NCBI GenBank assembly: GCA_016935315.1
Contig: JAFGRD010000172.1
Span: 1-64,000, forward strand
Source of the DNA: Pirellulales bacterium
Lineage (GTDB): Bacteria > Planctomycetota > Planctomycetia > Pirellulales > Thermoguttaceae
Length of the DNA stretch: 64,000 nt
Reading direction: 5' to 3'
Shown here: positions 1 to 64,000 of the stretch, one piece after another
Position numbering within the stretch: position 1 is the stretch's first letter
How the letters are laid out: the number at the start of each line of letters is the position of its first letter
Position numbers and translations under genes: made by a program
Notes under the pieces: generated by a model
What the model was told of the DNA's origin: nothing
Databases searched by the model: none
The model's input: the letters and a program-made list of their open reading frames with translations, nothing else

Positions 1-747
1 CCGGACGAGAACGTCTGGCTGTTGAAATGGGACGAGGGCGGCAAGCCGCTGCTGACGGCCTGGACTGTCGACGGCACGGCCCCACTCGGCCTGGACCTGG
101 GCCGCTGCCGGATTACCGACGCCTTCGGCGCCCGGATCGAGGCGGAGAGCACCGGCGAGTTGGAGATCACGCCGTTTCCGATCTACGTCCGCGACATGCA
201 GAACAGTGCTGCCTGGCGCGGCTTGCTGGAGGCCTACGACGTGCAGCAGCGCGAGATCGAGCAACGTCGTCAACGCGCCAAGGCCTGCCGCAAGTACCTG
301 TACGACTTCGGGCCGGCCGACCGCGTGGGCGAGCACTTGCTCGAAGGGATCAAGTTCGGCTACACGCCCGTGGGGGCCGCCGACGTCTGGGACGAGGCCC
401 GCGGCTACGGCTTCAACCTGCCGGCCATGTCCGACGAAAATCGTGCCTGGGTCCGTTCGAAGCTCGACGGCGACGGCTGCCGGATGCGCAAGGACCTGGA
501 GTTCCGATTCCGCGTTGAGCCGGGCACGTACAGCCTGTCAGTCGGCTTCTCCGCCCACGCCGAGGAGGCGCTGGTGCGGGTCGAAGGACTCAAGGAGCCG
601 CTGGCGATGCCCTTGAGCAAGAAAGAGGAGCGCGTCGTGGCCGACGAAGTCGTCGTCGGCAAACCCACAATCCTCTCGATCTCTCACGACGGCTACGGAG
701 AGATCCGTTGGGTCAACCTGATCGAGAAGAGCGGATCGGCTCGGTAG
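1..747 (+). CDS. C-terminal part of a secreted carbohydrate-active protein (5' end outside window)
   Basis: The frame is open from base 1 (PDENVWLLKWDEGG...) with no convincing start, so this is the 3' part of a larger gene and about 248 residues are visible. The segment around residues 98-145 contains KYLYDFGP, GYTPVG and ARGYGF. That spacing is typical of the small beta-sandwich domain (FDFG...GYxxV...GYG) attached to rhamnogalacturonan-type lyases, acetylesterases and other planctomycete polysaccharide-degrading enzymes. The residues before it (DLGRCRITDAFGARIEA, then ITPFPIYVRD) resemble the end of a glycoside hydrolase accessory domain. No catalytic residues can be named because the catalytic part is outside the window. 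It lies 133 bp upstream of the Tat-exported oxidoreductase on the same strand. A glycoside hydrolase or lyase is likely, but the family is uncertain. Confidence 0.7.
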   Translation, partial: PDENVWLLKWDEGGKPLLTAWTVDGTAPLGLDLGRCRITDAFGARIEAESTGELEITPFPIYVRDMQNSAAWRGLLEAYDVQQREIEQRRQRAKACRKYLYDFGPADRVGEHLLEGIKFGYTPVGAADVWDEARGYGFNLPAMSDENRAWVRSKLDGDGCRMRKDLEFRFRVEPGTYSLSVGFSAHAEEALVRVEGLKEPLAMPLSKKEERVVADEVVVGKPTILSISHDGYGEIRWVNLIEKSGSAR

Positions 748-880
748 CCTGTGCGGCCGGCCACGGATGCGGCAAGAAGCATGCGGAGTCGCGCCCCGGT
801 TGCTTGCCATCCGGCGGCGACGGGCCTACCATGGACGCCGTGTCCTGGCACATCTCACCACAGCACAGGAGGTTCTTGCG

Positions 881-2101
881 ATGACTATGACCGGACGAAT
901 CACGCGACGCCGCTTTGTCCGCGGGGCTGCCGGCGGCATGCTGGCCGTTCCGGCGCTGGTGCCCGGCTCCGCCCTGGGGGCCGACGGCGGCACGGCGGCC
1001 AGCGACCGGATTACCATGGGGTCGATCGGCGTCGGCGGCCGCGGCACCGGCGACATGCGGGGCCTGATGGGCCACAGCGACGTGCAGATGCTGGCCGTCT
1101 GCGATCCCGTGCCCGCCCATCGCGACAACGCCAAGAACCTCGTCGATCAGCGCTACGGCAACCAGGACTGCACGGTCCATGCCGACTTCCGCGAAGTGGT
1201 CCTCCGCGACGATATCGACGCCGTGATGATCGGCACGCCCGATCACTGGCACGCGATCATCTGTATCGAGGCGTGCAGGAACGGAAAAGACGTATTTTGC
1301 GAGAAACCGGAGACGTTGACGATCGTCGAGGGGCGGGCGATGGTCACCGCCGCCCGGCGCTACAACCGGGTGGTCTCCGGCGGCAGCCAGCGGGTGTTGG
1401 GCGACTACGGCGATTGGCCGCGGCTGGTTCGCGGCGGCGCGCTGGGCGAAATCCGGGAGGTGTTCGTCTCGTGCGGTGGGCCGTCGGGCTACTGCGATCT
1501 GTCCGAGGAACCCCTGCCGCCGGGCCTCGATTGGGAAATGTGGCTGGGGCCGGCGCCTTGGCGGCCGTACCATCACAACCTGATCCGGGGCGGCTTCCGC
1601 CCCTATCGCGACTATTCCGGCGGTGGGATGACCGACTGGGGGGCGCACCGCTTCGGGGCCGCAATGTTCGCCGTCGGCGTGCACAAGACCGGACCGGTCC
1701 AGATCATTCCGCCCGATGGAAAAGACCACGAGCGATTGACCTACGTCTTCGCCAACGGGATGCGGATGTACCACGGCGGCACCAAGAACATCACCTACAA
1801 GGGCACCGAAGGCGAGTTGCCGGGCGACGTGCGCCCGCCAAGCGGCACGGTGGAGATCGAGGGCTACGAGGGCCGCGGCGGGCTGCTGGGCGACTTCCTG
1901 CATGCCGTGCGCACCCGGCAAAAACCCTTCCGCGACATCGAAGACGCCCACCGGGCCGCCACGGTCTGCCACCTGGGCAACATCGCCTACTGGCTGAAGC
2001 GACCGCTGCGATGGGACCCCGACACAGAGCAGATCGTCGGCGACCCGGAGGCCGCCCGCTGGCTCGGCCGTGCGAAGCGACAGCCGTGGACGCTGTCGTA
2101 G
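881..2101 (+). CDS. Tat-exported Gfo/Idh/MocA family oxidoreductase
   Basis: Predicted NAD(P)-dependent sugar or polyol oxidoreductase of the Gfo/Idh/MocA family, 406 aa. The ATG at 881 is chosen because a perfect AGGAGG (867-872) sits 8 nt upstream and the protein then opens with a twin-arginine signal: TRRRFVRG at residues 8-15, a hydrophobic stretch and a GSALGA cleavage region. A longer reading from 767 would bury this signal. The Rossmann fold follows (ITMGSIGVGGRGTGDM), then the CEKP motif with the usual catalytic lysine and a C-terminal dimerisation domain. Tat export of these enzymes is common in Planctomycetota, where many paralogues accompany polysaccharide utilisation; the substrate cannot be inferred. 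It follows a probable carbohydrate-active gene on the same strand, 133 bp away. Confidence 0.9.
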   Translation: MTMTGRITRRRFVRGAAGGMLAVPALVPGSALGADGGTAASDRITMGSIGVGGRGTGDMRGLMGHSDVQMLAVCDPVPAHRDNAKNLVDQRYGNQDCTVHADFREVVLRDDIDAVMIGTPDHWHAIICIEACRNGKDVFCEKPETLTIVEGRAMVTAARRYNRVVSGGSQRVLGDYGDWPRLVRGGALGEIREVFVSCGGPSGYCDLSEEPLPPGLDWEMWLGPAPWRPYHHNLIRGGFRPYRDYSGGGMTDWGAHRFGAAMFAVGVHKTGPVQIIPPDGKDHERLTYVFANGMRMYHGGTKNITYKGTEGELPGDVRPPSGTVEIEGYEGRGGLLGDFLHAVRTRQKPFRDIEDAHRAATVCHLGNIAYWLKRPLRWDPDTEQIVGDPEAARWLGRAKRQPWTLS

Positions 2102-2229
2102 ATGCGCAACGTTTCAGCCAGGGCGTCGCCGAAGTCGCCAGACCTGGAAATGGGGATCTTGTGGGGTCGCAGCAAGCTGAATTCTCGCCGGTTCAGCTAC
2201 AGGCCACCTGGGCCGGCATTCGCGTCGCC

Positions 2230-3528
2230 TCAGGCCGTCTCGGGCAGCGGCTCCACTTCGGGCGCCGACTCGTGCATGATATGCGGCGCCTTGAGCACGA
2301 AGGTGACAACTGCGGCAATCACCAACAGCGACGCCGCCCCGTAGTAGGCGATCTCGAATTTCCCGTAGATGTCGTAGAGCTTGCCCGCCCCCATGGAAAG
2401 CATGAAGCCGCCGACACCCCAGGCCGTGAAGACGAGCCCGTAGTTCATGCCGAAGTTCTTCGCGCCGTAGTAATCCTTGGTGACAGACGGGAACAGCGCC
2501 AGGTTCGAGCCGTAGTTGGCTCCGATCAGCGCCGAGATTAGTGCCAACACGGGGACGCTTGCCAAGGTCGACCCGGCCGGGATCTGCGACAACAGCAGCA
2601 CCAGCACGGCCTGGAAGACGAAAAAGCCGAACATGGTGAGCTGGCGTCCGAGCATATCGGACAGGGCCCCGGCCACGACGCGCCCGGCCCCGTTGCCTAC
2701 CGCCAGCGCGGCGACCAGGACGAAGCCAAGCTTAGCACCGGTGAGCTCTCCACCAATGGCGGCCAGCTTGCCGATGATCATCAGCCCCGCGCCGGCTCCA
2801 CAAGCGTACATGAACCACAAGAGATAGAACTGGGGGGTGGCGAGCATTTCCTTAGGCGTGAACTCCTCTTTCTTGCCGTTGGCAGCGGCAGTGGCTTTGG
2901 CCGCGCCTTCGGGCACGAAGCCCTTGGGCGGTGGAATCAGCAGTTGTGCCAGGCCGACCACCACGATCAGGAAGGCAATGCCCAGCGTGAGCATCATGTT
3001 GGACAGACCGAAGGAGTCGGTCAGCCATTGAGCCAGCGGGGCTGCGTAGACGGAGGCCAGGCCGAAGCCGGAGACCACCAGCCCGGCGATCAAGCCGGTC
3101 CGCGCTGCGGAAAACCACTTCACGGCCGGCGGCGTTGCCGAGGCGTAGCCGAAGCCGATTCCGGCGCCGGCAAGCACGCCAAACCCGATGATGTATCCTG
3201 CCAGGGACGTCGTCATGCTGGCAAAGATCATGCCCAGGCCGACCAGCACGCCGCCGATGCTGGCGACGAACCGGGGGCTGATCTTATCTTGGAGCCGGCC
3301 GGCCGGCACCATGATCAAACAGAACACCAGGCAAGCGATCGAATAGGGCCACGACTTGTCGGTTTGATCCCAGTTCCACGCCTCGGGAATGTTCTTGCCG
3401 ATCACACTCCAGGTGTAGAGAATACCCAGCGCCAGGTTGATGCCCAGGCCGGCAAAGGTGACTTGCCAGCCGAGATTTTTGACCGGTTGGCTTCCCGTGG
3501 CAGCTTGCTGACTCAATCCGTCCGACAT
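2230..3528 (-). CDS. MFS transporter, OFA (oxalate/formate antiporter-like) subfamily
   Basis: A 432-aa inner-membrane transporter with about 12 predicted helices. The opening (GWQVTFAGLGINLALGILYTW, then SVIGKNIPEAWNWDQTDKSW) is characteristic of the OFA subfamily, as are the loops GRLQDKISPR and GALSDMLGRQ. ATG 3528 is chosen because the protein then starts with a short cytoplasmic tail before helix 1 and a GGGAGA sequence lies just upstream; the frame stays open for 57 more codons upstream but that stretch looks non-coding. The substrate is probably a small organic anion such as oxalate, formate or another monocarboxylate, but OFA members are poorly predicted from sequence. It is a single gene, convergent with the oxidoreductase and preceded by a long gene-free region. 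Confidence 0.88.
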   Translation of the reverse strand: MSDGLSQQAATGSQPVKNLGWQVTFAGLGINLALGILYTWSVIGKNIPEAWNWDQTDKSWPYSIACLVFCLIMVPAGRLQDKISPRFVASIGGVLVGLGMIFASMTTSLAGYIIGFGVLAGAGIGFGYASATPPAVKWFSAARTGLIAGLVVSGFGLASVYAAPLAQWLTDSFGLSNMMLTLGIAFLIVVVGLAQLLIPPPKGFVPEGAAKATAAANGKKEEFTPKEMLATPQFYLLWFMYACGAGAGLMIIGKLAAIGGELTGAKLGFVLVAALAVGNGAGRVVAGALSDMLGRQLTMFGFFVFQAVLVLLLSQIPAGSTLASVPVLALISALIGANYGSNLALFPSVTKDYYGAKNFGMNYGLVFTAWGVGGFMLSMGAGKLYDIYGKFEIAYYGAASLLVIAAVVTFVLKAPHIMHESAPEVEPLPETA

Positions 3529-4210
3529 CCAGATTCTCCCGTAAAAGTTGTTGGGCCGCCGGAGGGATCGGCAGACCCGATTTTGTGAAAACGCCCGGTC
3601 CGCTTGGATCACCACGACCGGTGACCCGGGCACGGGCAAGGGCTTGGCAAAGGACTGTTCGGCAGAGCCGTCGTTCGATACGCGCCATGCGGCCTGCAAG
3701 CGGTGGTGGTTGCAGGCAGAATCCGACGCAAGGGTTCCGTGGGGTTGGTGCCTCGGTCAGAAAGTCACAGGTGGTTGCGTCGTCGCGTTGGACGGCTGTC
3801 AGAGACCGAACCGCCCGCGCTGCTCGCGCGCGGATGGGGTTCTACGGAAACGACCACCAGGGCCCGAAGGGCCCGGAGGCGTACAAACCACCACAATTCT
3901 AGCACGCTCGCCCCAGGCCCGCTACCGGGGTCACGAAAAACCGCTCGGCGCGGGAAATCCGGTGAACGCCATGGGTGCCGGCGTCGGCGTAAACGACTGG
4001 GAATAGCCAAACTCGCGGGTTCCGGGACCCGCCTGATGGCTAGCCGGTGCTTTGCGGGACGCCGGCAGAAATGGCCCGGAACCGCACGGGCGAAGGTCTG
4101 CAAACTGGGCCGCGGAGGAGAATCCCGTTCTCGATACACGAAACTCGCGACCGTCCCCCGCACGATCCCTGTACTACCGCGACACTACCATGCGCCGGTT
4201 TTTTCCTCGC
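3529..4210. other. 682-bp gene-free region upstream of the MFS gene
   Basis: No convincing gene is visible; the short overlapping frames here are arginine-rich and lack ribosome-binding sites. Two simple hairpins occur: GGGCCC-GAA-GGGCCC at 3860-3874, and GCGGGT-TCCGGG-ACCCGC at 4015-4032. Neither is followed by a T tract, so neither is called a terminator. The region must contain the promoter of the minus-strand MFS gene and the end of the transcript from the multihaem gene on its right. Confidence 0.5.
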
Positions 4211-6649
4211 TCACTGCCGCCTGGGGTCGTACCTGAACGACTCCCAATACGCCCGGTCCACCGCGTAGCAGTCCACCGGATCGCTCGGCTTGAGGTCGCC
4301 GGGCAGGAAACCGAATCGCTGCATTTCGCGGAGGTAGTGTTCGTTGGGGCGGAAGTCGGGCATGTCGAAGCGTTTTCCCTCGACAAGGCGCTGATGGGCG
4401 TTTTCCAGCGCTGCGAGCATTTGTCGGTAGAGCGGATCTTCCTTATCGGCAAAGACGACCTCCTTACACAGCTCCAGCCCCCCCGCCTCTTTGGCCAAGG
4501 GGGCCAGCAACACGTACGATTTTTCGGGCCGCGAAAGATTGTTCATCGGTTCGAGCTGGTGCCCGAAGCTGGGAAAGAACAGGGCGTTTCGCTTGCCGGC
4601 CTGGTTGCTGAGCTCGCGGACGTGGCAACTCCCGCAGCGGTTGAGCATGGGGCCGACCGGCAGATGCACGGGATAGGAGCCGCAGCCCAACGCGGCGTAC
4701 GTCCCGGGGTAGGTAGCGCTGGTCTCGATCCAGAGCCGAATCGTTTTTCGCTGCAATTCTGTGGGTTTGGCGTCGTAGTGGCTGCCGTCGAGGAAGGTCA
4801 TCAGGCGGCTGGCCGCGCTGCCGTAGCTATAGGGCAGCCGATTGCCGAACGGCTGGTTGCGGCCGTCGGAAACCAGGCTGCGCGTTTGCATCGTCCAGTA
4901 GCTGACGCTGTACATGGCCGTGTGGTCGCCGGTAAAGTCTGTCTTGCCCTCGCGCCGCTCGGGGCAGTGGCACTGCACGCAGTGTTCGTCCAGGATGGGC
5001 TGGACGTCGCGGGGATAGTCGATCACCGCCGGCACGTCGGCGATCGGCTCCACGGGGCTGGGCGACCGCCGCATGGCCACCAGGTCCGTGCTGATCGGTC
5101 GAGGTGTATTGACCCGTTGTTCGTGGCAGCCCACGCAACTGGTCGTCTCGCCCGGCTGAAGGACCAGGAAGCTGTGCATCCGCTTGACAGGCCGATCTTC
5201 CTTGTCCAGGGCGACGAAGAACAGCGATTGCAGGGCCGGCAACTCCATGTAGGCCGAGCCGTCGGGCTCCACGGGGACCGTGCCCACGATGCCCGCCAGC
5301 GTGAACGACCCGCCGATCGTCAGCGGCTGCATCCCGCCGGAGAAATTCACGGGCTTGGGGAGCTGCTTGAGCACGAGGAGCTTGGCAACTTCGCCCTTCT
5401 TCACGCCGGCCATGTTACGGCCGTTGTAGATGTCTTCGAGGATCAGCCGGCCCGTCTTGGCCTGGAGTATGGTTCGATCCGGAATGACCCGTTCTCGCGG
5501 GCGCGACCGCAAGGGACGCGGCTCGTGGCACTGCATGTACCGATCGGGCTCGGGCAACTGATAGACCAGCTCCTGGTTGCCCTGGCCGTCCATCACGTGC
5601 AGGCCCCGCGGGCTGGCCACGAGGAAACAATCCTCGCTTAAGGCGTAGGGATCCTTCCAGTTGGTGTTCTTGCTGACGTTGCGGGCGAAACCCCTGTCGT
5701 CGGGGCCGTTTTTCGGGTCGACGACGGTCACGAAACCCAGGTGTTCGGGGCGGCCGTGGCCGGGCGAAAACGACGAGACGACCTTCTGCGTGCCCGGAAT
5801 CGGTTTGGCGTCGAGCATGGCGATGCCGCCGTGCAGGTTGCCGTAGTAAACCATTTGGCCAGTGCCGTCGGGGTTCATCGTCCACAGGTGGTGGAAGTGG
5901 ACCTGGCTGCGGTCGACGTATTCCCACCGCATGTAGAGCACGCGGCCGTCGGGCAGGATCCAAGGCGTGTTGTCGTGATCGTTGTTGCTGGAGAGCATGC
6001 GGACGTTGCCGCCGTCGGCGTCGCAGCGGTACAGCGACGCGACGCGGGTGTACCAGCAGTTGACGAACCGCCGGCACCGTGAGGAGCAGAAGACGATGCT
6101 GCCGTCGGGGCAATAGGTCGGCTCGATGTCGTCGTCCGGCCCGTCGGTAAGCTGCGTCAGCCCACTGCCGTCGACGTTGATTTCGTAGAGGTGGAACACG
6201 TGGGTGCCGCCGGGGCGATAGGCGAAGAGAATCTTCTGACCGTCGTAGTGGATCTGCGGATCACGCACGCCGCCCTGGGGATCTTCGAAGATCACGTTCA
6301 ACTGGCCCGTGCGGAGGTTCATCCGGCAGAGCCGCGCGCCGTCGCCGTAGCCCCAGTAGACGCCGTCTTCCTTCTTGAAGGCCAGGTTCTGTGGATAATC
6401 GGAATGATCGGCGTAGTTGCCGAAGGTGACGTACCAGTGGTCGCGCCCGGGCACGCGGGTGGCGAAGACGATCTCCTCCAGCCCGGCCATGGGGCCGTCG
6501 AGCATCCGTTGCAGCAAGGGTCCCGGTGTGTACTGCGGAGCGGCATCGGGCTCGGCCGCGGCTGGCAGAGCCAACAGCGGCAAAAGGGATAAACCCACGA
6601 GGGCTGTCGACGCGGCAAACGTAACACACGAGCGTCTGGGGCGCTGCAT
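4211..6649 (-). CDS. Secreted PD40 beta-propeller / multihaem c-type cytochrome protein (HzsA-like)
   Basis: An 812-aa exported protein. ATG 6649 is preceded by AAAGGAG at good spacing and gives a clear signal peptide (hydrophobic 11-30, cleavage near LPAAAEP). Residues about 60-330 hold TolB/PD40-type propeller blades (VRDPQIHYDGQKILFAYR; DIEPTYCPDGSIVFCSS; HLWTMNPDGTGQ). The C-terminal half carries three CXXCH haem-binding motifs: CVGCH at 505-509, CVQCH at 557-561 and CGSCH at 672-676. This order matches the family named after the alpha subunit of anammox hydrazine synthase, which is widespread in non-anammox planctomycetes as an uncharacterised periplasmic redox protein. Hydrazine synthesis itself is not implied, since no hzsB/hzsC partner is present. 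It is divergent from the xylanase gene. A second, longer relative lies at 14305-17265. Confidence 0.85.
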   Translation of the reverse strand: MQRPRRSCVTFAASTALVGLSLLPLLALPAAAEPDAAPQYTPGPLLQRMLDGPMAGLEEIVFATRVPGRDHWYVTFGNYADHSDYPQNLAFKKEDGVYWGYGDGARLCRMNLRTGQLNVIFEDPQGGVRDPQIHYDGQKILFAYRPGGTHVFHLYEINVDGSGLTQLTDGPDDDIEPTYCPDGSIVFCSSRCRRFVNCWYTRVASLYRCDADGGNVRMLSSNNDHDNTPWILPDGRVLYMRWEYVDRSQVHFHHLWTMNPDGTGQMVYYGNLHGGIAMLDAKPIPGTQKVVSSFSPGHGRPEHLGFVTVVDPKNGPDDRGFARNVSKNTNWKDPYALSEDCFLVASPRGLHVMDGQGNQELVYQLPEPDRYMQCHEPRPLRSRPRERVIPDRTILQAKTGRLILEDIYNGRNMAGVKKGEVAKLLVLKQLPKPVNFSGGMQPLTIGGSFTLAGIVGTVPVEPDGSAYMELPALQSLFFVALDKEDRPVKRMHSFLVLQPGETTSCVGCHEQRVNTPRPISTDLVAMRRSPSPVEPIADVPAVIDYPRDVQPILDEHCVQCHCPERREGKTDFTGDHTAMYSVSYWTMQTRSLVSDGRNQPFGNRLPYSYGSAASRLMTFLDGSHYDAKPTELQRKTIRLWIETSATYPGTYAALGCGSYPVHLPVGPMLNRCGSCHVRELSNQAGKRNALFFPSFGHQLEPMNNLSRPEKSYVLLAPLAKEAGGLELCKEVVFADKEDPLYRQMLAALENAHQRLVEGKRFDMPDFRPNEHYLREMQRFGFLPGDLKPSDPVDCYAVDRAYWESFRYDPRRQ

Positions 6650-6836
6650 GGCTGCGATCTCCTTTCGGCGGTTGGGGCGGCGGGAGCTTCTTCGAGGCGG
6701 GGGCAAAGGGCGAACGTCGGTCCTCCTGGTTCGTCGGTCCTGCCGGTGAGTTGACATGCATTATACCAAACCCGGGCGAGATGCAAACCCGGGCCGGATA
6801 TCGGGAGGGATGCGATGCCGGGCCTTCCCGCTGCGA

Positions 6837-6872
6837 CCGGCAACCCTGCACAAACCGGCAACCCTGTACAAA
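6837..6872. repeat. Two tandem 18-bp repeats upstream of the xylanase promoter
   Basis: Positions 6837-6854 and 6855-6872 are the same 18-mer (CCGGCAACCCTGYACAAA) differing at one base. They end 3 bp before a candidate -35 box. Such a direct repeat is a plausible operator for a dimeric regulator of the GH10 gene. The rest of the 310-bp divergent spacer (6650-6959) shows no gene. Confidence 0.5.
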
Positions 6873-6875
6873 CGG

Positions 6876-6902
6876 TTGACCTCGGGACCGGTTTGCTATA
6901 TG
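6876..6902 (+). promoter_or_regulatory. Candidate extended -10 promoter for the GH10 gene
   Basis: TTGACC (6876-6881) is followed after 15 bp by TATATG (6897-6902). TGC immediately before the second hexamer makes an extended -10 element, which could compensate for the short spacer. Predicted transcription would begin near 6909, about 50 nt before the ATG at 6960. Confidence 0.4.
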
Positions 6903-6959
6903 AAAGACCCTGTGCCGCCGGACCCACGCCATTTCCCCCATCCCGAAGCGAGCCCTGCC

Positions 6960-8297
6960 ATGAAGAACGTTTCCGTCTTCCGTGTGTGGACGACCTCCTG
7001 TCTGATCGGTGTGCTGATGTTGGCTGCCGGTCGATCTTCCATGCTCCGAGCTCAGACCTCGGAGGCCGATCTGCTGGCCACGGCCGATAAGCGGATCAAA
7101 AAGCACCGCATGAGTGACGCCACCATCGTGGTCGTGGATGCGGCGGGCCAGCCCGTGCCGGGGGCCAAGGTCGTCGTCGAGCAGACCCGGCACGCATTCC
7201 TCTTCGGCAGCAATATCTTCCAGTGGGGAAAGCTGCCCGATGAAAAGATGGAAGCCGCCTATCGAGACCATTTCGCCGAGCTGCTGAATTTCGCCACGCT
7301 GCCGTTCTATTGGACTTCGTACGAGCGGGAGCGGGGCAAGCCGATCCACGAGCACACGGAACAGGTCGCCCGATGGTGCCGGGAGCACGGCATCACCACC
7401 AAGGGTCATCCGCTGGCCTGGAACATGGGCGACCCGGCCTGGCTGCCCGACGATCTGGAGGAGATCCGCCGGCTGCAGATGGCGCGGATCGACGATTGCG
7501 TGTCGCGGTTTGTCGGGCTGATCGACCGCTGGGACGTGGTCAACGAGGCCACGCACTACGACCGGCCCGACTTCGTCAACCGCCGGGCACCCAAGCATAG
7601 TGCCATGTGGAAACAGGTCGGGCAGATCGAGTTTACGCGAGAGTGTTTCACCCACGCCCGCCGGGCCGGGCCCAAGGCCACGCTGCTGATCAACGACTAC
7701 CGCACGGACCCGGCCTATGAGAAGGTGATCAAGCAGTTGGTCGACGACAAGGGCCGGCGGCTGTACGACGTGATCGGCATCCAGAGCCACATGCACGGCG
7801 GCGTTTGGCCGACGGCCAAGATCTGGGAGGTGTGCGAGCGGTTCTCGCGTTTCGGCGTGCCGCTGCATTTCACGGAAACGACGGTGATCTCGGGCGAGCG
7901 AGGCTGGGACCGGCCCGGGCCCTGGGACTCCACGGCCAAGGGGGAAGTCTATCAGGCGCGGGAGGCCGTGCGGTTCTACACGATGCTGTTCTCCCATCCG
8001 GCGGTCGAGGCGATCACCTGGTGGGACTTCTCCGACTATCACGCGTGGCAAGGCGCCCCGGCCGGCTTCCTGCGCAAGGACATGACGCCCAAGCCGATGT
8101 ACCACGAGCTGAAGAAGCTGATCAAGGGAAAGTGGTGGACCCAGGCGACGCTGGAAACCGGCAGCGACGGGACCGCCGGCTTTCGCGGCTTCTGCGGGGA
8201 CTATCGAATCACGGTCACCCTCGGAGAGAAGAAGACCCGCGATGAGTTCTCGCTGGTCAGAGGGCAGCAGGGTACCCGGAAGGTCACTCTGGACTGA
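6960..8297 (+). CDS. Secreted GH10 endo-1,4-beta-xylanase
   Basis: A 445-aa glycoside hydrolase family 10 protein, predicted to cleave internal beta-1,4 links of xylan outside the cytoplasm. Start 6960 gives a signal peptide (TSCLIGVLMLAAG, cleavage near LRAQ); an earlier in-frame ATG at 6900 overlaps the candidate promoter. Residues 54-80 form the short beta domain common in planctomycete GH10 proteins (TIVVVDAAGQPVPGAKV). The (beta/alpha)8 barrel follows, with KGHPLAWN at 148-155, the acid/base glutamate E196 in WDVVNEA and the nucleophile E306 in HFTET. The C-terminal 60 residues (FRGFCGDYRITVTLG) look like a small beta-sandwich. The catalytic pair is intact. It is monocistronic, divergent from the multihaem gene, and consistent with the carbohydrate theme of this end of the window. 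Confidence 0.92.
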   Translation: MKNVSVFRVWTTSCLIGVLMLAAGRSSMLRAQTSEADLLATADKRIKKHRMSDATIVVVDAAGQPVPGAKVVVEQTRHAFLFGSNIFQWGKLPDEKMEAAYRDHFAELLNFATLPFYWTSYERERGKPIHEHTEQVARWCREHGITTKGHPLAWNMGDPAWLPDDLEEIRRLQMARIDDCVSRFVGLIDRWDVVNEATHYDRPDFVNRRAPKHSAMWKQVGQIEFTRECFTHARRAGPKATLLINDYRTDPAYEKVIKQLVDDKGRRLYDVIGIQSHMHGGVWPTAKIWEVCERFSRFGVPLHFTETTVISGERGWDRPGPWDSTAKGEVYQAREAVRFYTMLFSHPAVEAITWWDFSDYHAWQGAPAGFLRKDMTPKPMYHELKKLIKGKWWTQATLETGSDGTAGFRGFCGDYRITVTLGEKKTRDEFSLVRGQQGTRKVTLD

Positions 8298-8316
8298 CGC
8301 AGCCTGGATCAGGCCG

Positions 8317-8344
8317 CCCCACTTCTGCAGGACTGCTGGTGGGG
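8317..8344 (+). terminator. Hairpin after the xylanase gene, possible terminator
   Basis: CCCCAC (8317-8322) and GTGGGG (8339-8344) form a perfect 6-bp GC-rich stem 20 nt after the xylanase stop. There is no T tract after it, so it would be a weak or Rho-assisted terminator, or an mRNA end-protecting hairpin. Confidence 0.25.
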
Positions 8345-8378
8345 ACTACTCTAGAGGGTGGGTTCGCGACCGAGCCGC

Positions 8379-8407
8379 TTGTCAACCACGGTGAAAACCG
8401 GTAGGCT
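8379..8407 (+). promoter_or_regulatory. Candidate promoter of the KAS-ACP-CrtI-FabZ-FabI operon
   Basis: TTGTCA (8379-8384) and TAGGCT (8402-8407) are separated by 17 bp and lie just upstream of the first gene of the cluster (ATG 8439). The -35 matches consensus at 5 of 6 positions and the -10 at only 3 of 6. It is the best candidate in the 141-bp spacer. Confidence 0.35.
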
Positions 8408-8438
8408 CATGGGTTTGGAACTTCCAAGGTGTTCGATA

Positions 8439-9683
8439 ATGGTTTCCCAGCGGCCCGATCACGAGCGCATCGTCATCACCGGCTTGGGCCTCAGCGCGCC
8501 CAACGGCAACTCGTTGGCCGAGTTCCGCCGGAGTCTGCTGGAGGGCCGCAGCGGCGTCGTCGCGTATGAGACCCGATATTTCGGCAAGACCGTGGCCGGG
8601 GTCTGCGACTTTGACGAGTTGAAGTACCAGCGGCGGAAAGAGGTCCGCCGGGGCACCCGGGCCGGAAGCGTGGGGATTTACTGCGCCAACGAGGCCGTCG
8701 CCGATTCCGGGATCGACTGGGAGAACGTCGAGAAGTCGTCGGTCGGGATCTACGTAGGCGTGACCGAGCACGGCAACGTAGAGACCGAGAACGAGATCTA
8801 CCAAATCAAGGGGTACGACTACGACACGCAGTACTGGTCGCACCACCACAACCCTCGGACGGTGGCCAACAACCCGGCCGGCGAGATCTCGATGAATCTG
8901 GGCATCACCGGCCCCCACTACACGCTGGGGGCCGCTTGTGCGGCCGGCAACGCGGGTCTGATCCAGGGCGTGCAGATGCTGCGGCTGCGGGAGTGCAACC
9001 TGGCGCTCTGCGGCGGCGTCTCCGAGAGCATCCACACGTTCGGCATCTTTGCCAGTTTTCACAGCCAGGGCGCGCTGGCCCGGCACGACGATCCCACCAA
9101 GGCCTCGCGGCCCTTCGACTTGGACCGCAACGGGATCGTGGTTTCCGAGGGCGGGTGCATGGCCGTGCTGGAGCGGCTCAGCGACGCCCAGACGCGCGGG
9201 GCGAAGATCTACGGCGAGATCGTCGGCTACGCGATGAACAGCGACGCCACCGATTTCGTGATGCCCGACCCCGATCGCCAGGCCCAGTGCATCCGCCTTG
9301 CGCTGAAGCGGGCCGAGCTGAACCCGGAGGACGTCGATATCGTCAGCACGCACGCCACGGGTACCACCACCGGCGACGCGCAAGAGAGCCAGGCATTGCG
9401 GCAGGTCTGGGACGGCAACGGCCGCACGCTGTTGAACAACACGAAGGGTTTCATCGGGCACGCGATGGGGGCGGCCGGGGCGCTGGAGTTGGCCGGGAAT
9501 CTGCCGGCCTTCGACGACGGCGTGTGCCATGCGACGATCAACCTCGATCGCCCCGATCCCGACTGCGAGCTGCCTGCCCTGGTGGCCAACCAGCCCCGGG
9601 AAATGAGGCGCGTCGACATCATCTTGAACAACTCGTTTGGCATGCTGGGGATCAACTCAGTGGTCATCGTGAAAAGGATTTGA
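8439..9683 (+). CDS. Beta-ketoacyl-ACP synthase (KAS II / FabF-like)
   Basis: A 414-aa condensing enzyme predicted to join malonyl-ACP to an acyl primer. ATG 8439 is preceded by AAGGTG at good spacing, and the family-typical opening RIVITGLGLSAPNG begins at residue 10. The thiolase-fold catalytic triad is complete: Cys167 in GAACAAGN, His305 in STHATGTTTGD and His341 in FIGHAMGAAGALE, so it is a decarboxylating elongation enzyme and not a chain-length factor. It is the first gene of six on the plus strand, followed 21 bp later by its own ACP. Separation from housekeeping fatty-acid genes and linkage to two CrtI-like flavoproteins indicate a specialised acyl product. Confidence 0.9.
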   Translation: MVSQRPDHERIVITGLGLSAPNGNSLAEFRRSLLEGRSGVVAYETRYFGKTVAGVCDFDELKYQRRKEVRRGTRAGSVGIYCANEAVADSGIDWENVEKSSVGIYVGVTEHGNVETENEIYQIKGYDYDTQYWSHHHNPRTVANNPAGEISMNLGITGPHYTLGAACAAGNAGLIQGVQMLRLRECNLALCGGVSESIHTFGIFASFHSQGALARHDDPTKASRPFDLDRNGIVVSEGGCMAVLERLSDAQTRGAKIYGEIVGYAMNSDATDFVMPDPDRQAQCIRLALKRAELNPEDVDIVSTHATGTTTGDAQESQALRQVWDGNGRTLLNNTKGFIGHAMGAAGALELAGNLPAFDDGVCHATINLDRPDPDCELPALVANQPREMRRVDIILNNSFGMLGINSVVIVKRI

Positions 9684-9704
9684 GCAAACGACGGAGTATG
9701 TGGC

Positions 9705-9962
9705 ATGACGGCTGCCGATATCCAAAAGGCCATTCTCGATATTCTCTCCGACATAGCGCCCGATGAGGATCTGAGCGACCTGAAAGCGGACGTTCCGTTT
9801 CGCGATCAACTCGAGTTGGACAGCATGGATTTCCTCGACATCGTGATGGAGCTGCGCAAGCGATATCGCATCCAGATTCCCGAGGAAGACTATCCCGAGC
9901 TGGCCAGCATGAACAGCACGGTGGAGTACCTCGAGCCGTTGATGAAGAACGTTGCCGGGTAG
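9705..9962 (+). CDS. Acyl carrier protein
   Basis: An 85-aa phosphopantetheine-binding carrier protein. Ser40 in LELDSMDFLD is the expected 4'-phosphopantetheine attachment site; DSM replaces the DSL of housekeeping AcpP, as often seen in pathway-specific carriers. The helix after it (IVMELRKRYRIQIPEEDY) is typical of the family. It lies 21 bp after the KAS gene and 69 bp before the first flavoprotein, so it is probably the dedicated carrier on which this cluster builds its acyl chain. Confidence 0.9.
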   Translation: MTAADIQKAILDILSDIAPDEDLSDLKADVPFRDQLELDSMDFLDIVMELRKRYRIQIPEEDYPELASMNSTVEYLEPLMKNVAG

Positions 9963-10031
9963 GGCTTGTCACAATGCAAGTCGGGCACGGATGAAAGAGG
10001 CCGGACGCGCTGCGGGAATCGGCGGGTTGCC

Positions 10032-11408
10032 ATGTACGACACGATCATCATCGGCGCGGGCATGTCGGGCCTGGCGGCCGGAATTCGGCTGGCCCATTTT
10101 GACCAGCGGGTGTGCATTCTGGAGCGTCACAACACGGTCGGCGGGCTGAACTCGTTCTACCGGCAGCGGGGGCGGAACTTCGACGTCGGGTTGCACGCGG
10201 TCACCAATTTCGCGCCCAAAGGAGCTCGCCGCGGCCCCCTGGCAAGGCTGCTCCGCCAGCTTCGCTTGGCCTGGGACGAGCTGGCCCTTTCGCCCCAGGT
10301 AGGCTCGGCCATTGCGTTTCCGGGCGTGAGGCTGAGGTTCTCCAACGAGTTTGCACTGTTCGAGGCCGAGGTCCGGCGGCACTTTCCGCACCAGATCGAC
10401 AACCTGCGGCGCATGGTCGCCGAACTGGCCGATTACGATCAGCTGGGCCTGGGCGATACGAACCGTTCGGCCCGGGAAGTCGTCGGCGGCTACCTCGACG
10501 ACCCGCTGCTGGTCGAGATGATCTTCTGCCCGCTGCTGTTCTACGGCGGCGCCCGGGAACACGACATGGATTTCGGCCAGTTCAGCATCATGTTCCGCGC
10601 GATTTTCCTCGAGGGGCTCGCCCGGCCGCTGGCCGGTGTGCGGCTGATCCTGGGCAGGCTGGCCCGCAAGTTCAAGGCGCTCGGCGGCGAGTTGCGGTTG
10701 CGCGCGGGTGTCAGCCGGATCTCCGTCAAGGACGGCGCGGTCGAGAAGGTGGTGCTGGAAGACGGCGCCGAGCTGCACGCCCGAAAGGTCCTTTCGTCGG
10801 CCGGATGGCGGGAGACCATGGGGCTGTGCGACGATGTCCGGCCGGGCGGCGAACGTACGGCGGGCCGCGTATCGTTCATCGAAACAATCTCGGTCCTCGA
10901 CGCCGAGCCCCGGTCGCTGGGACACGCCCAGACGATCGTGTTCTACAACGATTCCGACAGCTTCTGCTACGAGAAGCCCGACGAGCTGGCCGATCTGCGC
11001 AGCGGCGTGATCTGCTCGCCGAACAATTTTGTCTACGACCAGCCGCTGGGCGAGGGCGTCATGCGGATCACGTCGCTGGCGAACTACGATCGTTGGGCCG
11101 GGCTCGACGACAACGCCTACCGGCTGGCCAAGCTCCGCTGGTACGACAAGGTGGTGGCCTCGGCCGTGCGATTCGTGCCCGACTTCCGCAGCTCGGTGAT
11201 CGATACCGACATGTTCACGCCCACCACCATCCGCCGCTATACGGGCCACGAAAACGGTGCCGTTTACGGGGCCGCGCAGAAGTCGTACGACGGTCGGACC
11301 CACCTGAAGAACCTCTATGTCTGCGGCACCGACCAGGGCTTCGTGGGCATCGTGGGCACGCTCATCAGCGGCATCAGTATCGCCAACCGGCACCTGTTGA
11401 AAGTGTGA
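10032..11408 (+). CDS. FAD-dependent CrtI / phytoene-desaturase-like oxidoreductase (first copy)
   Basis: A 458-aa flavoprotein of the phytoene desaturase/amine oxidase superfamily. ATG 10032 puts the FAD-binding motif at the N terminus (TIIIGAGMSGLAAG, glycines 8, 10 and 13) followed by the acidic end of the second strand (CILERHNTVGGL). The C-terminal FAD motif is LYVCGTDQGFVGIVGTLISG. The family removes or isomerises hydrogens along polyene chains (phytoene desaturase, carotene isomerase) or saturates them (RetSat). Here it sits between ACP and FabZ genes, so its substrate is more likely an acyl chain, perhaps ACP-bound, than a carotenoid; no phytoene synthase is nearby. It is only distantly similar to the next gene. 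Confidence 0.85.
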   Translation: MYDTIIIGAGMSGLAAGIRLAHFDQRVCILERHNTVGGLNSFYRQRGRNFDVGLHAVTNFAPKGARRGPLARLLRQLRLAWDELALSPQVGSAIAFPGVRLRFSNEFALFEAEVRRHFPHQIDNLRRMVAELADYDQLGLGDTNRSAREVVGGYLDDPLLVEMIFCPLLFYGGAREHDMDFGQFSIMFRAIFLEGLARPLAGVRLILGRLARKFKALGGELRLRAGVSRISVKDGAVEKVVLEDGAELHARKVLSSAGWRETMGLCDDVRPGGERTAGRVSFIETISVLDAEPRSLGHAQTIVFYNDSDSFCYEKPDELADLRSGVICSPNNFVYDQPLGEGVMRITSLANYDRWAGLDDNAYRLAKLRWYDKVVASAVRFVPDFRSSVIDTDMFTPTTIRRYTGHENGAVYGAAQKSYDGRTHLKNLYVCGTDQGFVGIVGTLISGISIANRHLLKV

Positions 11409-11426
11409 TCGCTGCGAAGGGATCCC

Positions 11427-12878
11427 ATGTCTAAAGACTTTCTGGAAGACGCCCGCGCTGAGTACGACGTGATCGTCGTGGGCTCCGGACTGGGCGGTAT
11501 GACGGCCGCCAACACGCTGGCCCGGGCCGGCCATTCGGTCTTGCTGCTGGAGCACCATCACAAGCTCGGCGGCCTGGCAACCTGGTTTCGCCGCCACGGC
11601 GGGCACATCTTCGACGTTTCGCTACACGGCTTTCCGGTCGGCATGATCAAGAGCTGCCGCCGATATTGGAGCCGCGAGATCGCCGATTCGATCGTGCAAT
11701 TGAAGGACATCCGCTTCGACAACCCCATGTTTTCGCTGTCGACCACCTTCGACCGCGCAGACTTCACACACCTGCTGACCGAGCGGTTCCGCGTGCCGGC
11801 GGCGACGGTCAAGGAGTTCTTCGATACGGCCCGGGACATGAACTTCTACGACGACCAGACAACCACCACGGGCGAGCTGTTCGGGCGGTTCTTTCCCGGC
11901 CGGGAAGACGTGGTCCGGCTGTTGATGGAGCCGATTACCTATGCCAACGGGTCCACGCTGGAAGACCCGGCGCTGACCTACGGCATCGTCTTCTCCAATT
12001 TCATGTCCAAGGGCGTCTATACCTTCCGGGGCGGCACCGACCGGCTGATCGGCCTGATGGCAGAGGCGATGCGCCAAAGCGGCGTCGACGCCCGGGTCGG
12101 CTGCGAGGTGGAAAAGATCCACGTCGCCGGGCGGCGCGTCGAGGGCGTGAGCGTGGGCGGGCGGCTGATCAAGGCCCGCGCGGTCGTCTCCAACGCCAAC
12201 CTCAAGGGGACCGTTTTGGGGCTCGTCGGCGAAGACCAGTGGGACGGCGACTTTCTCGACCAGGCCCGGGCGGTGCGCCTGAACAACTCCAGCACCCAGG
12301 TCTACATGGCCTTGCGCGAAGGCGAGATGGTGGACCAGGATTGCGGCGATCTGCTGTTCACCTCCACGGCCCCCGCCTTTCGCACCGAGCTGCTGCTCAG
12401 CCGCAACGTCACCAGCCGCACCTATTCCTTCTACTATCCGAGAACGCGGCCGGGCAGCAACCGTTGCCTGATCGTCGCCAGCACCAACGCCAACTATCGC
12501 GATTGGGCCGGGCTGTCCCAGGGAGACTACGAGGCGGGCAAGCGGGACCTGATCGAGACTACGTTGCAGGCGGTCGCGAAGTACGTGCCCGAGATCCGCC
12601 GGAAGCTCGCCTGGGTGGAGGCCGCCACGCCGTTGACCTTCCAGCGGTACACCAAACACATCGACGGGGCCAGCTTCGGCACGAAGTTTGAAGGCCTGGC
12701 CGTCAGCCGCGGGTTGTCCGAGCAGATTGCCGGGTTGTATCATACCGGCAGCGTGGGCATCATCATGTCGGGCTGGCTGGGGGCGGTCAACTACGGTGTG
12801 ATCGTGGCCAACGACGTGGACGCGTTCCTGATGAACAACGCCTCGCAGAGCACCGTCGACGCGGTCGATGCCTCATGA
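11427..12878 (+). CDS. FAD-dependent CrtI / CrtISO-like oxidoreductase (second copy)
   Basis: A 483-aa second member of the phytoene desaturase superfamily, 18 bp after the first. The FAD motif is [18 protein letters not shown] (residues 15-32), followed by [17 protein letters not shown]; the C-terminal cofactor motif is [20 protein letters not shown]. The segment [14 protein letters not shown], involved in cofactor contact in desaturase/isomerase relatives, is present. Two different flavoproteins side by side suggest sequential desaturation and isomerisation or saturation steps on the same chain. Its stop overlaps the next start (ATGA at 12875-12878), showing translational coupling to the dehydratase. 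Function is inferred from context only. Confidence 0.85.
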
Positions 12879-13354
12879 GCCGACAACAGATCTACGACGC
12901 GATCCCGCACCGCGAGCCGTTTCTGCTGGTCGACGAGATCGTCGAGTGGAGCGATTCGCGGATCATCTGCACGAAGCGCTTCAGCGGCAAGGAGGATTTC
13001 TTCGCCGGACACTATCCGGGATATCCGCTGGTGCCGGGCGTCTTGCTCTGCGAAGCGGCCATGCAGTGCGGCGCGATCCTGCTTTCCCGCCACCTGGCCG
13101 AGGCCGCCGGCCGCGTGCCCGTGGCCACGCGCCTCAACGACGTCCGCTTCAAGCGCATGGTTCGGCCCGGCGAGACGATCCGCATGGAAGTCGAGCTGAC
13201 CGAACAGTTGGCCAGCGCGTTTTTCCTCAAGGCGAAGGTCACCGTGGAGGGCAAGGTGGCCGTGCGTTTCGAGTTCGCCTGCACGGCGGCCGAAACGTCG
13301 TCATCGGGTGACGAGAGTGTCGGCAATAGGGAGATTCAGCCAGATGGTAGCTGA
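12875..13354 (+). CDS. 3-hydroxyacyl-ACP dehydratase, FabZ-like hot-dog protein
   Basis: A 159-aa single hot-dog domain protein. The FabZ signature is intact: [13 protein letters not shown] near the N terminus, catalytic His46 in [15 protein letters not shown] and Glu60 in LLCEAAMQ. It should dehydrate 3-hydroxyacyl-ACP to trans-2-enoyl-ACP. The last 20 residues (after ACTAAET) are polar and probably disordered. The start codon overlaps the stop of the preceding flavoprotein gene, which firmly places it in the same operon and makes an ACP-bound substrate for the whole cluster likely. No ketoacyl-ACP reductase (FabG) is encoded here, so that step would have to come from elsewhere in the genome. 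Confidence 0.9.
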
Positions 13355-13398
13355 AGTCGCAAGACTTCAGAGTGGGAGCCTCTTTCTTGGGAACCACC

Positions 13399-14202
13399 AT
13401 GACGGATTCTCTGCAACTGGCGGACAAATCAATCCTGATCTTCGGCGTGGCCAACCGCAAAAGCGTGGCTTGGCACGTCGCTCGCGTGTTGGCCGAGGCG
13501 GGCGCCCGGTGCGTCTACGTGGTGCAGAATGAGGACACTCAGCAGAGCACTTCGAAGTTGCTCGGCGACGCCGACGTCTACGTCTGCGACGTCGAGCATC
13601 AGCAGGAGATTGCGGGGCTGGCGCAACAGCTTGCCGCCCGGGGACACGCCTTCGACGGGTTGGTCCATTCGATCGCCTTTGCCGACTATTCCGACGGCAT
13701 GAAGCCGTTTCACGAGACGCCCCGCAAGGCGTTCCTGCAAGCGGTCGACGTCTCGTGCTACTCGCTGATTGCGCTGTCCAACGCCCTGAAGGACCTGCTG
13801 AAGCCGGACGCCTCGGTGGTGACGATTTCGATTTCCACGACGCGGATGGCCAGCGAGAACTACGGCTACATGGCCCCGGTCAAGGCGGCGTTGGATTCCT
13901 CGCTGGCCTTTCTGGCGAAGTCGTTCAGCCGGTTTTCGCGGGTCCGCTTCAACGCGGTGTCGCCGGGGCTGTTGAAGACGTCGGCCTCGGCGGGCATTCC
14001 CGGCTACGTCGATTCGTACCTCTACGCCGAGCAGATCATTCCGAGAAAGAAGGCCGTGACCACGGAAGAGGCGGCCCACGCGGTGGCCTTCCTGCTGAGT
14101 CCCCGTTCCAGCGGCATCAACGCCCAGCGGATCGTGGTCGACGCCGGCATGTCGATCAACTACTTCGACCGCGACATCGTCCAGCGGGCGATGCGCCCGT
14201 AA
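13399..14202 (+). CDS. Enoyl-ACP reductase, FabI-like short-chain dehydrogenase
   Basis: A 267-aa NAD(P)H-dependent SDR of the FabI type. ATG 13399 is preferred; an in-frame GTG at 13372 would add nine residues. The FabI-style cofactor loop [13 protein letters not shown] (residues 16-28) and HSIAFA (90-95) are present, and the catalytic pair is Tyr155/Lys162 in [10 protein letters not shown] with the Y-x6-K spacing of FabI. The C terminus ([18 protein letters not shown]) matches the family. Its role should be reduction of the enoyl-ACP made by the FabZ-like protein, completing an elongation cycle apart from ketoreduction. It is the last gene of the operon and converges with the discoidin-cytochrome gene 102 bp away. 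Confidence 0.88.
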
Positions 14203-14304
14203 GGGCTGGCGGGAGAAGCGGCCGGACCGATGCGCAACCTGTTCTTTTACGAGTCCTGAGGGTCCTACGCGACCGGCAGGATTGCGACTTGCGCGCTTCC
14301 ACGA

Positions 14305-17265
14305 CTACTGGCAACTTCGGCTCACCGTGCACGAGGGCACGGCGCCCGGCATGTCCATGCGGGGCGTCTTTTCCAGCATCGCCGCGATCGGCCGAAACGT
14401 GGCGAGAATCGCCTGATAGTCGCGGTCGTTGCGGTCGGCGAACACCGCCTTGCCACACTTCTGGCTGCCGCCGGCCGATTTGGCTAAGGGGGCGATCAGG
14501 AAGGGGTTCAGCTCCGGCTCGGTGATCCGTGTCCAGACGCGGCGGGGGATTTTGGCATCCTGATGGCACTCGACACAGCGACGCTGGGCCACCGCGCTGA
14601 GCACCTTGTCGAGATTGCCCGGCAGGATCCGCCGGCAGCCCTCGTGGTCGGGATAGGCCGTTTCGCTGGTGCCGTAGTAGGGGACGTTCAGATCGATCCA
14701 CGCCAGGATGCGGCGCCGCCCGGCGTCGTCCATCTGGAAGCGCGGCTTGCCCTGCTCGTCGGGATGGCCGGTAAAAAGCATCTCCGCCAGCTTGCTTTGC
14801 GGCGAGCCCCAGGTCTTGGGCGTCACCTCCAGGATGTTCCACTCCTGGCCGTTGTAGGTAGGAATCCAGTTGACGTATTTCGTGCCCCGCCCGCCCTGGT
14901 TCTCGCGCGCCAGCACGTCGTAGGAGACGTTGAAGTAGTCGGTGCGGCCGCCGCTTAGGTCGAGGCCTTGCGGCGGATCGACCGGATTGTGACACTCGGC
15001 GCAGTATTTGTCGAGTACGGGCTGGACGACCCGGGCGTAGTCGAACCCGCCGGCGCCCCATTCGGGCGGGGTAATCTCGTGCGGCGTTCGGCTGTAAGCC
15101 GCGCCCAGGTACGGCCGCGAGGCATGGCGGCGATGCTCGTGGCAGCCGATACAACCCTGGACCTCGCCCGGCATCAGGTGCGTGAAGCTTCGCATCCGCT
15201 GGACCGCCCGGCCCTGGCCGTCCAACGCCATGAAGTAGAGCGGCGTGCGGGCCGGGACGCAAAAGCAGGCCGAGCCGTCGGCCTCGACCGGCACCTCGCC
15301 CAGGACGTCCTTGCCGGCGTAGGTGGCCCCGCAGGAGATTACGGGAAACTGGAACCCAAACGCCCGCAGCGACGGATCGATCCGCACGCTCTTCTGCATG
15401 TCGCGGACCACTCGGATCGCCACGACTTCGCCCCGCTGCACGTAGGGCTCCAGGCCATTGTAGACGTCCTGCAGATAGATGGTGGCATACGCGGGCTCTT
15501 CGCGGACCTTCGGCGCGACCACCGGGGGGCGCGATCGCGGGCGAAGCGGCTGGGCATTGAAATACTGCATGCCGTCGCCCGGGGCGGGCAATACCGTGGA
15601 CACACAACCGCCGTCGAGTGTGCGGACCAGCACGGGGCCCCGGGCGGAAAGCAGAAACCGCGTGGCATCCAGCGGCAGCGGGCAGCTATACAGCTTGCTG
15701 CCGTCGGTGTTGCCGTTGCCCTGGTCGACGTTCGGCAAGGGCGTGTCGGGCGTGATGTTCTCGATCGCCTCCTGGGCGTTGACGCCCAGGGCGCGGTCGA
15801 TCACGCCAATGGCACCCCGGGTGGGCCCGTTGTGGCCGGTCATCGTGCAGAGCACCTTGCCCGTGCCGGGAATCGAGCGGGCCTCCATGAACGTACCCGG
15901 CGAAAGGACCCGGTTGCCGAAAAAGCCCGAAAGGCCCGTGCCGTCGGGATTGACCGTCCAAAGGCTCTGGATGGGGATCGCCGGCCGATCGACGTACTCC
16001 CAACGTGAGTAGATAATCCGCCCGTCTTCCAACACGCTGGGGGTGAAGTCGTTGAGGTAATTGGCCGAGAGCTGCCGCAGGTTCGACCCGTCGAGCGACA
16101 TGCGGTGGAGGATGCCGACCGGGGCGTGCCAGCAGTAGGCGAATTGCGGGGCCCGGGTGGTCAGGAAGGCGATGTCTCCCTCCGGCAGCCAACAGGCGTT
16201 GTAGTCGTGCCATGGGCCGTCGGTGATCTGCCTCAGGTCGCTGCCGTCGACGCGAATGATCCAGAGGTGATAGCCTTCGTCCTGCCGGCGCCGCCAACTG
16301 AACAGGATCACCTCGCCGTCGTACGAGAGGTCGCAGTCGAGGATCTGGCCGGTGGGCGTGGCAACCAGTTCCCGCGGCTCGGCGTCGCCGTCGCGGGCCG
16401 ACACGACGTAGAGACCGCCTCCAGGGCGAAAACCCTCATAGTGATACGTGTAGACGTGCGACGCCTCGATCTCGTGCCGCTTGATCACGACGAGCCGGTC
16501 GACGTCGCACAGCAGCACGTCCCGTTGCAGCTCGGCAAGCTGCTCGGAGTCGTCCGACAGCGCGTCGAGCCGGGCAAGGTGCTCGGCCCCTTGCGCGTAG
16601 CGATTGCCCTGCGTGCCGATCAGCTCGCGGATCAGCCCGCCAAGCTGCCGGCGATCGACTTCGTCCGCCTGGGGAACCGGAGCATAGCCGCTGCCCTTGG
16701 TCAGTTCGGCCAGCTCCCTGCTCGACGGACCGTCGGAAAAAATCATAATCTCCGCGGCGCCCGGGTTCGGTCCGCCGTAGGAGTTGAGGAACTTGACGGT
16801 GATTTTCGCGACGGTCGTTTTGGGAAATTCGACCCGCTGCGGCCCGTGGATCATCTGCAGCGTGCCCCGCGCGATCGGCAAATCGCCTTCGGCCGGCTCT
16901 CCGGCGTAGACCTCGTAGTCTTTCCAGCACTCGTTCATGAACCAGGAGGTGCGCCCGAAGTAGACGATCTGGGAGACCGTGACCGGCCGGGGCCACTGAA
17001 ACGTGAAATCGGCCCGGTCGCCCGAACTGGCCTTCAGCACGCACCAGGCCGCGCTGAGGTCGGCCGAACTGCTGCCGGCGGGCGGGATCTTGCCGTCGAC
17101 GGCGAACTTCGAAAGGTACTGCCCGTTGTGCTCCGACGAGGCCCAGGTCGTGGCCTTGCGGGCCAGGTTTTCCGGCACGGCGGCCGGGATCGGCCGGCCG
17201 GAAGCCAGCAGCACGGCCACAACAAACGACAACACGACCAGGCGAACGAGAAAACGAGACTTCAT
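14305..17265 (-). CDS. Discoidin-domain / PD40 propeller / three-haem c-type cytochrome (HzsA-like)
   Basis: A 986-aa exported protein. ATG 17265 is preceded by TTGGAG and opens with a signal peptide (FLVRLVVLSFVVAVLLASG, cleavage near IPAA). Residues about 31-178 form an F5/8C (discoidin) galactose-binding-like domain (ARKATTWASSEHNGQYLSKF ... AEIMIFSDGPS). PD40-type blades follow (LSYDGEVILFSWRR; YNACWLPEGDIAFLTTRAPQ; LWTVNPDGTG). The C-terminal part has three CXXCH motifs (CIGCH, CAECH, CVECH). It shares propeller-plus-cytochrome architecture with the protein at 4211-6649 and adds the N-terminal carbohydrate- or surface-binding module. Predicted location is periplasmic or extracellular, with a possible electron-transfer or sugar-oxidising role; the reaction is unknown. 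Confidence 0.85.
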   Translation of the reverse strand: MKSRFLVRLVVLSFVVAVLLASGRPIPAAVPENLARKATTWASSEHNGQYLSKFAVDGKIPPAGSSSADLSAAWCVLKASSGDRADFTFQWPRPVTVSQIVYFGRTSWFMNECWKDYEVYAGEPAEGDLPIARGTLQMIHGPQRVEFPKTTVAKITVKFLNSYGGPNPGAAEIMIFSDGPSSRELAELTKGSGYAPVPQADEVDRRQLGGLIRELIGTQGNRYAQGAEHLARLDALSDDSEQLAELQRDVLLCDVDRLVVIKRHEIEASHVYTYHYEGFRPGGGLYVVSARDGDAEPRELVATPTGQILDCDLSYDGEVILFSWRRRQDEGYHLWIIRVDGSDLRQITDGPWHDYNACWLPEGDIAFLTTRAPQFAYCWHAPVGILHRMSLDGSNLRQLSANYLNDFTPSVLEDGRIIYSRWEYVDRPAIPIQSLWTVNPDGTGLSGFFGNRVLSPGTFMEARSIPGTGKVLCTMTGHNGPTRGAIGVIDRALGVNAQEAIENITPDTPLPNVDQGNGNTDGSKLYSCPLPLDATRFLLSARGPVLVRTLDGGCVSTVLPAPGDGMQYFNAQPLRPRSRPPVVAPKVREEPAYATIYLQDVYNGLEPYVQRGEVVAIRVVRDMQKSVRIDPSLRAFGFQFPVISCGATYAGKDVLGEVPVEADGSACFCVPARTPLYFMALDGQGRAVQRMRSFTHLMPGEVQGCIGCHEHRRHASRPYLGAAYSRTPHEITPPEWGAGGFDYARVVQPVLDKYCAECHNPVDPPQGLDLSGGRTDYFNVSYDVLARENQGGRGTKYVNWIPTYNGQEWNILEVTPKTWGSPQSKLAEMLFTGHPDEQGKPRFQMDDAGRRRILAWIDLNVPYYGTSETAYPDHEGCRRILPGNLDKVLSAVAQRRCVECHQDAKIPRRVWTRITEPELNPFLIAPLAKSAGGSQKCGKAVFADRNDRDYQAILATFRPIAAMLEKTPRMDMPGAVPSCTVSRSCQ

Positions 17266-17708
17266 GTCAGTTCTCCAAGGAAGGGCAACAGGCAAGCAGT
17301 CAGGGGCGCAAACCCTCGACGCCCCGGGAGAGCCGCAACTTCCAGTCTAATCGAAGTGGGACTGGATTGCAAGCTGCTCCCCCGGCTCACCCGGTGCCCC
17401 ACCCCCGCAGCCCGAAAACGCCGGAAGCGTCAGGACCGGCGGTGTCGAGTCGAGAAGTCCATCCGTGTTTTCCGGATGCGATTTGCGGTTGACACCGGAC
17501 CCTTGCGGAATGCTCTGCCACCATTCCGCCGGAGTCCAGCGGAGACACCGAGGACTATAGGCCCGGGATCAGCCGGACACTACCGCGGGGCGTGGGACGG
17601 ACTGAGGCAACGGCAGACTGGGTTGCGCGGGACAGCCCTCGACTGGCTGCGCGAGAATCGCAACAGCCCCCACACACCGGCCCCCCCACTCATCGGCTAC
17701 ATCGCCGC
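17266..17708. other. 443-bp region upstream of the discoidin-cytochrome gene, no gene seen
   Basis: Frames here are short and arginine/proline-rich with no usable ribosome-binding site. The promoter of the minus-strand cytochrome gene must lie in its left part. I see no strong inverted repeat or tandem repeat. Confidence 0.4.
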
Positions 17709-17918
17709 TTAGCCGACGAACTCGTCGACTTCCTGGCCGCGCTCGTCGTCTGCGGGCAGATGCCGCCAGGACGGAGGTGACAGGACACGGGGTCGATCCC
17801 GCTCGCGCCGGTCGGCGGCGGGCGGGCCCTGTCGCCGACCGGGCTCCTTTCGGCCGGACTCGCGTGGCCGCGAAGTGCGCAGGCGGAACATATCGAAGAT
17901 GGTTCTACCGACGACCAT
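17709..17918 (-). CDS. Possible small basic protein (69 aa)
   Basis: ATG 17918 is preceded by AAAGGGGGC, a usable ribosome-binding site, and begins MVVGRTIFDMFRLRTSRP. The rest is rich in Arg, Pro and charged residues (RRERDRPRVLSP ... ADDERGQEVDEFVG) and probably unstructured. It lies downstream of the zinc-ribbon gene in the same direction. I do not recognise a family. It could be spurious, since high-G+C DNA readily yields such frames. Confidence 0.35.
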   Translation of the reverse strand: MVVGRTIFDMFRLRTSRPRESGRKEPGRRQGPPAADRRERDRPRVLSPPSWRHLPADDERGQEVDEFVG

Positions 17919-18057
17919 GGCGCCCCCTTTGCCTCTATCCAAGTCTACGCCATCGGCGCAAGTGCCGCGCAGCGCAATCGTTGCGGCAACCGGCGGTTCG
18001 CCGGGGGAAAAGGGGAGGTCAATTCGACGCATGCCAACGGGCAGCGACGCCGCCCTT

Positions 18058-18261
18058 TCACTCCGCCGGCGGCAGCAGTTCCCGACCGCAATGAGGGCAG
18101 GTCTCGCTGAAGCGGCCGATGGTCTGGCCACAGCCGGGACACGGCACGCGGTCGCCGCCCGACTTGCGCGACGCGGCGCTGAGAATTCCCACTACGATTG
18201 CCACCAGCGCGCCCAGGCACAGCAGCCCCAAGAGGATTGGAGTGATTCCCAGCATGCCCAT
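18058..18261 (-). CDS. Small membrane-anchored zinc-ribbon protein (67 aa)
   Basis: A 67-aa protein with one N-terminal transmembrane helix (ILLGLLCLGALVAIVVGIL, about residues 9-27), a short basic linker (SRKSGGDR) and a four-cysteine zinc ribbon (CPGCGQTIGRF, then CPHCG, residues 41-59). AGGAG lies 9 nt before the ATG, which strongly supports expression. The gene begins 20 bp after the ceramidase-like gene and is probably co-transcribed with it. Such tiny zinc-ribbon membrane proteins are common in Planctomycetota, and their function is unknown. The shared operon does not by itself reveal a role. Confidence 0.75.
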   Translation of the reverse strand: MGMLGITPILLGLLCLGALVAIVVGILSAASRKSGGDRVPCPGCGQTIGRFSETCPHCGRELLPPAE

Positions 18262-18281
18262 GGAAAGCTCCTCGTGTCGGT

Positions 18282-19658
18282 TCACCCGCCGGGCAACAAC
18301 CGGCGGATGACGTCCTTCAAAACCCATTCCGATTTCGGGCCGGCCCGCGACGCGGTCGGCTCGTAGCCGCCTTCGGTAAACGAACGCTCCGTGCAGATGT
18401 AGCCCGGGGCAAGATCGCCGTAGGCCGCCGTGGCCACGACACCCTCGGGTCGCTGCCGCTGGGCGAATAGCTGGAATTCGAGCATGCACTCGCCCGGCAA
18501 GTGCAGCAGACAGACGTCGCCGATCTGCAGCACGCTGCACCCAAGCGGCCGGTCGATCCGCTCGACGAAGGCGACCCGCGTGGCGGCGCGAATCCGCGCC
18601 ACCGCCGTCTCGTCCGGGTCGGCCATCTTGACCCGGTTCTCCTCGAGCGTGTAGCCCGCGTCGGTCCGCGTCGGCAGCTTCAACTCGGCCGTGCGCCACT
18701 GCAACGCCCCGGCTGGCGCCAGACGCGTCGAAGCCGCCGAGGCCTCCATGCCCGCGTACAGCCGGTCGGTCAGCTCATCCCGGGCGTGCGGCGTGCGGTC
18801 GTTGTATTTGCCCATGGCCACGTCGCCCGCACAGCCGGTGAAGTAGATCTGAAACACGCCTTCTTTCTCTTCGAGCCGCCGTCGGGCGAAGCCGGGCACG
18901 TCGCTGCACGCCCGCGGGTCGCCGTAGAAACTTTGCGGATGCGTGGCATAGTAGTGCATCCGCACCAGGGGCTCGGTGCCGTGGGCCAGGGTGACCGTGC
19001 GGAGGACCGGATCGATCAGGCCCTCGGTCATCGCCCGCAGCTTCGGATCGGTGCACGAGCTCATCCGCGAGACGACCTTGCCGCCTTCGACGGGGATCCG
19101 CCGCGTGGAGGCGACGCGCTCGACCCTGGCCTGCCCCGTGCCCACGTGGTCGAACGGCCGGAACTGCCCGAGCGACTCACCGACGGCCTCGGCCAGGCGG
19201 TCGGTCACCTCGTCGAGGAACGCGAAGTCGACGTACGACTGCGCAAGCCCCGTCTGATCCAGCAGCTTCTGGGCGTCGCCGTCGGTGTAGGGGGCCGTGT
19301 GCTGGTGGACGCAGTGGACCGCCACTCGGGCAACGTCGGTCTCGGCCGCCGCGGCGATCTTGCGGCAGAACAGCTCGTGCGACGAATTGCACAGCCCGCA
19401 CCAATCGACGGCACACAACACGTAGCGGCGCAAGCCATCGTCGAGCACGACCCCTTTGGCCAATAGCGGGTCTTCAACCGTCTCAAGCGGCGTGACCCAG
19501 ATCAGCGGATGGCCTCCCGGCGGCGGCGTCACGTCGCAGCAGAACGTGGCCAGCCGCAATCCGGCAGGTGCGGATGGCTCGGCCGCCTCGGCGCCGGTCG
19601 CGCCCGGGCACATCGGCACGCCGAGCAGCAGGCAGAACAGGGCGAATCGGTGGCGCAT
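18282..19658 (-). CDS. Secreted neutral/alkaline ceramidase-like hydrolase
   Basis: A 458-aa protein with a signal peptide (FALFCLLLGVPMCPGATGAEA) and the N-terminal domain fold of neutral/alkaline non-lysosomal ceramidases. Family hallmarks seen are FCCDVTPPPGGHPL near the start, AVDWCGLC, the metal-binding-type motif HCVHQHTAPYTD, MHYYATHPQSF, the FTGCAGDVA loop and LPGECMLEF. Planctomycete members usually lack the C-terminal ceramidase domain and their substrate is not established, so lipid amidase activity is only a suggestion. ATG 19658 has GGGAG 7 nt upstream. The gene is followed closely by the zinc-ribbon gene and preceded 131 bp upstream by a secreted hypothetical. Confidence 0.82.
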   Translation of the reverse strand: MRHRFALFCLLLGVPMCPGATGAEAAEPSAPAGLRLATFCCDVTPPPGGHPLIWVTPLETVEDPLLAKGVVLDDGLRRYVLCAVDWCGLCNSSHELFCRKIAAAAETDVARVAVHCVHQHTAPYTDGDAQKLLDQTGLAQSYVDFAFLDEVTDRLAEAVGESLGQFRPFDHVGTGQARVERVASTRRIPVEGGKVVSRMSSCTDPKLRAMTEGLIDPVLRTVTLAHGTEPLVRMHYYATHPQSFYGDPRACSDVPGFARRRLEEKEGVFQIYFTGCAGDVAMGKYNDRTPHARDELTDRLYAGMEASAASTRLAPAGALQWRTAELKLPTRTDAGYTLEENRVKMADPDETAVARIRAATRVAFVERIDRPLGCSVLQIGDVCLLHLPGECMLEFQLFAQRQRPEGVVATAAYGDLAPGYICTERSFTEGGYEPTASRAGPKSEWVLKDVIRRLLPGG

Positions 19659-19789
19659 CGTCAGCTCCCGAGGTATCAGGACACGGGAAACGTCGCCGGC
19701 GAAGAGCGCGGCGACGCCTATCACCATAGTCGACCGGGACGCTTGCTGCAACATCCCAGCCGGGTCGTGGCGGAAGCCGCACGGCCTGC

Positions 19790-20557
19790 TCAGTACGGCA
19801 CGAGCCCCTTGAGCTTCGTGGCCGCCGACGGGCCGGGGAGCTGATACTTGATCGCCACCGGCTGGCGGCCGACCTCGATACCGCCCAGCGTCGGGTCCCA
19901 TAGCCAGGTCCAGCGGCGCAGCGCGCTGACCTGCAAGAGCAGACGATCCAGCACGCGCGTCCGCTTCTCCTTCTGCCAGGCGCCGTACTTCCACGTGTAC
20001 TGCCAGATCTCGTGCCGGATCGTGCCGGCGCCGGGCGTGTAGCTGGTCGGCTGGTCGCGAATCAGCATCACCAGCACGCGGACGACCTTCCCGTCGCCGG
20101 CAAGGTACAACGGCTCGACCCGGTTCTCGTAATGGCGCGACTGCTTGATGTCCTCTTCGATGAACACTCGGACCTCGTCGTCGACCTTGGCGTCGGGCGC
20201 GACGAACGGATCGAACTCCAGTACGGGGGCGTAGCGGAAACCCTCGATCCGCACGCGGCCGGCGGCCAGAATCAGCAGGTCGTAGTGGCCCGGCGGCAGG
20301 TCGGCGAATATCCACTGCCCGCGGCCGGCGCGGGTGGCCGTGAAGTCGACCGCCGGGGCGTCGATCGTGGCCTTGGGATCGACGGGTCGGCGGAGGTTGC
20401 CGTCGGCGTCGAAGCGATTCACCGCGCCCAGCAGCGTTACCTCCTGCGATCCGGACAGCTCGACGGTCAGCTTTGCCGCGCCGGCCGCGGTCGGGCGCAG
20501 CACCAGCAGGGCGCCGAGGGTCCACAGCAGCAGGGTTTTCGTTCGGGCGGTCTTCAT
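19790..20557 (-). CDS. Secreted protein of unknown function (255 aa)
   Basis: A good ribosome-binding site (GGAGG, 8 nt before ATG 20557) and an N-terminal signal peptide (LLLWTLGALLVLRPTAAGAA) support a real exported protein. The mature part begins with a beta-rich segment (KLTVELSGSQEVTLLGAVNR) followed by a carboxypeptidase-regulatory-like region (DLPPGHYDLLILAAGRVRIE). A mixed region with several Trp residues (RRWTWLWDPTLGGIEVGRQP) ends the protein. I do not recognise a catalytic family. It lies 40 bp after the PKD/TPR gene in the same direction, so the two are likely co-transcribed. Confidence 0.75.
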   Translation of the reverse strand: MKTARTKTLLLWTLGALLVLRPTAAGAAKLTVELSGSQEVTLLGAVNRFDADGNLRRPVDPKATIDAPAVDFTATRAGRGQWIFADLPPGHYDLLILAAGRVRIEGFRYAPVLEFDPFVAPDAKVDDEVRVFIEEDIKQSRHYENRVEPLYLAGDGKVVRVLVMLIRDQPTSYTPGAGTIRHEIWQYTWKYGAWQKEKRTRVLDRLLLQVSALRRWTWLWDPTLGGIEVGRQPVAIKYQLPGPSAATKLKGLVPY

Positions 20558-20597
20558 CGGCGAACCTCCGGTGACACGGGGCGACGGCGGCGGGCCG

Positions 20598-22865
20598 TCA
20601 TTTCTCCCATTGCGTGATTCTCTGTTTCACCTCCGGCACCAGGGGGCTGCCGGGATGCTCTTTCAGCAGTGCGTGCAACGTGGCCAGGGCCCGATCCACC
20701 CGGCCGCGCTTCTCTTCGCACTCGGCGGCCAGCAGCAGCAACAGGTCGACGTAGGGCGAATCGGGGCTGACCGCCTGGAGCCGTTCAGCCTGGGCGATGG
20801 CCTGGGCGTATTTGCCGCGGCCGGCCCAATAGCGGGCGTACATCAGCGTCAGGTAGCCGTCGAGCGTCTCGGACGGGAATTCGTCTTGCCACTGGTGAAG
20901 CTGCTCGGCGGCGCGATCGAATTGTCCCTCCTTGATGAACGCCTCGGCCGATCGGCTATGGGCCCCGCGCCAGGCGGTGCGCTGCTGGAGATCGCGGTTG
21001 GTGCCCAAGATCCGCTCGGCCTGCTCGTAGGCCTTTTGTGCGGCGGGTCCGTCTCCGCCGGCGGCCAGGCAGTCGCCCAGCACGCGTTGCCGCTTCGAGG
21101 GGACCGGCCCGGTGGGCACCGCCCCCAGCCGCGCGGCGGCCGCATCGAGCAGGCGCTTGGCGGCGGGCGCATCGAGCAAGTCGTTGACCGCGACGTCGGC
21201 CGCCTCGATTTCGCACTCCGCCCGCAGCACGTCCACGTCGATCCGCCCGGCCGCCCCCTGCCAGATCTGCAAGGCCAACTCGGAATCGCCCAGGCGGTCG
21301 CGGGCCATGGGGCCGACCAACCGGGCCAGCTTGTGCAGTTCGGCGGCGTCGTGGGCGGCCGACTCTCCGAGGAAGGCCACCTTGCCCGCCGCCACGGCCT
21401 CCGTCAGCAACGGCCGCACGTCGACCGGCGGCGGGGCCACGGGCGTCGCGGCCGGGTCTTCCTCGGCCGGCTCTTCGTCCGGCGGGGCCTGCAGCGCCGC
21501 GGCCTTCGCCTCGTAGGCCAGCACCAACTGCCGCAGCGAGGCCGCCGCCAGCGTGTGCGGGTCGTAGGTCCTCAGGATCGGCAGATAGTCGTCCAGCTTG
21601 TGCAGCTTCTGCTGGTCCTTGGCGGTCAGCAGGGGCCGGTCGATCATCACGCGGTTGGCCACCTCGATGCCGCGGGTGCCGCGCTTCAGCGTCAGCTTCA
21701 CCGTGTACAGCCCCGGCCGCAAGTAGACGTGGTCGGTCTTCAGCTTGTCGCTGGTCTGGCCGTCGCCGAACTCCCAGAGGACCTTCGACTGCATCGTCAG
21801 GGCTTGCGGCGAGGTGTCGCGGAAGCTCACGCCGATCAAGGCCCACTCGTTATCCGGCAACGGCACGTCGCCCATGATCTCGACTGCGAAGTCGGGAATC
21901 GCACGCCGGGTCCGCAGCGTTGGCGAGCCGACCGGCAGACGGCCGACCGAGCGGGTGCGAAAGACCTCGGGCGGAATCAGCGTCGGCTGCGGCTTCGGAT
22001 CGGTCGGCGAAACCTCCCAGACGGCCACCATCACCGCGCCGGGGCCGGTGGCCGCGTGGTGGTACTCGAAGCGATGCGGCCCGGCCGCCAGCGGCACGTC
22101 CTTGCGGCTACCCCGCAACGCCTGCGTCATTCGGCCGTGGCGGCCGGGGGCCGAGACGACCTCTTTGCCGTCGATCAACAGAAAGCTGCAATCCTGGCTG
22201 GAGGTCAAGAACCCGTACGTGCCCGCCGTGGCGATGTGCAGGTAGCCCGTATAGCGGCTGAGGAACGGCTCCGGCTGCGGCCAGAACGGATTGCAGGAGT
22301 GGTAGACGTTCTCCACGTAGTCGCTGCCGTAGGGCGTCGAGGCGTCGAACGCGTCGCGGACCGACTCGAGACTGTTGAGGTTGCAGTCCTTGTACCGGCG
22401 GGTTTCCAGCAAAAGCCCGTCGCGGCCGGTCCACGGCGGCGAGACCTCGCTGGGCGGCTCGCCGCCGTAGAAGATCTCGTAGTACTGCTGGTTGGCGACC
22501 GTCTGAAAGGCCAGCCGGCAGAAATCGCCCGGCCCAAGCTGCAGAATCCGCCAGGGGACCAGCTCCCGGTTGGACGCCGCGACGACCAGATTGCGGCCGT
22601 CGGGTGCGAGCGCCCCGTGGCAGTAGAACTCGGTCACCACGATCGGGTAGGATCCCTCGGACGGTACGGTGACGGTCCGCCGGACGTCGAATTCCGTGCC
22701 CGCCAGTCGAAACGACTGGCCGTGCAGCCCCTCGGCCGCCAGCATTACGGCCAGCCCCGCGCACACGCAAACCGCGGCCGTCGTGCGGCTATGCCGCAGA
22801 CCGCGGATACGTCTGGCCGGGCAGCACGAGCTTTGCCGAGGTAGCGTCGCCATCGCAGGTCCCAT
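20598..22865 (-). CDS. Secreted PKD-domain protein with C-terminal TPR-like repeats
   Basis: A 755-aa exported protein; ATG 22853 is an alternative start four codons in. A signal peptide covers TTAAVCVCAGLAVMLAAEG. Residues about 190-280 resemble a PA14-like lectin fold (YTGYLHIATAGTYGFLTSSQ; SFLLIDGKEVV). A PKD domain follows near 355-390 (LWEFGDGQTSDK ... HVYLRPGLYTVKLTLKRG). The C-terminal half is helical with TPR-like repeats (ALQIWQGAAG; AAQKAYEQAERILG; AEAFIKEGQFDRAAEQLHQW; AQAIAQAERLQAVSPDSPYV). Residues 455-475 form an acidic, proline-rich linker. No catalytic site is seen, and the combination suggests a cell-envelope scaffold that binds glycans. Domain identities are by eye; the PA14 call is the weakest. 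Confidence 0.75.
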   Translation of the reverse strand: MGPAMATLPRQSSCCPARRIRGLRHSRTTAAVCVCAGLAVMLAAEGLHGQSFRLAGTEFDVRRTVTVPSEGSYPIVVTEFYCHGALAPDGRNLVVAASNRELVPWRILQLGPGDFCRLAFQTVANQQYYEIFYGGEPPSEVSPPWTGRDGLLLETRRYKDCNLNSLESVRDAFDASTPYGSDYVENVYHSCNPFWPQPEPFLSRYTGYLHIATAGTYGFLTSSQDCSFLLIDGKEVVSAPGRHGRMTQALRGSRKDVPLAAGPHRFEYHHAATGPGAVMVAVWEVSPTDPKPQPTLIPPEVFRTRSVGRLPVGSPTLRTRRAIPDFAVEIMGDVPLPDNEWALIGVSFRDTSPQALTMQSKVLWEFGDGQTSDKLKTDHVYLRPGLYTVKLTLKRGTRGIEVANRVMIDRPLLTAKDQQKLHKLDDYLPILRTYDPHTLAAASLRQLVLAYEAKAAALQAPPDEEPAEEDPAATPVAPPPVDVRPLLTEAVAAGKVAFLGESAAHDAAELHKLARLVGPMARDRLGDSELALQIWQGAAGRIDVDVLRAECEIEAADVAVNDLLDAPAAKRLLDAAAARLGAVPTGPVPSKRQRVLGDCLAAGGDGPAAQKAYEQAERILGTNRDLQQRTAWRGAHSRSAEAFIKEGQFDRAAEQLHQWQDEFPSETLDGYLTLMYARYWAGRGKYAQAIAQAERLQAVSPDSPYVDLLLLLAAECEEKRGRVDRALATLHALLKEHPGSPLVPEVKQRITQWEK

Positions 22866-22998
22866 GGGATACCGCCGTCACGTCTGAAGAAAGCGCCGGG
22901 CCGAAGACCCGCGCGTCGCCGAGGCAATCCAACCACTATTTCATCATAGACCACCGGCGGCCCCCGTTTCAAGCGGGACCGCGCGACGTGGTGGCGAC

Positions 22999-24246
22999 TC
23001 AGTCGACTGCCCGCTGCCAGGTGCCCGGTGCGACCTTCATGCCGATGATCTCGGTGAACCCCGGCGGCGGGTTCTCGAAAATCTCCGTGTCGTACTCCAG
23101 AAACAGCGAGCCCGTGCAGTTCAGCCCCAGCCCCACGCAGAGAATCCCCTCGAACGTGCAGGCGTTGGACGTGTTCAGGGCCGCGGACGTGCAGACCAGG
23201 CCCTTGAAGACCGACGGATAGGCGTCGGCCATATCGCTGTCGCCGTTGAAGTCCACGCCGAGGGTGGCCTCGTCGAGCATGGCCGCATCGGTCGCGATGC
23301 TCAAGGTGCCCTTGACCATCAGCGACGGATAGCCGGCCACCGCCGGCTGCCAGTTTAGCGAGCCGTAGACCTGCGAGCTGACGGCCAGGTTCAGCAGCAC
23401 GATCGTCCCCACGACGCGGCAATCGCGGATGTCGAGCCGACTCCCCAGGCAGTCGATCACGTAGATGCCCTGGGGGTTGATCTGGGCGCCGTAGGGATTC
23501 GATGTTGGGCTCAGCAGCACCGCGCTGATCGTCCGCACACCTTCGACCGTGGGGATACTGGCCATGGAAATCACCGTGCCGTTGGCCAGGTAGTACTCCA
23601 GCACGGTGTCCGGGTCGGGCATGCTGCGGGCGTCCACGCCGGTGGTAATCGTGCCCGTGTAGCCGGTCCCGGTGATCGTGCCGACGGCCTCGACGTCGGA
23701 GTTGATCGTCGAGAGCGACGCCGTCATCACGCCGTCGGCGCAAATGATCTGGTCGCAAGCGACAGTGGCCGAGGAGAACGTGACGTTTCCGCCCGTGTGC
23801 AACGCGACCTCGAGACAGCCCAAGGGCACTTCCTCGACCTCCAGCCGCACCTGGACCTTCTGCCGCGACTGCCCGCACTTGCCGATGCCCACGACGACCA
23901 CCGGGTCGGCGTCGGAGTCGGTCAGGTCGGCGTCGGTCGGGTCGGCGGCGGCGAAGCTGTAGGTGCCCGCCGCGGCGTTCTGGTCCGACTCCCAGGCCCC
24001 GCCGGCCAGTTGGCTCCGCCAGATGGCCTCGTGCTCGATGCGGAACAGGGCCATGTCCACGGCGCGGGAGGCCAGCAGCTCGGCCTGGAGCGTCTCGGTC
24101 GCCGCGTCGAGCTGGCGGCGTTGCACCCGCACCAGCAGGATCGAGGCCAGGGCGAAGACGGTCACGAGCATGGCCGTGGCCAGCGTGAGCACGTAGATCG
24201 AGCCGCGGCGGTCGCGGCGGCACCGTAGTGGTTTGCGCTGGCGCAT
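22999..24246 (-). CDS. GspK/PilX-type minor pseudopilin-like protein, locus 1
   Basis: A 415-aa protein. ATG 24246 is supported by AAGGAG upstream. A basic leader (RCRRDRRG) precedes a hydrophobic helix (SIYVLTLATAMLVTVFALA) like the class III signal of PilX/GspK proteins, which lack Glu5. After an alpha region (RRQLDAATETLQAELLASRA) the mature part is long and beta-rich with parallel-strand repeats (VIDCLGSRLDIRDCRVVGTI; CTFEGILCVGLGLNCTGSLF), reminiscent of a bactofilin-like solenoid. It is the last of four linked pseudopilin genes and corresponds in position and size class to the gene at 44459-46060. Predicted to sit at the tip of the pseudopilus. Confidence 0.75.
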   Translation of the reverse strand: MRQRKPLRCRRDRRGSIYVLTLATAMLVTVFALASILLVRVQRRQLDAATETLQAELLASRAVDMALFRIEHEAIWRSQLAGGAWESDQNAAAGTYSFAAADPTDADLTDSDADPVVVVGIGKCGQSRQKVQVRLEVEEVPLGCLEVALHTGGNVTFSSATVACDQIICADGVMTASLSTINSDVEAVGTITGTGYTGTITTGVDARSMPDPDTVLEYYLANGTVISMASIPTVEGVRTISAVLLSPTSNPYGAQINPQGIYVIDCLGSRLDIRDCRVVGTIVLLNLAVSSQVYGSLNWQPAVAGYPSLMVKGTLSIATDAAMLDEATLGVDFNGDSDMADAYPSVFKGLVCTSAALNTSNACTFEGILCVGLGLNCTGSLFLEYDTEIFENPPPGFTEIIGMKVAPGTWQRAVD

Positions 24247-24353
24247 TCTCGTGGCTCCTTGCGAGAATTCGTGGGTGAATCCTTGATGTGCCATGGCCAA
24301 TGCCCTCGGACGCGCAAATCAACCCACAGAGTCTGCCGAGGAACTACTGACTA

Positions 24354-24887
24354 CTACGGGTAAGGCGGCGGCTGCCAGGCGTCGGTGACGAAGGCCTTCA
24401 TCACGGCCAGCGTCGTGCCGTCGTGGGCCACGCTGACGGTGATCATTTTGATACCCTGGTCGCCGCCGACAGCCGCGTCGAGATCGTCCGGATCGACGTA
24501 CTGAACGCTTACGGTTCGCTGCCAGTCGTCGAGGTCGGGCAGCTCGGTTCCGTCCTTGGCGGTCGGGGGCTGGCAGCTCCAGCCGTGATAGTCGTCTACA
24601 TCGTCGTAGGCGGTGCGCGTCCCGCTGCTGGTCTCGCCGACCTCCGGCCCGAATACCGGCGTGTCGTCGGGCTCCAGGTAGCCCAGTTCAACGATCTCGG
24701 CCAGCAGGGCGTGGGCCAGCAGGCTGGCGCGGCCGGCGTTGCCGTTGTCCAGCTTCCTCGCCATGGCCGAGCCGAGCGTCTGCATGGCCACCACCAGCAC
24801 CAGGCCGACCAGGACCGAGGCGATCGAGACCTCCAGCAGGCTGAAGGCTCCTCGGGCAGGGGCTGTGCGTGTCGCGGTGGTGCTCAT
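24354..24887 (-). CDS. GspI-like minor pseudopilin, locus 1
   Basis: A 177-aa prepilin-like protein with leader MSTTATRTAPARGA and the conserved N-terminal helix FSLLEVSIASVLVGLVLVVA. The Glu needed at +5 is reached only if cleavage is after Ala (A|FSLLE), so the usual Gly at -1 is replaced by Ala, a tolerated but uncommon site. The globular part (FGPEVGETSSGTRTAYDDVD ... HGWSCQPP) resembles the locus 2 protein at 42950-43558 (TRELFDDIDDYNGFRCSPP), so the two are paralogues. The start overlaps the stop of the preceding gene (ATGA), indicating coupling. Confidence 0.82.
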   Translation of the reverse strand: MSTTATRTAPARGAFSLLEVSIASVLVGLVLVVAMQTLGSAMARKLDNGNAGRASLLAHALLAEIVELGYLEPDDTPVFGPEVGETSSGTRTAYDDVDDYHGWSCQPPTAKDGTELPDLDDWQRTVSVQYVDPDDLDAAVGGDQGIKMITVSVAHDGTTLAVMKAFVTDAWQPPPYP

Positions 24888-25978
24888 GGCGAGGCCACCT
24901 CCGGGGCGTTGAGCAGTTGCACCCCCGTGCGCGTGGCCGTCGAGGCGTCCTGGCCGGTACGCAGCGTGACGTCCATCGCGAGGACCCAGTGCCTGGTGAC
25001 CGGGTCGGGCGTGGTCTGGGTCGTCACCGTGCCGTAAACGGCAAACAGCATCGAGGTGGAGGCGCTGTAGGTCCACGAGGTGCCGGCGTTGGCGGAAGTG
25101 ACCCGGTCGCTGCCGCCGCCGCTGTCGTATTGCACGTCGCACAAGTCGGCATCCACTGTCTGGACGCCGAGGACGAGGCACAGGCTGGTGGCCGGCGAGA
25201 TGCCGCCGGCGCCGGAGAACGAGAACTCCTGCCACGCATAGGAAGAGCCCAGGCTGCTCTCGGGCATGGACACCTGTTGCAGCACGGTGGAGCCGGGGGC
25301 CGAACCGGAAGCGAACCGCAGTTGCACGGCGGTGACCCCCTTTGACGCGCCGTGGATGCGGGCGGGAAACCGCACTCGCGTCACCTTCCAGGCGGTCGCG
25401 TCGCCGGGAAGCGCGGGCGCGATCAGTTGCCCGATCCATACGTTTGCCTTGATCGCGTAGTCGGCCGCGGAAGCTGCCGTCTCGTGGCCGGCCAGGAGTA
25501 TCTCGGCGCTCTCGTGGTCCTCGGGCGGCTGGGCCTCCTCGATGGTCTTGACCTGGTAGTCCAGGGCGAATTCCTGCACGTTGGCCAGGACGTCGACGAC
25601 CGGCCCGGCGTTGTACTGCCGCGTGAGCGGGTCGCCCGCGGTGCCCGACCAGGCGTAGCGGATCGTCTCCGGGGCGTCGTCCGTATCGCGATCGGCCACG
25701 GTAAACGCGACGCTGGTGGCCGTGCGTTCGGTCAACGCAATGGCGCACCGCAGATCGGAGAGGACCTCGGCGGCGGTCATGCTGCCTTGCAGCATGGCGG
25801 CGGTTGGGGCGTCCGGTTTGGCGGCCTGCGTGGCGATGTAGACGGCCGAGGCCATGCCCACCAAAAGGAAGCCCGTGGCGATCATGCTGACGGCCAGCTC
25901 GACCAGCGTGTGTCCCCGACGCCGCCAGGCGGTACGCCGGGCCCAAGTTCGGCAGGTTTGGCCGCGGGCGGTCCTCAT
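24884..25978 (-). CDS. GspJ-like minor pseudopilin, locus 1
   Basis: A 364-aa protein, long for GspJ. ATG 25978 overlaps the stop of the GspH-like gene (ATGA). A basic leader (TWARRTAWRRRG) precedes G|HTLVELAVSMIATGFLLVG: Glu5 is present but +1 is His where Phe or Met is usual. The first 150 residues resemble GspJ (AEVLSDLRCAIALTERTATS; FALDYQVK). An inserted beta-rich region of about 150 residues follows (VTRVRFPARIHGASKGVTAV; LCLVLGVQTVDADLCDVQYD), which looks like a carbohydrate-binding or jelly-roll-type insert. The end (WVLAMDVTLRTGQDASTATR) returns to GspJ-type sequence. Predicted minor pseudopilin of the first filament system. Confidence 0.78.
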   Translation of the reverse strand: MRTARGQTCRTWARRTAWRRRGHTLVELAVSMIATGFLLVGMASAVYIATQAAKPDAPTAAMLQGSMTAAEVLSDLRCAIALTERTATSVAFTVADRDTDDAPETIRYAWSGTAGDPLTRQYNAGPVVDVLANVQEFALDYQVKTIEEAQPPEDHESAEILLAGHETAASAADYAIKANVWIGQLIAPALPGDATAWKVTRVRFPARIHGASKGVTAVQLRFASGSAPGSTVLQQVSMPESSLGSSYAWQEFSFSGAGGISPATSLCLVLGVQTVDADLCDVQYDSGGGSDRVTSANAGTSWTYSASTSMLFAVYGTVTTQTTPDPVTRHWVLAMDVTLRTGQDASTATRTGVQLLNAPEVASP

Positions 25979-26451
25979 AGCACGTTCGCCTCGCCGGTGT
26001 TGGGGTCCACCAGGATCGTCTTTTCGTGCGATCCCGACTGGATGCTGATCTCGCCTTCGCTGTCGGGCAGCCCATGGCCGTCGAAGATCAGGTCGTTGTC
26101 GCCGCCGAAGTCCACGCCCGAGAAGGTGCTGCGATAGGGCGGCATCGACAAGGTGAGCGTGTAGTCCTGGCCGGGGTGATCCAGGTGCGGCACGCCGGGA
26201 AGCACGTAGCCCTCGGTCGCGGGCAGGAATCGAAAGACCTGGCTTTGGCTGGAGGCCCTGGCCCGGCGCCGCGCCAGCTCCAGATCGGCCGCGATGCGCT
26301 GGGCCGCCGCTTCCACGCGACAACGAACCAACGCGTCGGCGAACCGGGGCACGGCCACCGCGGCCGTCAGCCCGATGATCAAGACGACGATCACCAGCTC
26401 GACGAGCGTGAAGCCCCCGCGTCGGGTTTTCTCAGTCTTGGCGTGGAACAT
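25975..26451 (-). CDS. GspH-like minor pseudopilin, locus 1
   Basis: A 158-aa pseudopilin with leader MFHAKTEKTRRGG and the canonical helix FTLVELVIVVLIIGLTAAVA (Gly at -1, Glu at +5), then PRFADALVRCRVEAAAQRIA. That continues into the LELARRRARASSQSQVFRF segment typical of GspH/FimT proteins. The C-terminal beta region ends EKTILVDPNTGEANVL. It is the first of four overlapping minus-strand pseudopilin genes. The locus 2 counterpart is at 46347-46946. Confidence 0.85.
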   Translation of the reverse strand: MFHAKTEKTRRGGFTLVELVIVVLIIGLTAAVAVPRFADALVRCRVEAAAQRIAADLELARRRARASSQSQVFRFLPATEGYVLPGVPHLDHPGQDYTLTLSMPPYRSTFSGVDFGGDNDLIFDGHGLPDSEGEISIQSGSHEKTILVDPNTGEANVL

Positions 26452-26481
26452 GCCGACGGAAGCGGATGCTGTCTGGGGACG

Positions 26482-28179
26482 TCAGGAAAAGTGCGTCGCG
26501 CTGACGGCCGCGGCCACGGAATCGTCGAAGGCCTGGCACGCGGGGATGAATCCGGTGTTGGGGGCCAGGACGTTCAGCGTGTGGCCGGTGGTGGTGGCCG
26601 TGATTCGGCGGACGTCGGAGATCGCCCGGAACAGCGCGTCGACCACCTGGCCGTCCCACTGCGTCCCCGCGCCTTCCCGGAAGATCCGGGAGATTTTTTC
26701 CTCGGGCAGGGCGTCGCGATAGGCGCGACAACTGCTCATCGCGTCGTAGGCGTCGGCCACCGCGACGATCCGGGCGTTCAGCGGGATGTCCTCGCCGACC
26801 AGCCCGAACGGATAGCCCTTGCCGTTGAAGTGTTCGTGATGGTGCAATACGCCGGGCAGGACGTAGCTCATCTGGCCCAGGTGCTGCAAGATCGCGCAAC
26901 CGCGTTGCGGGTGCTGCTTGATGTGGGCGAACTCTTCGGGCGTCAGCTTGTCGGGTTTTCGGAGGATTTCGTCGGGGACGCCGATCTTGCCGATGTCGTG
27001 CAGCAGGCCGATCAGATAGAGCTTCTCGCAGCGTCGGCCCTCCAACCCCAGTTCCTCGCCCAGACGCTTCGCGATCAGTGCCACCCGATCGCTATGGCCG
27101 CAGGTGTAGGAATCCTTGGCGTCGACCGTGTTGATCAGCGCCCGGACCACGCCGACCAGCAGGGTTTCCTTCTCGCGGAAGAACTCCAGGTTGCGTGCGT
27201 GGGTGGCCAGCGTGATGGCGGCCGCCCGCACCAGGCCGGCCTCGACGCTGCCGAATTCGTTGTCGCTGGATTCCCAAGCGGTGTACTCGGCCGCGTTGCC
27301 GCCGCAGCGCGACTTCTTGGTGCTGTTCAGCGCCAAGAGCCAGCCGAGACAGAATCGGCCCTTGGTGGCCGGCGTCAGCAAGAAGCTCTCCAACCCGGGG
27401 TATTCGGCCCACTGCGGGTCGCCGGCCAGGTCGTTGCGGGCCACGGGATGCTCGGCCGCCTGGTCGCGAAAACGCGCCACCAGCCGGGCGCAGGTCTTCG
27501 CGTCGAAGATCTGGGGCCCCAGCCAGATCTGGGGCAACCCTACACGGGTTCTCTCGACGTTGTCGTGCGCCCCGTTCCTCTTCGCCGAGACGAACACCAT
27601 GACTTCGGCATGGATCAGCTCTTGCAGCGTGGGCAACACGATGCGGGCGACGTCGGCCACGGAGTTGCTAACGTCGCTCAGCTCGAGGTGCCCGATCAAC
27701 CCCTGCATGTAGGTGAGCTCCTCGAGGTTGACGCTGATCTGCTCGTGATACGTGTCCAGATCGCCCAGGCGTTCGGCCATTTCTTGACGAAGCCGCAACT
27801 CGCGCAGACAGGATTCGGCCAGCCGCTGCACCAGTTGCGGCGGCGCGGGCGAGAGGGTGGTCGTGGCCACCGTCTGAACACCCTCGGCCGACCGCATCGG
27901 CAGAGCCACCAGAAGGCTGCCGTCGGGCTGGCTGCGGACGATCGGTGTTTCGGGGCGGTTGAGCGTTGCCTCCAGCAGGTCGAGGATCTCGGACGAAACG
28001 TCGTCATCGCAGCGAGACTGCACGTCCGCCGATTCCGTGGAGCCGCAGCGGGTCCACGATGTGGCCTTCCGCCAGAGATCGAACGGCGTGCCGAAGGTCT
28101 CGGTCAGCCGCGCCTGAAGTGCTCCGAGGAGTCCGTCGCACGGCAATTCGATGGTTGACTCAGAAGTGGATTCGCCCAT
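26482..28179 (-). CDS. GAF and HD-GYP domain protein, predicted cyclic-di-GMP phosphodiesterase
   Basis: A 565-aa cytoplasmic protein. ATG 28179 has GAGGGAG upstream. Residues about 110-165 are helical and probably coiled-coil (VQRLAESCLRELRLRQEMAE). A GAF-like sensory domain occupies about 165-335. The HD-GYP domain starts near 345: HSDRVALIAKRLGEEL, HD at 394-395 in GLLHDIGKIGVPDEIL, HHHEHFNGKGYP with GYP at 455-457, and VAVADAYDAMSS. All metal and GYP residues expected for an active c-di-GMP phosphodiesterase are present. It lies between the first set of pseudopilins and the first secretin, just upstream of the pseudopilin genes and in their direction (30 bp gap), so c-di-GMP control of that filament is a reasonable inference. 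An ordinary response-regulator receiver domain is absent. Confidence 0.88.
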   Translation of the reverse strand: MGESTSESTIELPCDGLLGALQARLTETFGTPFDLWRKATSWTRCGSTESADVQSRCDDDVSSEILDLLEATLNRPETPIVRSQPDGSLLVALPMRSAEGVQTVATTTLSPAPPQLVQRLAESCLRELRLRQEMAERLGDLDTYHEQISVNLEELTYMQGLIGHLELSDVSNSVADVARIVLPTLQELIHAEVMVFVSAKRNGAHDNVERTRVGLPQIWLGPQIFDAKTCARLVARFRDQAAEHPVARNDLAGDPQWAEYPGLESFLLTPATKGRFCLGWLLALNSTKKSRCGGNAAEYTAWESSDNEFGSVEAGLVRAAAITLATHARNLEFFREKETLLVGVVRALINTVDAKDSYTCGHSDRVALIAKRLGEELGLEGRRCEKLYLIGLLHDIGKIGVPDEILRKPDKLTPEEFAHIKQHPQRGCAILQHLGQMSYVLPGVLHHHEHFNGKGYPFGLVGEDIPLNARIVAVADAYDAMSSCRAYRDALPEEKISRIFREGAGTQWDGQVVDALFRAISDVRRITATTTGHTLNVLAPNTGFIPACQAFDDSVAAAVSATHFS

Positions 28180-28256
28180 GCCGCTGCTCCCTCGAGACAC
28201 TCAAACTGTAAAATAGGCAAGAAGACAGGCGAGAGGGGAAGCGTTTGATCGCTTTC

Positions 28257-28362
28257 TATTGACGCTTGCACGGTCAATGCGCGGGGGCGACCAACGGGAG
28301 CCCGATCTTCTCCGGCCTCCCGTTGGTCGGCCTGGATCATTCACAATGCAGACATCAATAAA
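28257..28362 (+). repeat. Dispersed structured intergenic repeat, copy A
   Basis: A ~105-bp element shared with 41508-41612 (reversed) and, in part, 63964-64000. Hairpin 1 is TTGAC (28259-28263) / GTCAA (28273-28277). Hairpin 2 is a perfect 12-bp stem, arms 28289-28300 and 28317-28328, around a 16-nt loop starting CCCGAT. A conserved single-stranded-looking tail (CATTCACAATGCAGACATCA) ends near 28362. Substitutions relative to the other copy mostly preserve pairing. It contains no gene and lies in the 540-bp spacer between the HD-GYP gene and the secretin. Confidence 0.75.
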
Positions 28363-28719
28363 ACATAGTTCACCCTGGCTAGGGGGGCAAGTTTTGGCGA
28401 CTGTCGGCGATCGGTGGGCATCGTCGCGAGAAATCACGCCCACGGCAAGATGGCCCAGGTTAGTCGGCCCCGCTTCCATCGGAAGGGTCACCCATGCGAA
28501 GCAGGGCAACCTAGGAAGACAATGAGGGTCGAGTCGATCCTGCGGAAGTTAATGGTTGTAGCGGGACGATAGGAGGGAGAGTACGAGTAGCTCGTGCCAG
28601 GGCATTCTATGCCTTGCGGGCTTCGCACCGAGCTGTTGGGGGCGGAAAATCGGGCGGCTCGACCCTGCGATGAGGAAGACGTTTGACCAGTAGGCTGGGG
28701 CAGCCGACGACGGAACTCC
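28363..28719 (+). other. Leader region of the first secretin with three adjacent small hairpins
   Basis: No gene is seen. Within 45 nt there are three perfect short inverted repeats in a row: ACGAG-TAG-CTCGT (28583-28595), GGCAT-TCT-ATGCC (28601-28613) and TGCG-GGCTT-CGCA (28615-28627), ending 92 nt before the secretin ATG. They may form a structured mRNA leader. I found no convincing -35/-10 pair in this spacer. Confidence 0.4.
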
Positions 28720-30930
28720 ATGCACACTCGACACCAAGTCCGGCGCGGGAATTCGCAGACGCTGGTCTGCCTGGTGCTCGCCGCGTCGGCGGTCGGCCTG
28801 GCGTCGTGGTATCTGTCAACACGATCCGCCCAGCCGGTCCCGACGCCGGACCGAAACGCCGATCTCGCCCACAGCGGTGCGACGGACCTCTGTCGGCCCT
28901 CGACAGCGGCCGGGGCGCCATGGCGCCCCTCCACGGTCGCCGGAGTACCCTCGCAGCCGGCCTCGAGCGAACTTGCGTGCGCCCGGCCCTGGCAGGCCGA
29001 CGAGATGGTTCAGCGGCTGCCTCCGGTCTACACGCAAGTCGTTCACCCCGAGGCCGTTGGATTTTCGAGGTCAGGGTCGCCAGCGGGACGGCAGAAACGG
29101 CCGGGCCGCGCCGATTCGACGGCGTGCGTGGAACCGGCCACCTACTCAGCGGAAGATATAGCCGCGCCGCCGGAGACTTCCATGCGACTGCGGATCGGCG
29201 GAACGGCAGATCGGCATCCCGGCCCGACCATTCCACCGGCAACGCAGGTTACGTGGCCACCGCTGCTGGCGCAGCAGTCGCCGTGGAACCCGATCAACCA
29301 GTTGCGTAACGCCTTGACGCCCCAGCCATCGGCCGAAGGCGGCCGGACGGCCAAGATCCCGCTGGCCAGCTCGCTCGCCCCCGGTTCGGTCGAGGTGGCC
29401 GTCGAGCAGGGCCTGGTATCCATCGTCGCCCGCAACGCGCCGCTGGACGAAATCCTCGGAATCCTGGCTCAGCGCCAGCGCCTGAATCTGATTGCGGGCG
29501 AGAACGTGACGGCACGGATTTCGATCACTTTGGAGAGCGTGCCGCTGGACGAGGCGTTGACCCACGTGTGTGCGGTGGCCGGTTACACTTGGACGCGTCA
29601 GGGCAACGTGCTGCTGGTCACCTCGGTGAGCGCCAGCGACCAGACGGCTCCCGCCGCCCAGGGAAGGGAAGTGCGTGTTTTCACCCTCGACTACGTGGCG
29701 GCGGCCGACGTGGACACGGTCATTCGGGGGCTTCTCTCGCCCGTGGGCCAGTCATTCCCCAACGAGATGGAGCAGTCGAATAAGCTCAAGACGCAGGAGG
29801 CCGTTGTGGTGGAGGACCTGCCTGCCTACTTGGATCGCATCGGGCGGTACGTCCAGCAGATCGACATTCCCCCGCGTCAGGTGCTCATCGAGGCCCACGT
29901 GATGAAGATCGAGTTGGAGGACGAGGCCCTGCACGGCGTGAACCTGACGTACCTGGACACGGTCATTCCCAAAGTGACCATCGAGACATCGGGCTTTGCC
30001 AAGGCGTCGGACCCGCAGGCGTTCTTCTTCAGCCTCACGGCAAGCAGTCTCAGGGCCTTGCTGGAAGCCCTGGAGACGACCACCGACGCAAAAACGCTGG
30101 CCTCGCCGAAGGTCTTCGCCGTCAACGGTCAGGAGGCGAGGATCCAGATCGGCGAGCAGTTGGGCTATCGGGTGACGACCACCACGCAGACCAGCTCGCT
30201 GGAAAGCGTGGACTTTCTCGACGTCGGGGTCGTGCTCACCGTGACGCCGCAGATCAGTCGCGACGGCCAGGTGCTCATGCACGTCAAACCCGAGGTCTCC
30301 AGCGGCAAAATCGACCAAGTGACGGAGTTGCCCGAGGAAGAAACTACCGAAGTGCAGACCACCGTGCTGCTACCCGACGGTCACGGGATCGTGATCGGCG
30401 GTTTGATCCAGGAGAAGGACCTGGAGACGCAAATCAAGGTTCCCATCGTGGGCGACCTCTGGCTGATCGGCCGATTGTTCCAGAAGCGGGAAGTGTCGCG
30501 AAAACGCTCGGAGATCGTGATCGCCGTGATTCCCCACGTGGTTCCCTATTCGCCGGCGATTCAGCAGCGCGAATGCGATCAGTTTCACCAGGCGAGCACG
30601 CCATTGCTCCACGGCCCGTTGCGATCGACCCCACGCCCCTTTGAGCCGCGGTTTCCGGATGCGGGTCAGCGCCTGCCGTTGATCTCGAAGACCAATCGCT
30701 TCTGTCCGCCGCCGGATCCGGGCAGTTGGGCGCCCCAGGTTTCGCCGGGCGCGTGTCTGCCCGGGGCGCAACCGGTCGAAGGGGAGTACTACGGCCCCGT
30801 GCCGATACACCCGGGCGAGATGCTGCTTGGGCCGGGGCAGCAGCCGGCAATCGACCACTCCGGACCGCAAGAGCAAATGGAGCTGCTGCCGGCCCCGTTG
30901 CCAGCTGCCTTACCGGCGACGGGGGGTTAA
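28720..30930 (+). CDS. Secretin (PilQ/GspD-like outer-membrane channel), locus 1
   Basis: A 736-aa protein with an N-terminal hydrophobic signal (TLVCLVLAASAVGLASWYL), a long low-complexity periplasmic region to about residue 220, an STN domain (IVARNAPLDEILGILAQRQR ... VPLDEALTHVCAVAGYTW) and a NolW/N1-type domain (FTLDYVAAADVDTVIRGLL). The C-terminal secretin domain runs about 380-610 (RQVLIEAHVMKIELEDEAL; VGVVLTVTPQISRDGQV; VPIVGDLWLIGRLFQKREVS; IVIAVIPHVVPYSP). The last 110 residues are proline-rich and could be a pilotin-binding tail. It is the only plus-strand gene of locus 1 and converges on the minus-strand pil operon, in contrast to locus 2 where the secretin is inside the operon. 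Confidence 0.92.
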   Translation: MHTRHQVRRGNSQTLVCLVLAASAVGLASWYLSTRSAQPVPTPDRNADLAHSGATDLCRPSTAAGAPWRPSTVAGVPSQPASSELACARPWQADEMVQRLPPVYTQVVHPEAVGFSRSGSPAGRQKRPGRADSTACVEPATYSAEDIAAPPETSMRLRIGGTADRHPGPTIPPATQVTWPPLLAQQSPWNPINQLRNALTPQPSAEGGRTAKIPLASSLAPGSVEVAVEQGLVSIVARNAPLDEILGILAQRQRLNLIAGENVTARISITLESVPLDEALTHVCAVAGYTWTRQGNVLLVTSVSASDQTAPAAQGREVRVFTLDYVAAADVDTVIRGLLSPVGQSFPNEMEQSNKLKTQEAVVVEDLPAYLDRIGRYVQQIDIPPRQVLIEAHVMKIELEDEALHGVNLTYLDTVIPKVTIETSGFAKASDPQAFFFSLTASSLRALLEALETTTDAKTLASPKVFAVNGQEARIQIGEQLGYRVTTTTQTSSLESVDFLDVGVVLTVTPQISRDGQVLMHVKPEVSSGKIDQVTELPEEETTEVQTTVLLPDGHGIVIGGLIQEKDLETQIKVPIVGDLWLIGRLFQKREVSRKRSEIVIAVIPHVVPYSPAIQQRECDQFHQASTPLLHGPLRSTPRPFEPRFPDAGQRLPLISKTNRFCPPPDPGSWAPQVSPGACLPGAQPVEGEYYGPVPIHPGEMLLGPGQQPAIDHSGPQEQMELLPAPLPAALPATGG

Positions 30931-30973
30931 CCCGATTGCGGGGGCAAGACGGTGGATTCTGCCTTGCGGCTGA

Positions 30974-31264
30974 TCATTGGTCTTTCTCACTCGCTTCCGG
31001 CGGGTCGCCGTCGGCGGGATTTGCTTCGCTCCGGCGGCGGCCGGCGATGCGCCGCTCGGCGCCCTGCCGCCGCGGCGGCGGCTCGCGCCGGTCGTCCGTC
31101 GGCACTTGCTGCAGGTCTTCGGCCGACTCCAGTGCGCCGCCGGGGCCCAGGTCGAGCTCTCGCCGCTCGTCATCGCCTCGCCGCTGGGCCTCCCGGCGAT
31201 CTTCGCCCTGGCGTTTCTCGATCAGGTGTTGCAGTTCGGGCGGGACAGGCAGAAGATGGTCCAT
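30974..31264 (-). CDS. Small charged, Arg/Glu-rich protein at the end of pil operon 1 (96 aa)
   Basis: From ATG 31264 the protein starts MDHLLPVPPELQHLIEKRQG and continues with repeated basic/acidic blocks (EDRREAQRRG, DDERRELDLG, DDRREPPPRRQ, ERRIAGRRRSE). No membrane helix or known fold is visible, and it is probably disordered with short coiled segments. It is the last gene of the minus-strand operon, 34 bp after the PilP-like gene and convergent with the secretin (44-bp gap). Arg-rich small proteins beside planctomycete pilus genes are familiar but undescribed. No ribosome-binding site is obvious, so the start is uncertain. Confidence 0.55.
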   Translation of the reverse strand: MDHLLPVPPELQHLIEKRQGEDRREAQRRGDDERRELDLGPGGALESAEDLQQVPTDDRREPPPRRQGAERRIAGRRRSEANPADGDPPEASEKDQ

Positions 31265-31298
31265 CGTGGGTTCCCGTGGGTTTGTGACAGGCCCCTGT

Positions 31299-31880
31299 CT
31301 AATCGTGCGTGGGCTGTTGGAGCACCACGCCGTCGGGTTCAATGGCGATGATTCGGAATCCCTCCAGGTCGTCGCCGACACGGAGAATCCGCGAACCGAT
31401 CACGGCCACGTTTCCATCGCGGTCGTCGCCGATCACGGCCGTAACGCCTTCCCGTTGCAGGGTATCCAGGGCCCGATTCCATGCGGCTTCCTTCTGCGCC
31501 AGTTCCTCCCGGCGCTGGCGTGCTTCGGCCTCGCGCCGCGACTGCGCTTCGGTTGCAACCTGGTGACGGGAGATGGCCACGGGCAACGTGAACGGGTCGT
31601 ACTCCAAGACCTCTTCGCGCCCGAGTTTCGGCCAAGGATTGACCGCCGGCTGCGACTCCACGGGTTCGGGAGCGCGCGGGGCGTCGCCGGCGCGGCTTGT
31701 CGGGGGAGCGGCCCGATCGGCGGTTTTCTTCGGACGCTTGGAGCGGTTGGTATCTCCGGCGTTTGAGGTGCCGCTGAACTGGACGATCAGCACCACGGTC
31801 AGCGCCACGGCGAGCCCGGCAGCCAGGAGCAGCTTTCCCGGACTCGCGCCGATCTGCATCTTTGGGCGGGCCTCAGGCAT
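31299..31880 (-). CDS. PilP/GspC-like inner-membrane alignment protein, locus 1
   Basis: A 193-aa bitopic protein with a helix near residues 15-36 (KLLLAAGLAVALTVVLIVQF), a proline-rich periplasmic linker, a heptad-type helix (QSRREAEARQRREELAQKEA) and a C-terminal beta domain (VTAVIGDDRDGNVAVIGSRI; VGDDLEGFRIIAIEPDGVVL). That last pattern is the PilP/GspC homology region which contacts the secretin. The start overlaps the PilO stop by 8 bp. Paralogue position: 49562-50230. Confidence 0.75.
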   Translation of the reverse strand: MPEARPKMQIGASPGKLLLAAGLAVALTVVLIVQFSGTSNAGDTNRSKRPKKTADRAAPPTSRAGDAPRAPEPVESQPAVNPWPKLGREEVLEYDPFTLPVAISRHQVATEAQSRREAEARQRREELAQKEAAWNRALDTLQREGVTAVIGDDRDGNVAVIGSRILRVGDDLEGFRIIAIEPDGVVLQQPTHD

Positions 31881-32472
31881 CGCGGACCTCCTTCGGGATG
31901 TCCGCCGGTCGACCGGTTGCGGCGAAATAGAGCTCCAGAGACATTTTGGCGGAGTATCTCTGCCCGCCCTTCTCGGAGTTGATCTCCAGTCCGACGACCG
32001 TCGAATGCCGCGGCAATTCGGCCAGGCGGTAGAGGAAATTGCAGATGCTGTAATAATCGCCCTCGCAGATCAGCTCGACCTGCATGGTGGAGTAGGTCTG
32101 CCGCGAGGTGATGACGCCGGGGCAGTAATCCTGAATATCCAAACCGACCTCGCCGGCCAACTGCGAGACTTGGGCGAGAAAATCGGCTTCCTGGGGCTCG
32201 TCGGGAATGCGGCTCTTGAGGACGGCGGCCTGTGCTCGGGCGTCGGCCACCTCTTGCGTGAGTCGGGCATGGTCGGCACGCACCCGGGGCGCTTCGCGCA
32301 AGAGCGCCTGCAACTCGCGGTTTCGCTTCAGACAAGTGGCCGTCCGGCCGTCGATGGGTCGGTAGACCGCGAACTCCACGAATCCGGCGATCCCCAACGC
32401 GATCAGCAGCCCCAAACCGTGCATCCACCGGCTCAGGGTCCCCAGTCTTCGATTCGGGTCGCGATGCGGCAT
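31873..32472 (-). CDS. PilO-like inner-membrane alignment protein, locus 1
   Basis: A 199-aa bitopic protein with transmembrane helix WMHGLGLLIALGIAGFVEFA (16-35), a long coiled coil (LQALLREAPRVRADHARLTQ; EVADARAQAAVLKSR) and a ferredoxin-like C-terminal domain (STMQVELICEGDYYSICNFL; YRLAELPRHSTVVGLEI). The sequence SICNFLYRLAELPR is the typical PilO signature helix. It should dimerise with PilN and form the inner-membrane platform of the filament system. It is in a run of four overlapping or closely spaced genes, PilM-N-O-P. Confidence 0.85.
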   Translation of the reverse strand: MPHRDPNRRLGTLSRWMHGLGLLIALGIAGFVEFAVYRPIDGRTATCLKRNRELQALLREAPRVRADHARLTQEVADARAQAAVLKSRIPDEPQEADFLAQVSQLAGEVGLDIQDYCPGVITSRQTYSTMQVELICEGDYYSICNFLYRLAELPRHSTVVGLEINSEKGGQRYSAKMSLELYFAATGRPADIPKEVRDA

Positions 32473-32487
32473 GACTTTCTCGCTGGT

Positions 32488-33120
32488 TCAGATGTCGCAT
32501 TCCAGGACGTAGGAGCGAATCTCCGCGTTGGGAGCGTCCTTGCCCACCGATGATTTCAGCTCCACCCGCCGAAACAGCCCCGTATCGCGGAGGCCGACCA
32601 CGAACGTGGCGACCGCGACGTTGTCGAGCGCCTCGCCGGAGAAGGTGACCGCGGCCCAAGGCAGCCTCTTCTTCGGGGCGGGAGGCGAATCGGCCTGCTT
32701 CGTGCTTCTTCCCCGGGGCGGCTTGTTCTGCTCCGATTGTGGCTGCTGCCGCTGGAACGACAGCTTGCGGACCACGAGCCGGCCGTTGCACCGGCGGGCA
32801 CTCCGACTTGCCAGGCCGATCAGCGTCCCCAGCGGTCTGTCGTCGCGGACCTGTCCCAACACGGTCCCCTTGGCCTCCAGCGTGCGGAGTTCGGCGCTCA
32901 TGGCGTCGACTTCGCGGGCGAGCTTATCGACCGGCGCATAGCGGCGCTGGGCCGTTTGCAGCTTGCGATCTGCGATGCCATAGCGGACCTGCTTCAGCCA
33001 GCACGGCACGGCGGCCAGCACCACGCAGGCGGCCCAGACCAGCGACCAGCGCAGAAGCCAGCCACGCAGGAACTGACGCCTGCGGTAGTCGAACGACAGA
33101 AGATTGAGATGGGTTTTCAT
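32488..33120 (-). CDS. PilN-like inner-membrane alignment protein, locus 1
   Basis: A 210-aa bitopic protein. ATG 33120 is chosen because it forms an ATGA overlap with the PilM stop; an in-frame ATG at 33129 is possible. The N terminus MKTHLNLLSFDYRRRQFL carries the PilN cytoplasmic motif (x-INLLP-like) that binds PilM. The helix WSLVWAACVVLAAVPCWL follows, then a coiled coil (AREVDAMSAELRTLEAKG) and a divergent ferredoxin-like domain (AAVTFSGEALDNVAVATFVV). A basic insert around residues 135-155 (KPPRGRSTKQADSPPAPKKR) is unusual. Role: couples cytoplasmic PilM to PilO. Confidence 0.8.
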   Translation of the reverse strand: MKTHLNLLSFDYRRRQFLRGWLLRWSLVWAACVVLAAVPCWLKQVRYGIADRKLQTAQRRYAPVDKLAREVDAMSAELRTLEAKGTVLGQVRDDRPLGTLIGLASRSARRCNGRLVVRKLSFQRQQPQSEQNKPPRGRSTKQADSPPAPKKRLPWAAVTFSGEALDNVAVATFVVGLRDTGLFRRVELKSSVGKDAPNAEIRSYVLECDI

Positions 33121-34205
33121 GACGCCCATGCCAGTGCGGAAAGTGCCACTGCGGTTCCCAGGACTGCCGAAGGCTCCCGGGCACCGTCACGGTCCGGCTC
33201 TCGATGATCGTCTGAAGGAGGGGGCAATCGCCACGTATCGACGGGCAGGCCGACCTTGTCGGCAAGGAAGGCCGTCACGTGCTGCATGCCGGCGCCGTCG
33301 CCGAGCAGGCACAAGCGTCTCGGCACGATTGCCGGGTACTGCATCCGCAGATAGGAGACGGTCTTCTTCAGCTCCTCCGCCATTTCGTGAAGCCCACCGG
33401 CGGCCACTTCCGCGATCACTTCCTGGATTTCGCCGCCGGTGCGGTCCGAATGGGGCAGCCCGTGTTTCGCCAGCACCTGCACGGCCTCCTCCTCGGAAAG
33501 CGCCAAGGCCCCACCGACTGCTTTCACCACCGAGTCGAAGCCGCAGTTGCGGAGGTGCCTGGTGAACTGGGGTCTCTCGTCGGCGATTACGCAGAAGGTG
33601 GAGCTGGTGAACCCCCAGTCGACCGCCGCAACCGGTTCCCTCGGCCCGGGGCCGTAGGCAAGATGCACCGCGCGGGCCAGGACGAAGGGCAGCCCGTCGA
33701 TCGCCTCGCAGCGCAGACCCGCCGTGCGGAGACCGGCAGTCAACTCGGATACGACACTGCGGGGGATCGAGAGCACGTTGACGTTTGCGGTGGTGGAGAC
33801 GTTGACGGGCGCGGCCGTATCGGTTTCCCAGAAGTCGAACTCTCTCGGCTGCGGGTCTTTGCGGAACACCATCGACAACTCGTGGGCCACGACGGCACGG
33901 CGATCGTCGTCGCTGCCGGGAGGAACCGTCAGCGCGTGCAAATCCGTGACGGACATCGGCAGGGTGCAAGCCGCTTTGCAGCCGCAGAAGGCGACATCCA
34001 GCGAAAGAGCCGCTTTGAGGCGGCTCGCCGGCCATTGGGATTTCAGGGCCCCCTGGGGCGTTTGCGGCACGGAGACGTCGGACCGGCGCAACACGGCCGA
34101 GGCGGCGATGCGCAATCCGGCACCGACCCGTTCCGTCTGAACGAGCTTCAAGGCACGGGTGCCGAAATCGATGCCGATCCAGCCCTTGTTGCGTCCGAAA
34201 ACCAT
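33117..34205 (-). CDS. PilM-like actin-fold cytoplasmic protein, locus 1
   Basis: A 362-aa actin/FtsA-fold protein. The first nucleotide-binding segment is GWIGIDFGTRALKLVQTERV (residues 8-27); later motifs are VAAVDWGFTSSTFCVI and LCLLGDGAGMQHVTAFLADK. The family forms the cytoplasmic ring of T4P-like machines, binding the PilN N-terminal peptide; GspL is the T2SS equivalent. Having a free-standing PilM rather than GspL places this machine on the T4P side. It is followed with a 4-bp overlap by pilN and preceded 4 bp upstream by the small membrane gene. Confidence 0.85.
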   Translation of the reverse strand: MVFGRNKGWIGIDFGTRALKLVQTERVGAGLRIAASAVLRRSDVSVPQTPQGALKSQWPASRLKAALSLDVAFCGCKAACTLPMSVTDLHALTVPPGSDDDRRAVVAHELSMVFRKDPQPREFDFWETDTAAPVNVSTTANVNVLSIPRSVVSELTAGLRTAGLRCEAIDGLPFVLARAVHLAYGPGPREPVAAVDWGFTSSTFCVIADERPQFTRHLRNCGFDSVVKAVGGALALSEEEAVQVLAKHGLPHSDRTGGEIQEVIAEVAAGGLHEMAEELKKTVSYLRMQYPAIVPRRLCLLGDGAGMQHVTAFLADKVGLPVDTWRLPPPSDDHREPDRDGAREPSAVLGTAVALSALAWAS

Positions 34206-34209
34206 GCAG

Positions 34210-34485
34210 CTACTCCGGGCGCTCGCTCTGCTGCGCGGCGGCCGTGGTGATCGTTGTCTCGATCTTCGCCAGGTGAGCCTCGATCTGCCTTAGCGTCAAG
34301 GAGATGTCCTTCAACACAGGCAGGGACCGTTCACTGCCGGCGAGAAAGTGTTCTCTCGAGGTCGTCTCGCGCACACCCGCGTTCGCGTCGGGCTGCGTAT
34401 GCAGATATCCGCCCAGTAGGAAGCCGCCCAGCAGGATGGCCGCGGTTGCCAGGACCGGCCCGGCCTTTCGTTGGATTCGAGTCAT
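34210..34485 (-). CDS. Small bitopic coiled-coil protein linked to pilM, locus 1 (91 aa)
   Basis: One transmembrane helix (VLATAAILLGGFLLGGYL, about 11-28) is followed by a polar linker and an amphipathic helix (LPVLKDISLTLRQIEAHLAK; IETTITTAAAQQ). I do not recognise a named family. The same plan (short basic N terminus, one helix, linker, LLRDxxxxLKEQ-type coil) occurs in the 85-aa product at 46079-46336 of locus 2, which is also close to pilM. That makes it a candidate undescribed subunit of these machines. It sits between pilC (20 bp) and pilM (4 bp), clearly inside the operon. Confidence 0.75.
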   Translation of the reverse strand: MTRIQRKAGPVLATAAILLGGFLLGGYLHTQPDANAGVRETTSREHFLAGSERSLPVLKDISLTLRQIEAHLAKIETTITTAAAQQSERPE

Positions 34486-34505
34486 CGCTTTTCTCCCAAA
34501 TCGTT

Positions 34506-35723
34506 CTACCGTCCGGCGGTCGCGAAATCGAACACCGGCAACATGACCGACATCACGACAAAGGCGACTATCACCCCCATCACAATGATAATGATCGGCT
34601 CGAGAATCGTCGCCAGTTCACGCAGACGCGTTTCTCCTTCTTCCTCGAAGAACTCTCCCATCAGTTGGGCAACGCTGCTCAGAGTGCCCGTCTGTTCGGC
34701 GGTGGCCACCATCTGGGCGGCGGCCGCGGGGACATGGGGGCTGCTCAGGAACGTGTGGCTCATTCCCCGCCCGTTGAGAACCTCGCACTCCAGCACGTCG
34801 AACAGCTCCCTGACGATGGAGTTGCGGATGGAAGCGCGGGTCAGCCGCAGCCCTTCCAGCAACGGCACACCGCTCTCGAGCATGGTCCCCAGCAAGCGAA
34901 ATGCCCTGCCGATCAACAGCGCGCGGGTCACGTCGCGCACGAGGACGGCGTTCAGCAGGCAGCGATCTCGCAACCGGTGGCCACTTGCGCTGAAGGCAAA
35001 CACGGCCAGCCCCGCCACGCCGCCTAGCACCAGGGGCCCCCAAAGCCAGATCCGCCCGCGGACCTCCGTGGAGATGGCGATCAGGAACCGGGTGATCACC
35101 GGCAGCTCCAGGTCGAGCTGCTCGAAGACGCCGGCAAACTGGGGCAGCACGAAGAACATCAGCGCCATGATGACCAGCATCGAGATCGACGCCAGCAGGA
35201 TCGGATACGCCAGCAGCGTTCGCAAGGTGCTTCGCATGCGCATCTCGCTGCGGAGCAGGCTGGCCAGGCGGTTGAGGACCTCGGGCAGCCGCCCGGAGGC
35301 TTCGGCCGCCGCCATGGCGGCCACGTAGCCTTGTCCGAAGACGTGTTCATGGTTGCGCAGCGCCGAAGAGACCGACTTGCCGGAGAGCACGTCTTGGTGA
35401 ACCTCTTCGAGCACCGTCTTCAGTGTGGGGTGGTTGCACTGCCCGACGACGTTTTCCAGGGCGCTGGCCAGATCGACGCCGGAGCGCGTCATGATGGCCA
35501 GTTGCGAGGTCAAGGTGACCAGGTCGCGCCGGGAAACCCGTGTTCGCCAGGCCCTTCGGTGCGGCCGGCGGAACATGGCCCGATCGAGATCCGTGGCTTT
35601 CAACGAGACGGGGAACAGCTCCCGCTCGTGCAACTGGGAGCTGGCTTCCTCCGGGGAAGCGGCGATCAGCACCCCGTGGAGCGTCTGGCCGGCGTTCGAT
35701 TTGGCGGTGTATTCGTACTGCAT
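34506..35723 (-). CDS. PilC/GspF-like inner-membrane platform protein, locus 1
   Basis: A 405-aa polytopic protein with two GspF domains. The N-terminal region is MQYEYTAKSNAGQTLHGVL. Domain 1 runs about 65-190 (LVTLTSQLAIMTRSGVDLAS; GYVAAMAAAEASGRLPEVL) and is followed by a hydrophobic hairpin (YPILLASISMLVIMALMFFV). Domain 2 runs about 265-390 (AFRLLGTMLESGVPLLEGL; AAQMVATAEQTGTLSSVAQL) and ends with EPIIIIVMGVIVAFVVMSVM. These are the standard landmarks of the platform on which the ATPase acts. Paralogue of the protein at 58085-59275. It lies 80 bp downstream of pilB in the same operon. Confidence 0.92.
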   Translation of the reverse strand: MQYEYTAKSNAGQTLHGVLIAASPEEASSQLHERELFPVSLKATDLDRAMFRRPHRRAWRTRVSRRDLVTLTSQLAIMTRSGVDLASALENVVGQCNHPTLKTVLEEVHQDVLSGKSVSSALRNHEHVFGQGYVAAMAAAEASGRLPEVLNRLASLLRSEMRMRSTLRTLLAYPILLASISMLVIMALMFFVLPQFAGVFEQLDLELPVITRFLIAISTEVRGRIWLWGPLVLGGVAGLAVFAFSASGHRLRDRCLLNAVLVRDVTRALLIGRAFRLLGTMLESGVPLLEGLRLTRASIRNSIVRELFDVLECEVLNGRGMSHTFLSSPHVPAAAAQMVATAEQTGTLSSVAQLMGEFFEEEGETRLRELATILEPIIIIVMGVIVAFVVMSVMLPVFDFATAGR

Positions 35724-35803
35724 GGCTCTTGCGGTCGCGGGCGTCGCCCGGCGGCAAGGGCTCGCACCGCACGCGCCGGGACGCTTGTCGTTGGAAGTCT
35801 ACC

Positions 35804-37582
35804 TCATTCAACGAACGCCACTCTCATGGCCTCCTCCAGGCTGGTTTGTCCGTTTTCGGCCAGGCGGATCGCCTCGTCGAACAGGCTTCGGGTCCCTTGC
35901 GCCTTCAACAGATCGCGGATCTTCCCGAGCGACACGTCCTCGACGATCAGGCGGCGCATCTCATGGTTGCAGCACAACAGCTCGTAGATGCCCATCCGGC
36001 CTTGGCACCCGGTATCGTGACACTCGGCGCATCCCTCTCCGCGGGTGAACGACCGGCGGTGGTCGCCCGTATAGTGGATCACGTCCAGCAGTGCCGAGGG
36101 CGGATAATAGGTGGTCTTGCATTCCGGGCAAACGTTTCGCACCAGGCGCTGGGCGACAACGCCCACCAAGGCCGCGGCGACCTTGTAGGGGGCCACCCCC
36201 ATGTCGACCAGCCGCGTGATGGCCCCGGCGCTGTCGTTGGTGTGCAGCGTGCTGAGCACCAGGTGGCCGGTCAGGGCGGCCTGGACCGCCACGTTGGCCG
36301 TTTCCGCGTCGCGGATCTCGCCGACCATGATTACGTCGGGGTCTTGCCGGAGGATCGACCGCAACGCGCTGGCGAATGTCAGCGACGTGGCTTCGTCGAC
36401 CGCGACCTGGTTGACCAGCTCCAACTGGTACTCGACCGGCTCCTCGACCGTCACGATGTTGCGGTGAACCGATTTGATCAGTTCGATGGCGGAATAGAGG
36501 GTGGTCGTCTTGCCGCTACCGGTCGGCCCGGTCGCCAGCAGCAGCCCGTAGGGTTTGGCCAACAACTGCTTGAACGGCCCGAGAATGTCGTCGGGAAACC
36601 CCAGCTTGTCGAGATCGAAGGTCAGCCGCCGCCGGTCGAGAACGCGGATCACCGCCTTTTCGCCCAACACGGTCGGCAGCATGGAAACACGGAGATCGAC
36701 CTCGCGTCCCTCGACGACCACGTGGACCCGCCCGTCCTGGGGCAGCCGATGCTCGGCGATGTCCATTCTGGCGATGACCTTGATGCGGGAGATGATTGCC
36801 GGGTGTAGATCGCGTCGCGGGCGCAGGACCTCCCGCAGTTGGCCGTCGACGCGCAGCCGCACAATCGTGTGTCGCCGGCCGGGCTCGATATGGATGTCGC
36901 TGGCCCCTTGGCGCAGCGACTGCATGATCAGGTAGTTCACCAGATTGATGATCGGGCTGCTGTCGTCGGCGGCGCCGCCGAATTGCAGGTCCACCTTGAC
37001 GGCGTCGTCGGAGATTTCGACGGCCGCCTCGTCCATGTCGGCGGTCACCGTGTCGACATGGAAGCCCTCTTCATAGCAGCGCTGGATCATTCGCTCGATG
37101 CTGCTGCGGTGGGCAATCACGGCACGGATGCGAAGATTCGTGACCCGTTCGAGCTCGTCGACGTGCTGGAGGTTCTGCGGCTCCGCCATGGCCACGCAGA
37201 GCACATCGCGGACCTTGAACAGCGCCAACGCGGCCAGCTTCTCCGCCTTCTCCTGCGGGATCAAGTGCACCGCCCGCGGATCCACGATGCCGTCGCGGAG
37301 CCGGACCGTGGGCACATTGAGCCTGCGACCGACGAAGGGGAAGATCTCCTCTTCGGTGACGAAGCCCAGTTCGATCAGGGTCTCGCCCAGCTTCAGGCCC
37401 ATGTCGCTCTGTCGGGCCAGCGCCTCCTGCAACTGGTCGGCGTTGATCACGCCGGCCGCCAACAGGTTTTCGCCGAGCATGGCGAACGGGGCGTTGCCGG
37501 TGGCGCCGCTCGGCGCGCCCGGCGGCAGGGTTGCCAGACCGGGAGGAAGGCCCTGCTGTGCGGGGGGTGCCACGCTGCTCAT
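35804..37582 (-). CDS. PilB/GspE-like assembly ATPase, locus 1
   Basis: A 592-aa secretion ATPase. A low-complexity N terminus (1-35) precedes the GspE N1 domain (GENLLAAGVINADQLQEALA). The core has ASDIHIEPGRRHTIVRLRVD (about 227-246), Walker A GPTGSGKT at 352-359, the Asp box VTVEEPVEYQLELVNQVAVD, a Walker B region with RQDPDVIMVGEIRDAETA and the His box TGHLVLSTLHTNDSAGAITR. A tetracysteine zinc site (CPEC ... CAEC) precedes GCQGRMGIYELL. This matches extension-type ATPases (GspE/PilB), not PilT, which lacks the N1 domain and zinc site. It starts with a 4-bp overlap after the STAS gene. Confidence 0.93.
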   Translation of the reverse strand: MSSVAPPAQQGLPPGLATLPPGAPSGATGNAPFAMLGENLLAAGVINADQLQEALARQSDMGLKLGETLIELGFVTEEEIFPFVGRRLNVPTVRLRDGIVDPRAVHLIPQEKAEKLAALALFKVRDVLCVAMAEPQNLQHVDELERVTNLRIRAVIAHRSSIERMIQRCYEEGFHVDTVTADMDEAAVEISDDAVKVDLQFGGAADDSSPIINLVNYLIMQSLRQGASDIHIEPGRRHTIVRLRVDGQLREVLRPRRDLHPAIISRIKVIARMDIAEHRLPQDGRVHVVVEGREVDLRVSMLPTVLGEKAVIRVLDRRRLTFDLDKLGFPDDILGPFKQLLAKPYGLLLATGPTGSGKTTTLYSAIELIKSVHRNIVTVEEPVEYQLELVNQVAVDEATSLTFASALRSILRQDPDVIMVGEIRDAETANVAVQAALTGHLVLSTLHTNDSAGAITRLVDMGVAPYKVAAALVGVVAQRLVRNVCPECKTTYYPPSALLDVIHYTGDHRRSFTRGEGCAECHDTGCQGRMGIYELLCCNHEMRRLIVEDVSLGKIRDLLKAQGTRSLFDEAIRLAENGQTSLEEAMRVAFVE

Positions 37583-37914
37583 CGCACGAAACTCCCCACA
37601 GCCGACAACGTTTCGGAGAAGATTTCGAACTGCCCTCCCACTCCCGTAATCGCGAGGATTTCTTCACACAGCGCGCTAGGAGCCGCCAGTTTCAAGGCGC
37701 CGCCCAATTGCCGCGACTCCTCTTTGAAGTCGAGCAGCAACTCCAATCCGGCGCTGTCGATCAGGGGAACCTTTTCCAGATCGAGCACGACGTACGGTTG
37801 CCCGTGGTTGAGGCACTCGTGCAGCAATTCGCCCAGCTCTTCGACGTGGTCCACGTTCAGCGGCAGGTCGCCCTGGATCACGTCGACGGCGCCTTGGGTC
37901 ACGCGTTCGAACAT
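37579..37914 (-). CDS. STAS-domain protein (anti-sigma-factor-antagonist-like), locus 1
   Basis: A 111-aa single STAS domain. The phosphorylatable serine expected from SpoIIAA is present as Ser54 in LDLEKVPLIDSAGLELL, and the surrounding strands (GQPYVVLDL) and C-terminal helix (LREE-type, DFKEESRQLGGALKLAA) fit the fold. Its start overlaps the histidine kinase by 16 bp and its end overlaps pilB by 4 bp, so the three are translated from one message. No anti-sigma kinase or sigma factor is adjacent, so the partner is probably the two-component pair or the ATPase rather than a sigma cascade. Paralogue: 55887-56216. Confidence 0.85.
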   Translation of the reverse strand: MFERVTQGAVDVIQGDLPLNVDHVEELGELLHECLNHGQPYVVLDLEKVPLIDSAGLELLLDFKEESRQLGGALKLAAPSALCEEILAITGVGGQFEIFSETLSAVGSFVR

Positions 37915-39419
37915 TTGGCCCCCTCCGGCGACGTGGGCAACGTGACCGTGAATTTGGAACCCTTGTTCAACTCGCTATGTACGGTGAGTCTCCCGCCATG
38001 GAGACGGATGATCTCGTGGGTCAACGACAACCCCAGACCGCTGCCGGTCTGCTCGTGGACCCTGGGATCGGAACTGCGGAAGAACTTCTCGAGGACTTTC
38101 GGCAACTCGTCCACGGAAATCCCGATGCCGGTGTCTTCAATGTCGATCTGCATCTGGTCTTCAACAACCTCGACGCGCAACCGGACTTTGCCGTCGTTGG
38201 GTGTGTACTTGGCGGCGTTGCCCAGCAAATTCACCAGCGCCACGGTCAGCTTGTCCTTGTCGACCACCAATTCAGGCAGCTTTCCAGGCAGATCCACTTC
38301 GAACTCGATGTGTTTCTGCTCCATCTGCGGCCGGACCTTGCTCACGGTCGCCTGGAGCAAACGTTCCATGTCCGTCACCTGGCGATTCAGCGCCGTCGAT
38401 CCGACTTCCATCCGACTCAGTTGCAGCAAGTCGTCGACGAACCGGGCCAAACGCGTGACCTCTTCGTCGATCGTGTTGCAGAACTCTTTCTGTTGTTCGA
38501 TTTCCATCACCTCGCTCAGCGCCAGCGTCTCGGCGTAGGCCTTGATGTTGGCCAGCGGGGTCCGCAGCTCGTGCGTGGCCGCGTTGACGAACTGATCGCG
38601 CATCTGGTCGGCGAGCTTCTGCTGGGTCACGTCGCGAACCGACCAGACGTGGCTGCCGGCGGCGTCATCTCGCGTGGAACCGAGCGGCGCGCGGGCCACC
38701 CTGATCACCCCCAGCGACATATCGCCGCCGCGGCCCAACTCCACGATAACACTCCGGCCGCGGGAATCCGGGGCCAGGAGCGCTTTGCCCGACGACCCCA
38801 CGTTCTCCAACGCAAGACACCCCTCCATCGTCTTGCCACAGAGGGATTCCTCCGAGTTGCCCAGCCCCAACAAGCCGGTCAGGGCCTTGTTGGCAAAGGT
38901 GATCCGCCGGTCGGCGTCGGTAACGGCGACACCGTCGGGCAGACTGTTGAGAATCCGGTCCGACTTCTGCTGTCGATACCCTTCCAGGGCCTTGCTCAGC
39001 CGATCGTCGAGGTTCTCCTGCTGCGTGTTGTCCCGGAACGACTCGATGAGGCGATTCCAACCGACGCCGCCGGGCGTCGGCGCGTTGACCGGCTGCAACA
39101 CGCCGGCCGGGGGCGCAGAGGACACGGCCAATCGGTGGAGTTGCTCTTCGATTTGGGCCACAGGGCGAACGGTTCTTCGCAGGACGACGACCCCGAACAC
39201 CATCAGGATCATGGGCCCCAGAAAGACAAGCGGGGCGTGTTGCGCGGCGGCCAGAATCGTCTTCCAGACGGCCGGGTCCGGCTCGGTCTGTGCCTGCAGT
39301 ACCGACCTGGCGACGACCACCACGCCGCAGGTCAGCCAAGCGACGGCCGCCAGCCCAAACAGAAGGTAGTAGGCGGTCACGCGGCGGACGATGTCAAGCC
39401 GGGAAGTTTTTCGCAGCAT
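37899..39419 (-). CDS. Membrane PAS-domain sensor histidine kinase, locus 1
   Basis: A 506-aa kinase. Two transmembrane helices (YYLLFGLAAVAWLTCGVVVV; APLVFLGPMILMVFGVVVL) enclose only a ~25-residue periplasmic loop, so the signal is probably internal or membrane-derived. A PAS domain follows (ILNSLPDGVAVTDADRRITF, from ~155). The HisKA box has His283 in FVNAATHELRTPLANIK. The HATPase domain has VNLLGNAAKYTP (N box), DTGIGIS and GSGLGLSLTHEIIRLHGG. All catalytic motifs are intact. It sits between the response regulator (21 bp upstream) and the STAS gene. The locus 2 counterpart has the phosphorylatable His at almost the same residue (282). Confidence 0.92.
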   Translation of the reverse strand: MLRKTSRLDIVRRVTAYYLLFGLAAVAWLTCGVVVVARSVLQAQTEPDPAVWKTILAAAQHAPLVFLGPMILMVFGVVVLRRTVRPVAQIEEQLHRLAVSSAPPAGVLQPVNAPTPGGVGWNRLIESFRDNTQQENLDDRLSKALEGYRQQKSDRILNSLPDGVAVTDADRRITFANKALTGLLGLGNSEESLCGKTMEGCLALENVGSSGKALLAPDSRGRSVIVELGRGGDMSLGVIRVARAPLGSTRDDAAGSHVWSVRDVTQQKLADQMRDQFVNAATHELRTPLANIKAYAETLALSEVMEIEQQKEFCNTIDEEVTRLARFVDDLLQLSRMEVGSTALNRQVTDMERLLQATVSKVRPQMEQKHIEFEVDLPGKLPELVVDKDKLTVALVNLLGNAAKYTPNDGKVRLRVEVVEDQMQIDIEDTGIGISVDELPKVLEKFFRSSDPRVHEQTGSGLGLSLTHEIIRLHGGRLTVHSELNKGSKFTVTLPTSPEGAKCSNA

Positions 39420-39440
39420 GGCGATCCGCCCCCACCAGGT

Positions 39441-39842
39441 TCAGACACGCACCACTCCCTCGACAAAGCAGCTCTGCACGGTCTGCACCAATTCTCGAGG
39501 GCTGAAGGGCTTGGTGATGATTGCGCCGACTGACAGTTGGCGCAGGTAGTAGTCTTCGTCGAGTTCGAGCCCCTTGGCGGTCAGCAGGAACACGGGCATC
39601 TGCGCGAGGCGAGGGTCCCGGCGGATCCGTTCGCAGACTTCCCCCCCGGTCAGTCCCGGCATCTGAAAATCGGTGATCAGCAGGTCGAACGTATCCTGCT
39701 GCAACAGATCCCAGGCCGTCTGTCCGGTCTTGGCGGTCGTTACGTCGAATCCGGCCTTGTCGAGGTTGTAGCGGATCACGCCCAGCATGGCGACGTTGTC
39801 TTCGGCGACGAGGATGCGTTTGTGCGGCTCCGTCGTGCTCAT
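39441..39842 (-). CDS. Single-domain response regulator (CheY-like), locus 1
   Basis: A 133-aa receiver domain without an output domain. The acidic pocket is at VAEDN (residues 12-16), the phospho-acceptor is Asp58 in LLITDFQMPG, the conserved Thr/Ser is in FLLTAKG and Lys is in ITKPFSP. It is the first gene of the minus-strand pil operon and the likely partner of the adjacent histidine kinase. With no DNA-binding domain, it must act by protein contact, plausibly on the filament machine, or pass phosphate onward. Paralogue at 55423-55824. Confidence 0.92.
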   Translation of the reverse strand: MSTTEPHKRILVAEDNVAMLGVIRYNLDKAGFDVTTAKTGQTAWDLLQQDTFDLLITDFQMPGLTGGEVCERIRRDPRLAQMPVFLLTAKGLELDEDYYLRQLSVGAIITKPFSPRELVQTVQSCFVEGVVRV

Positions 39843-40171
39843 GTCGGATACCTCTGGTGATGCGGTTCAGTCGGGCGGCGTCGGCGGCCGAAGCGGGGCC
39901 TTTTGCCCGTCAACCATGGAAAACCGTTGGAGAATCAGGTCCTTCGTCGACCGCGGCGCCACGCACGGAAAGGGAGCTGTGATGGCGTTGCCGCGAAAAC
40001 CGGACGAGACGCTATCTTGGCTCCGGCACAAGGGAAAAGGTGATTGCAGGCGCCGGATCGCCTGGAAACCGTCAACAGCCTGGAAAAGGGTGCGGCCTGA
40101 AGACATGGCCTTCCGGCACCGGTCCGCGACGTTCCTTGCCGACCGACGCCGGTATGACTTCGCGGCCGAGC
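39843..40171. other. 329-bp spacer between the response regulator and the GspG-like gene, no gene seen
   Basis: This spacer should hold the promoter of the long pil operon (minus strand) and the end of the GspG transcript. I could not find a convincing -35/-10 pair on the minus strand or a T-rich terminator. Frames here are short and basic. Confidence 0.4.
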
Positions 40172-40591
40172 CTAGAACTCGCTGTATTTCGTCACTCCAT
40201 CTTCGGAGTTGTCCGTGCAGTTGATGATGAATTCGCCCGTGGTGCCATTCCACATCCACCCGGTGCTGTCGTCACCCACCAGCGGCTCCGCGGCGGAAAT
40301 CTTGATATCGGCCGTCTGCGTGCCGACACTCGACGTCGGAAACGGCCCTCGCAAGAACGGCTCCAGCGCCGTCTTGAGCCCTGCCTCCGTGTTGGGAGGA
40401 AGAGCCCCTGCGTTTTGCGACGAGTACGTCTCAATGGCGTTGCGAATGACGTTTAACGACATCCGCGCCGAGTTCTGCGTCGCGTCTCCCATGACGTTGA
40501 GCATCTTGGGCGCCGCGATCGCCACGAGCAGCCCGATGATCATGACCACCACTACCAGTTCGACCAATGTGAATCCAGTGCGTCTCTTCAT
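40172..40591 (-). CDS. GspG/PilA-like major pseudopilin
   Basis: A 139-aa pilin-like protein with a very short leader (MKRRTG), then FTLVELVVVVMIIGLLVAIA (Gly -1, Glu +5) and APKMLNVMGDATQNSARMSL. That run continues into the long N-terminal helix (NVIRNAIETYSSQNAGALPP) of GspG-type major pseudopilins. GGAGG 8 nt before the ATG is a strong ribosome-binding site. A GspG-like protein is absent from both pseudopilin clusters, so this single gene between the two loci may supply the shaft subunit for one or both machines. It has its own candidate promoter. Confidence 0.88.
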   Translation of the reverse strand: MKRRTGFTLVELVVVVMIIGLLVAIAAPKMLNVMGDATQNSARMSLNVIRNAIETYSSQNAGALPPNTEAGLKTALEPFLRGPFPTSSVGTQTADIKISAAEPLVGDDSTGWMWNGTTGEFIINCTDNSEDGVTKYSEF

Positions 40592-40760
40592 TGTTCACCT
40601 CCAAAAGTGCACCCCATCCGAGTTTGCCGGACACGCCGTCCCGCTGCAGTGACCCAAGAAGTTGCGCAACCCCGTGTTCTCTCGACTTCCGCGCATCGAA
40701 CTCGACTCGATCCGCTAGACAGGCGAGAGTCCGGGATTCGACGGCAAGGTCCTGTAGGGT

Positions 40761-40788
40761 AAGATAGGTCACCAAACTGCTAAGTCAA
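40761..40788 (-). promoter_or_regulatory. Candidate promoter of the GspG-like gene
   Basis: On the minus strand, TTGACT (40788-40783) and TATCTT (40766-40761) are separated by 16 bp. The -35 matches at 5 of 6 positions and the -10 at 4 of 6. Transcription would start near 40755, giving an unusually long leader of about 160 nt before ATG 40591. Confidence 0.45.
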
Positions 40789-40831
40789 ATCGATCCTGCC
40801 GGGCCGACCTGGAAGTGCGTATTCGAGCCGG

Positions 40832-41239
40832 CTACCGAGCGGCCATATTGCCCGCCGGAGGTAAGGGGAGGAGATACGGCCGAATCGATTCCACGGTCTT
40901 CGGGCCGATGCCCCGGACACGTTCGAGGTCCTCGTGATCGAGAAACGGGCCGTCCCGTTTTCGGGATTCGACGATCCGCCGGGCAAGCGTGGGGCCGATG
41001 CCGGGGAGTTGGACCAGCTCGGGCCAGGCGGCCTGGTTCAGGTCGACTTGAAAGGTGGCGACCCGGGGAGCCGCACGCTGAACCTCGATCATACGCCCCT
41101 GGAATCCCCCTTGCGATCCCCACCAGGCGACGGTCGAGACCATGCCGAGCAGCACCAGAACGGCCACGGCGGCCTGGTCGGCCCGACGGAGCAATCGAAG
41201 AGGCTTTCGGGAATGATCGGACGGAGGATCGACGGACAT
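40832..41239 (-). CDS. ComEA-like membrane-anchored helix-hairpin-helix DNA-binding protein
   Basis: A 135-aa protein from ATG 41239. An N-terminal transmembrane helix (DQAAVAVLVLLGMVSTVAWW, about 21-40) is followed by a linker and a ComEA-type tandem HhH domain (VDLNQAAWPELVQLPGIGPT; LARRIVESRKRDGPF; DLERVRGIGPKTVESIRPYL). The VDLNxA start and both GIGP turns are diagnostic. ComEA binds incoming DNA at the cytoplasmic membrane during transformation. Its place between two type IV filament loci hints at DNA uptake, though HhH proteins of this size are also found without competence. It is 240 bp upstream of the GspG-like gene in the same direction. Confidence 0.82.
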   Translation of the reverse strand: MSVDPPSDHSRKPLRLLRRADQAAVAVLVLLGMVSTVAWWGSQGGFQGRMIEVQRAAPRVATFQVDLNQAAWPELVQLPGIGPTLARRIVESRKRDGPFLDHEDLERVRGIGPKTVESIRPYLLPLPPAGNMAAR

Positions 41240-41507
41240 CGAGATTCCGGGCACGGCGTCGGTGTAACGGCGTCGGTGTAGAAGATTCGCATCCGGAAAG
41301 CCATTATGGCCGACCACGTGCCCGAGTGCCAGCAGCCCGCTCAAGAAAGGTCAAACCAGGTCAATATGAAAGCCAGCGGAAGCGTATCGTCGCCGTCTTT
41401 CTCCGCCGACCAGAAACCGCTGTCGCTGCGACAACCCGTTGAAGCGCAACCCAATCACTCGCTGCGCGACGCGAGGGGCTTCCAGCGAGATACGGCGGCG
41501 GATAAGC

Positions 41508-41612
41508 TTACTGATACCTGCGTTGCGAATGAGCCGGGCCAGCCAACAGAAGGCCGCAAGAATCGGGCTCCCGTCGGCTGTCCTCGTGCCTCGACTGTGC
41601 AACCGTCGATCA
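41508..41612 (-). repeat. Dispersed structured intergenic repeat, copy B
   Basis: Reverse-complement copy of the element at 28257-28362. Hairpin 1 is TCGAC/GTCGA (41591-41595 and 41605-41609), a paired T-A to C-G change relative to copy A. Hairpin 2 arms are 41568-41580 and 41540-41552. In the same sense as copy A it has two compensatory pairs and three G.U pairs; on the opposite strand these would be A.C mismatches. It ends 13 bp before the ribosome-binding site of nadC. Confidence 0.72.
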
Positions 41613-41625
41613 GCGGAGAGGGAAG

Positions 41626-41631
41626 AGGAGG
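41626..41631 (+). promoter_or_regulatory. Perfect Shine-Dalgarno that selects a TTG start for nadC
   Basis: AGGAGG at 41626-41631 is 6 nt before TTG 41638. No ATG or GTG in frame lies at this spacing, and the first residues after TTG match the family N terminus. Confidence 0.7.
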
Positions 41632-41637
41632 TGCCCT

Positions 41638-42585
41638 TTGAGCAAGGAATTCCACCAAATCGTCTGGGACGACCGGCTGCGGGCCGATCTTGGCGAGATC
41701 CTTCGGCTGGCAGTCCGCGAGGATCTGGACCACGAGGGCGATTGGACCAGCAGGGCCCTGGTTGGCGACAACGCCGTCGGCCGGGCCGAGGTCGTGGCGC
41801 GACAGCCGGGTATCATGGCGGGACTGGCCGGGGTCGAAATGACGCTTCAGGCCTTCGATCCACGGCTTCGCTGGTTGCCGGAGGCAGAAGACGGGCAACC
41901 CGTCGCCCGCGGCGGTCGCGTCGGGCGAATCGAAGGACCGGCACGAGGAATCCTCGTCGCCGAGCGGAGCGTCCTGAATCTACTGGGGCGGCTTTGCGGC
42001 ATCGCCACGCTGGCGCGCCGATACGTCGAGGCCGTCGCCGGCACCGCCGCCCGGATCTATGACACGCGGAAGACGACCCCCGGGTGGCGGCGCTTGGAGA
42101 AATATGCCGTGCGATGCGGCGGGGGGCGGAACCATCGGACGGGACTGTTCGAGGCCGTGCTGATCAAGGACAACCATCTGGCCCTGGGTGCGCGGGGGCC
42201 GGCGGGCGGGCCGGGTCGATTTGCACCCGCCGAAGCCGTCGCCCGGGCTCGTGCGTTTGTCAACAGCCACGTGCCGGAATCGGCTCGCCCCGCGATGATC
42301 ATCGAGGTCGAGGTGGACACGCTCGAACAGCTCGACGAAGTCCTGCCGACCGGTCCGGACGTGGTGCTGCTGGACAACATGAGCCCGGCCGATTTGTCCA
42401 AGGCGGTTGCCCGTCGCAACGCCTGCAACACGACCGTGGAATTGGAGGCCTCCGGGGGCGTCAGCCTGGAAACGGTCCGCCGCATCGCTGGTAGCGGAGT
42501 CGAACGAATTAGCGTAGGGGCGTTAACACACTCGGCCGTGTGCCTGGATCTGGGCCTCGATTGGCTTGCTGAAGACGTTGCATGA
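41638..42585 (+). CDS. nadC: Nicotinate-nucleotide pyrophosphorylase (carboxylating)
   Basis: A 315-aa quinolinate phosphoribosyltransferase, which converts quinolinate and PRPP to nicotinate mononucleotide in de novo NAD synthesis. The usual length is about 280-300, so it is slightly long, with extra residues around a Gly-rich loop (ALGARGPAGGPGRFAPAEAV). Motifs seen: LVREDLD-like AVREDLDHEGDWTSRALV, ERSVLNLLGRLCGIATLAR, TRKTTPGWRRLEKYAVRCGG, GGRNHRTGLFEAVLIKDNH, LLDNMSP and LEASGGVSLETVRRIAGSGV. The initiation codon is TTG, supported by a perfect AGGAGG. It is a lone housekeeping gene between the two filament loci. Confidence 0.95.
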   Translation: MSKEFHQIVWDDRLRADLGEILRLAVREDLDHEGDWTSRALVGDNAVGRAEVVARQPGIMAGLAGVEMTLQAFDPRLRWLPEAEDGQPVARGGRVGRIEGPARGILVAERSVLNLLGRLCGIATLARRYVEAVAGTAARIYDTRKTTPGWRRLEKYAVRCGGGRNHRTGLFEAVLIKDNHLALGARGPAGGPGRFAPAEAVARARAFVNSHVPESARPAMIIEVEVDTLEQLDEVLPTGPDVVLLDNMSPADLSKAVARRNACNTTVELEASGGVSLETVRRIAGSGVERISVGALTHSAVCLDLGLDWLAEDVA

Positions 42586-42949
42586 AGTCCACGTCCGCGT
42601 GCGACGGCGATCGATGCGCGAGGTGAAACGTCATCGCGAGGCGAATCGTCAACGCGATACACAGAGCCTGAAGTGTATTTCCACGGCAACTGGTGCACTC
42701 GTACCGCCGTCGCGGGACGCAGTCGGCAAACGAAGCCCGCCGCGTTTGACAGGTTGCAGAGGGGGCGTATAGTTGCATGCACCCGCGCCTTGGGGAGGGG
42801 CGTTGGTCATCGGCGCGGCGGGGAGAGCTGGGAGCTAGAGGGGACCCTGCCGCGTCTTTTTTTCTTGTTCTGGACTGGGCTTCTGCAAAACGCCCTGGAC
42901 GTGCCGTTCTGCAGGGTTCCAGTGCCTGACGTCCGTCTGCACTTCGAAC
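42586..42949. other. 364-bp spacer with the promoter of the second filament operon
   Basis: No gene is seen. A strong promoter lies at 42746-42773 (listed separately), leaving a ~170-nt untranslated leader. The leader contains a T-rich run (42857-42866, TCTTTTTTTC) without a clear preceding stem, so it is not called a terminator. Confidence 0.5.
42746..42773 (+). promoter_or_regulatory. Strong sigma-70-type promoter for the second filament locus
   Basis: TTGACA (42746-42751), a perfect -35, is followed after 16 bp by TATAGT (42768-42773, 5 of 6). It is the best promoter match in the window and points into the plus-strand pseudopilin/pil operon starting at 42950. Confidence 0.6.
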
Positions 42950-43558
42950 ATGAACCACTCTCGCATCTGCCGAAGCCTCCGGCTTCGCCCCGGATTCACG
43001 CTCATCGAGGCCCTGGTCTCGATCTCGATCGCCGCCATCGCCGGCAGCGTGCTGCTGGTGGGCATTGGCAGCTCGATCCAGGCCACCGACGAGGCGCTGC
43101 AGCAGACGATCGCCTGCGGGATGGCCGAGCAACTGATGGACGAGGTGGTCGGGCTCCGTTACATGGAATTCCAGTGCTCTGCTCACGACACGGTGCTTCA
43201 GCCGGGCGGAGCCGAAGCCGCCACCGGGACCCGGGAACTCTTCGACGACATCGACGACTACAACGGATTTCGGTGCTCTCCACCGACCGATCGCTGGGGC
43301 ATCGAGCTGGGCAAAGACGACGGCGAAGGAGGCATACGCCATCCCAGTTTCCAGGCGCCCGACGGATTCTTCGATCGCTGGCGGCAGGAAGTGGACGTCT
43401 ACTACGTCGACGCGGCCGATCCGTACACTCGCCTGGCGGCCGGCCAAACCAGCGACTACCGGACGGTGGAAGTCCGCATCATGCGCGACAATCCCGAGGG
43501 TGGAAGTCGCGCACTGGCCCGACTGCGACGGATTGTTGCCTATGTACCACCTCTCTGA
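42950..43558 (+). CDS. GspI-like minor pseudopilin, locus 2
   Basis: A 202-aa pseudopilin with leader MNHSRICRSLRLRPG, then FTLIEALVSISIAAIAGSVL (Gly -1, Glu +5). The globular part includes IACGMAEQLMDEVVGLRYM and TRELFDDIDDYNGFRCSPP, closely matching the locus 1 GspI-like protein (VDDYHGWSCQPP), and ends MRDNPEGGSRALARLRRIVA. It is the first gene of the second filament operon, about 170 nt after its promoter. No strong ribosome-binding site is visible. Predicted to cap the pseudopilus with the J and K proteins. Confidence 0.85.
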   Translation: MNHSRICRSLRLRPGFTLIEALVSISIAAIAGSVLLVGIGSSIQATDEALQQTIACGMAEQLMDEVVGLRYMEFQCSAHDTVLQPGGAEAATGTRELFDDIDDYNGFRCSPPTDRWGIELGKDDGEGGIRHPSFQAPDGFFDRWRQEVDVYYVDAADPYTRLAAGQTSDYRTVEVRIMRDNPEGGSRALARLRRIVAYVPPL

Positions 43559-44462
43559 TAGGGCAGACTTCCCCGCACGGTTGACGTGTCGGCATGCGCG
43601 GTCGACGTGCCGGTTGCGGGCCGCGCCCCGGCGGCAGGGAATGACCCTGTTGGAATTGCTGATTGCCATGACGATCATGGTGATGGTCGTCGGCACCATG
43701 GGCACTCTGGCCAGAGGGGTGCAGCAGGGTTATCAGTACGCTGAAGGCCACGGCGTGGCCACGCAGCACGCGCGCGTCGCACTGGACCGGATCGCCGGGA
43801 TGGTGCGCGAGGCCATGGGCAACGAAACGTTCCCCGGCGCCATCGTTTTGTCGCGCGAGGTCGGTCCCTGGCGATTTCCCGACACGCTGGTCGTCTGGCA
43901 TCCCGACGGGGCGGCGGCCGATCCGGCAGGCGTGCCGCGCTACAACGAACTGGTCATCTACTGCCCCCATCCGGCGCACCCCAATCAACTCATCGAAATC
44001 ACCGATACTCGAACCGACGCGCTGGACTCCAATCCGGCGAGTTGGCCCGCCGAGATCGAAGCGATCCGGACGGCCCGCACCAGCGGCGGCCCCTCGGGAA
44101 CTTCAGATGGCCAGGTGGTCACCTTGACCAAATGGCTGCGGGAATCCAGCCTGCTGGATCCTGATACGAGCACGTTGCAGGCGTTCGGGGCCGTGCGCTT
44201 CGAGACACGGCTGTTGCCGTCGGCCGATCAGTGGGACGCATACGACGCCGAGACGGATGCCGCCCAGAAGGCCCAGCTTTGGGAGGCGATGCCCTGGGTC
44301 CAAGGGATCTGCGGGGTCCGGACCGGCTTGCGGCAGGTTTGGGTGCGGATGGAGCTGCAACTGATGCCCGGCGAAGGCTCGACCGATGGCGCCGACGTGC
44401 GGGCCATCCCGTTCCTGGGCTCGGCGGCTTTGTTCTACGAACTGAGAAGAGAAGACGAATGA
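43542..44462 (+). CDS. GspJ-like minor pseudopilin, locus 2
   Basis: A 306-aa pseudopilin whose ATG 43542 lies 17 bp inside the preceding gene. A long basic leader (RHARSTCRLRAAPRRQG) precedes MTLLELLIAMTIMVMVVGTM (Gly -1, Met +1, Glu +5). The body has HARVALDRIAGMVREAMGNE and ALFYELRREDE near the end, as in GspJ. Unlike its locus 1 counterpart it has no large inserted beta domain. Its stop overlaps the next start (ATGA at 44459-44462). Confidence 0.82.
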   Translation: MYHLSDRADFPARLTCRHARSTCRLRAAPRRQGMTLLELLIAMTIMVMVVGTMGTLARGVQQGYQYAEGHGVATQHARVALDRIAGMVREAMGNETFPGAIVLSREVGPWRFPDTLVVWHPDGAAADPAGVPRYNELVIYCPHPAHPNQLIEITDTRTDALDSNPASWPAEIEAIRTARTSGGPSGTSDGQVVTLTKWLRESSLLDPDTSTLQAFGAVRFETRLLPSADQWDAYDAETDAAQKAQLWEAMPWVQGICGVRTGLRQVWVRMELQLMPGEGSTDGADVRAIPFLGSAALFYELRREDE

Positions 44463-46060
44463 AGGGTGTCGCGTTTCCAGCCCCCTGCAGAGTGCAGCGT
44501 CTGCCACCGCGGGATCGGCCCGGCCGACCGAGACAGCGGCGCCGCGGCGTGGCGCTGTTGGTCGTGTTGCTGCTGCTTTCGGTGACACTGGGCCTCTCCT
44601 ACGCGGCAATGCGCAGTCAGACCCAGCAGTGGATGATCCATCGCAACGCGGGGCGCCGTGCCTCCGCTCGCCAGGCCGCCGCGACCGGCCTGACGATGGC
44701 CTTGAAGCGAATGCACGGCCCGGACTGGGAGGGTGTCGACAGCACGTACACCGGGCAACTCAGCGATGAAGAGAACTTCGAGGTGACGTACACCACCGGC
44801 GATCCGTCGTTTCAAGTGCCCGAAGTGATCGACTGGGATCATCCGGACTTCGATGACCCCTTCTACGACTACCCTTATCGCGTGACCCTGCTCTCGACAG
44901 GCTACGCGGCCGATCCGGACCACCCCGCGTCGATAGCCACATACCAGGTTCGCGCCGTGGTTCGCCTGGTGCCCAGAGCGTTGGGCACGGAGCCGAGCTC
45001 TTGGGAGACTGTGGAGGATTTCACGCTCTTGCAGTATTCCGGCGGCGACTTCTACGTGAACGTCCCCTGCCGCATCGAAGGCAAAGTGCGTATTCAGGGC
45101 TACCTCGGCCTCTCGCGATCGTACTCATGGCCCTACGACGTCCGCCGGGCGTACCTTCACGACCTGGAACGGATGCGAACCGGCAGCCCGGACGACGACG
45201 GCCAGCCAAGAGACTACCGCCCGTTCAGCGGCCCTCTGTATCTCCCGTACGGCTCTCAGGACAGCGAAACGCTGTACCTCCTCCACACCCTGATGAACGT
45301 ATCCCTGGTCGACGCTGCATCGCAGACGTTTTCGGGCACCAACTCCTTCGGAGCCCTTGCCGAGTATCGACTCTATCCGGGTGGCAAGGTGTATTCGTGG
45401 GAAGTGATTGGTCAGGACCAACATAACGCGAATCTCCAGCCCGATCCCCAGTCGAATCCGCTGGGAGTCTTCCGCTGTACGGGGGATCTGAAACTCGACG
45501 ACAACGTGACGATTCGGGGAACGCTGCTGATCCAAAGCGACGTGCGGTTCTACGGCGACGACATTCGCTTGCTGCCGCAGAGCCTGCCACCGTTGGAGGA
45601 CGACGGGCTGCTGGTTCGCCTGCCGACGGCCGTCAGCGGCGACGACTTTCGCGTCTATGAGAACGCGAGGGTCGAGGCGACCGGGCTGCTTGCCACCGCT
45701 GACGATTTCGAGGTTGTTTCGGATTATCAGCACGACATCGAGTTGAGCATCCTCGGACACGTGATCGCAAAAGACGTTTACGTCCACGGCCGCAGGGAAT
45801 GGACCCAATGGACCGACTGGTGGGAGGACTGCTACAACTGGTATCGCTGGATGGCAAGCATGGACCCGGCCGGCACGGGCTATTTCCCCGATTGGCTGGA
45901 GGTGATGCAAGGCCGCGATCCGGAACCGCGATTGAAGATTCAGCCGCCGCCGACTGCGGCGCGTTACCATTGGAAAACGTCGGACGACCCGATTTATGTG
46001 CCCGGCCCCGACGACGAGGGTCTGCGTTGGGAGCTGTTGGAGTGGACCGAGAACCCGTGA
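44459..46060 (+). CDS. GspK/PilX-type minor pseudopilin-like protein, locus 2
   Basis: A 533-aa protein with a basic leader (PRDRPGRPRQRRRG) followed by VALLVVLLLLSVTLGLSYAA, the classic GspK/PilX N terminus without Glu5. The early mature part has MRSQTQQWMIHRNAGRRASA (pilus-insertion helix). The later part is beta-rich with solenoid-like steps (FRCTGDLKLDDNVTIRGTLL; IQSDVRFYGDDIRL; DDFRVYENARVEATGLLATA) that recall bactofilin repeats, and ends with an aromatic-rich segment (WTQWTDWWEDCYNWYRWM). It is translationally coupled to the GspJ-like gene. Predicted tip complex component, unusually large for K. Confidence 0.78.
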   Translation: MKGVAFPAPCRVQRLPPRDRPGRPRQRRRGVALLVVLLLLSVTLGLSYAAMRSQTQQWMIHRNAGRRASARQAAATGLTMALKRMHGPDWEGVDSTYTGQLSDEENFEVTYTTGDPSFQVPEVIDWDHPDFDDPFYDYPYRVTLLSTGYAADPDHPASIATYQVRAVVRLVPRALGTEPSSWETVEDFTLLQYSGGDFYVNVPCRIEGKVRIQGYLGLSRSYSWPYDVRRAYLHDLERMRTGSPDDDGQPRDYRPFSGPLYLPYGSQDSETLYLLHTLMNVSLVDAASQTFSGTNSFGALAEYRLYPGGKVYSWEVIGQDQHNANLQPDPQSNPLGVFRCTGDLKLDDNVTIRGTLLIQSDVRFYGDDIRLLPQSLPPLEDDGLLVRLPTAVSGDDFRVYENARVEATGLLATADDFEVVSDYQHDIELSILGHVIAKDVYVHGRREWTQWTDWWEDCYNWYRWMASMDPAGTGYFPDWLEVMQGRDPEPRLKIQPPPTAARYHWKTSDDPIYVPGPDDEGLRWELLEWTENP

Positions 46061-46078
46061 CCCCATCAAGGAGGACTC

Positions 46079-46336
46079 ATGATGAACCGCCGCCGAACCG
46101 GTTGGACGTTGCTGATCGCTGCGAACGTCCTATGTTATTGCGTGCTAGGCTATTATCAGACCACCGAGGCCATGCAGCGGAAGCCGTCGGCCCCTCCGCC
46201 GTTTGCGAATTCGGTGCAGCAGCGGAACGAGATGATTACTCTGCTGAGGGACGTGAGGGGCCTACTGAAGGAGCAGAATGCCCTCTTGCGTTCGGGCGAA
46301 GTGAAGGTGGTTGTTGTCCAACCGGAGAAACGTTGA
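46079..46336 (+). CDS. Small bitopic coiled-coil protein, locus 2 (85 aa)
   Basis: Start 46079 has AAGGAGGA upstream; a second ATG follows immediately. Residues 8-26 are a transmembrane helix (WTLLIAANVLCYCVLGYY). A Pro-rich linker and an amphipathic helix (QQRNEMITLLRDVRGLLKEQ; NALLRSGEVKVVVVQ) follow. No family is recognised. Its size, topology and position near pilM match the 91-aa product at 34210-34485 in locus 1, suggesting a shared, undescribed component. It lies 18 bp after the GspK-like gene and 10 bp before the GspH-like gene. Confidence 0.75.
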   Translation: MMNRRRTGWTLLIAANVLCYCVLGYYQTTEAMQRKPSAPPPFANSVQQRNEMITLLRDVRGLLKEQNALLRSGEVKVVVVQPEKR

Positions 46337-46346
46337 ATCGACTGTG

Positions 46347-46946
46347 ATGCCGCGTCGCCGCCGGCCAGCCGCCGGATTCTCACTGATCGAGCTGTTGATG
46401 GTGATCGCTCTGCTGGCGGTGCTGGTGGGGTTGGTGTTGCCCAACAGCAATCCGACCTTGCACGACCAGGTGCGATCGATGGCGCAAATCCTCCGGACCG
46501 ATCTGGCGTACGCGCGCAGCCTGGCGGTGACCAATAACAGCTTGTACGAGATTGCGTTCGACACCGAAGACAATCGCTATGTGCTTCGACACAGCGGCGG
46601 CAACGCGGCCCTGGACGAGCTGCCCGAGTCACCGTTTCGCAGCCCGGGCGATCCGTCGGACGAACATATCGTCGACCTGAACGAGTTGCCACACCTCGGC
46701 CCCGGCGTGCGAATTCTCACGGTGGTCGCGCTGGGCGTCAGCCCGAGCCGTGTTACCGACGTGGAGTTCGGCCCCTTGGGCGAAACGACGCGGAGCAGCC
46801 CGACCGCGATCTGGCTGGCAGTCGCTCGAGGAGAAGCGACCCGATACATGACCGTCACTGTCGACCCGGTGACCGGGCTGGCCGAGGTGGGAGGCTTCAC
46901 GAGCGTTGGACCGGCGGAGGCGCTGATCTCCGCGGGAGGCGGGTAG
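46347..46946 (+). CDS. GspH-like minor pseudopilin, locus 2
   Basis: A 199-aa pseudopilin with leader MPRRRRPAAG, then FSLIELLMVIALLAVLVGLV (Gly -1, Glu +5). It has MAQILRTDLAYARSLAVTNN, the GspH/FimT segment after the helix, and a beta-rich C terminus (IWLAVARGEATRYMTVTVDP). ATG 46347 follows the small membrane gene by 10 bp; GTG 46344 is an alternative. It is the last of the pseudopilin group before pilM. Confidence 0.85.
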   Translation: MPRRRRPAAGFSLIELLMVIALLAVLVGLVLPNSNPTLHDQVRSMAQILRTDLAYARSLAVTNNSLYEIAFDTEDNRYVLRHSGGNAALDELPESPFRSPGDPSDEHIVDLNELPHLGPGVRILTVVALGVSPSRVTDVEFGPLGETTRSSPTAIWLAVARGEATRYMTVTVDPVTGLAEVGGFTSVGPAEALISAGGG

Positions 46947-47029
46947 ACGTCAACGAGGCCGGCTCGATACACGCGACTCCACGAGAGAACGGGCCCCTCG
47001 CGAGCAGGGGAACCACAAGAGAGCACACC

Positions 47030-48085
47030 ATGGTGGGATGGCTGGGGAAACGGCGTTGCAGCCCGATCGGGATTGACATCGGCAGTGCCTCGGTAAAGCT
47101 GCTGCAATTCAACGCCGATCGTACGGCGGTGCATGAGGCCGCGCGCTGGGATCTGCCCCAGACGGAAGCCGTGGCGGCCGAGGACCGCGAAGCGCAGATT
47201 GTCGAGGCGGTGGCTCGGGCGCGCGAGGGCCGCAACTTTCGTGGCCGGGATGCCGTTTTCTGCCTGGGCGCCGAGAGCCTCTTCGTGCAAAACATCCGCG
47301 TGGCGCCCGCCAGCGGCGACGAGTTGAAGCGGATCGTCACGCATGAAGCGGTCGGACGCCTTCCTTTTGGCAACGACGAGGCAGAAATCCGCTATCTCGA
47401 AGCGGCCGACGTCCGGCAAGGCGACGCCGTGCGGCGCGAGGTGATCCTGTTGGCCTGCCGACGGCCGGCCGTCGATCAGATTCTCGCCCTGGCCGAAGGC
47501 ACCGGACTGGTTCCCGTGGCCATCGACGTCGAGCCCGCGGCCTTGCTGCGGTGCTACTTCAAGCAGTTCCGGCGCGACGAGGACTACCAGCGCCGCGTGA
47601 TGTTCGTCAACGTGGGGGCGGCCAATACCACGGTCGTGATTGCCCGCGGCGGGGACGCGATGTTCGTGAAGTACGTCGACGTCGGGGGGCGGCAGTTTGA
47701 CGAGGCCGTGGCCCGGCACCTGAAGATGGATTTGTTGGACGCGGCGGCCTTGCGACGCCATAACGGCGACCGCCGCGCCGACCAGCGCGATCCCGAAATC
47801 GCCCGGAGCATCGCCGAGTCGGTCCGTCCGGTGCTCGACCGCCTGGCCAAGGAACTGTCGCTGTGTCTGCGCTACTACAGCGTGACGTTCCGCGGCGAAC
47901 CGTTGGCGCAGATCGTGCTCGGCGGCGGCGAGGCCACGCTACCGCTGGCCGACTGGCTTGCCGCCCGACTGGACCTGGCGTGCGAAATGGGCAACCCGCT
48001 ACGGACCTACGACAAGGCCGCGCAGACCGGGCGGATCGGGCAATGGGACGTGGCGGCCGGATTGGCCCTGCGCGAGGTGGATTAA
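47030..48085 (+). CDS. PilM-like actin-fold cytoplasmic protein, locus 2
   Basis: A 351-aa actin/FtsA-fold protein. SPIGIDIGSASVKLLQFNAD (residues 11-30) is the PilM phosphate-1 signature; VMFVNVGAANTTVVIARGGD and IVLGGGEATLPLADWLAARL are the later nucleotide-binding segments. RIVTHEAVGRLPFGNDEAEI is typical of PilM domain 1C. It is closer to textbook PilM than the locus 1 copy. It is followed 4 bp later by pilN, and serves as the cytoplasmic partner of the PilN N-terminal peptide. Confidence 0.92.
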   Translation: MVGWLGKRRCSPIGIDIGSASVKLLQFNADRTAVHEAARWDLPQTEAVAAEDREAQIVEAVARAREGRNFRGRDAVFCLGAESLFVQNIRVAPASGDELKRIVTHEAVGRLPFGNDEAEIRYLEAADVRQGDAVRREVILLACRRPAVDQILALAEGTGLVPVAIDVEPAALLRCYFKQFRRDEDYQRRVMFVNVGAANTTVVIARGGDAMFVKYVDVGGRQFDEAVARHLKMDLLDAAALRRHNGDRRADQRDPEIARSIAESVRPVLDRLAKELSLCLRYYSVTFRGEPLAQIVLGGGEATLPLADWLAARLDLACEMGNPLRTYDKAAQTGRIGQWDVAAGLALREVD

Positions 48086-48089
48086 GCCT

Positions 48090-48830
48090 ATGTACGACGT
48101 CGATTTCCTACCTGTCCAATACCGGCAGAAAGACGCGCGGCGCCGCGCGCAACCGTGGCGGCTGATTGCCGTGGCGGCGTTTCTGGCCCTTCTGGCGGGT
48201 GCGGCCTTCAGCCAGCACCTCCGCAAGCGGCAGGTGGAAGGCGAGTTGGACTCGATCCTGCCGTCGTACGAACTGGCGATCAGCCAAACCGACCAGTTGT
48301 CGGCCGCGCAGGACCGTCTGCAAACGGCCCGTGGCACCGCCGAGTTGTATACCTACTTGCGCCATCCGTGGCCTTGTACCCAGTTGTTGGCCGCCCTGGT
48401 AACCTCCTTGCCCGAGGAAGTCACTTTCCGGCAAGTGCAAATTGTCCGCGAAACGGACCTGAGTCAGCCGCGGACGGGGCCTCGCAACCAGACGAAGCGG
48501 GAGGCCGAGCAGTCGCAAATCGACAACTTGCCGCCGGCCTTGCGAGATCTCCAGCGGCTGCGCGATCGATGCGACGCGGCGGAGACGCTCGTCCTGATCT
48601 CCGGAACCACCCGCGACGCCGCCGCACTCCACCGCTTCCTGGGCAAACTGAACAACACCAGGCTGTTCGCCAACGCCGAACTCGACTCGATCGAGAGCGT
48701 CGCCGACGACCGACAGGGATTGCAGCAATTCGACGCCAGATTGGTGGTGCGGCCGGGCTACGGGCAGCCGGGGGGGCCAGCCGGCCCGAAGGAAGACACG
48801 TTGGCACACCACGGATCGGTCAACCCCTGA
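48090..48830 (+). CDS. PilN-like inner-membrane alignment protein, locus 2
   Basis: A 246-aa bitopic protein. MYDVDFLPVQYRQKDARRRA supplies the PilM-binding N-terminal motif (xDFLPxxY). The transmembrane helix is LIAVAAFLALLAGAAFSQHL. A coiled coil and a ferredoxin-like domain follow (TSLPEEVTFRQVQIVRETDL; ETLVLISGTTRDAAALHRFL; GKLNNTRLFANAELDSIESV). The start is 4 bp after the pilM stop. Predicted heterodimer partner of the PilO-like protein. Confidence 0.85.
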   Translation: MYDVDFLPVQYRQKDARRRAQPWRLIAVAAFLALLAGAAFSQHLRKRQVEGELDSILPSYELAISQTDQLSAAQDRLQTARGTAELYTYLRHPWPCTQLLAALVTSLPEEVTFRQVQIVRETDLSQPRTGPRNQTKREAEQSQIDNLPPALRDLQRLRDRCDAAETLVLISGTTRDAAALHRFLGKLNNTRLFANAELDSIESVADDRQGLQQFDARLVVRPGYGQPGGPAGPKEDTLAHHGSVNP

Positions 48831-48860
48831 CAGTAGAGAGACAGTAGAGAGATCGCCTCG

Positions 48861-49499
48861 ATGGCCGCCAAGTTGCACGAATTCGGCAAGCAGCACGATC
48901 CGGGCCTTCGCGGGTCGGCATGCCAAACGCCCCCAAAGTCCAGAATCTACCGTGGTAGTTGGATCGTGACGGTCCCCATGGTCGCGATCGCGGTGGGCTA
49001 CGTAACGCTGTTCTTCATGCCGGGCCGGCAAGCCATCGGCGAGACCCGCCAGCAGATCGAGCAGAAGCAGGACTACATTGCCGAGGCAGCCACGCTGGCT
49101 ACCGCGCTGCGCGCTACCCAACAGCAACTCGACGCCGCCGAACAATACGCCAAGTCGTGGGAAGACCGCTCTCCGGCGGGTGGAGAGATATCGGCGCTGT
49201 ACGGGAAGATCAACGCGTTGGCCGAAAGGGCGGGCGCGACCACCACGCGATTCGATCCCGAGCCGGTCGTCGCCCACGACACGATTCGCGAGATCCCGCT
49301 GGCGATGGCTTGCACCGGCTCGTTTGGCCGGATCTTCGAATTCCTGCGGAGTCTGGAAGAGCTGCCCGTCGAAATCTGGGTAAAACAGTGCCGCCTAGAG
49401 AATCTTTCGGGGAGCCGGGGTTCTGTGAACTGCGAGCTGACTTTGATAGTCTTTGCCGATAATCGGAAGAATTCCGATTACGCCAAGTATACCGAGTAA
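48861..49499 (+). CDS. PilO-like inner-membrane alignment protein, locus 2
   Basis: A 212-aa bitopic protein with helix WIVTVPMVAIAVGYVTLFFM (about 34-53), a coiled coil (GETRQQIEQKQDYIAEAATL; ATALRATQQQLDAAEQYAKS) and a PilO ferredoxin-like domain (IPLAMACTGSFGRIFEFLRS; LEELPVEIWVKQCRLENLSG). The helix RIFEFLRSLEELP corresponds to CNFLYRLAELP in locus 1. It is 30 bp after pilN. Two adjacent copies of ACAGTAGAGAG occur in the short spacer before it (48830-48850). Confidence 0.85.
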   Translation: MAAKLHEFGKQHDPGLRGSACQTPPKSRIYRGSWIVTVPMVAIAVGYVTLFFMPGRQAIGETRQQIEQKQDYIAEAATLATALRATQQQLDAAEQYAKSWEDRSPAGGEISALYGKINALAERAGATTTRFDPEPVVAHDTIREIPLAMACTGSFGRIFEFLRSLEELPVEIWVKQCRLENLSGSRGSVNCELTLIVFADNRKNSDYAKYTE

Positions 49500-49561
49500 C
49501 CGATAAACGAGAGGAGTCGAAGCGGCGCGCTCTCCAAGCGGGCCGGTTCGTCAAACGTGTC

Positions 49562-50230
49562 GTGAAAGTCGATCGACTAGTCAGACAGTTGCGTCGCGAG
49601 GCGACTGCCAACCCGAAGAAGGCGTTGATCTTGGCGGGTCTGGCTCTCGTGGCGTTGTGGTTTTGGGTGCCTTTGATGTGGAGTTGGTTTGCCCCTGAAG
49701 ATTCGCTTTCGGAGGCCGAAGTGGCGGTGGTCGCACCGGCGGACGATCCGGTCGCTGAGACACCGGCAAGCCCGCCACCCGCGCTCGGGCACACCGCGCC
49801 CCGGTCCGAGCATGCACGGCACTCATGGGGGCAACTGATCGAATGGATGGAGAACGATCCGCAAACCCTGTCAGCAAAGCGTGCTCCCGATTGGCGCGAC
49901 CCGTTCATGACTCCCGAGACGGAAATCGTCCAGGCGCAGCCGGAAGCCGTGCCGGAACAGGTGAAGCCCGAGGTGTCGCCCAAGAGCCTGGGGATGAGTG
50001 TGTCGAGCACGATCGTCGGCCCGGGGCGCCGGGTCGCGCAGATCGACGGAAGAGCTTACCGAGAGGGGGGAACGATTAAGCTGGTCCGGGACGGCCAGGA
50101 GATCGAGTTCACGCTCGCCGAGGTGGAGCCTCACAGTGTGACTCTTACCCGGGAAGGAAAGGAGTTCCGGTTGCACACGCATCGGCCGACCCGTTCCGGA
50201 CGCATCGAACTGGTCGAGCGCACGGATTGA
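49562..50230 (+). CDS. PilP/GspC-like protein, locus 2
   Basis: A 222-aa bitopic protein starting at GTG 49562; no ATG is available in frame upstream and the ribosome-binding site is poor. A transmembrane helix (LILAGLALVALWFWVPLMW, about 22-40) is followed by a Pro/Ala-rich linker and a C-terminal beta domain (VSSTIVGPGRRVAQIDGRAY; GQEIEFTLAEVEPHSVTLTR) of the PilP/GspC homology type. It lies directly before the secretin gene (33 bp), as expected for the protein that docks to the secretin N domains. Confidence 0.72.
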   Translation: MKVDRLVRQLRREATANPKKALILAGLALVALWFWVPLMWSWFAPEDSLSEAEVAVVAPADDPVAETPASPPPALGHTAPRSEHARHSWGQLIEWMENDPQTLSAKRAPDWRDPFMTPETEIVQAQPEAVPEQVKPEVSPKSLGMSVSSTIVGPGRRVAQIDGRAYREGGTIKLVRDGQEIEFTLAEVEPHSVTLTREGKEFRLHTHRPTRSGRIELVERTD

Positions 50231-50263
50231 GGTCGAGCCTCATCCCGGTGTCACGGAAGACGC

Positions 50264-52600
50264 ATGAAGACTTTTCGCCGTATCACGTTGCTCGGTGTGT
50301 TCGCCTCGGCGGGGATCGCCTTGGCCGTTTGCACCGGGTTCTCTACCCAACGGGCGTCGGCAACACGAGCAGTGCGAGAGGACAGCTCCGGGCCTGCGGG
50401 TCCCTCGAAGTGCGGCGAGGCGTCGGCTCGCAGCGTCGGGCCGGTTGCTTCCGAGGCTTCGGTCTTCGGGGATGCCGCTGCCGACTTCGGGTCTGCTACC
50501 GATCCGGTCCCCCTCGCCGCGCCGTCCGATGTCGACAAGGCGTCACAGCGGAACACGGAGGCGCCGGAATCGGCGACAGCAACCGAGGAAGAAGGAAGCG
50601 GCTCGCCGCCCACCGCCGAGCCCGCCCCCGAACCGGTCGCCGAGCCGCCCTTGCAGCCGCTGACCCGCATCCCGCCGCCCCCGGCGGCTACGGCCGCGTA
50701 CGATCCGTGGTCGCACATCCCGGCTGCGCCGCTGTCAGTCGAGCCCTATCCAGCGCTGCGCCAACAGGCGGTTCCGCCGGCAGAACCACCGGCCCCGCCG
50801 GCAGAATCGGCGGTTCCGGGCGCCGCGGAAGCCTTCATTCGCCAGCAGCTTGCCCCACCGGCGGCGGCTGCGCCGGCCCCTGCCCCCGTACCTCCCGCCG
50901 CAGGGGCCGTCCCGGAGGCGAACTCCGCTACCGCGACGATCCAGGAGACCGTCAACGGCGAAGGCGAGCGGCGGCTGATGATCTACATCCCCGACGTACC
51001 GATCCGCGAGGTCCTGGAACTGCTCAGCGAGCAGGCCGATCTGAACGTTCTGGCCAGCAGCAGCGTGCAGGGAAACGTCTCCGCCACGCTGAAGAACGTC
51101 GACGTGTTCAGCGCGCTGGACGCGGTTCTGAAGTCGACCGGTTACGTGGCGAAACGGGACGGCGAGTTCATTTTCGTCGGCACGCCGCAGGAGTTCGAGG
51201 CCATGGAACAGGCGATGGACAAGGTGGGCACCCGCATCTATCGCCCAAACTATATCACGGCCGCCGAGCTTCAGGCACTGATCACACCGCTGCTGACGCA
51301 GGAGGCGGGCGTGGTGAGCGTGTCGTCGCCCGCGGAGACGGGCATTGCGGCCGACGACTCGGCGGCCGGCGGCGACGCCTTCGCCGGCGCCGAGGTCGTG
51401 GTGGTTCGCGACTACGAGGCCGTGCTGGCCGAGATCGATCAGACGGTCGGCCAGGTCGACGTCCGGCCGCTGCAAGTGGCGATCGAGGCCATGATTCTCA
51501 GCGTCAAGCTGGACGACGAGACGAGCATGGGCGTGGATTTCGCCCTGCTGCGCGACAACCCGAACGTCAAGTTCACGATCGGCAAGCCGCCCGGTGCACT
51601 GCCGGCGGCGGCCACGGGCGGCCTGGAATTCGTCTTCCTCGACAGCAGCCTGGGCGCGTTTCTCAAGGCGCTGGAGGAGATCAAGGACACCAATGTCATT
51701 GCCACACCGCGGCTGCTGGTGCTGAACAAGCACCGGGCCGACATCCAGATCGGCCGCCAGGAAGGCTACATCAGCACGACCGCCACCACCGAAACGGCGA
51801 CGACCCAGAGCGTGGAGTTTCTCGACACCGGGACCCTGCTGCGATTGCGGCCGTTTATCACCAGCGACGGGATCATTCGCATGGAGATCCATCCCGAGCT
51901 CTCCAGCGGCGAGGTCAAGGTCAAAGGCGATTTCACCGTGCCCGAAAAGGAGGTCACCCAGGTCACGACGAATATCATGGTCCCCGACGGCTGCACGATG
52001 ATCATTGGCGGGCTGATCCGCGAGGAGTTGGTGAGCACGCCCAGCCAGGTGCCTTTCTTCGGGAACCTGCCGTTGGTGGGCCCGGCGTTCCGCAGTACGA
52101 CCGAAGAGGTCAAACGCGACGAGATTCTGGTGCTGATCACGCCGCGGATCGTCTACGACCCGGAGGGCTGCCGCGACGGCAACAAGGCGGCCTGTGAATT
52201 CCACCGGCGTCAGAACCTCTACGCCGACAAGATGATACCCCTCAGCAAGCGGTCGGTGGGGCGGCGGTACTTCCGCCTGGCCCGGAACGCCTGGGCGGCC
52301 GGTGACCGCAACACGGCCTTGCGGTTCGCCGAAATGGCGGTCCACTTCGACCCGCTTTCTCGCGAGGCCATCGACCTGCGAAGCGACATCTGGTCGGGCA
52401 GGCCCTACGGCGATCACACGCTTCTGCCCGCCGCGCCAGCCGGCACCCTTTCCGAGGCGATCGACGGTGCGACGGTCGCTCCCTGGCTGCTGAACAATCT
52501 TGAGCGAGGCGAGACTCCGTACGCAGCGCCGGTGCATCCTCTCGATCGGGGCCGGCCGGGGCCCTCGATCGATCTCGTGCGTCCCAGGAGACTGCAATGA
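50264..52600 (+). CDS. Secretin (PilQ/GspD-like outer-membrane channel), locus 2
   Basis: A 778-aa protein with a signal peptide (ITLLGVFASAGIALAVCTGF), a ~190-residue Pro/Ala/Glu-rich spacer, an STN domain (LMIYIPDVPIREVLELLSEQ ... NVDVFSALDAVLKSTGYVAK) and an N1/NolW region (IYRPNYITAAELQALITPLL). The secretin domain runs about 410-635 (PLQVAIEAMILSVKLDDETS; DTGTLLRLRPFITSDGIIRM; VPFFGNLPLVGPAFRSTTEE; ILVLITPRIVYDPEG). The C-terminal 130 residues continue with TPR-like helices (YFRLARNAWAAGDRNTALRF). Paralogue of the protein at 28720-30930 with a similar overall plan. It is coupled to the next gene by an ATGA overlap. Confidence 0.93.
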   Translation: MKTFRRITLLGVFASAGIALAVCTGFSTQRASATRAVREDSSGPAGPSKCGEASARSVGPVASEASVFGDAAADFGSATDPVPLAAPSDVDKASQRNTEAPESATATEEEGSGSPPTAEPAPEPVAEPPLQPLTRIPPPPAATAAYDPWSHIPAAPLSVEPYPALRQQAVPPAEPPAPPAESAVPGAAEAFIRQQLAPPAAAAPAPAPVPPAAGAVPEANSATATIQETVNGEGERRLMIYIPDVPIREVLELLSEQADLNVLASSSVQGNVSATLKNVDVFSALDAVLKSTGYVAKRDGEFIFVGTPQEFEAMEQAMDKVGTRIYRPNYITAAELQALITPLLTQEAGVVSVSSPAETGIAADDSAAGGDAFAGAEVVVVRDYEAVLAEIDQTVGQVDVRPLQVAIEAMILSVKLDDETSMGVDFALLRDNPNVKFTIGKPPGALPAAATGGLEFVFLDSSLGAFLKALEEIKDTNVIATPRLLVLNKHRADIQIGRQEGYISTTATTETATTQSVEFLDTGTLLRLRPFITSDGIIRMEIHPELSSGEVKVKGDFTVPEKEVTQVTTNIMVPDGCTMIIGGLIREELVSTPSQVPFFGNLPLVGPAFRSTTEEVKRDEILVLITPRIVYDPEGCRDGNKAACEFHRRQNLYADKMIPLSKRSVGRRYFRLARNAWAAGDRNTALRFAEMAVHFDPLSREAIDLRSDIWSGRPYGDHTLLPAAPAGTLSEAIDGATVAPWLLNNLERGETPYAAPVHPLDRGRPGPSIDLVRPRRLQ

Positions 52601-53664
52601 TCGCGGCTGGCAAGTCATTCCGGGGCGCGTGGTGGAGTTGGCCGTTGCTGACGCTGGCTTGCGGCTGCGCGAGCCTCGACTTGCCCGGCAAACCGGCCGA
52701 GAGCATCACGCACAAACGCCAGCAGCGCAGCGAGCAGACTGCACAAGAAGTCGCCACGCAGCGGGATTTCGCCGAGTTTCAAGCGGCCGCGGAACAGTGG
52801 AATCGGCATGACGTTCGCGGGTGCCGGCAAAGGCTGCAACAGCTCTTGAAGCGCAATCCCCGCCACCGTGACGCGAGTCTGCTGATGACCGAGATGGCTC
52901 TGGCCGAAGGCCGTCCCCAGGTAGCACTGCGGCACGTGCAGCAGGCGTTGGCCGCGCATCCGGACGACGCCGAGGTCCTCTACACCATGGGCCTGGTGCT
53001 CGACGCCAGCGGCCAGTGCGGCGGGGCCTTGGGCTATTATCAACGGGCGGCGCAGCGGGCTCCGGGCAACGAGTTGTATGCGCTCGGGTTCCGTAGCGCG
53101 TTGGAGGCCGCCCGGCCGTCCGGTCCCGCGGACGCTTCGCCCTCGGTCGTGGCCGACGGAATGCGAAGACCGGCTTCAGGCCCGGCCATGCGCGGCCTGG
53201 GGCCGATCGGGTCGGATCACAGCGAACCGGCAGCCTATGCCGAAGTGGTCGACGGAGCCGAATCCGCCGGGCACGCGGCTCTGCCGGACACGGACGATTC
53301 GCAGGCGGCCGGCGCGCTGCTTCAACAAGGGGCCACGGCGCTTGCAGAGGGTGCTCCCCCAAGGGCGCTCGAACTGTTCCAGCAAGCAGTCGCGGCATGC
53401 CAGGACAATCCGCAAATCCCCATCTCCGCGGCCATCGAAGCCTTGCGACACAATCAGCCGGACTTGGCTGTTGCGTTGCTGGAACCGAGCCGGGAGCGTT
53501 TTTCGCACTCTGCCCGAATCTACCGCACTCTGGGCGTCGCCCACTATCGTCGCGGCGACTATCGGTCGTCCCAACTTGCACTCCAGCAAGCACTTTCGTT
53601 GGACAAGTCCAGCGAACTGACCTACGCTTTATTGAGGTGTACGCTGGCAAAGCTGGGAGGGTGA
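52597..53664 (+). CDS. TPR-repeat protein with lipoprotein-like signal, possible pilotin
   Basis: A 355-aa protein starting inside the secretin stop (ATGA). The N terminus (WWSWPLLTLACGCASLD) is a short hydrophobic signal ending in cysteines at 22 and 24, an imperfect lipobox. TPR-like helices follow (MTEMALAEGRPQVALRHVQQ; AEVLYTMGLVLDASGQCGGA; LGYYQRAAQRAPGNELY), then a disordered Pro/Ala-rich middle and a second TPR group (ALELFQQAVAACQDNPQIPI; IYRTLGVAHYRRGDYRSSQL; ALQQALSLDKSSE). TPR lipoproteins such as PilF/PilW assist secretin assembly in T4P systems, so a pilotin role is the simplest reading. No such gene is linked to locus 1. Confidence 0.8.
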   Translation: MIAAGKSFRGAWWSWPLLTLACGCASLDLPGKPAESITHKRQQRSEQTAQEVATQRDFAEFQAAAEQWNRHDVRGCRQRLQQLLKRNPRHRDASLLMTEMALAEGRPQVALRHVQQALAAHPDDAEVLYTMGLVLDASGQCGGALGYYQRAAQRAPGNELYALGFRSALEAARPSGPADASPSVVADGMRRPASGPAMRGLGPIGSDHSEPAAYAEVVDGAESAGHAALPDTDDSQAAGALLQQGATALAEGAPPRALELFQQAVAACQDNPQIPISAAIEALRHNQPDLAVALLEPSRERFSHSARIYRTLGVAHYRRGDYRSSQLALQQALSLDKSSELTYALLRCTLAKLGG

Positions 53665-53880
53665 CCCATCGTCTGGCCCGGGGGGAGACGCCGCATGTTG
53701 CCCGGTGTCGTCGCCCGAGGCGAAAAAGGCACTCTCTGCACTGATCTGCCAGTCTGCTGCGTCAACGCGCCGAGGCGGTCGCAGCTCCCATCCCCTCACG
53801 GCCTGTGTTGGTTCCTTGAGAGGACGGCACCGGCCAGAGCTTAGGTAAAGGCAACCATTTGACTAACACGGTCGTCGGGA

Positions 53881-55383
53881 ATGGATAGCACGAAGTGCCG
53901 CAACGTGATGACCAGCGTAGCCGCTGCGCTGTCGATCGGCTGCGCCGCCGCCTGGCTGGCCGGTTGGCTGACCGACGCCGGCCCATGGCCGGTTCGTGCC
54001 TTCCTGTTGTCGGCGGCGGTCGTGCTGGCCGGGTCGGCCACGGCGCTTTTGGTGCACCATGCCGGGCGCAGCCGCCGCGCCACGGAGCGATACTTCAACG
54101 CCCTTTGTGAAGCTAACCCCGACAGCTTGGGGGGCCTCGGCGCCGGCACTGCCTTGCCGTCGCCGCCGGCCGGCGCCGTCTGGGCCGAAGCCGCAAATCA
54201 GCTTCAAGAGCGACTCGCCGAATTCGGCCGACAGATCCAGGAGCTGAAGCACGCCCAGACCGTCTGGGATGTGCGGTATCGCCGGGCCAAGGCCGAGCGC
54301 GATCGGGTCATGGCCATCTTCTCCAACCTCGCCGAGCCGATCCTCGCCATCGACGACTACGACGAGCTGGTCCTGGCCAACCGCAGCGCCGAGGAAATGT
54401 TCCATTTCAACTCGGAGAAGACGGAATCGCGCGCCCTGCGACAAATCGTGCATTGCCAGAAGCTGATCGACCTGCTGACGACGACCTGCCACCGCAAGAC
54501 GCCCGCCAAACGCAGCGATGAACTCGAAGTCGAAGACGACGAGGGGCACCGGCGGTGGTACCGGGTCACGGCGTTGAAGCTGACCGGCGGCCAAGGCCGG
54601 TCCGGCGAGTCAGCAGAGGCGGAGGACGGCGCGACTTCTCAAGGCGCCGTGGCCGTGCTGCGCGACATCGGCGATCAGAAGGCACTTCAAAAGCGCAACG
54701 CGGAGTTCGTCTCGGCCGTCAGCCACGAGATGAAGACCCCCCTGGCCGGCATCAAGGCCTACGTGGAGCTGCTGGTCGACGGCGACGCCGAAGACGAGCA
54801 GACGCAGGAGGAATTCCTGGACGTGATCAACAGCCAGGCCGACCGGCTGCAACGCCTGGTGGACAACATGCTCAATCTGGCCCGGATCGAGGCCGGCGTG
54901 GTCCAGGTCAGCAAGGAAACCAGGGCGCTCAACGAGCTCCTGGAGGAAGCCCTTAACGTCGTCCAGCCGGCTGCCGAGGCGAAGCAGATCGAGCTGGTCG
55001 CCGATCTCAGCCCCATGTACCTCGGCGTGCTGGCCGACCGGGACATGCTGCTGCAAGCGGCCATCAATCTGCTCTCCAACGCCATCAAATACACGCCTGC
55101 AGAAGGCCAAGTGACCCTGCGAAGCCGTCTGGAGGGAAACGAAGTGCGTTTCGAGGTCCAAGACACGGGGGTCGGGCTCAGCGAGGAGGACTGCCGACGG
55201 GTGTTCGAGAAGTTTTACCGCGTCAATAAGAACAAGGAGATGGCGCCGGGCACGGGGTTGGGGTTGCCGTTGGCCAAACACATCGTCGAGGACGTCCACG
55301 GTGGACGCCTCGCGGCCACGAGCACCCTGGGCGAAGGGAGCGTCTTCGCCGTGACTCTACCCAACGCCGGACAACTCACGTAG
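53881..55383 (+). CDS. Membrane PAS-domain sensor histidine kinase, locus 2
   Basis: A 500-aa kinase. Two N-terminal helices (VAAALSIGCAAAWLAGWL; VRAFLLSAAVVLAGSATALL) with almost no periplasmic loop are followed by a coiled linker and a PAS domain (VMAIFSNLAEPILAIDDYDE, from ~143). HisKA has His282 in FVSAVSHEMKTPLAGIKAYV; HATPase has INLLSNAIKYTP, DTGVGLS and GTGLGLPLAKHIVEDVHGG. All catalytic residues are present. The order here is kinase, regulator, STAS, ATPase; in locus 1 kinase and regulator are swapped. A 216-bp spacer upstream could hold a separate promoter, although no clear one was found. Confidence 0.92.
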   Translation: MDSTKCRNVMTSVAAALSIGCAAAWLAGWLTDAGPWPVRAFLLSAAVVLAGSATALLVHHAGRSRRATERYFNALCEANPDSLGGLGAGTALPSPPAGAVWAEAANQLQERLAEFGRQIQELKHAQTVWDVRYRRAKAERDRVMAIFSNLAEPILAIDDYDELVLANRSAEEMFHFNSEKTESRALRQIVHCQKLIDLLTTTCHRKTPAKRSDELEVEDDEGHRRWYRVTALKLTGGQGRSGESAEAEDGATSQGAVAVLRDIGDQKALQKRNAEFVSAVSHEMKTPLAGIKAYVELLVDGDAEDEQTQEEFLDVINSQADRLQRLVDNMLNLARIEAGVVQVSKETRALNELLEEALNVVQPAAEAKQIELVADLSPMYLGVLADRDMLLQAAINLLSNAIKYTPAEGQVTLRSRLEGNEVRFEVQDTGVGLSEEDCRRVFEKFYRVNKNKEMAPGTGLGLPLAKHIVEDVHGGRLAATSTLGEGSVFAVTLPNAGQLT

Positions 55384-55422
55384 GAAGGACGTTCGCAACG
55401 TAGCCGACGAGGAACCGAAGAG

Positions 55423-55824
55423 ATGTCAAAACGCATTCTGCTCTGCGACGACGAGATCCACATTCTGCGGGCGGCCGAGTTCAAGCTCAAGCGGGCCGGA
55501 TATGAGGTTCGCATTGCCGCCGACGGGGAAGAGGGCTGGGAGGCGATCCAGACCGAAAAGCCCGACGTGCTGATCACCGACTGCCAGATGCCGCGGCTCG
55601 ACGGCCTGGGGCTGGTTCAGCGCGTTCGCAAGCACGCCGAGACCGCTGATCTGCCCGTGCTGATGCTCACCGCCAAGGGATTCGAGCTCTCCCACGATGA
55701 AGTGGGCCGCAAGTGGAACATTCGCGCGGTGATCGCCAAGCCGTTCAGTCCGCGCGAGCTGCTGAACCTTGTCAACGCGATCTTCCAGGAAGAGGACAGC
55801 GAGTCGGCCACCGCCGTCGGCTGA
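55423..55824 (+). CDS. Single-domain response regulator (CheY-like), locus 2
   Basis: A 133-aa receiver-only protein, the same length as its locus 1 paralogue. Acidic pocket CDDE (residues 8-11), phospho-acceptor Asp53 in LITDCQMPRLDG, Thr in LMLTAKGFE and Lys in VIAKPFSPRELL. It lies 39 bp after the histidine kinase, its likely partner. Lacking an output domain, it probably acts by direct contact with the STAS protein, the ATPase or another pilus component. Confidence 0.92.
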   Translation: MSKRILLCDDEIHILRAAEFKLKRAGYEVRIAADGEEGWEAIQTEKPDVLITDCQMPRLDGLGLVQRVRKHAETADLPVLMLTAKGFELSHDEVGRKWNIRAVIAKPFSPRELLNLVNAIFQEEDSESATAVG

Positions 55825-55886
55825 GACGCCGCGGTCTGCCGACGCCCGCGGTCGGCCTACGGGGCTTCACGCAACCAGAGCGCCCG

Positions 55887-56216
55887 ATGATGAACCTTCC
55901 CAGCGAAATCTTCGGCCAGGTGATTGTGGTTCACACGCCGGAAGAGCTCGGCTCGGACCAGCAGGAGGCCTTCGAGTCGTACGTGCCGAGCTGTGAACGC
56001 AACCAGGTGGTGCTGGATCTGGACAACACCGAGACGCTCGACAGCGACGGGCTGACGGCCCTGTTGAACGTGCAGGACGCGCTGCGCGAAAACGGCGGAG
56101 ACGTGAAGATCGCCACGACCAATTCCATGAACCGGAAGATCCTCGAGATCACCCGGCTCGACCACCAACTGGAGGTCTTCGACAGCGTGCTCGACGCGGT
56201 CAAGAGCTTCCATTGA
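55887..56216 (+). CDS. STAS-domain protein (anti-sigma-factor-antagonist-like), locus 2
   Basis: A 109-aa single STAS domain; ATG 55887 and ATG 55890 are both usable. Ser53 in LDNTETLDSDGLTALLN is the SpoIIAA-type phosphorylation site; VVLDLDN and the C-terminal EVFDSVLDAVKSF helix fit the fold. It is placed between the response regulator (62 bp) and pilB (46 bp), the same neighbour order as in locus 1 (STAS directly before pilB). This repeated placement argues for a role in controlling filament assembly. Confidence 0.85.
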   Translation: MMNLPSEIFGQVIVVHTPEELGSDQQEAFESYVPSCERNQVVLDLDNTETLDSDGLTALLNVQDALRENGGDVKIATTNSMNRKILEITRLDHQLEVFDSVLDAVKSFH

Positions 56217-56262
56217 TACACCGCGGGCGAGGCTTCCCGCCATTTTCCGAAGACGCTCCGCC

Positions 56263-57993
56263 ATGACACTGACCAGTCTCGCGCCCCAACGCCTTGGAAA
56301 CCTGCTTCTGGAGAAGGGATACCTCTCGGAGGACGACCTGCACTCCGCACTCGAGAGGCAAGCGCAGGGCGGCCGCGGGAAGCTGCTGGGCGAGATCCTG
56401 GTGGATGAGGACTACTGCAGCGAGGACCAGATCGTCGAGTGCCTCGCCGCCGAGTACGGCGTTCCCCACGCCAAGCTTGACGCCCGTCTCTTCGACCCCA
56501 AGGTGGTCGACGTCTTGCCGCGGGAGTACATCGAGCAGAACCTGGTTCTGCCGCTGTTTCGGGTCCGCGACACGCTGACGGTCGCGGTTTCGGAGCCGTC
56601 GAACCTCTTCCTGGTCGACGAAATCCGCGGCATGACCGATGCGCAGGTGCAGATCGTGGCCACGACGGCCAAGGACATCCGGCGGATGATCACCACCTTG
56701 CCGGATTCCCGGGTGTTCGTCATCGACGACATCATCGAAGACTCGGAAGGCACCGACGTCACGCTGATCGAGGAAGCCATTGAAGACATCGGCGACGTGG
56801 AGGAAATCGCCGGCCAGTCGCCCGTGATCCGGCTGGTCAACTACATCATCTTCAACGCCGTGAAGGAAGGGGCCAGCGATATCCACATCGAGCCGGCAGA
56901 ACGCTGCATGCGCGTCCGCTACCGCATTGACGGCCGTCTGCACAAATCGCTGGAAGTGCCGCAGCACCTGCTGCCCGCCGTGACCAGCCGCATCAAGATC
57001 ATGGGGGCGATGGACATCAGCGAGCGGCGCCTCCCCCAGGACGGGCGCGTCAACGTGCTCCTGGAGGGCCGAAAGATCGATCTGCGCGTGAGCACGTTTC
57101 CCTGCGCCCATGGCGAAAAAACCGTGATCCGCGTCCTCGATACCCGGAGCATCTCGCTGAACCTCGAAGATCTGGGCTTTGCCGAAGATATCCTCGAGAA
57201 TCTTCAGAGGAGCATCTGTGCCCCCAACGGGATCATTCTGGTGACCGGGCCGACCGGCAGCGGAAAATCGACCACGCTGTACGCCGCCCTGAATGCGATC
57301 AGCTCGATGGAAAACAACGTCTGCACGGTGGAGGATCCCATCGAATATCACCTGCCGCTGATCAACCAGTTTCAGGTGCAAACCAAGATCGGCATGACGT
57401 TTTCCAAGGCCCTGCGGACCCTGTTGCGCCAGGACCCCGACGTGATCATGGTCGGCGAGATCCGCGACGAGGAGACCGCCCGGACCGCCATCCAAGCGGC
57501 GTTGACCGGACACCTCGTTTTCAGCACGCTGCACACCAACAACGCCTGTTCGGCGATCACGCGGCTGATCAACATGGGCGTCGAGCCGTACCTGATCGGG
57601 GCCGCCTTGAACATGATCCTGGCCCAGCGACTGGTCCGTCGCATTTGCGCGAAATGCACCGAGGCCTACGAGCCCCCGCGTACGATCCGCAAGGCACTGG
57701 AACGGATGGGCTACGAGTTCGACACGTTCCGAAGGGGCGTGGGATGCTCCCATTGCCGAAACACCGGATACAAGGGACGCATCGGCGTGCACGAGTTGCT
57801 GGTCGTCAACGACGAGCTGCGCGACTCGATCGTTTCCGACTCGACCATCGGCAACGTCCGCGAAATCGCCATGCGCGGCGGCATGATTACCCTGGGGCTC
57901 GACGGCTTCCGCAAGGTCCGCGAGGGAATCACAACCGTCGAAGAGGTGTTCCAGATCGTCGGAGACCAGAAATTCGCGATGGACGGCAAATAG
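56263..57993 (+). CDS. PilB/GspE-like assembly ATPase, locus 2
   Basis: A 576-aa secretion ATPase with GspE N1 domain (LGNLLLEKGYLSEDDLHSAL), the core ASDIHIEPAERCMRVRYRID, Walker A GPTGSGKST at 329-337, the Asp box CTVEDPIEYHLPLINQ, RQDPDVIMVGEIRDEETA and the His box GHLVFSTLHTNNACSAITR. A tetracysteine site (CAKC ... CSHC) is followed by GYKGRIGVHELL. It is an extension-type ATPase rather than PilT. An acidic stretch (VIDDIIEDSEGTDVTLIEEA, 153-172) before the core is absent from locus 1. Followed 91 bp later by pilC. Confidence 0.94.
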   Translation: MTLTSLAPQRLGNLLLEKGYLSEDDLHSALERQAQGGRGKLLGEILVDEDYCSEDQIVECLAAEYGVPHAKLDARLFDPKVVDVLPREYIEQNLVLPLFRVRDTLTVAVSEPSNLFLVDEIRGMTDAQVQIVATTAKDIRRMITTLPDSRVFVIDDIIEDSEGTDVTLIEEAIEDIGDVEEIAGQSPVIRLVNYIIFNAVKEGASDIHIEPAERCMRVRYRIDGRLHKSLEVPQHLLPAVTSRIKIMGAMDISERRLPQDGRVNVLLEGRKIDLRVSTFPCAHGEKTVIRVLDTRSISLNLEDLGFAEDILENLQRSICAPNGIILVTGPTGSGKSTTLYAALNAISSMENNVCTVEDPIEYHLPLINQFQVQTKIGMTFSKALRTLLRQDPDVIMVGEIRDEETARTAIQAALTGHLVFSTLHTNNACSAITRLINMGVEPYLIGAALNMILAQRLVRRICAKCTEAYEPPRTIRKALERMGYEFDTFRRGVGCSHCRNTGYKGRIGVHELLVVNDELRDSIVSDSTIGNVREIAMRGGMITLGLDGFRKVREGITTVEEVFQIVGDQKFAMDGK

Positions 57994-58084
57994 CCGCTTG
58001 CGGCTGGAGAACCCCCACGTCCGGCCGGCCGGCGCCGGGTTGATCGCCGGCCCGGGCGGAGAGACACCGTGCCGAGATCCCCCA

Positions 58085-59275
58085 ATGACCTTTGACTATC
58101 GTGTCCGCGATCCGCGGGGCCACACGCTGGCCGGCACGCTGGAAGCCGCCAGCCTCGAGGATGCCTCGCAACAACTCCGCCGCGACGGATTCCAGATCCT
58201 CGATCTCAGCGAATCCGATGCCTCGCTGGCCCTACTCGCCAAGCGAGTCTCCCGAAACGAGGTCATCTACCTCACCAGCCAGTTGGCCATCATGGTCGAT
58301 ACGGGAATCACGCTCTCGGCGGCGCTGGCCGGCATTCTCGAACAGGAGAGCAACCCCACGTTGCGCACCGTGCTGAACGACCTGAAGACGTCGGTCGAGG
58401 CGGGCGAAGACTTCTCGGCGGCCCTGGCTCGGCATCCCAGGCTGTTCGACCCAACGTACGTCTCACTGGTCAGGGCCAGCGAGACCACCGGCACCCTGGG
58501 CCCCATGCTCGACCGGATCGCCGAGTATCTGCGCAAGGAGGTCGAGACCCGCGGCAAAGTCCGGGCCGCCATGGCCTATCCGGCGGTGATGATGCTGCTG
58601 GCTCTCGGCGTGACCGTCTTCCTGCTGGCGTACATTCTGCCGAAGTTCACGCCGCTGTTCAAATCCAAAGGCATCGATCTGCCCGGCCCCACCCTATTGA
58701 TGATGACGGCGTCCAGTGCAATCCTCGGCTACTGGTATCTCTGGCTGGCAGGCCTGCTGGCCCTGTTGGGTGGTTTCCTCTACGGCCGACGGACCCAACT
58801 CGGAAGACAAATCCTCGATGGGGCCAAAATCCACGCGCCGATTCTGGGCGCCATGTTTCGCAAGGTGATCATCAGCCGAAGCATCCGCACACTGGGGACG
58901 ATGCTCGCCAGCGACGTGCCAATGCTCGACTCGATCAGGATGGCCGGTGAGGTGTCGGGCAACTACTATTACCAGAAGCTCTGGCAACACGTCTACGAAG
59001 AAGTCACCACCGGCAAACGAATCTGTGAAGCGCTGGCCGATGAGCCACTCTTTCCCAAAGTGCTGGTGCAGATGATTTCCTCCGGCGAGGAGACGGGCAA
59101 GCTCGACCGGGTACTCGAACGGGTAAGCACCTACTACGACCGGGAGGTCGACACGTCGGTGAAGGCCACCACCAGCCTGATCGAGCCCATCATGATCGCC
59201 GTGATGGGAGTCGTCGTCGGCACCATCGGCCTGGCCTTGCTGCTGCCGATCTTCAGCCTCAGCAGGCAACCATAA
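58085..59275 (+). CDS. PilC/GspF-like inner-membrane platform protein, locus 2
   Basis: A 396-aa polytopic protein. MTFDYRVRDPRGHTLAGTLE opens the N domain; GspF domain 1 has VIYLTSQLAIMVDTGITLSA and YVSLVRASETTGTLGPMLDR. The hydrophobic hairpin is YPAVMMLLALGVTVFLLAYI. GspF domain 2 has IRTLGTMLASDVPMLDSIRM and LVQMISSGEETGKLDRVLER, ending IEPIMIAVMGVVVGTIGLAL. It is the last gene of locus 2, followed by rpsU on the opposite strand. Confidence 0.93.
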   Translation: MTFDYRVRDPRGHTLAGTLEAASLEDASQQLRRDGFQILDLSESDASLALLAKRVSRNEVIYLTSQLAIMVDTGITLSAALAGILEQESNPTLRTVLNDLKTSVEAGEDFSAALARHPRLFDPTYVSLVRASETTGTLGPMLDRIAEYLRKEVETRGKVRAAMAYPAVMMLLALGVTVFLLAYILPKFTPLFKSKGIDLPGPTLLMMTASSAILGYWYLWLAGLLALLGGFLYGRRTQLGRQILDGAKIHAPILGAMFRKVIISRSIRTLGTMLASDVPMLDSIRMAGEVSGNYYYQKLWQHVYEEVTTGKRICEALADEPLFPKVLVQMISSGEETGKLDRVLERVSTYYDREVDTSVKATTSLIEPIMIAVMGVVVGTIGLALLLPIFSLSRQP

Positions 59276-59361
59276 GGACTCGCAGAAGAGGCAAGTCGGG
59301 CATTTTCAAGGATCGAGGGGCGGCCGCGTGGGCGCATACCTTCCCCGCGAAGGGAGAATCG

Positions 59362-59402
59362 CAAAAAAGAAGGAAGCCCGGGCGGGGGTTCAGAGGCCCG
59401 CC
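59362..59402 (-). terminator. Intrinsic terminator of rpsU overlapping its stop codon
   Basis: On the minus strand GGCGGG (59402-59397) and CCCGCC (59386-59381) form a perfect 6-bp stem with a 10-nt loop that contains the TGA stop (59392-59390). A T-rich run (TTCCTTCTTTTTT) follows down to 59363. The stem lies partly inside the last codons of rpsU. Confidence 0.65.
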
Positions 59403-59587
59403 AGCATGCGATTGCGGCGGCCACGGCGCTCGGCTCGCAGCCTGGCACGCCGTTTGATTTCACTGGGCTTCTCGTAATACTCCCGGCGACGCATCTCTTT
59501 CTTGATGCCGCTCCGCTCCACCAACTTGCGGAAGCGACGCACCGCCTCCTGAATCGACTCGCGTTCCCGCAACGTCAATTTGACCAC
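59390..59587 (-). CDS. rpsU: 30S ribosomal protein S21
   Basis: A 65-aa bS21 protein. The family signature is clear: [39 protein letters not shown], and a basic C terminus ([12 protein letters not shown]). Translation starts at GTG 59587, preceded by AGGAGG at close spacing. It has a candidate promoter (59679-59708) and an intrinsic terminator, so it is a monocistronic unit. It converges with the locus 2 pilC gene. Role: small-subunit protein assisting initiation. Confidence 0.95.
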
Positions 59588-59678
59588 TCACTCCTCCTTT
59601 TGCTCGGTTCACATCGAGACACAAATCAACAACGGCTCGAACAGCCCGAAAACTTCACCGAATTGGGTGCAGCCCTAT

Positions 59679-59708
59679 AATTTACACTGACTCCCGGACG
59701 CTTGTCTA
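59679..59708 (-). promoter_or_regulatory. Candidate rpsU promoter
   Basis: On the minus strand TAGACA (59708-59703, 5 of 6) and TAAATT (59684-59679, 4 of 6) are separated by 18 bp in a locally AT-rich stretch. Transcription would start near 59672, about 85 nt before the GTG start. Confidence 0.45.
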
Positions 59709-59968
59709 GTCTTCGTTGGGCTTGAACGCACGATTTTTTGGCTCAGCGCCAGGCCTCCCGCGCTACAACCAAGACCAAAGATAACATATTCCAGGGTCCC
59801 ACTGGGCAGCCTGACCGACCGGAATTGCCCCGTCTACTTGACCGTAACATCTTCCCTGCCTTGCACTTAGGCCTCGCAAACCTGCCCAACTCGGCTGAAG
59901 CTTCGGCCGTCAAGGGACCGATCCCGTAAGAGACACTCGTTTCGACCGCTACAGAAGGACCTGGCTCG
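59709..59968. other. Spacer upstream of the 57-aa ORF
   Basis: No gene is seen. A near-perfect 16-bp palindrome, GGCTGAAGCTTCGGCC (59893-59908), lies 60 nt before the small ORF and could be an operator. No clear promoter was found. Confidence 0.3.
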
Positions 59969-60142
59969 ATGGACGACGGTTGCTCGCAGCTTAATCTGCT
60001 GCTGGACCTCGAGACCCGCCACGAAGACCTGCTCGAGCGGCTGGACGAACTCGACAAACGGGTTGCCCAGGTACTCAGACAGTGCCAACCGGCTCGCAAG
60101 GACGTGGGCCAGACCGCCGGCACGGAACCGGCCTCCGGGTAG
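59969..60142 (+). CDS. Small coiled-coil protein (57 aa)
   Basis: An ATG at 59969 preceded by AAGGA at 9 nt begins MDDGCSQLNLLLDLETRHED, which continues as LLERLDELDKRVAQVLRQCQ and ends with a polar tail. Leu/Ile at regular a/d spacing over residues 8-40 predicts one continuous amphipathic helix or dimeric coiled coil. I do not recognise a family. The combination of a ribosome-binding site and heptad pattern makes it more likely real than not. It converges with the UbiB-like gene 34 bp away. Confidence 0.55.
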   Translation: MDDGCSQLNLLLDLETRHEDLLERLDELDKRVAQVLRQCQPARKDVGQTAGTEPASG

Positions 60143-60176
60143 ACCACGGACTTCTTGTCGATCGGGTCCCGATCGA

Positions 60177-61859
60177 CTATTTCCGCCGGTCGAGGTGCCC
60201 CGACTTGTTGATGGCTCTCCAGAGCCGCAAGCCCAGCGCGATGCTGACCACGCCCCCGGCCGCACCCAAGGCGGAGACATCCTGGATCAGCAACATTGGC
60301 ACATTCAGCAGCGGCGCCACCTTCTGGCTGAGCATCAGGGCCGATCCCAGGAACAGGGCGCTGGCCAGCATTCCCAACACCAAGCGGTTGACCGACGGCT
60401 CCAGCCCGCGGTGATCGAGGTGGACGTCGAATTTGCCGGTTTGCACCTGTTCGAGGATATCCACGACCCCCCGCGGGAGCACCGAGATCAGGTGCTCCAT
60501 TTCTGAGTAGAGCCGTCGTATTTTGCGGAGCCGGCGGCCGGGTGAAAATCGACGCCAAAGCACCTTCTTCTGGTAGGGCGCCATCACCTCAACCAGGCTG
60601 AATTTCGGGCTAACCATCCGCGACGTGCCCTCCAACGTGACCAGCACCTTGATGAGCATGGCGAGCCGGGCCGGGAGCATGATGTTGTAGCGGCGAATCA
60701 TCTCGGTCATTTCGTTCAGCGCCCCGCTCAGATCGAAGCGGTCCATGGTGAGACTGCCGTAGTGCGCAACGAAATCCGTCACATCGAGGCTCAGCGCGGC
60801 CCGATCCAACCCCGGCGGCGCGGCCCCCACTCGGGTGATCAGCGCGGTGAGGTGCTCGGCGTCACGGTTGCCGACGGCGACGAGCATCTCGCTGATGTCT
60901 TCGTGCAATTGCTCGTCGATGCGACCGACCATCCCGAAATCGAGCAACCCGATCACGTTGCCGTCGATCAGCAGCACGTTGCCCGGGTGGGGATCGGCGT
61001 GGTAGAAGCCGTTGGAGAAGATCATCTCCAGGTAGAGATTGGCGCCGCGGCGTGCGATCTCCTCCAGGTCGAAACCATTGGCCGCCAACTTGTCGCGATC
61101 CGAGAGCTTGGTTCCCTCGATCAACTCCATGGTGAGCACGCGGCTGGTGCACATGGCAGGAAAGGTCCGGGGGATGTGGACCGTCGGATCCCGCTCGAAA
61201 TCGCGCGTGAACTGCTGCATGTTGCGCTCTTCGCGGCCGAAATCGAGTTCTCGCTTCAGCGCACGGTGAAACTCGGCCACGATCGCCCCGGGGCGGTAGT
61301 TCTGGAACTCGGGAATCCGTTCGGCCAGTTGGGCCAATCCCGCCAAGATATCCAAATCGACGGCCACCTTGCGCTGGATGTCGGCATGCTGCACTTTGAC
61401 GACCACGTCCTCGCCCGACACCAGACGGGCACGGTGGACCTGGCCGATCGACGCGGAAGCCAAGGCCTGCTGGTCGAATTCGGCAAAAAGCTCTTCCAGC
61501 GGACGTCCCAATTCGTGCTCGATGGTGCTGCGGACCGTCTCCGCCTTGTCGGCCGTGACATTCGTTTGCAGATGCTGCAACTCTTCGGCCAACTCCACGC
61601 CGACCAGATCGGGACGCGTGCTAAGGACCTGGCCCAGCTTGATAAACGTGGGCCCCAACTCGGCCAGCGCCAGCCGAATCCGTTCCTTCCAGCAACGCCG
61701 AGCGATGGCCGTGCCGCCCGGAGCCTTCAGCAGGTCCTTGGCAAAATCGGGGCCCAGCCGGCCAATCCAAGCAGCCAATTCGTATTTGCTCAGAACGGAG
61801 AGGATCTCTCTCCAGCGATTCACATGGCGATAGATTTGGGGAATGGACGTGATCTTCAT
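60177..61859 (-). CDS. UbiB/ABC1/ADCK-family atypical kinase
   Basis: A 560-aa protein of the UbiB family, linked to quinone synthesis and lipid-quinone homeostasis. The family-specific KxGQ motif is KLGQ at 74-77 in TFIKLGQVLSTRPDL. The Ala-rich nucleotide loop is ASASIGQVHRA (134-144), the invariant Lys is K155 in DVVVKVQHAD, the catalytic segment is HADPHPGNVLLIDG and the DFG motif is LLDFGMVGRI. Two C-terminal transmembrane helices (LVLGMLASALFLGSALML; ALGAAGGVVSIALGLRLW) match the bacterial UbiB layout. It is monocistronic on the minus strand. Confidence 0.92.
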   Translation of the reverse strand: MKITSIPQIYRHVNRWREILSVLSKYELAAWIGRLGPDFAKDLLKAPGGTAIARRCWKERIRLALAELGPTFIKLGQVLSTRPDLVGVELAEELQHLQTNVTADKAETVRSTIEHELGRPLEELFAEFDQQALASASIGQVHRARLVSGEDVVVKVQHADIQRKVAVDLDILAGLAQLAERIPEFQNYRPGAIVAEFHRALKRELDFGREERNMQQFTRDFERDPTVHIPRTFPAMCTSRVLTMELIEGTKLSDRDKLAANGFDLEEIARRGANLYLEMIFSNGFYHADPHPGNVLLIDGNVIGLLDFGMVGRIDEQLHEDISEMLVAVGNRDAEHLTALITRVGAAPPGLDRAALSLDVTDFVAHYGSLTMDRFDLSGALNEMTEMIRRYNIMLPARLAMLIKVLVTLEGTSRMVSPKFSLVEVMAPYQKKVLWRRFSPGRRLRKIRRLYSEMEHLISVLPRGVVDILEQVQTGKFDVHLDHRGLEPSVNRLVLGMLASALFLGSALMLSQKVAPLLNVPMLLIQDVSALGAAGGVVSIALGLRLWRAINKSGHLDRRK

Positions 61860-62081
61860 GGCCGGGCCGTCTGGGGAGGGCGTGCCGGATCCCTATTCAC
61901 TCTAGCGTCCACCGCGCAGCCGGGCCAGCCGGGCAAGCGTCGAAACCAGTGGCCCGGCCCGGCCTGCGGGCTGGTTCGATCGGGCGTAGCAGTGCGTAAG
62001 GTACAATGGTGAAATGTGTTACGTCTTGCGTGCTTCCTCCGCAATACGCTGCGGCCGCCGGGGCAATCCGGCGCACAGACC

Positions 62082-62129
62082 GGGCACCGGGCAGAGCCAC
62101 AAGCAGGGCACCGGGCAGAGCCGCAGGCA
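62082..62129. repeat. Two 24-bp tandem repeats upstream of the UbiB-like gene
   Basis: Positions 62082-62105 and 62106-62129 are the same 24-mer, GGGCACCGGGCAGAGCC then RCARGCA, differing at two bases. A third partial copy starts at 62130. It lies in the 289-bp spacer between the HDOD and UbiB-like genes, which otherwise shows no gene. Confidence 0.6.
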
Positions 62130-62148
62130 GGGCAGTCGTGGAGAGACA

Positions 62149-63075
62149 CTATCGATGGTCCGGTTCCCATCCCCAACTGGCCAGGGCGCCGGCTTGCGTG
62201 AGCGTTTCGTCCAGTTGCTGTTTCAAGTGAGGGATGTGTTCGGGGTGGAAGTCGAGCCGCTCGACGACCTCGTCCGGCGGCTCGGCCACGTTGCGGACCC
62301 CCAGCGAGCTGAGTCCCTGCAACGTGCAGAGGAAATTGGCCATGGCCACGACCCAAACCGTGTCGCGGTGGGAACCTTCGTACTGCTGCGGGACGTGATG
62401 GTAGCGGATGGCCGCGACAATCTCGTCGGGGAAACACCAACACCGCCCCATGTACGAACCCAGTTCGGCATGGTCGAAGCCCAAGGTCTTCACCTCCACC
62501 TCGCAGGTCGGCGTCTCAGGCGTCAATCGGTTGAGCACCTCGCAGAAGGGGCGACGAAGGTACTGATCGATGAGGATCAGGCCGAGATCGTGCAGCAGCC
62601 CGGCCAGATAGGCCTCGCCCGGGCCGACGCGGCCACCGTTGCGGGCGATGACCCGGGCCACGGATCCCACGCCGATACAGTGATCCCAAAGGCCCTTGCG
62701 GCTGTAGTCGCCGTAGGAGCCTCCGGAGCCGAAAAGACTCGATATCGAGGCGGTCAAGGCGAGATTGCGGACCTCGCTGAATCCCAATAACGTGATCGCC
62801 GTCTTCAGGTCGGCGATGCTCCGTCGCAGCGAGTAAAACGACGAATTCACGATCCGCAGGATGCGCGCGGCGATGGCCGGATCGCGCTGGACGGCCTTCA
62901 GCAGATCTGCGGCTTCGCTGTGCGGATCGTTGGTGACTTGAAGAATCTGCATGGCGGCCGTCGGCAGCGAGAAGACGGAGCCGACGTTCTGGAAGAACCG
63001 CTCGATCAGCTTCTGCGACTCAAGGTCTCGCCCCGGACGGGGGCGTTTCAGCTTGCGTTGGGCGACCGTGGGCAT
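62149..63075 (-). CDS. HDOD-domain signalling protein
   Basis: A 308-aa protein consisting mostly of an HDOD domain. SLPTAAMQILQVTNDPHSEA, LLKAVQRDPAIAARILRIVN and SSFYSLRRSIADLKTAITLL mark the N-terminal half. YLAGLLHDLGLILIDQYL and IVAAIRYHHVPQQ mark the HD-like core; HD is present but the full phosphodiesterase metal set is not obvious. HDOD proteins act in signalling networks, often with c-di-GMP or chemotaxis-like systems, without a known catalytic activity. The first 25 residues are basic (RKLKRPRPGRD). It is divergent from the YdcF-like gene with a 122-bp spacer. Confidence 0.88.
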   Translation of the reverse strand: MPTVAQRKLKRPRPGRDLESQKLIERFFQNVGSVFSLPTAAMQILQVTNDPHSEAADLLKAVQRDPAIAARILRIVNSSFYSLRRSIADLKTAITLLGFSEVRNLALTASISSLFGSGGSYGDYSRKGLWDHCIGVGSVARVIARNGGRVGPGEAYLAGLLHDLGLILIDQYLRRPFCEVLNRLTPETPTCEVEVKTLGFDHAELGSYMGRCWCFPDEIVAAIRYHHVPQQYEGSHRDTVWVVAMANFLCTLQGLSSLGVRNVAEPPDEVVERLDFHPEHIPHLKQQLDETLTQAGALASWGWEPDHR

Positions 63076-63197
63076 TTCCGATCCTCGTCTATCCTCGCCA
63101 GATCGCGTCGTCCCCCGCTCCTTGACACCGAAAGCACCGCCTGCTACCTGAAAGTATTCTAGGTTACGCTGGGACCTGTTTTCGCGAGAACCGTCTG

Positions 63198-63968
63198 ATG
63201 TACCGCTTCATCGTTTTCTGGCTTCAACCGTTCCCGCTGCTGGGGCTGCTGTTGGTGTTGGGTTTGGTCAACCTTTGGCGCAAGCGAGAGCTGTCGCGAC
63301 GCCGTCTACTGCTGGTGACGATTCCGCTGGTGGGATTGGTGGTGCTGTTTATGCCGGCCAGTGGATACCTGGCCCAAGGGACGCTGGAGTGGCTCTACCC
63401 GCCGCAAGACGCCCCTGCCGAGGGCTTCCAGGCGATCGTCGTCCTGGCCGGTTACGTGCGGCCGCCGGACGACGTGTTGCCCCAAGCCGAGCTGGGGCAC
63501 AGCACGCTCGACCGTTGTCTCCACGCAGCGCGAGTGTATGCCCGGAGCGGACCGTGCCCAATTGTGGTGACCGGTGGGAAGGTCGATCCCCATACGCCGG
63601 GGCCGCCGGCAGCCCACACCATGCGCGATTTCCTCCTCACGCAGGGGGTGGCACCGTCGGATTTGCTGGTCGAGGACCGTTCGCGGACCACCTACGAGAA
63701 CGCAACCGAGACGAAGAAGCTCCTGGCCGAACGGGGAATCGACCGCATTGTGTTGGTGACCACCGCCACGCACATGTTTCGGGCGGATCGCTGTTTCCGC
63801 GTCCAGGGTTTTGAGGTCACGCCGTCGGGTTGCACCTACGAATCCACACACTTCGACTGGTCGGTGTTCAGCTTCCTGCCGCATCCCAGCGCCGCCGATA
63901 AAGTGCAACAGGCAGTGCATGAATGGCTGGGAATCCTCTGGTATTGGCTGCACGGCCGGGTTTCTTGA
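63198..63968 (+). CDS. YdcF/SanA/ElyC-like membrane protein (DUF218)
   Basis: A 256-aa inner-membrane protein. Two N-terminal helices (FWLQPFPLLGLLLVLGLVNL; LLLVTIPLVGLVVLFMPAS) are followed by a periplasmic DUF218 domain: FQAIVVLAGYVRPPDDVLP, STLDRCLHAARVYARSG, IVVTGGKV and the conserved EDRSRTTYENATETKKLLAE. It continues with RIVLVTTATHMFRADRCFRV. The SRTTYENA segment is diagnostic. E. coli relatives are linked to envelope polysaccharide and lipid-carrier homeostasis. The stop codon TGA (63966-63968) lies inside the first hairpin of the dispersed repeat (copy C). Confidence 0.88.
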   Translation: MYRFIVFWLQPFPLLGLLLVLGLVNLWRKRELSRRRLLLVTIPLVGLVVLFMPASGYLAQGTLEWLYPPQDAPAEGFQAIVVLAGYVRPPDDVLPQAELGHSTLDRCLHAARVYARSGPCPIVVTGGKVDPHTPGPPAAHTMRDFLLTQGVAPSDLLVEDRSRTTYENATETKKLLAERGIDRIVLVTTATHMFRADRCFRVQGFEVTPSGCTYESTHFDWSVFSFLPHPSAADKVQQAVHEWLGILWYWLHGRVS

Positions 63969-64000
63969 CGCCTGCACAGTCAATGCGAGAGGACGACCAA
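63964..64000 (+). repeat. Dispersed structured intergenic repeat, copy C (cut by window end)
   Basis: CTTGACGCCTGCACAGTCAA and the following TGCGAGAGGACGACCAA match the first 37 bp of copy A. Hairpin 1 is TTGAC (63965-63969)/GTCAA (63979-63983). The start of hairpin 2 (GACCAA) is the last visible sequence. The element begins inside the stop codon of the YdcF-like gene. Confidence 0.65.

Follow-up and report, generated by a model that had tools for sequence, protein, structure and literature searches.

The dispersed repeat present in three copies in the 64-kb window (the whole stretch of 64,000 nucleotides analyzed here) is best read as a non-coding IS630-type MITE of approximately 99–102 bp, with imperfect inverted ends starting with TTGA, inserted at the TA of a YTAR target and served in trans. 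We put the probability of this reading at roughly 0.9, and that the repeat is mobile is its solid part. Most likely, the copies would have spread by cut-and-paste movement in trans by IS630-group transposases whose ends begin with TATTGA. The earlier note on this DNA had offered two explanations: a structured non-autonomous mobile repeat, or selection on a structured RNA in one reading sense. The first was supported by the copy number, the YTAR target, the IS630-like ends and the relatives found across the order, but the second found no support in the hairpins that the note had named.

Copies in the window

Copy A occupies positions 28257–28360 on the forward strand at full length with both TA dinucleotides, the element proper spanning 28259–28358. 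A covariance model built solely from other genomes recovered it over positions 1–104 (E value, 4.7e-16). The genes on either side are divergent, an HD-domain protein being encoded on the reverse strand and a secretin on the forward strand. Each arm of copy A carries a core: GGGCGACCAACGGGAGCCCGA in the left arm (28285–28305, forward strand) and, in reverse-strand reading, GGCCGACCAACGGGAGGCCGG in the right arm (28312–28332). Copy B (41509–41611, reverse strand) was found by the same model at full length but diverged (E value, 6.4e-5). Its 5′ TA is now GA, and it lies 26 bp upstream of the predicted start of a quinolinate phosphoribosyltransferase gene (41638–42585).

Copy C comprises the first 38 positions of the element (63963–64000, forward strand), runs past the end of the window and continues in locus L043; its TA is now TC. 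The upstream DUF218 gene (63198–63968, forward strand; PF02698, profile positions 1–133 of 133) ends inside this copy, where the TGA of the tip TTGACG is the stop codon of the gene (63966–63968) and the junction now reads TCT-TGA. All three copies were recovered in the window by a model from other genomes, in agreement with their placement in the earlier note. A and B share 75% identity over 104 aligned positions, and A and C share 86% over 36.

Copy number, boundaries and target site

The host genome (G000) comprises 7.1 Mb in 172 contigs. A 22-nt pattern of the left end, with up to three mismatches allowed, gave 198 + 172 matches in this genome compared to 4 + 4 in the control, and a 21-nt pattern of the right half gave 169 + 126 compared to none in the control. 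From approximately 1.2 Mb of stretches, which include the window and were picked partly because copies lie in them, and 60 small loci, 151 copies were collected, of which 127 were full length. Boundaries were analyzed in 123 of the 127; copy B and the copies at L002, L009 and L016 were dropped because the end anchor failed. The host-genome copies differ from their consensus by a mean of 8.5%, and their decay is by substitution.

The host-genome element spans TTGACG to CATCAA. The length between the TAs was 99 bp in 105 of the 123 copies, or approximately 103 bp counting both TAs. Position −3 was C or T in 120 copies and position +3 was A or G in 118, which defines the target as YTAR. Insertion at TA was indicated by an exact TA on at least one side of 105 copies (both sides in 60, one side in 45; neither side in the other 18). 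With a left flank of YTAT and a right flank of TAR, any duplication is limited to TA at most. The search for empty sites, orthologous or paralogous, yielded none, so we infer the TA duplication. When the joined flanks of host-genome copies were compared with the examined sequence, the spanning matches were tandem or neighboring copies or the locus itself. Empty sites were likewise absent from an all-against-all comparison of the relatives' loci, from a comparison of one G150 locus with seven genomes of its genus, and from a comparison of L269 (a G078-type locus) with G033.

An alternative origin is a MITE from a different DDE family whose target resembles YTAR. In the available text of its report, MITEPsy1 is 100 nt long, has the target CTAG or YTAA, is filed as "IS5?" and has been observed to transpose (PMC3189936), and it is thus alike in length and target. 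However, MITEPsy1 duplicates 4 nt, compared to TA at most here, and the ends of the present element match IS630, so that the probability of such an origin is close to negligible.

Several further features of the copies were observed. Contigs C22, C23 and C57 of the host genome start, and C14, C101, C50 and C58 end, in or at a copy; the assembly is therefore interrupted at the repeat, and the true number of copies may be higher. Tandem direct pairs with a period of approximately 98 bp lacked the expected TA spacer (L096:17628–17825 and L101:1092–1290). Truncated copies broke off where the core begins or close to it, suggestive of a preferred breakpoint (L104:19631, L095:15533, L091:18298 and L144:5866). 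No autonomous copy with the interior of the MITE was noticed in the examined host-genome stretches, where the partial copies listed stopped at or near the core and no distant partner end was noticed. A second dispersed repeat, GGACTCGCAAAAGAACAAGTTGGGCAT..., occurs at position 14256 of the window (reverse strand), L102:997–1221, L104:11635–11858 and L108:17461–17690; in places it forms an inverted pair approximately 225 bp apart, and several times it adjoins the TA of the MITE.

Genomic placement and stop codons

Full copies in the examined host-genome stretches are intergenic in 100 of 103 cases, compared to 752 of 6000 random points. Two of the remaining three overlap a gene partly and one lies inside a gene. 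These counts rest on a simple hexamer gene caller instead of a standard annotation (coding fraction, 0.86), with overlaps of a few bases counted as intergenic. Copies between genes of the same direction showed no orientation preference (29 along, 28 opposed).

With the TA counted, both tips of the element read TATTGA. A gene stopped exactly at the TGA of TAT-TGA at 28 of 206 ends, belonging to 27 of 104 host-genome elements with copy C included, and other stop offsets occurred at most twice each. One element had a gene ending in the stop-codon position at each end, and the TA or TGA has since mutated at some of the 28 ends. Free YTAR sites in the same stretches numbered 576 in coding sequence, 449 in intergenic sequence and 88 in stop codons. 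An even draw from the intergenic and stop-codon sites would place 17 of 104 elements in stop codons, compared to the 27 observed (p = 0.012). The pattern is therefore mostly due to target choice and the removal of harmful insertions, and any extra preference is modest. Stop-codon placement in relatives from other genomes was much weaker than in the host genome, at 8 of 246 ends with a next-highest offset of 4.

Where the TAR of the target is the TAA or TAG of a gene, insertion would convert it to TAT-TGA, adding one residue (Tyr) before the protein ends. The stop-codon sites would accordingly each have held a TAA or TAG, and the surviving copies would be the harmless insertions, lying between genes or inside such stop codons. 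As the tip supplies a TGA, the protein is one residue longer and otherwise intact, which helps to explain hundreds of copies in a genome that is approximately 86% coding. Gene finders should be applied with caution, since some stop codons in this genome are those of a mobile element. In one locus (L277:2678–2781), an element is read through in an 898-aa ORF between apparent membrane-domain repeats and is possibly a MITE-derived linker.

Relatives across Pirellulales

The family spans the order Pirellulales. The end pattern was found in 6 of the 99 genomes searched, the host genome among them, and of the 11 non-host loci read from this search by the ends alone, 10 had the same core inside. With up to two mismatches allowed, a core pattern occurred in 43 of 246 Pirellulales genomes, while the control never gave more than two matches per genome; some of the 43 genomes are represented by single matches in apparent coding sequence (e.g., L214 and L215). 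In a named genome collection, the core pattern matched at least 44 records. Among the matches listed, 39 were Planctomycetes by title and five were not, and the listed Planctomycete titles were mostly Pirellulales or Planctomycetaceae, including Botrimarina hoheduenensis (order Pirellulales). An exact scan of the same collection with the right-half pattern of the host-genome element returned no record. With E values up to 0.001, stricter filters and at most 13 candidates scored per genome, the covariance model, which was built from 42 relatives' elements, none of them from the host genome, detected elements in 26 of the 297 genomes examined from the class, the host genome being one of them.

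The ends were also searched without the interior. The pattern TATTGA-N(89-94)-TCAATAR gave 180 forward and 178 reverse matches, mostly identical places, in 25 chosen genomes, compared to 1 and 2 in the controls. Most of the places among the matches listed, which include none from G057, G078 or G035, carry the core or a variant. Those without it were the places in G045 and G059 and a few single places in G150, G126, G153, G089 and G048. L365 (G045) and two places in G059 (C1:2839453–2839557 and C1:2853409–2853514) have TATTGA ends and a length of approximately 105 bp with a different interior and no core.

The length with both TAs was 103–106 bp in 77 of 92 distinct relatives' elements, as bounded by a search that slightly favored YTA and TAR. 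Their general layout is a first end of approximately 28 bp, starting Y-TA-TTGA, and next to it the core GGNC-GACCAACGGRA-GNCC; from there to the opposite end runs a variable segment, which in many cases looks able to fold. The host-genome element instead has one core on each arm, inverted to each other, and therefore forms a long imperfect hairpin of 38–42 predicted pairs. In four elements of G014 (L268, L284, L342 and L343), the right arm bears a second core that has decayed, a state between the one-core relatives and the two-core host-genome element.

Relatives' elements between genes of the same direction, with their own direction set by the core, lay along the genes in 42 cases and against them in 20 (62 elements, p = 0.007), a count that uses our own gene calls and elements partly related by descent. 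Orientation was first counted on two overlapping sets (26 vs. 9, and 19 vs. 11 with p = 0.20), which were then merged and de-duplicated. Nine rows of the first set, which had 70, are absent from the merged list: six duplicated places and L365, L370 and L373, in which the core is absent or poor.

The probable IS630 partner

The ends of the repeat match those of one IS630 (Tc1/mariner) group, and it is for this reason that the repeat is read as an IS630-type MITE. DDE_3 gave four matches in the host genome, one of which, at C149, spans the whole domain; this IS630 has the right end TATTGACTCTCGCAGAAGTAGTGA and the left end GATTGACCTTCGCAGAAGTAGTGA. DDE_3 was present in 40 of 60 related genomes, and G047 was among those that gave no match. 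A transposase piece from G026 had matches in 14 of 22 genomes and none in the other 8, which include G078, G089 and G035. TATTGA ends 1101–1142 bp apart were found in the IS of G026 and in those of the three genomes that ranked next by transposase match (G057, G145 and G132). Since a single DDE_3 match of four is whole in the host genome and 8 of 22 genomes were unmatched, the partner appears to be often missing or lost.

The right end of the G145 IS, TATTGACCCTGGCGCGGCGAATGAACCC, equals the relatives' MITE consensus at 22 of the 24 defined positions among the first 28 (manual count). With the better of the two ends taken over 24 positions, the IS and the MITE of the same genome agreed at 16 positions in the host genome, 17 in G145, 15 in G057 and, as the best case, 20 in G132, so that the likeness inside a single genome is in many cases incomplete. 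The G145 IS agreed with the MITE of its genus-mate G114 at 21 of 24 end positions, and the host-genome IS agreed at 22 of 24 with L274, an element from another genus of the same family. Over 12 MITE families, five IS630s of the TATTGA type scored 11–22, compared to 5–14 for eight IS630s with other ends. An end pair was detectable in 13 of 30 IS630 loci and was TATTGA in 2 of those 13. We infer from these sequence comparisons that transposition would be carried out by an IS630 transposase.

The core was absent from 29 of the 30 IS630 loci, the exception being a one-mismatch spelling in L206, and from the first 75 bp read at the five IS end pairs. IS630 descent leaves the conserved core unexplained.

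A repeat of the REP/BIME type, moved by a RAYT (Y1 tyrosine) transposase acting on a single-stranded hairpin, would also be an intergenic palindrome with a conserved hairpin, and GTAG- and CGTC-tagged REPs are reported from Planctomycetes in the available text of PMC3733652. That model is not known to predict a length of approximately 103 bp, inverted ends of 24–28 bp, a YTAR target or ends shared with a DDE transposon, all of which are seen here, and we regard it as extremely unlikely.

Pairing of the hairpins and the inner core

The pairing of hairpins 1 and 2 was counted in 123 aligned host-genome copies (4 of the 127 were dropped, copy B among them). The earlier note had taken paired substitutions between copies A and B, and G.U changes confined to one reading sense, as signs of RNA selection or of a structured mobile repeat. 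These substitutions are present, yet the family as a whole does not show them as a rule. In hairpin 1, the C7-G17 pair is neither Watson-Crick nor wobble in 54 of the 123 copies, and the co-change of T4 and A20 gave p = 0.078. The 169 changed cells of hairpin 2 comprised 8 Watson-Crick, 56 G.T, 59 A.C and 46 other combinations. As A.C is G.T seen on the opposite strand, the counts of 59 and 56 indicate that no strand is favored, which speaks against selection on an RNA. This is the outcome that the earlier note had named as refuting its reading, namely further copies in which the stems are broken as often as kept. Selection for RNA pairing among these copies was thus not found for either hairpin.

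Over the whole long hairpin of the host-genome copies, both sides had changed in 42 cells compared to 26.7 expected, and 19 of the 42 were Watson-Crick; this mild excess of double changes may come from subfamilies. Raw single changes comprised 228 G.T, 146 A.C and 178 others. Polymorphic columns 94 and 86 contributed 36 and 47 of the 228 G.T, respectively, and the counts are about even without those two pairs. The outermost TA columns of this alignment were set by hand and are uninformative.

Across 42 relatives, 84.3% of the cells in the whole structure were paired, compared to 25.9–39.1% when slid, and the score was 0.304 compared to 0.05–0.08. Most of this signal is supplied by the end helix, which is formed by the imperfect inverted ends of 24–28 bp and has 80.2% of its cells paired. 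Its changes across genera (G.T 52, A.C 63) had no wobble bias, and this covariation without a favored strand is attributable to two ends following one transposase.

The core, a small hairpin that the earlier note had not singled out, behaves otherwise: unlike hairpins 1 and 2 in the host genome, it pairs as a hairpin across genera. Its variable pair was C-G in 29 of the 42 relatives, G-C in 12, T-A in 1 and broken in none. When this pair was left free, the 39 Planctomycete records among the matches listed had C-G in 19, G-C in 17, T-C in 2 (both Schlesneria records) and T-G in 1. In 130 elements chosen by their ends and a loose loop, the pair was Watson-Crick in 107, wobble in 11, A.C in 1 and other in 11. 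The four inner core pairs of the same elements showed 25 wobbles compared to 10 A.C. However, a single position accounts for 9 of these wobbles, all G.T and exemplified by the G153 copies listed, and the wobble excess is therefore only a hint. Conservation of the core is partly built into alignment A1, since 37 of its 42 rows came from search patterns that held the core or part of it (the exceptions are L155, L158, L160, L162 and L164). Evidence free of this bias comes from the loci detected by their ends, 10 of 11 of which have the core, and from the ends-only pattern, whose listed places mostly bear it.

These observations bear on the possibility that the repeat is first of all a structured RNA under host selection, such as a cis-regulator, terminator or processing site, and that its dispersal is secondary. 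From genus to genus, the core varies in a way that keeps it paired (none broken of 42; Watson-Crick in 107 of 130), as such an RNA would, and the 42 vs. 20 orientation of the relatives along genes points in the same direction, being the one sign of an RNA-level effect. However, wobble bias is absent from both the end helix and hairpin 2 of the host genome, orientation in the host genome is even (29 vs. 28), and the copies decay by substitution to a mean of 8.5% off the consensus. In Rfam, the 64-kb window had no match at the gathering score; permissive searches gave copy A weak matches, mostly to microRNA models, with a best E value of 0.07 that falls short of the threshold, and gave six relatives' loci weak matches only. 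We consider a structured RNA highly unlikely as the primary explanation.

A possible two-part organization

Within the reading as an IS630-type MITE, the core would probably serve mobility or the survival of copies, acting as a hairpin. A more speculative proposal, which we would sooner doubt than accept, is that the elements may be two-part mobile units. Their replaceable ends would follow any available IS630 of the TATTGA group, while the constant core (GGNC-GACCAACGGRA-GNCC), foreign to the transposon, would be the part inherited across the order and would act in folded form, either in RNA or in single-stranded DNA. The TATTGA tip and the YTAR target would together make TAA and TAG safe landing sites, as an adaptation to the genetic code.

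MITEs are usually regarded as short-lived deletion derivatives of one transposon. If this superfamily keeps its length of approximately 104 bp and its inner hairpin across the order while its ends change, it would have accompanied transposases over long times without coding for anything itself. Such a superfamily would allow tests of what a MITE requires apart from its ends. The family is a new form of IS630-type MITE: it extends across the order, conserves a hairpin between its ends and supplies a stop at its tip. The open-access literature searched, outside which most subscription papers lie, held no account of this MITE family or of stop-codon placement by IS630 MITEs.

Comparison with known systems

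By analogy, the closest known case is RUP with IS630-Spn1. In the available text of two sources (PMC2229807 and PMC3049150), RUP is 107 bp long, occurs in 108–110 copies and has TA ends and inverted ends resembling those of the resident IS630. The likeness concerns how RUP works and is drawn from its description. As described there, RUP is AT-rich and confined to one species and its near relatives, whereas the Pirellulales family is GC-rich and order-wide. A core hairpin conserved between the ends, and the exact placement of many copies in stop codons, further set the Pirellulales family apart from RUP as described. RUP ends have 9 contiguous pairs in the review table, compared to 24–28 imperfect pairs here.

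Other small repeats were compared by the descriptions given in the available text of PMC2229807. Correia/NEMIS and ERIC are alike in being small, high-copy, TA-ended, MITE-like palindromes. The CIR (Caulobacter intergenic repeats) are likewise small and carry a phylogenetically conserved motif exposed in a loop; however, they are described with two arms and no inverted ends, whereas the ends of the Pirellulales family pair mutually and its conserved motif is different.

For the mechanism, the available text on ISY100 (IS630/Tc1-mariner) reports cut-and-paste transposition in vitro into TA with TA duplication (PMC2170065), which is the mechanism that would apply to the Pirellulales family. ISY100 encodes its transposase, whereas the Pirellulales element is non-coding and would have to be served in trans.
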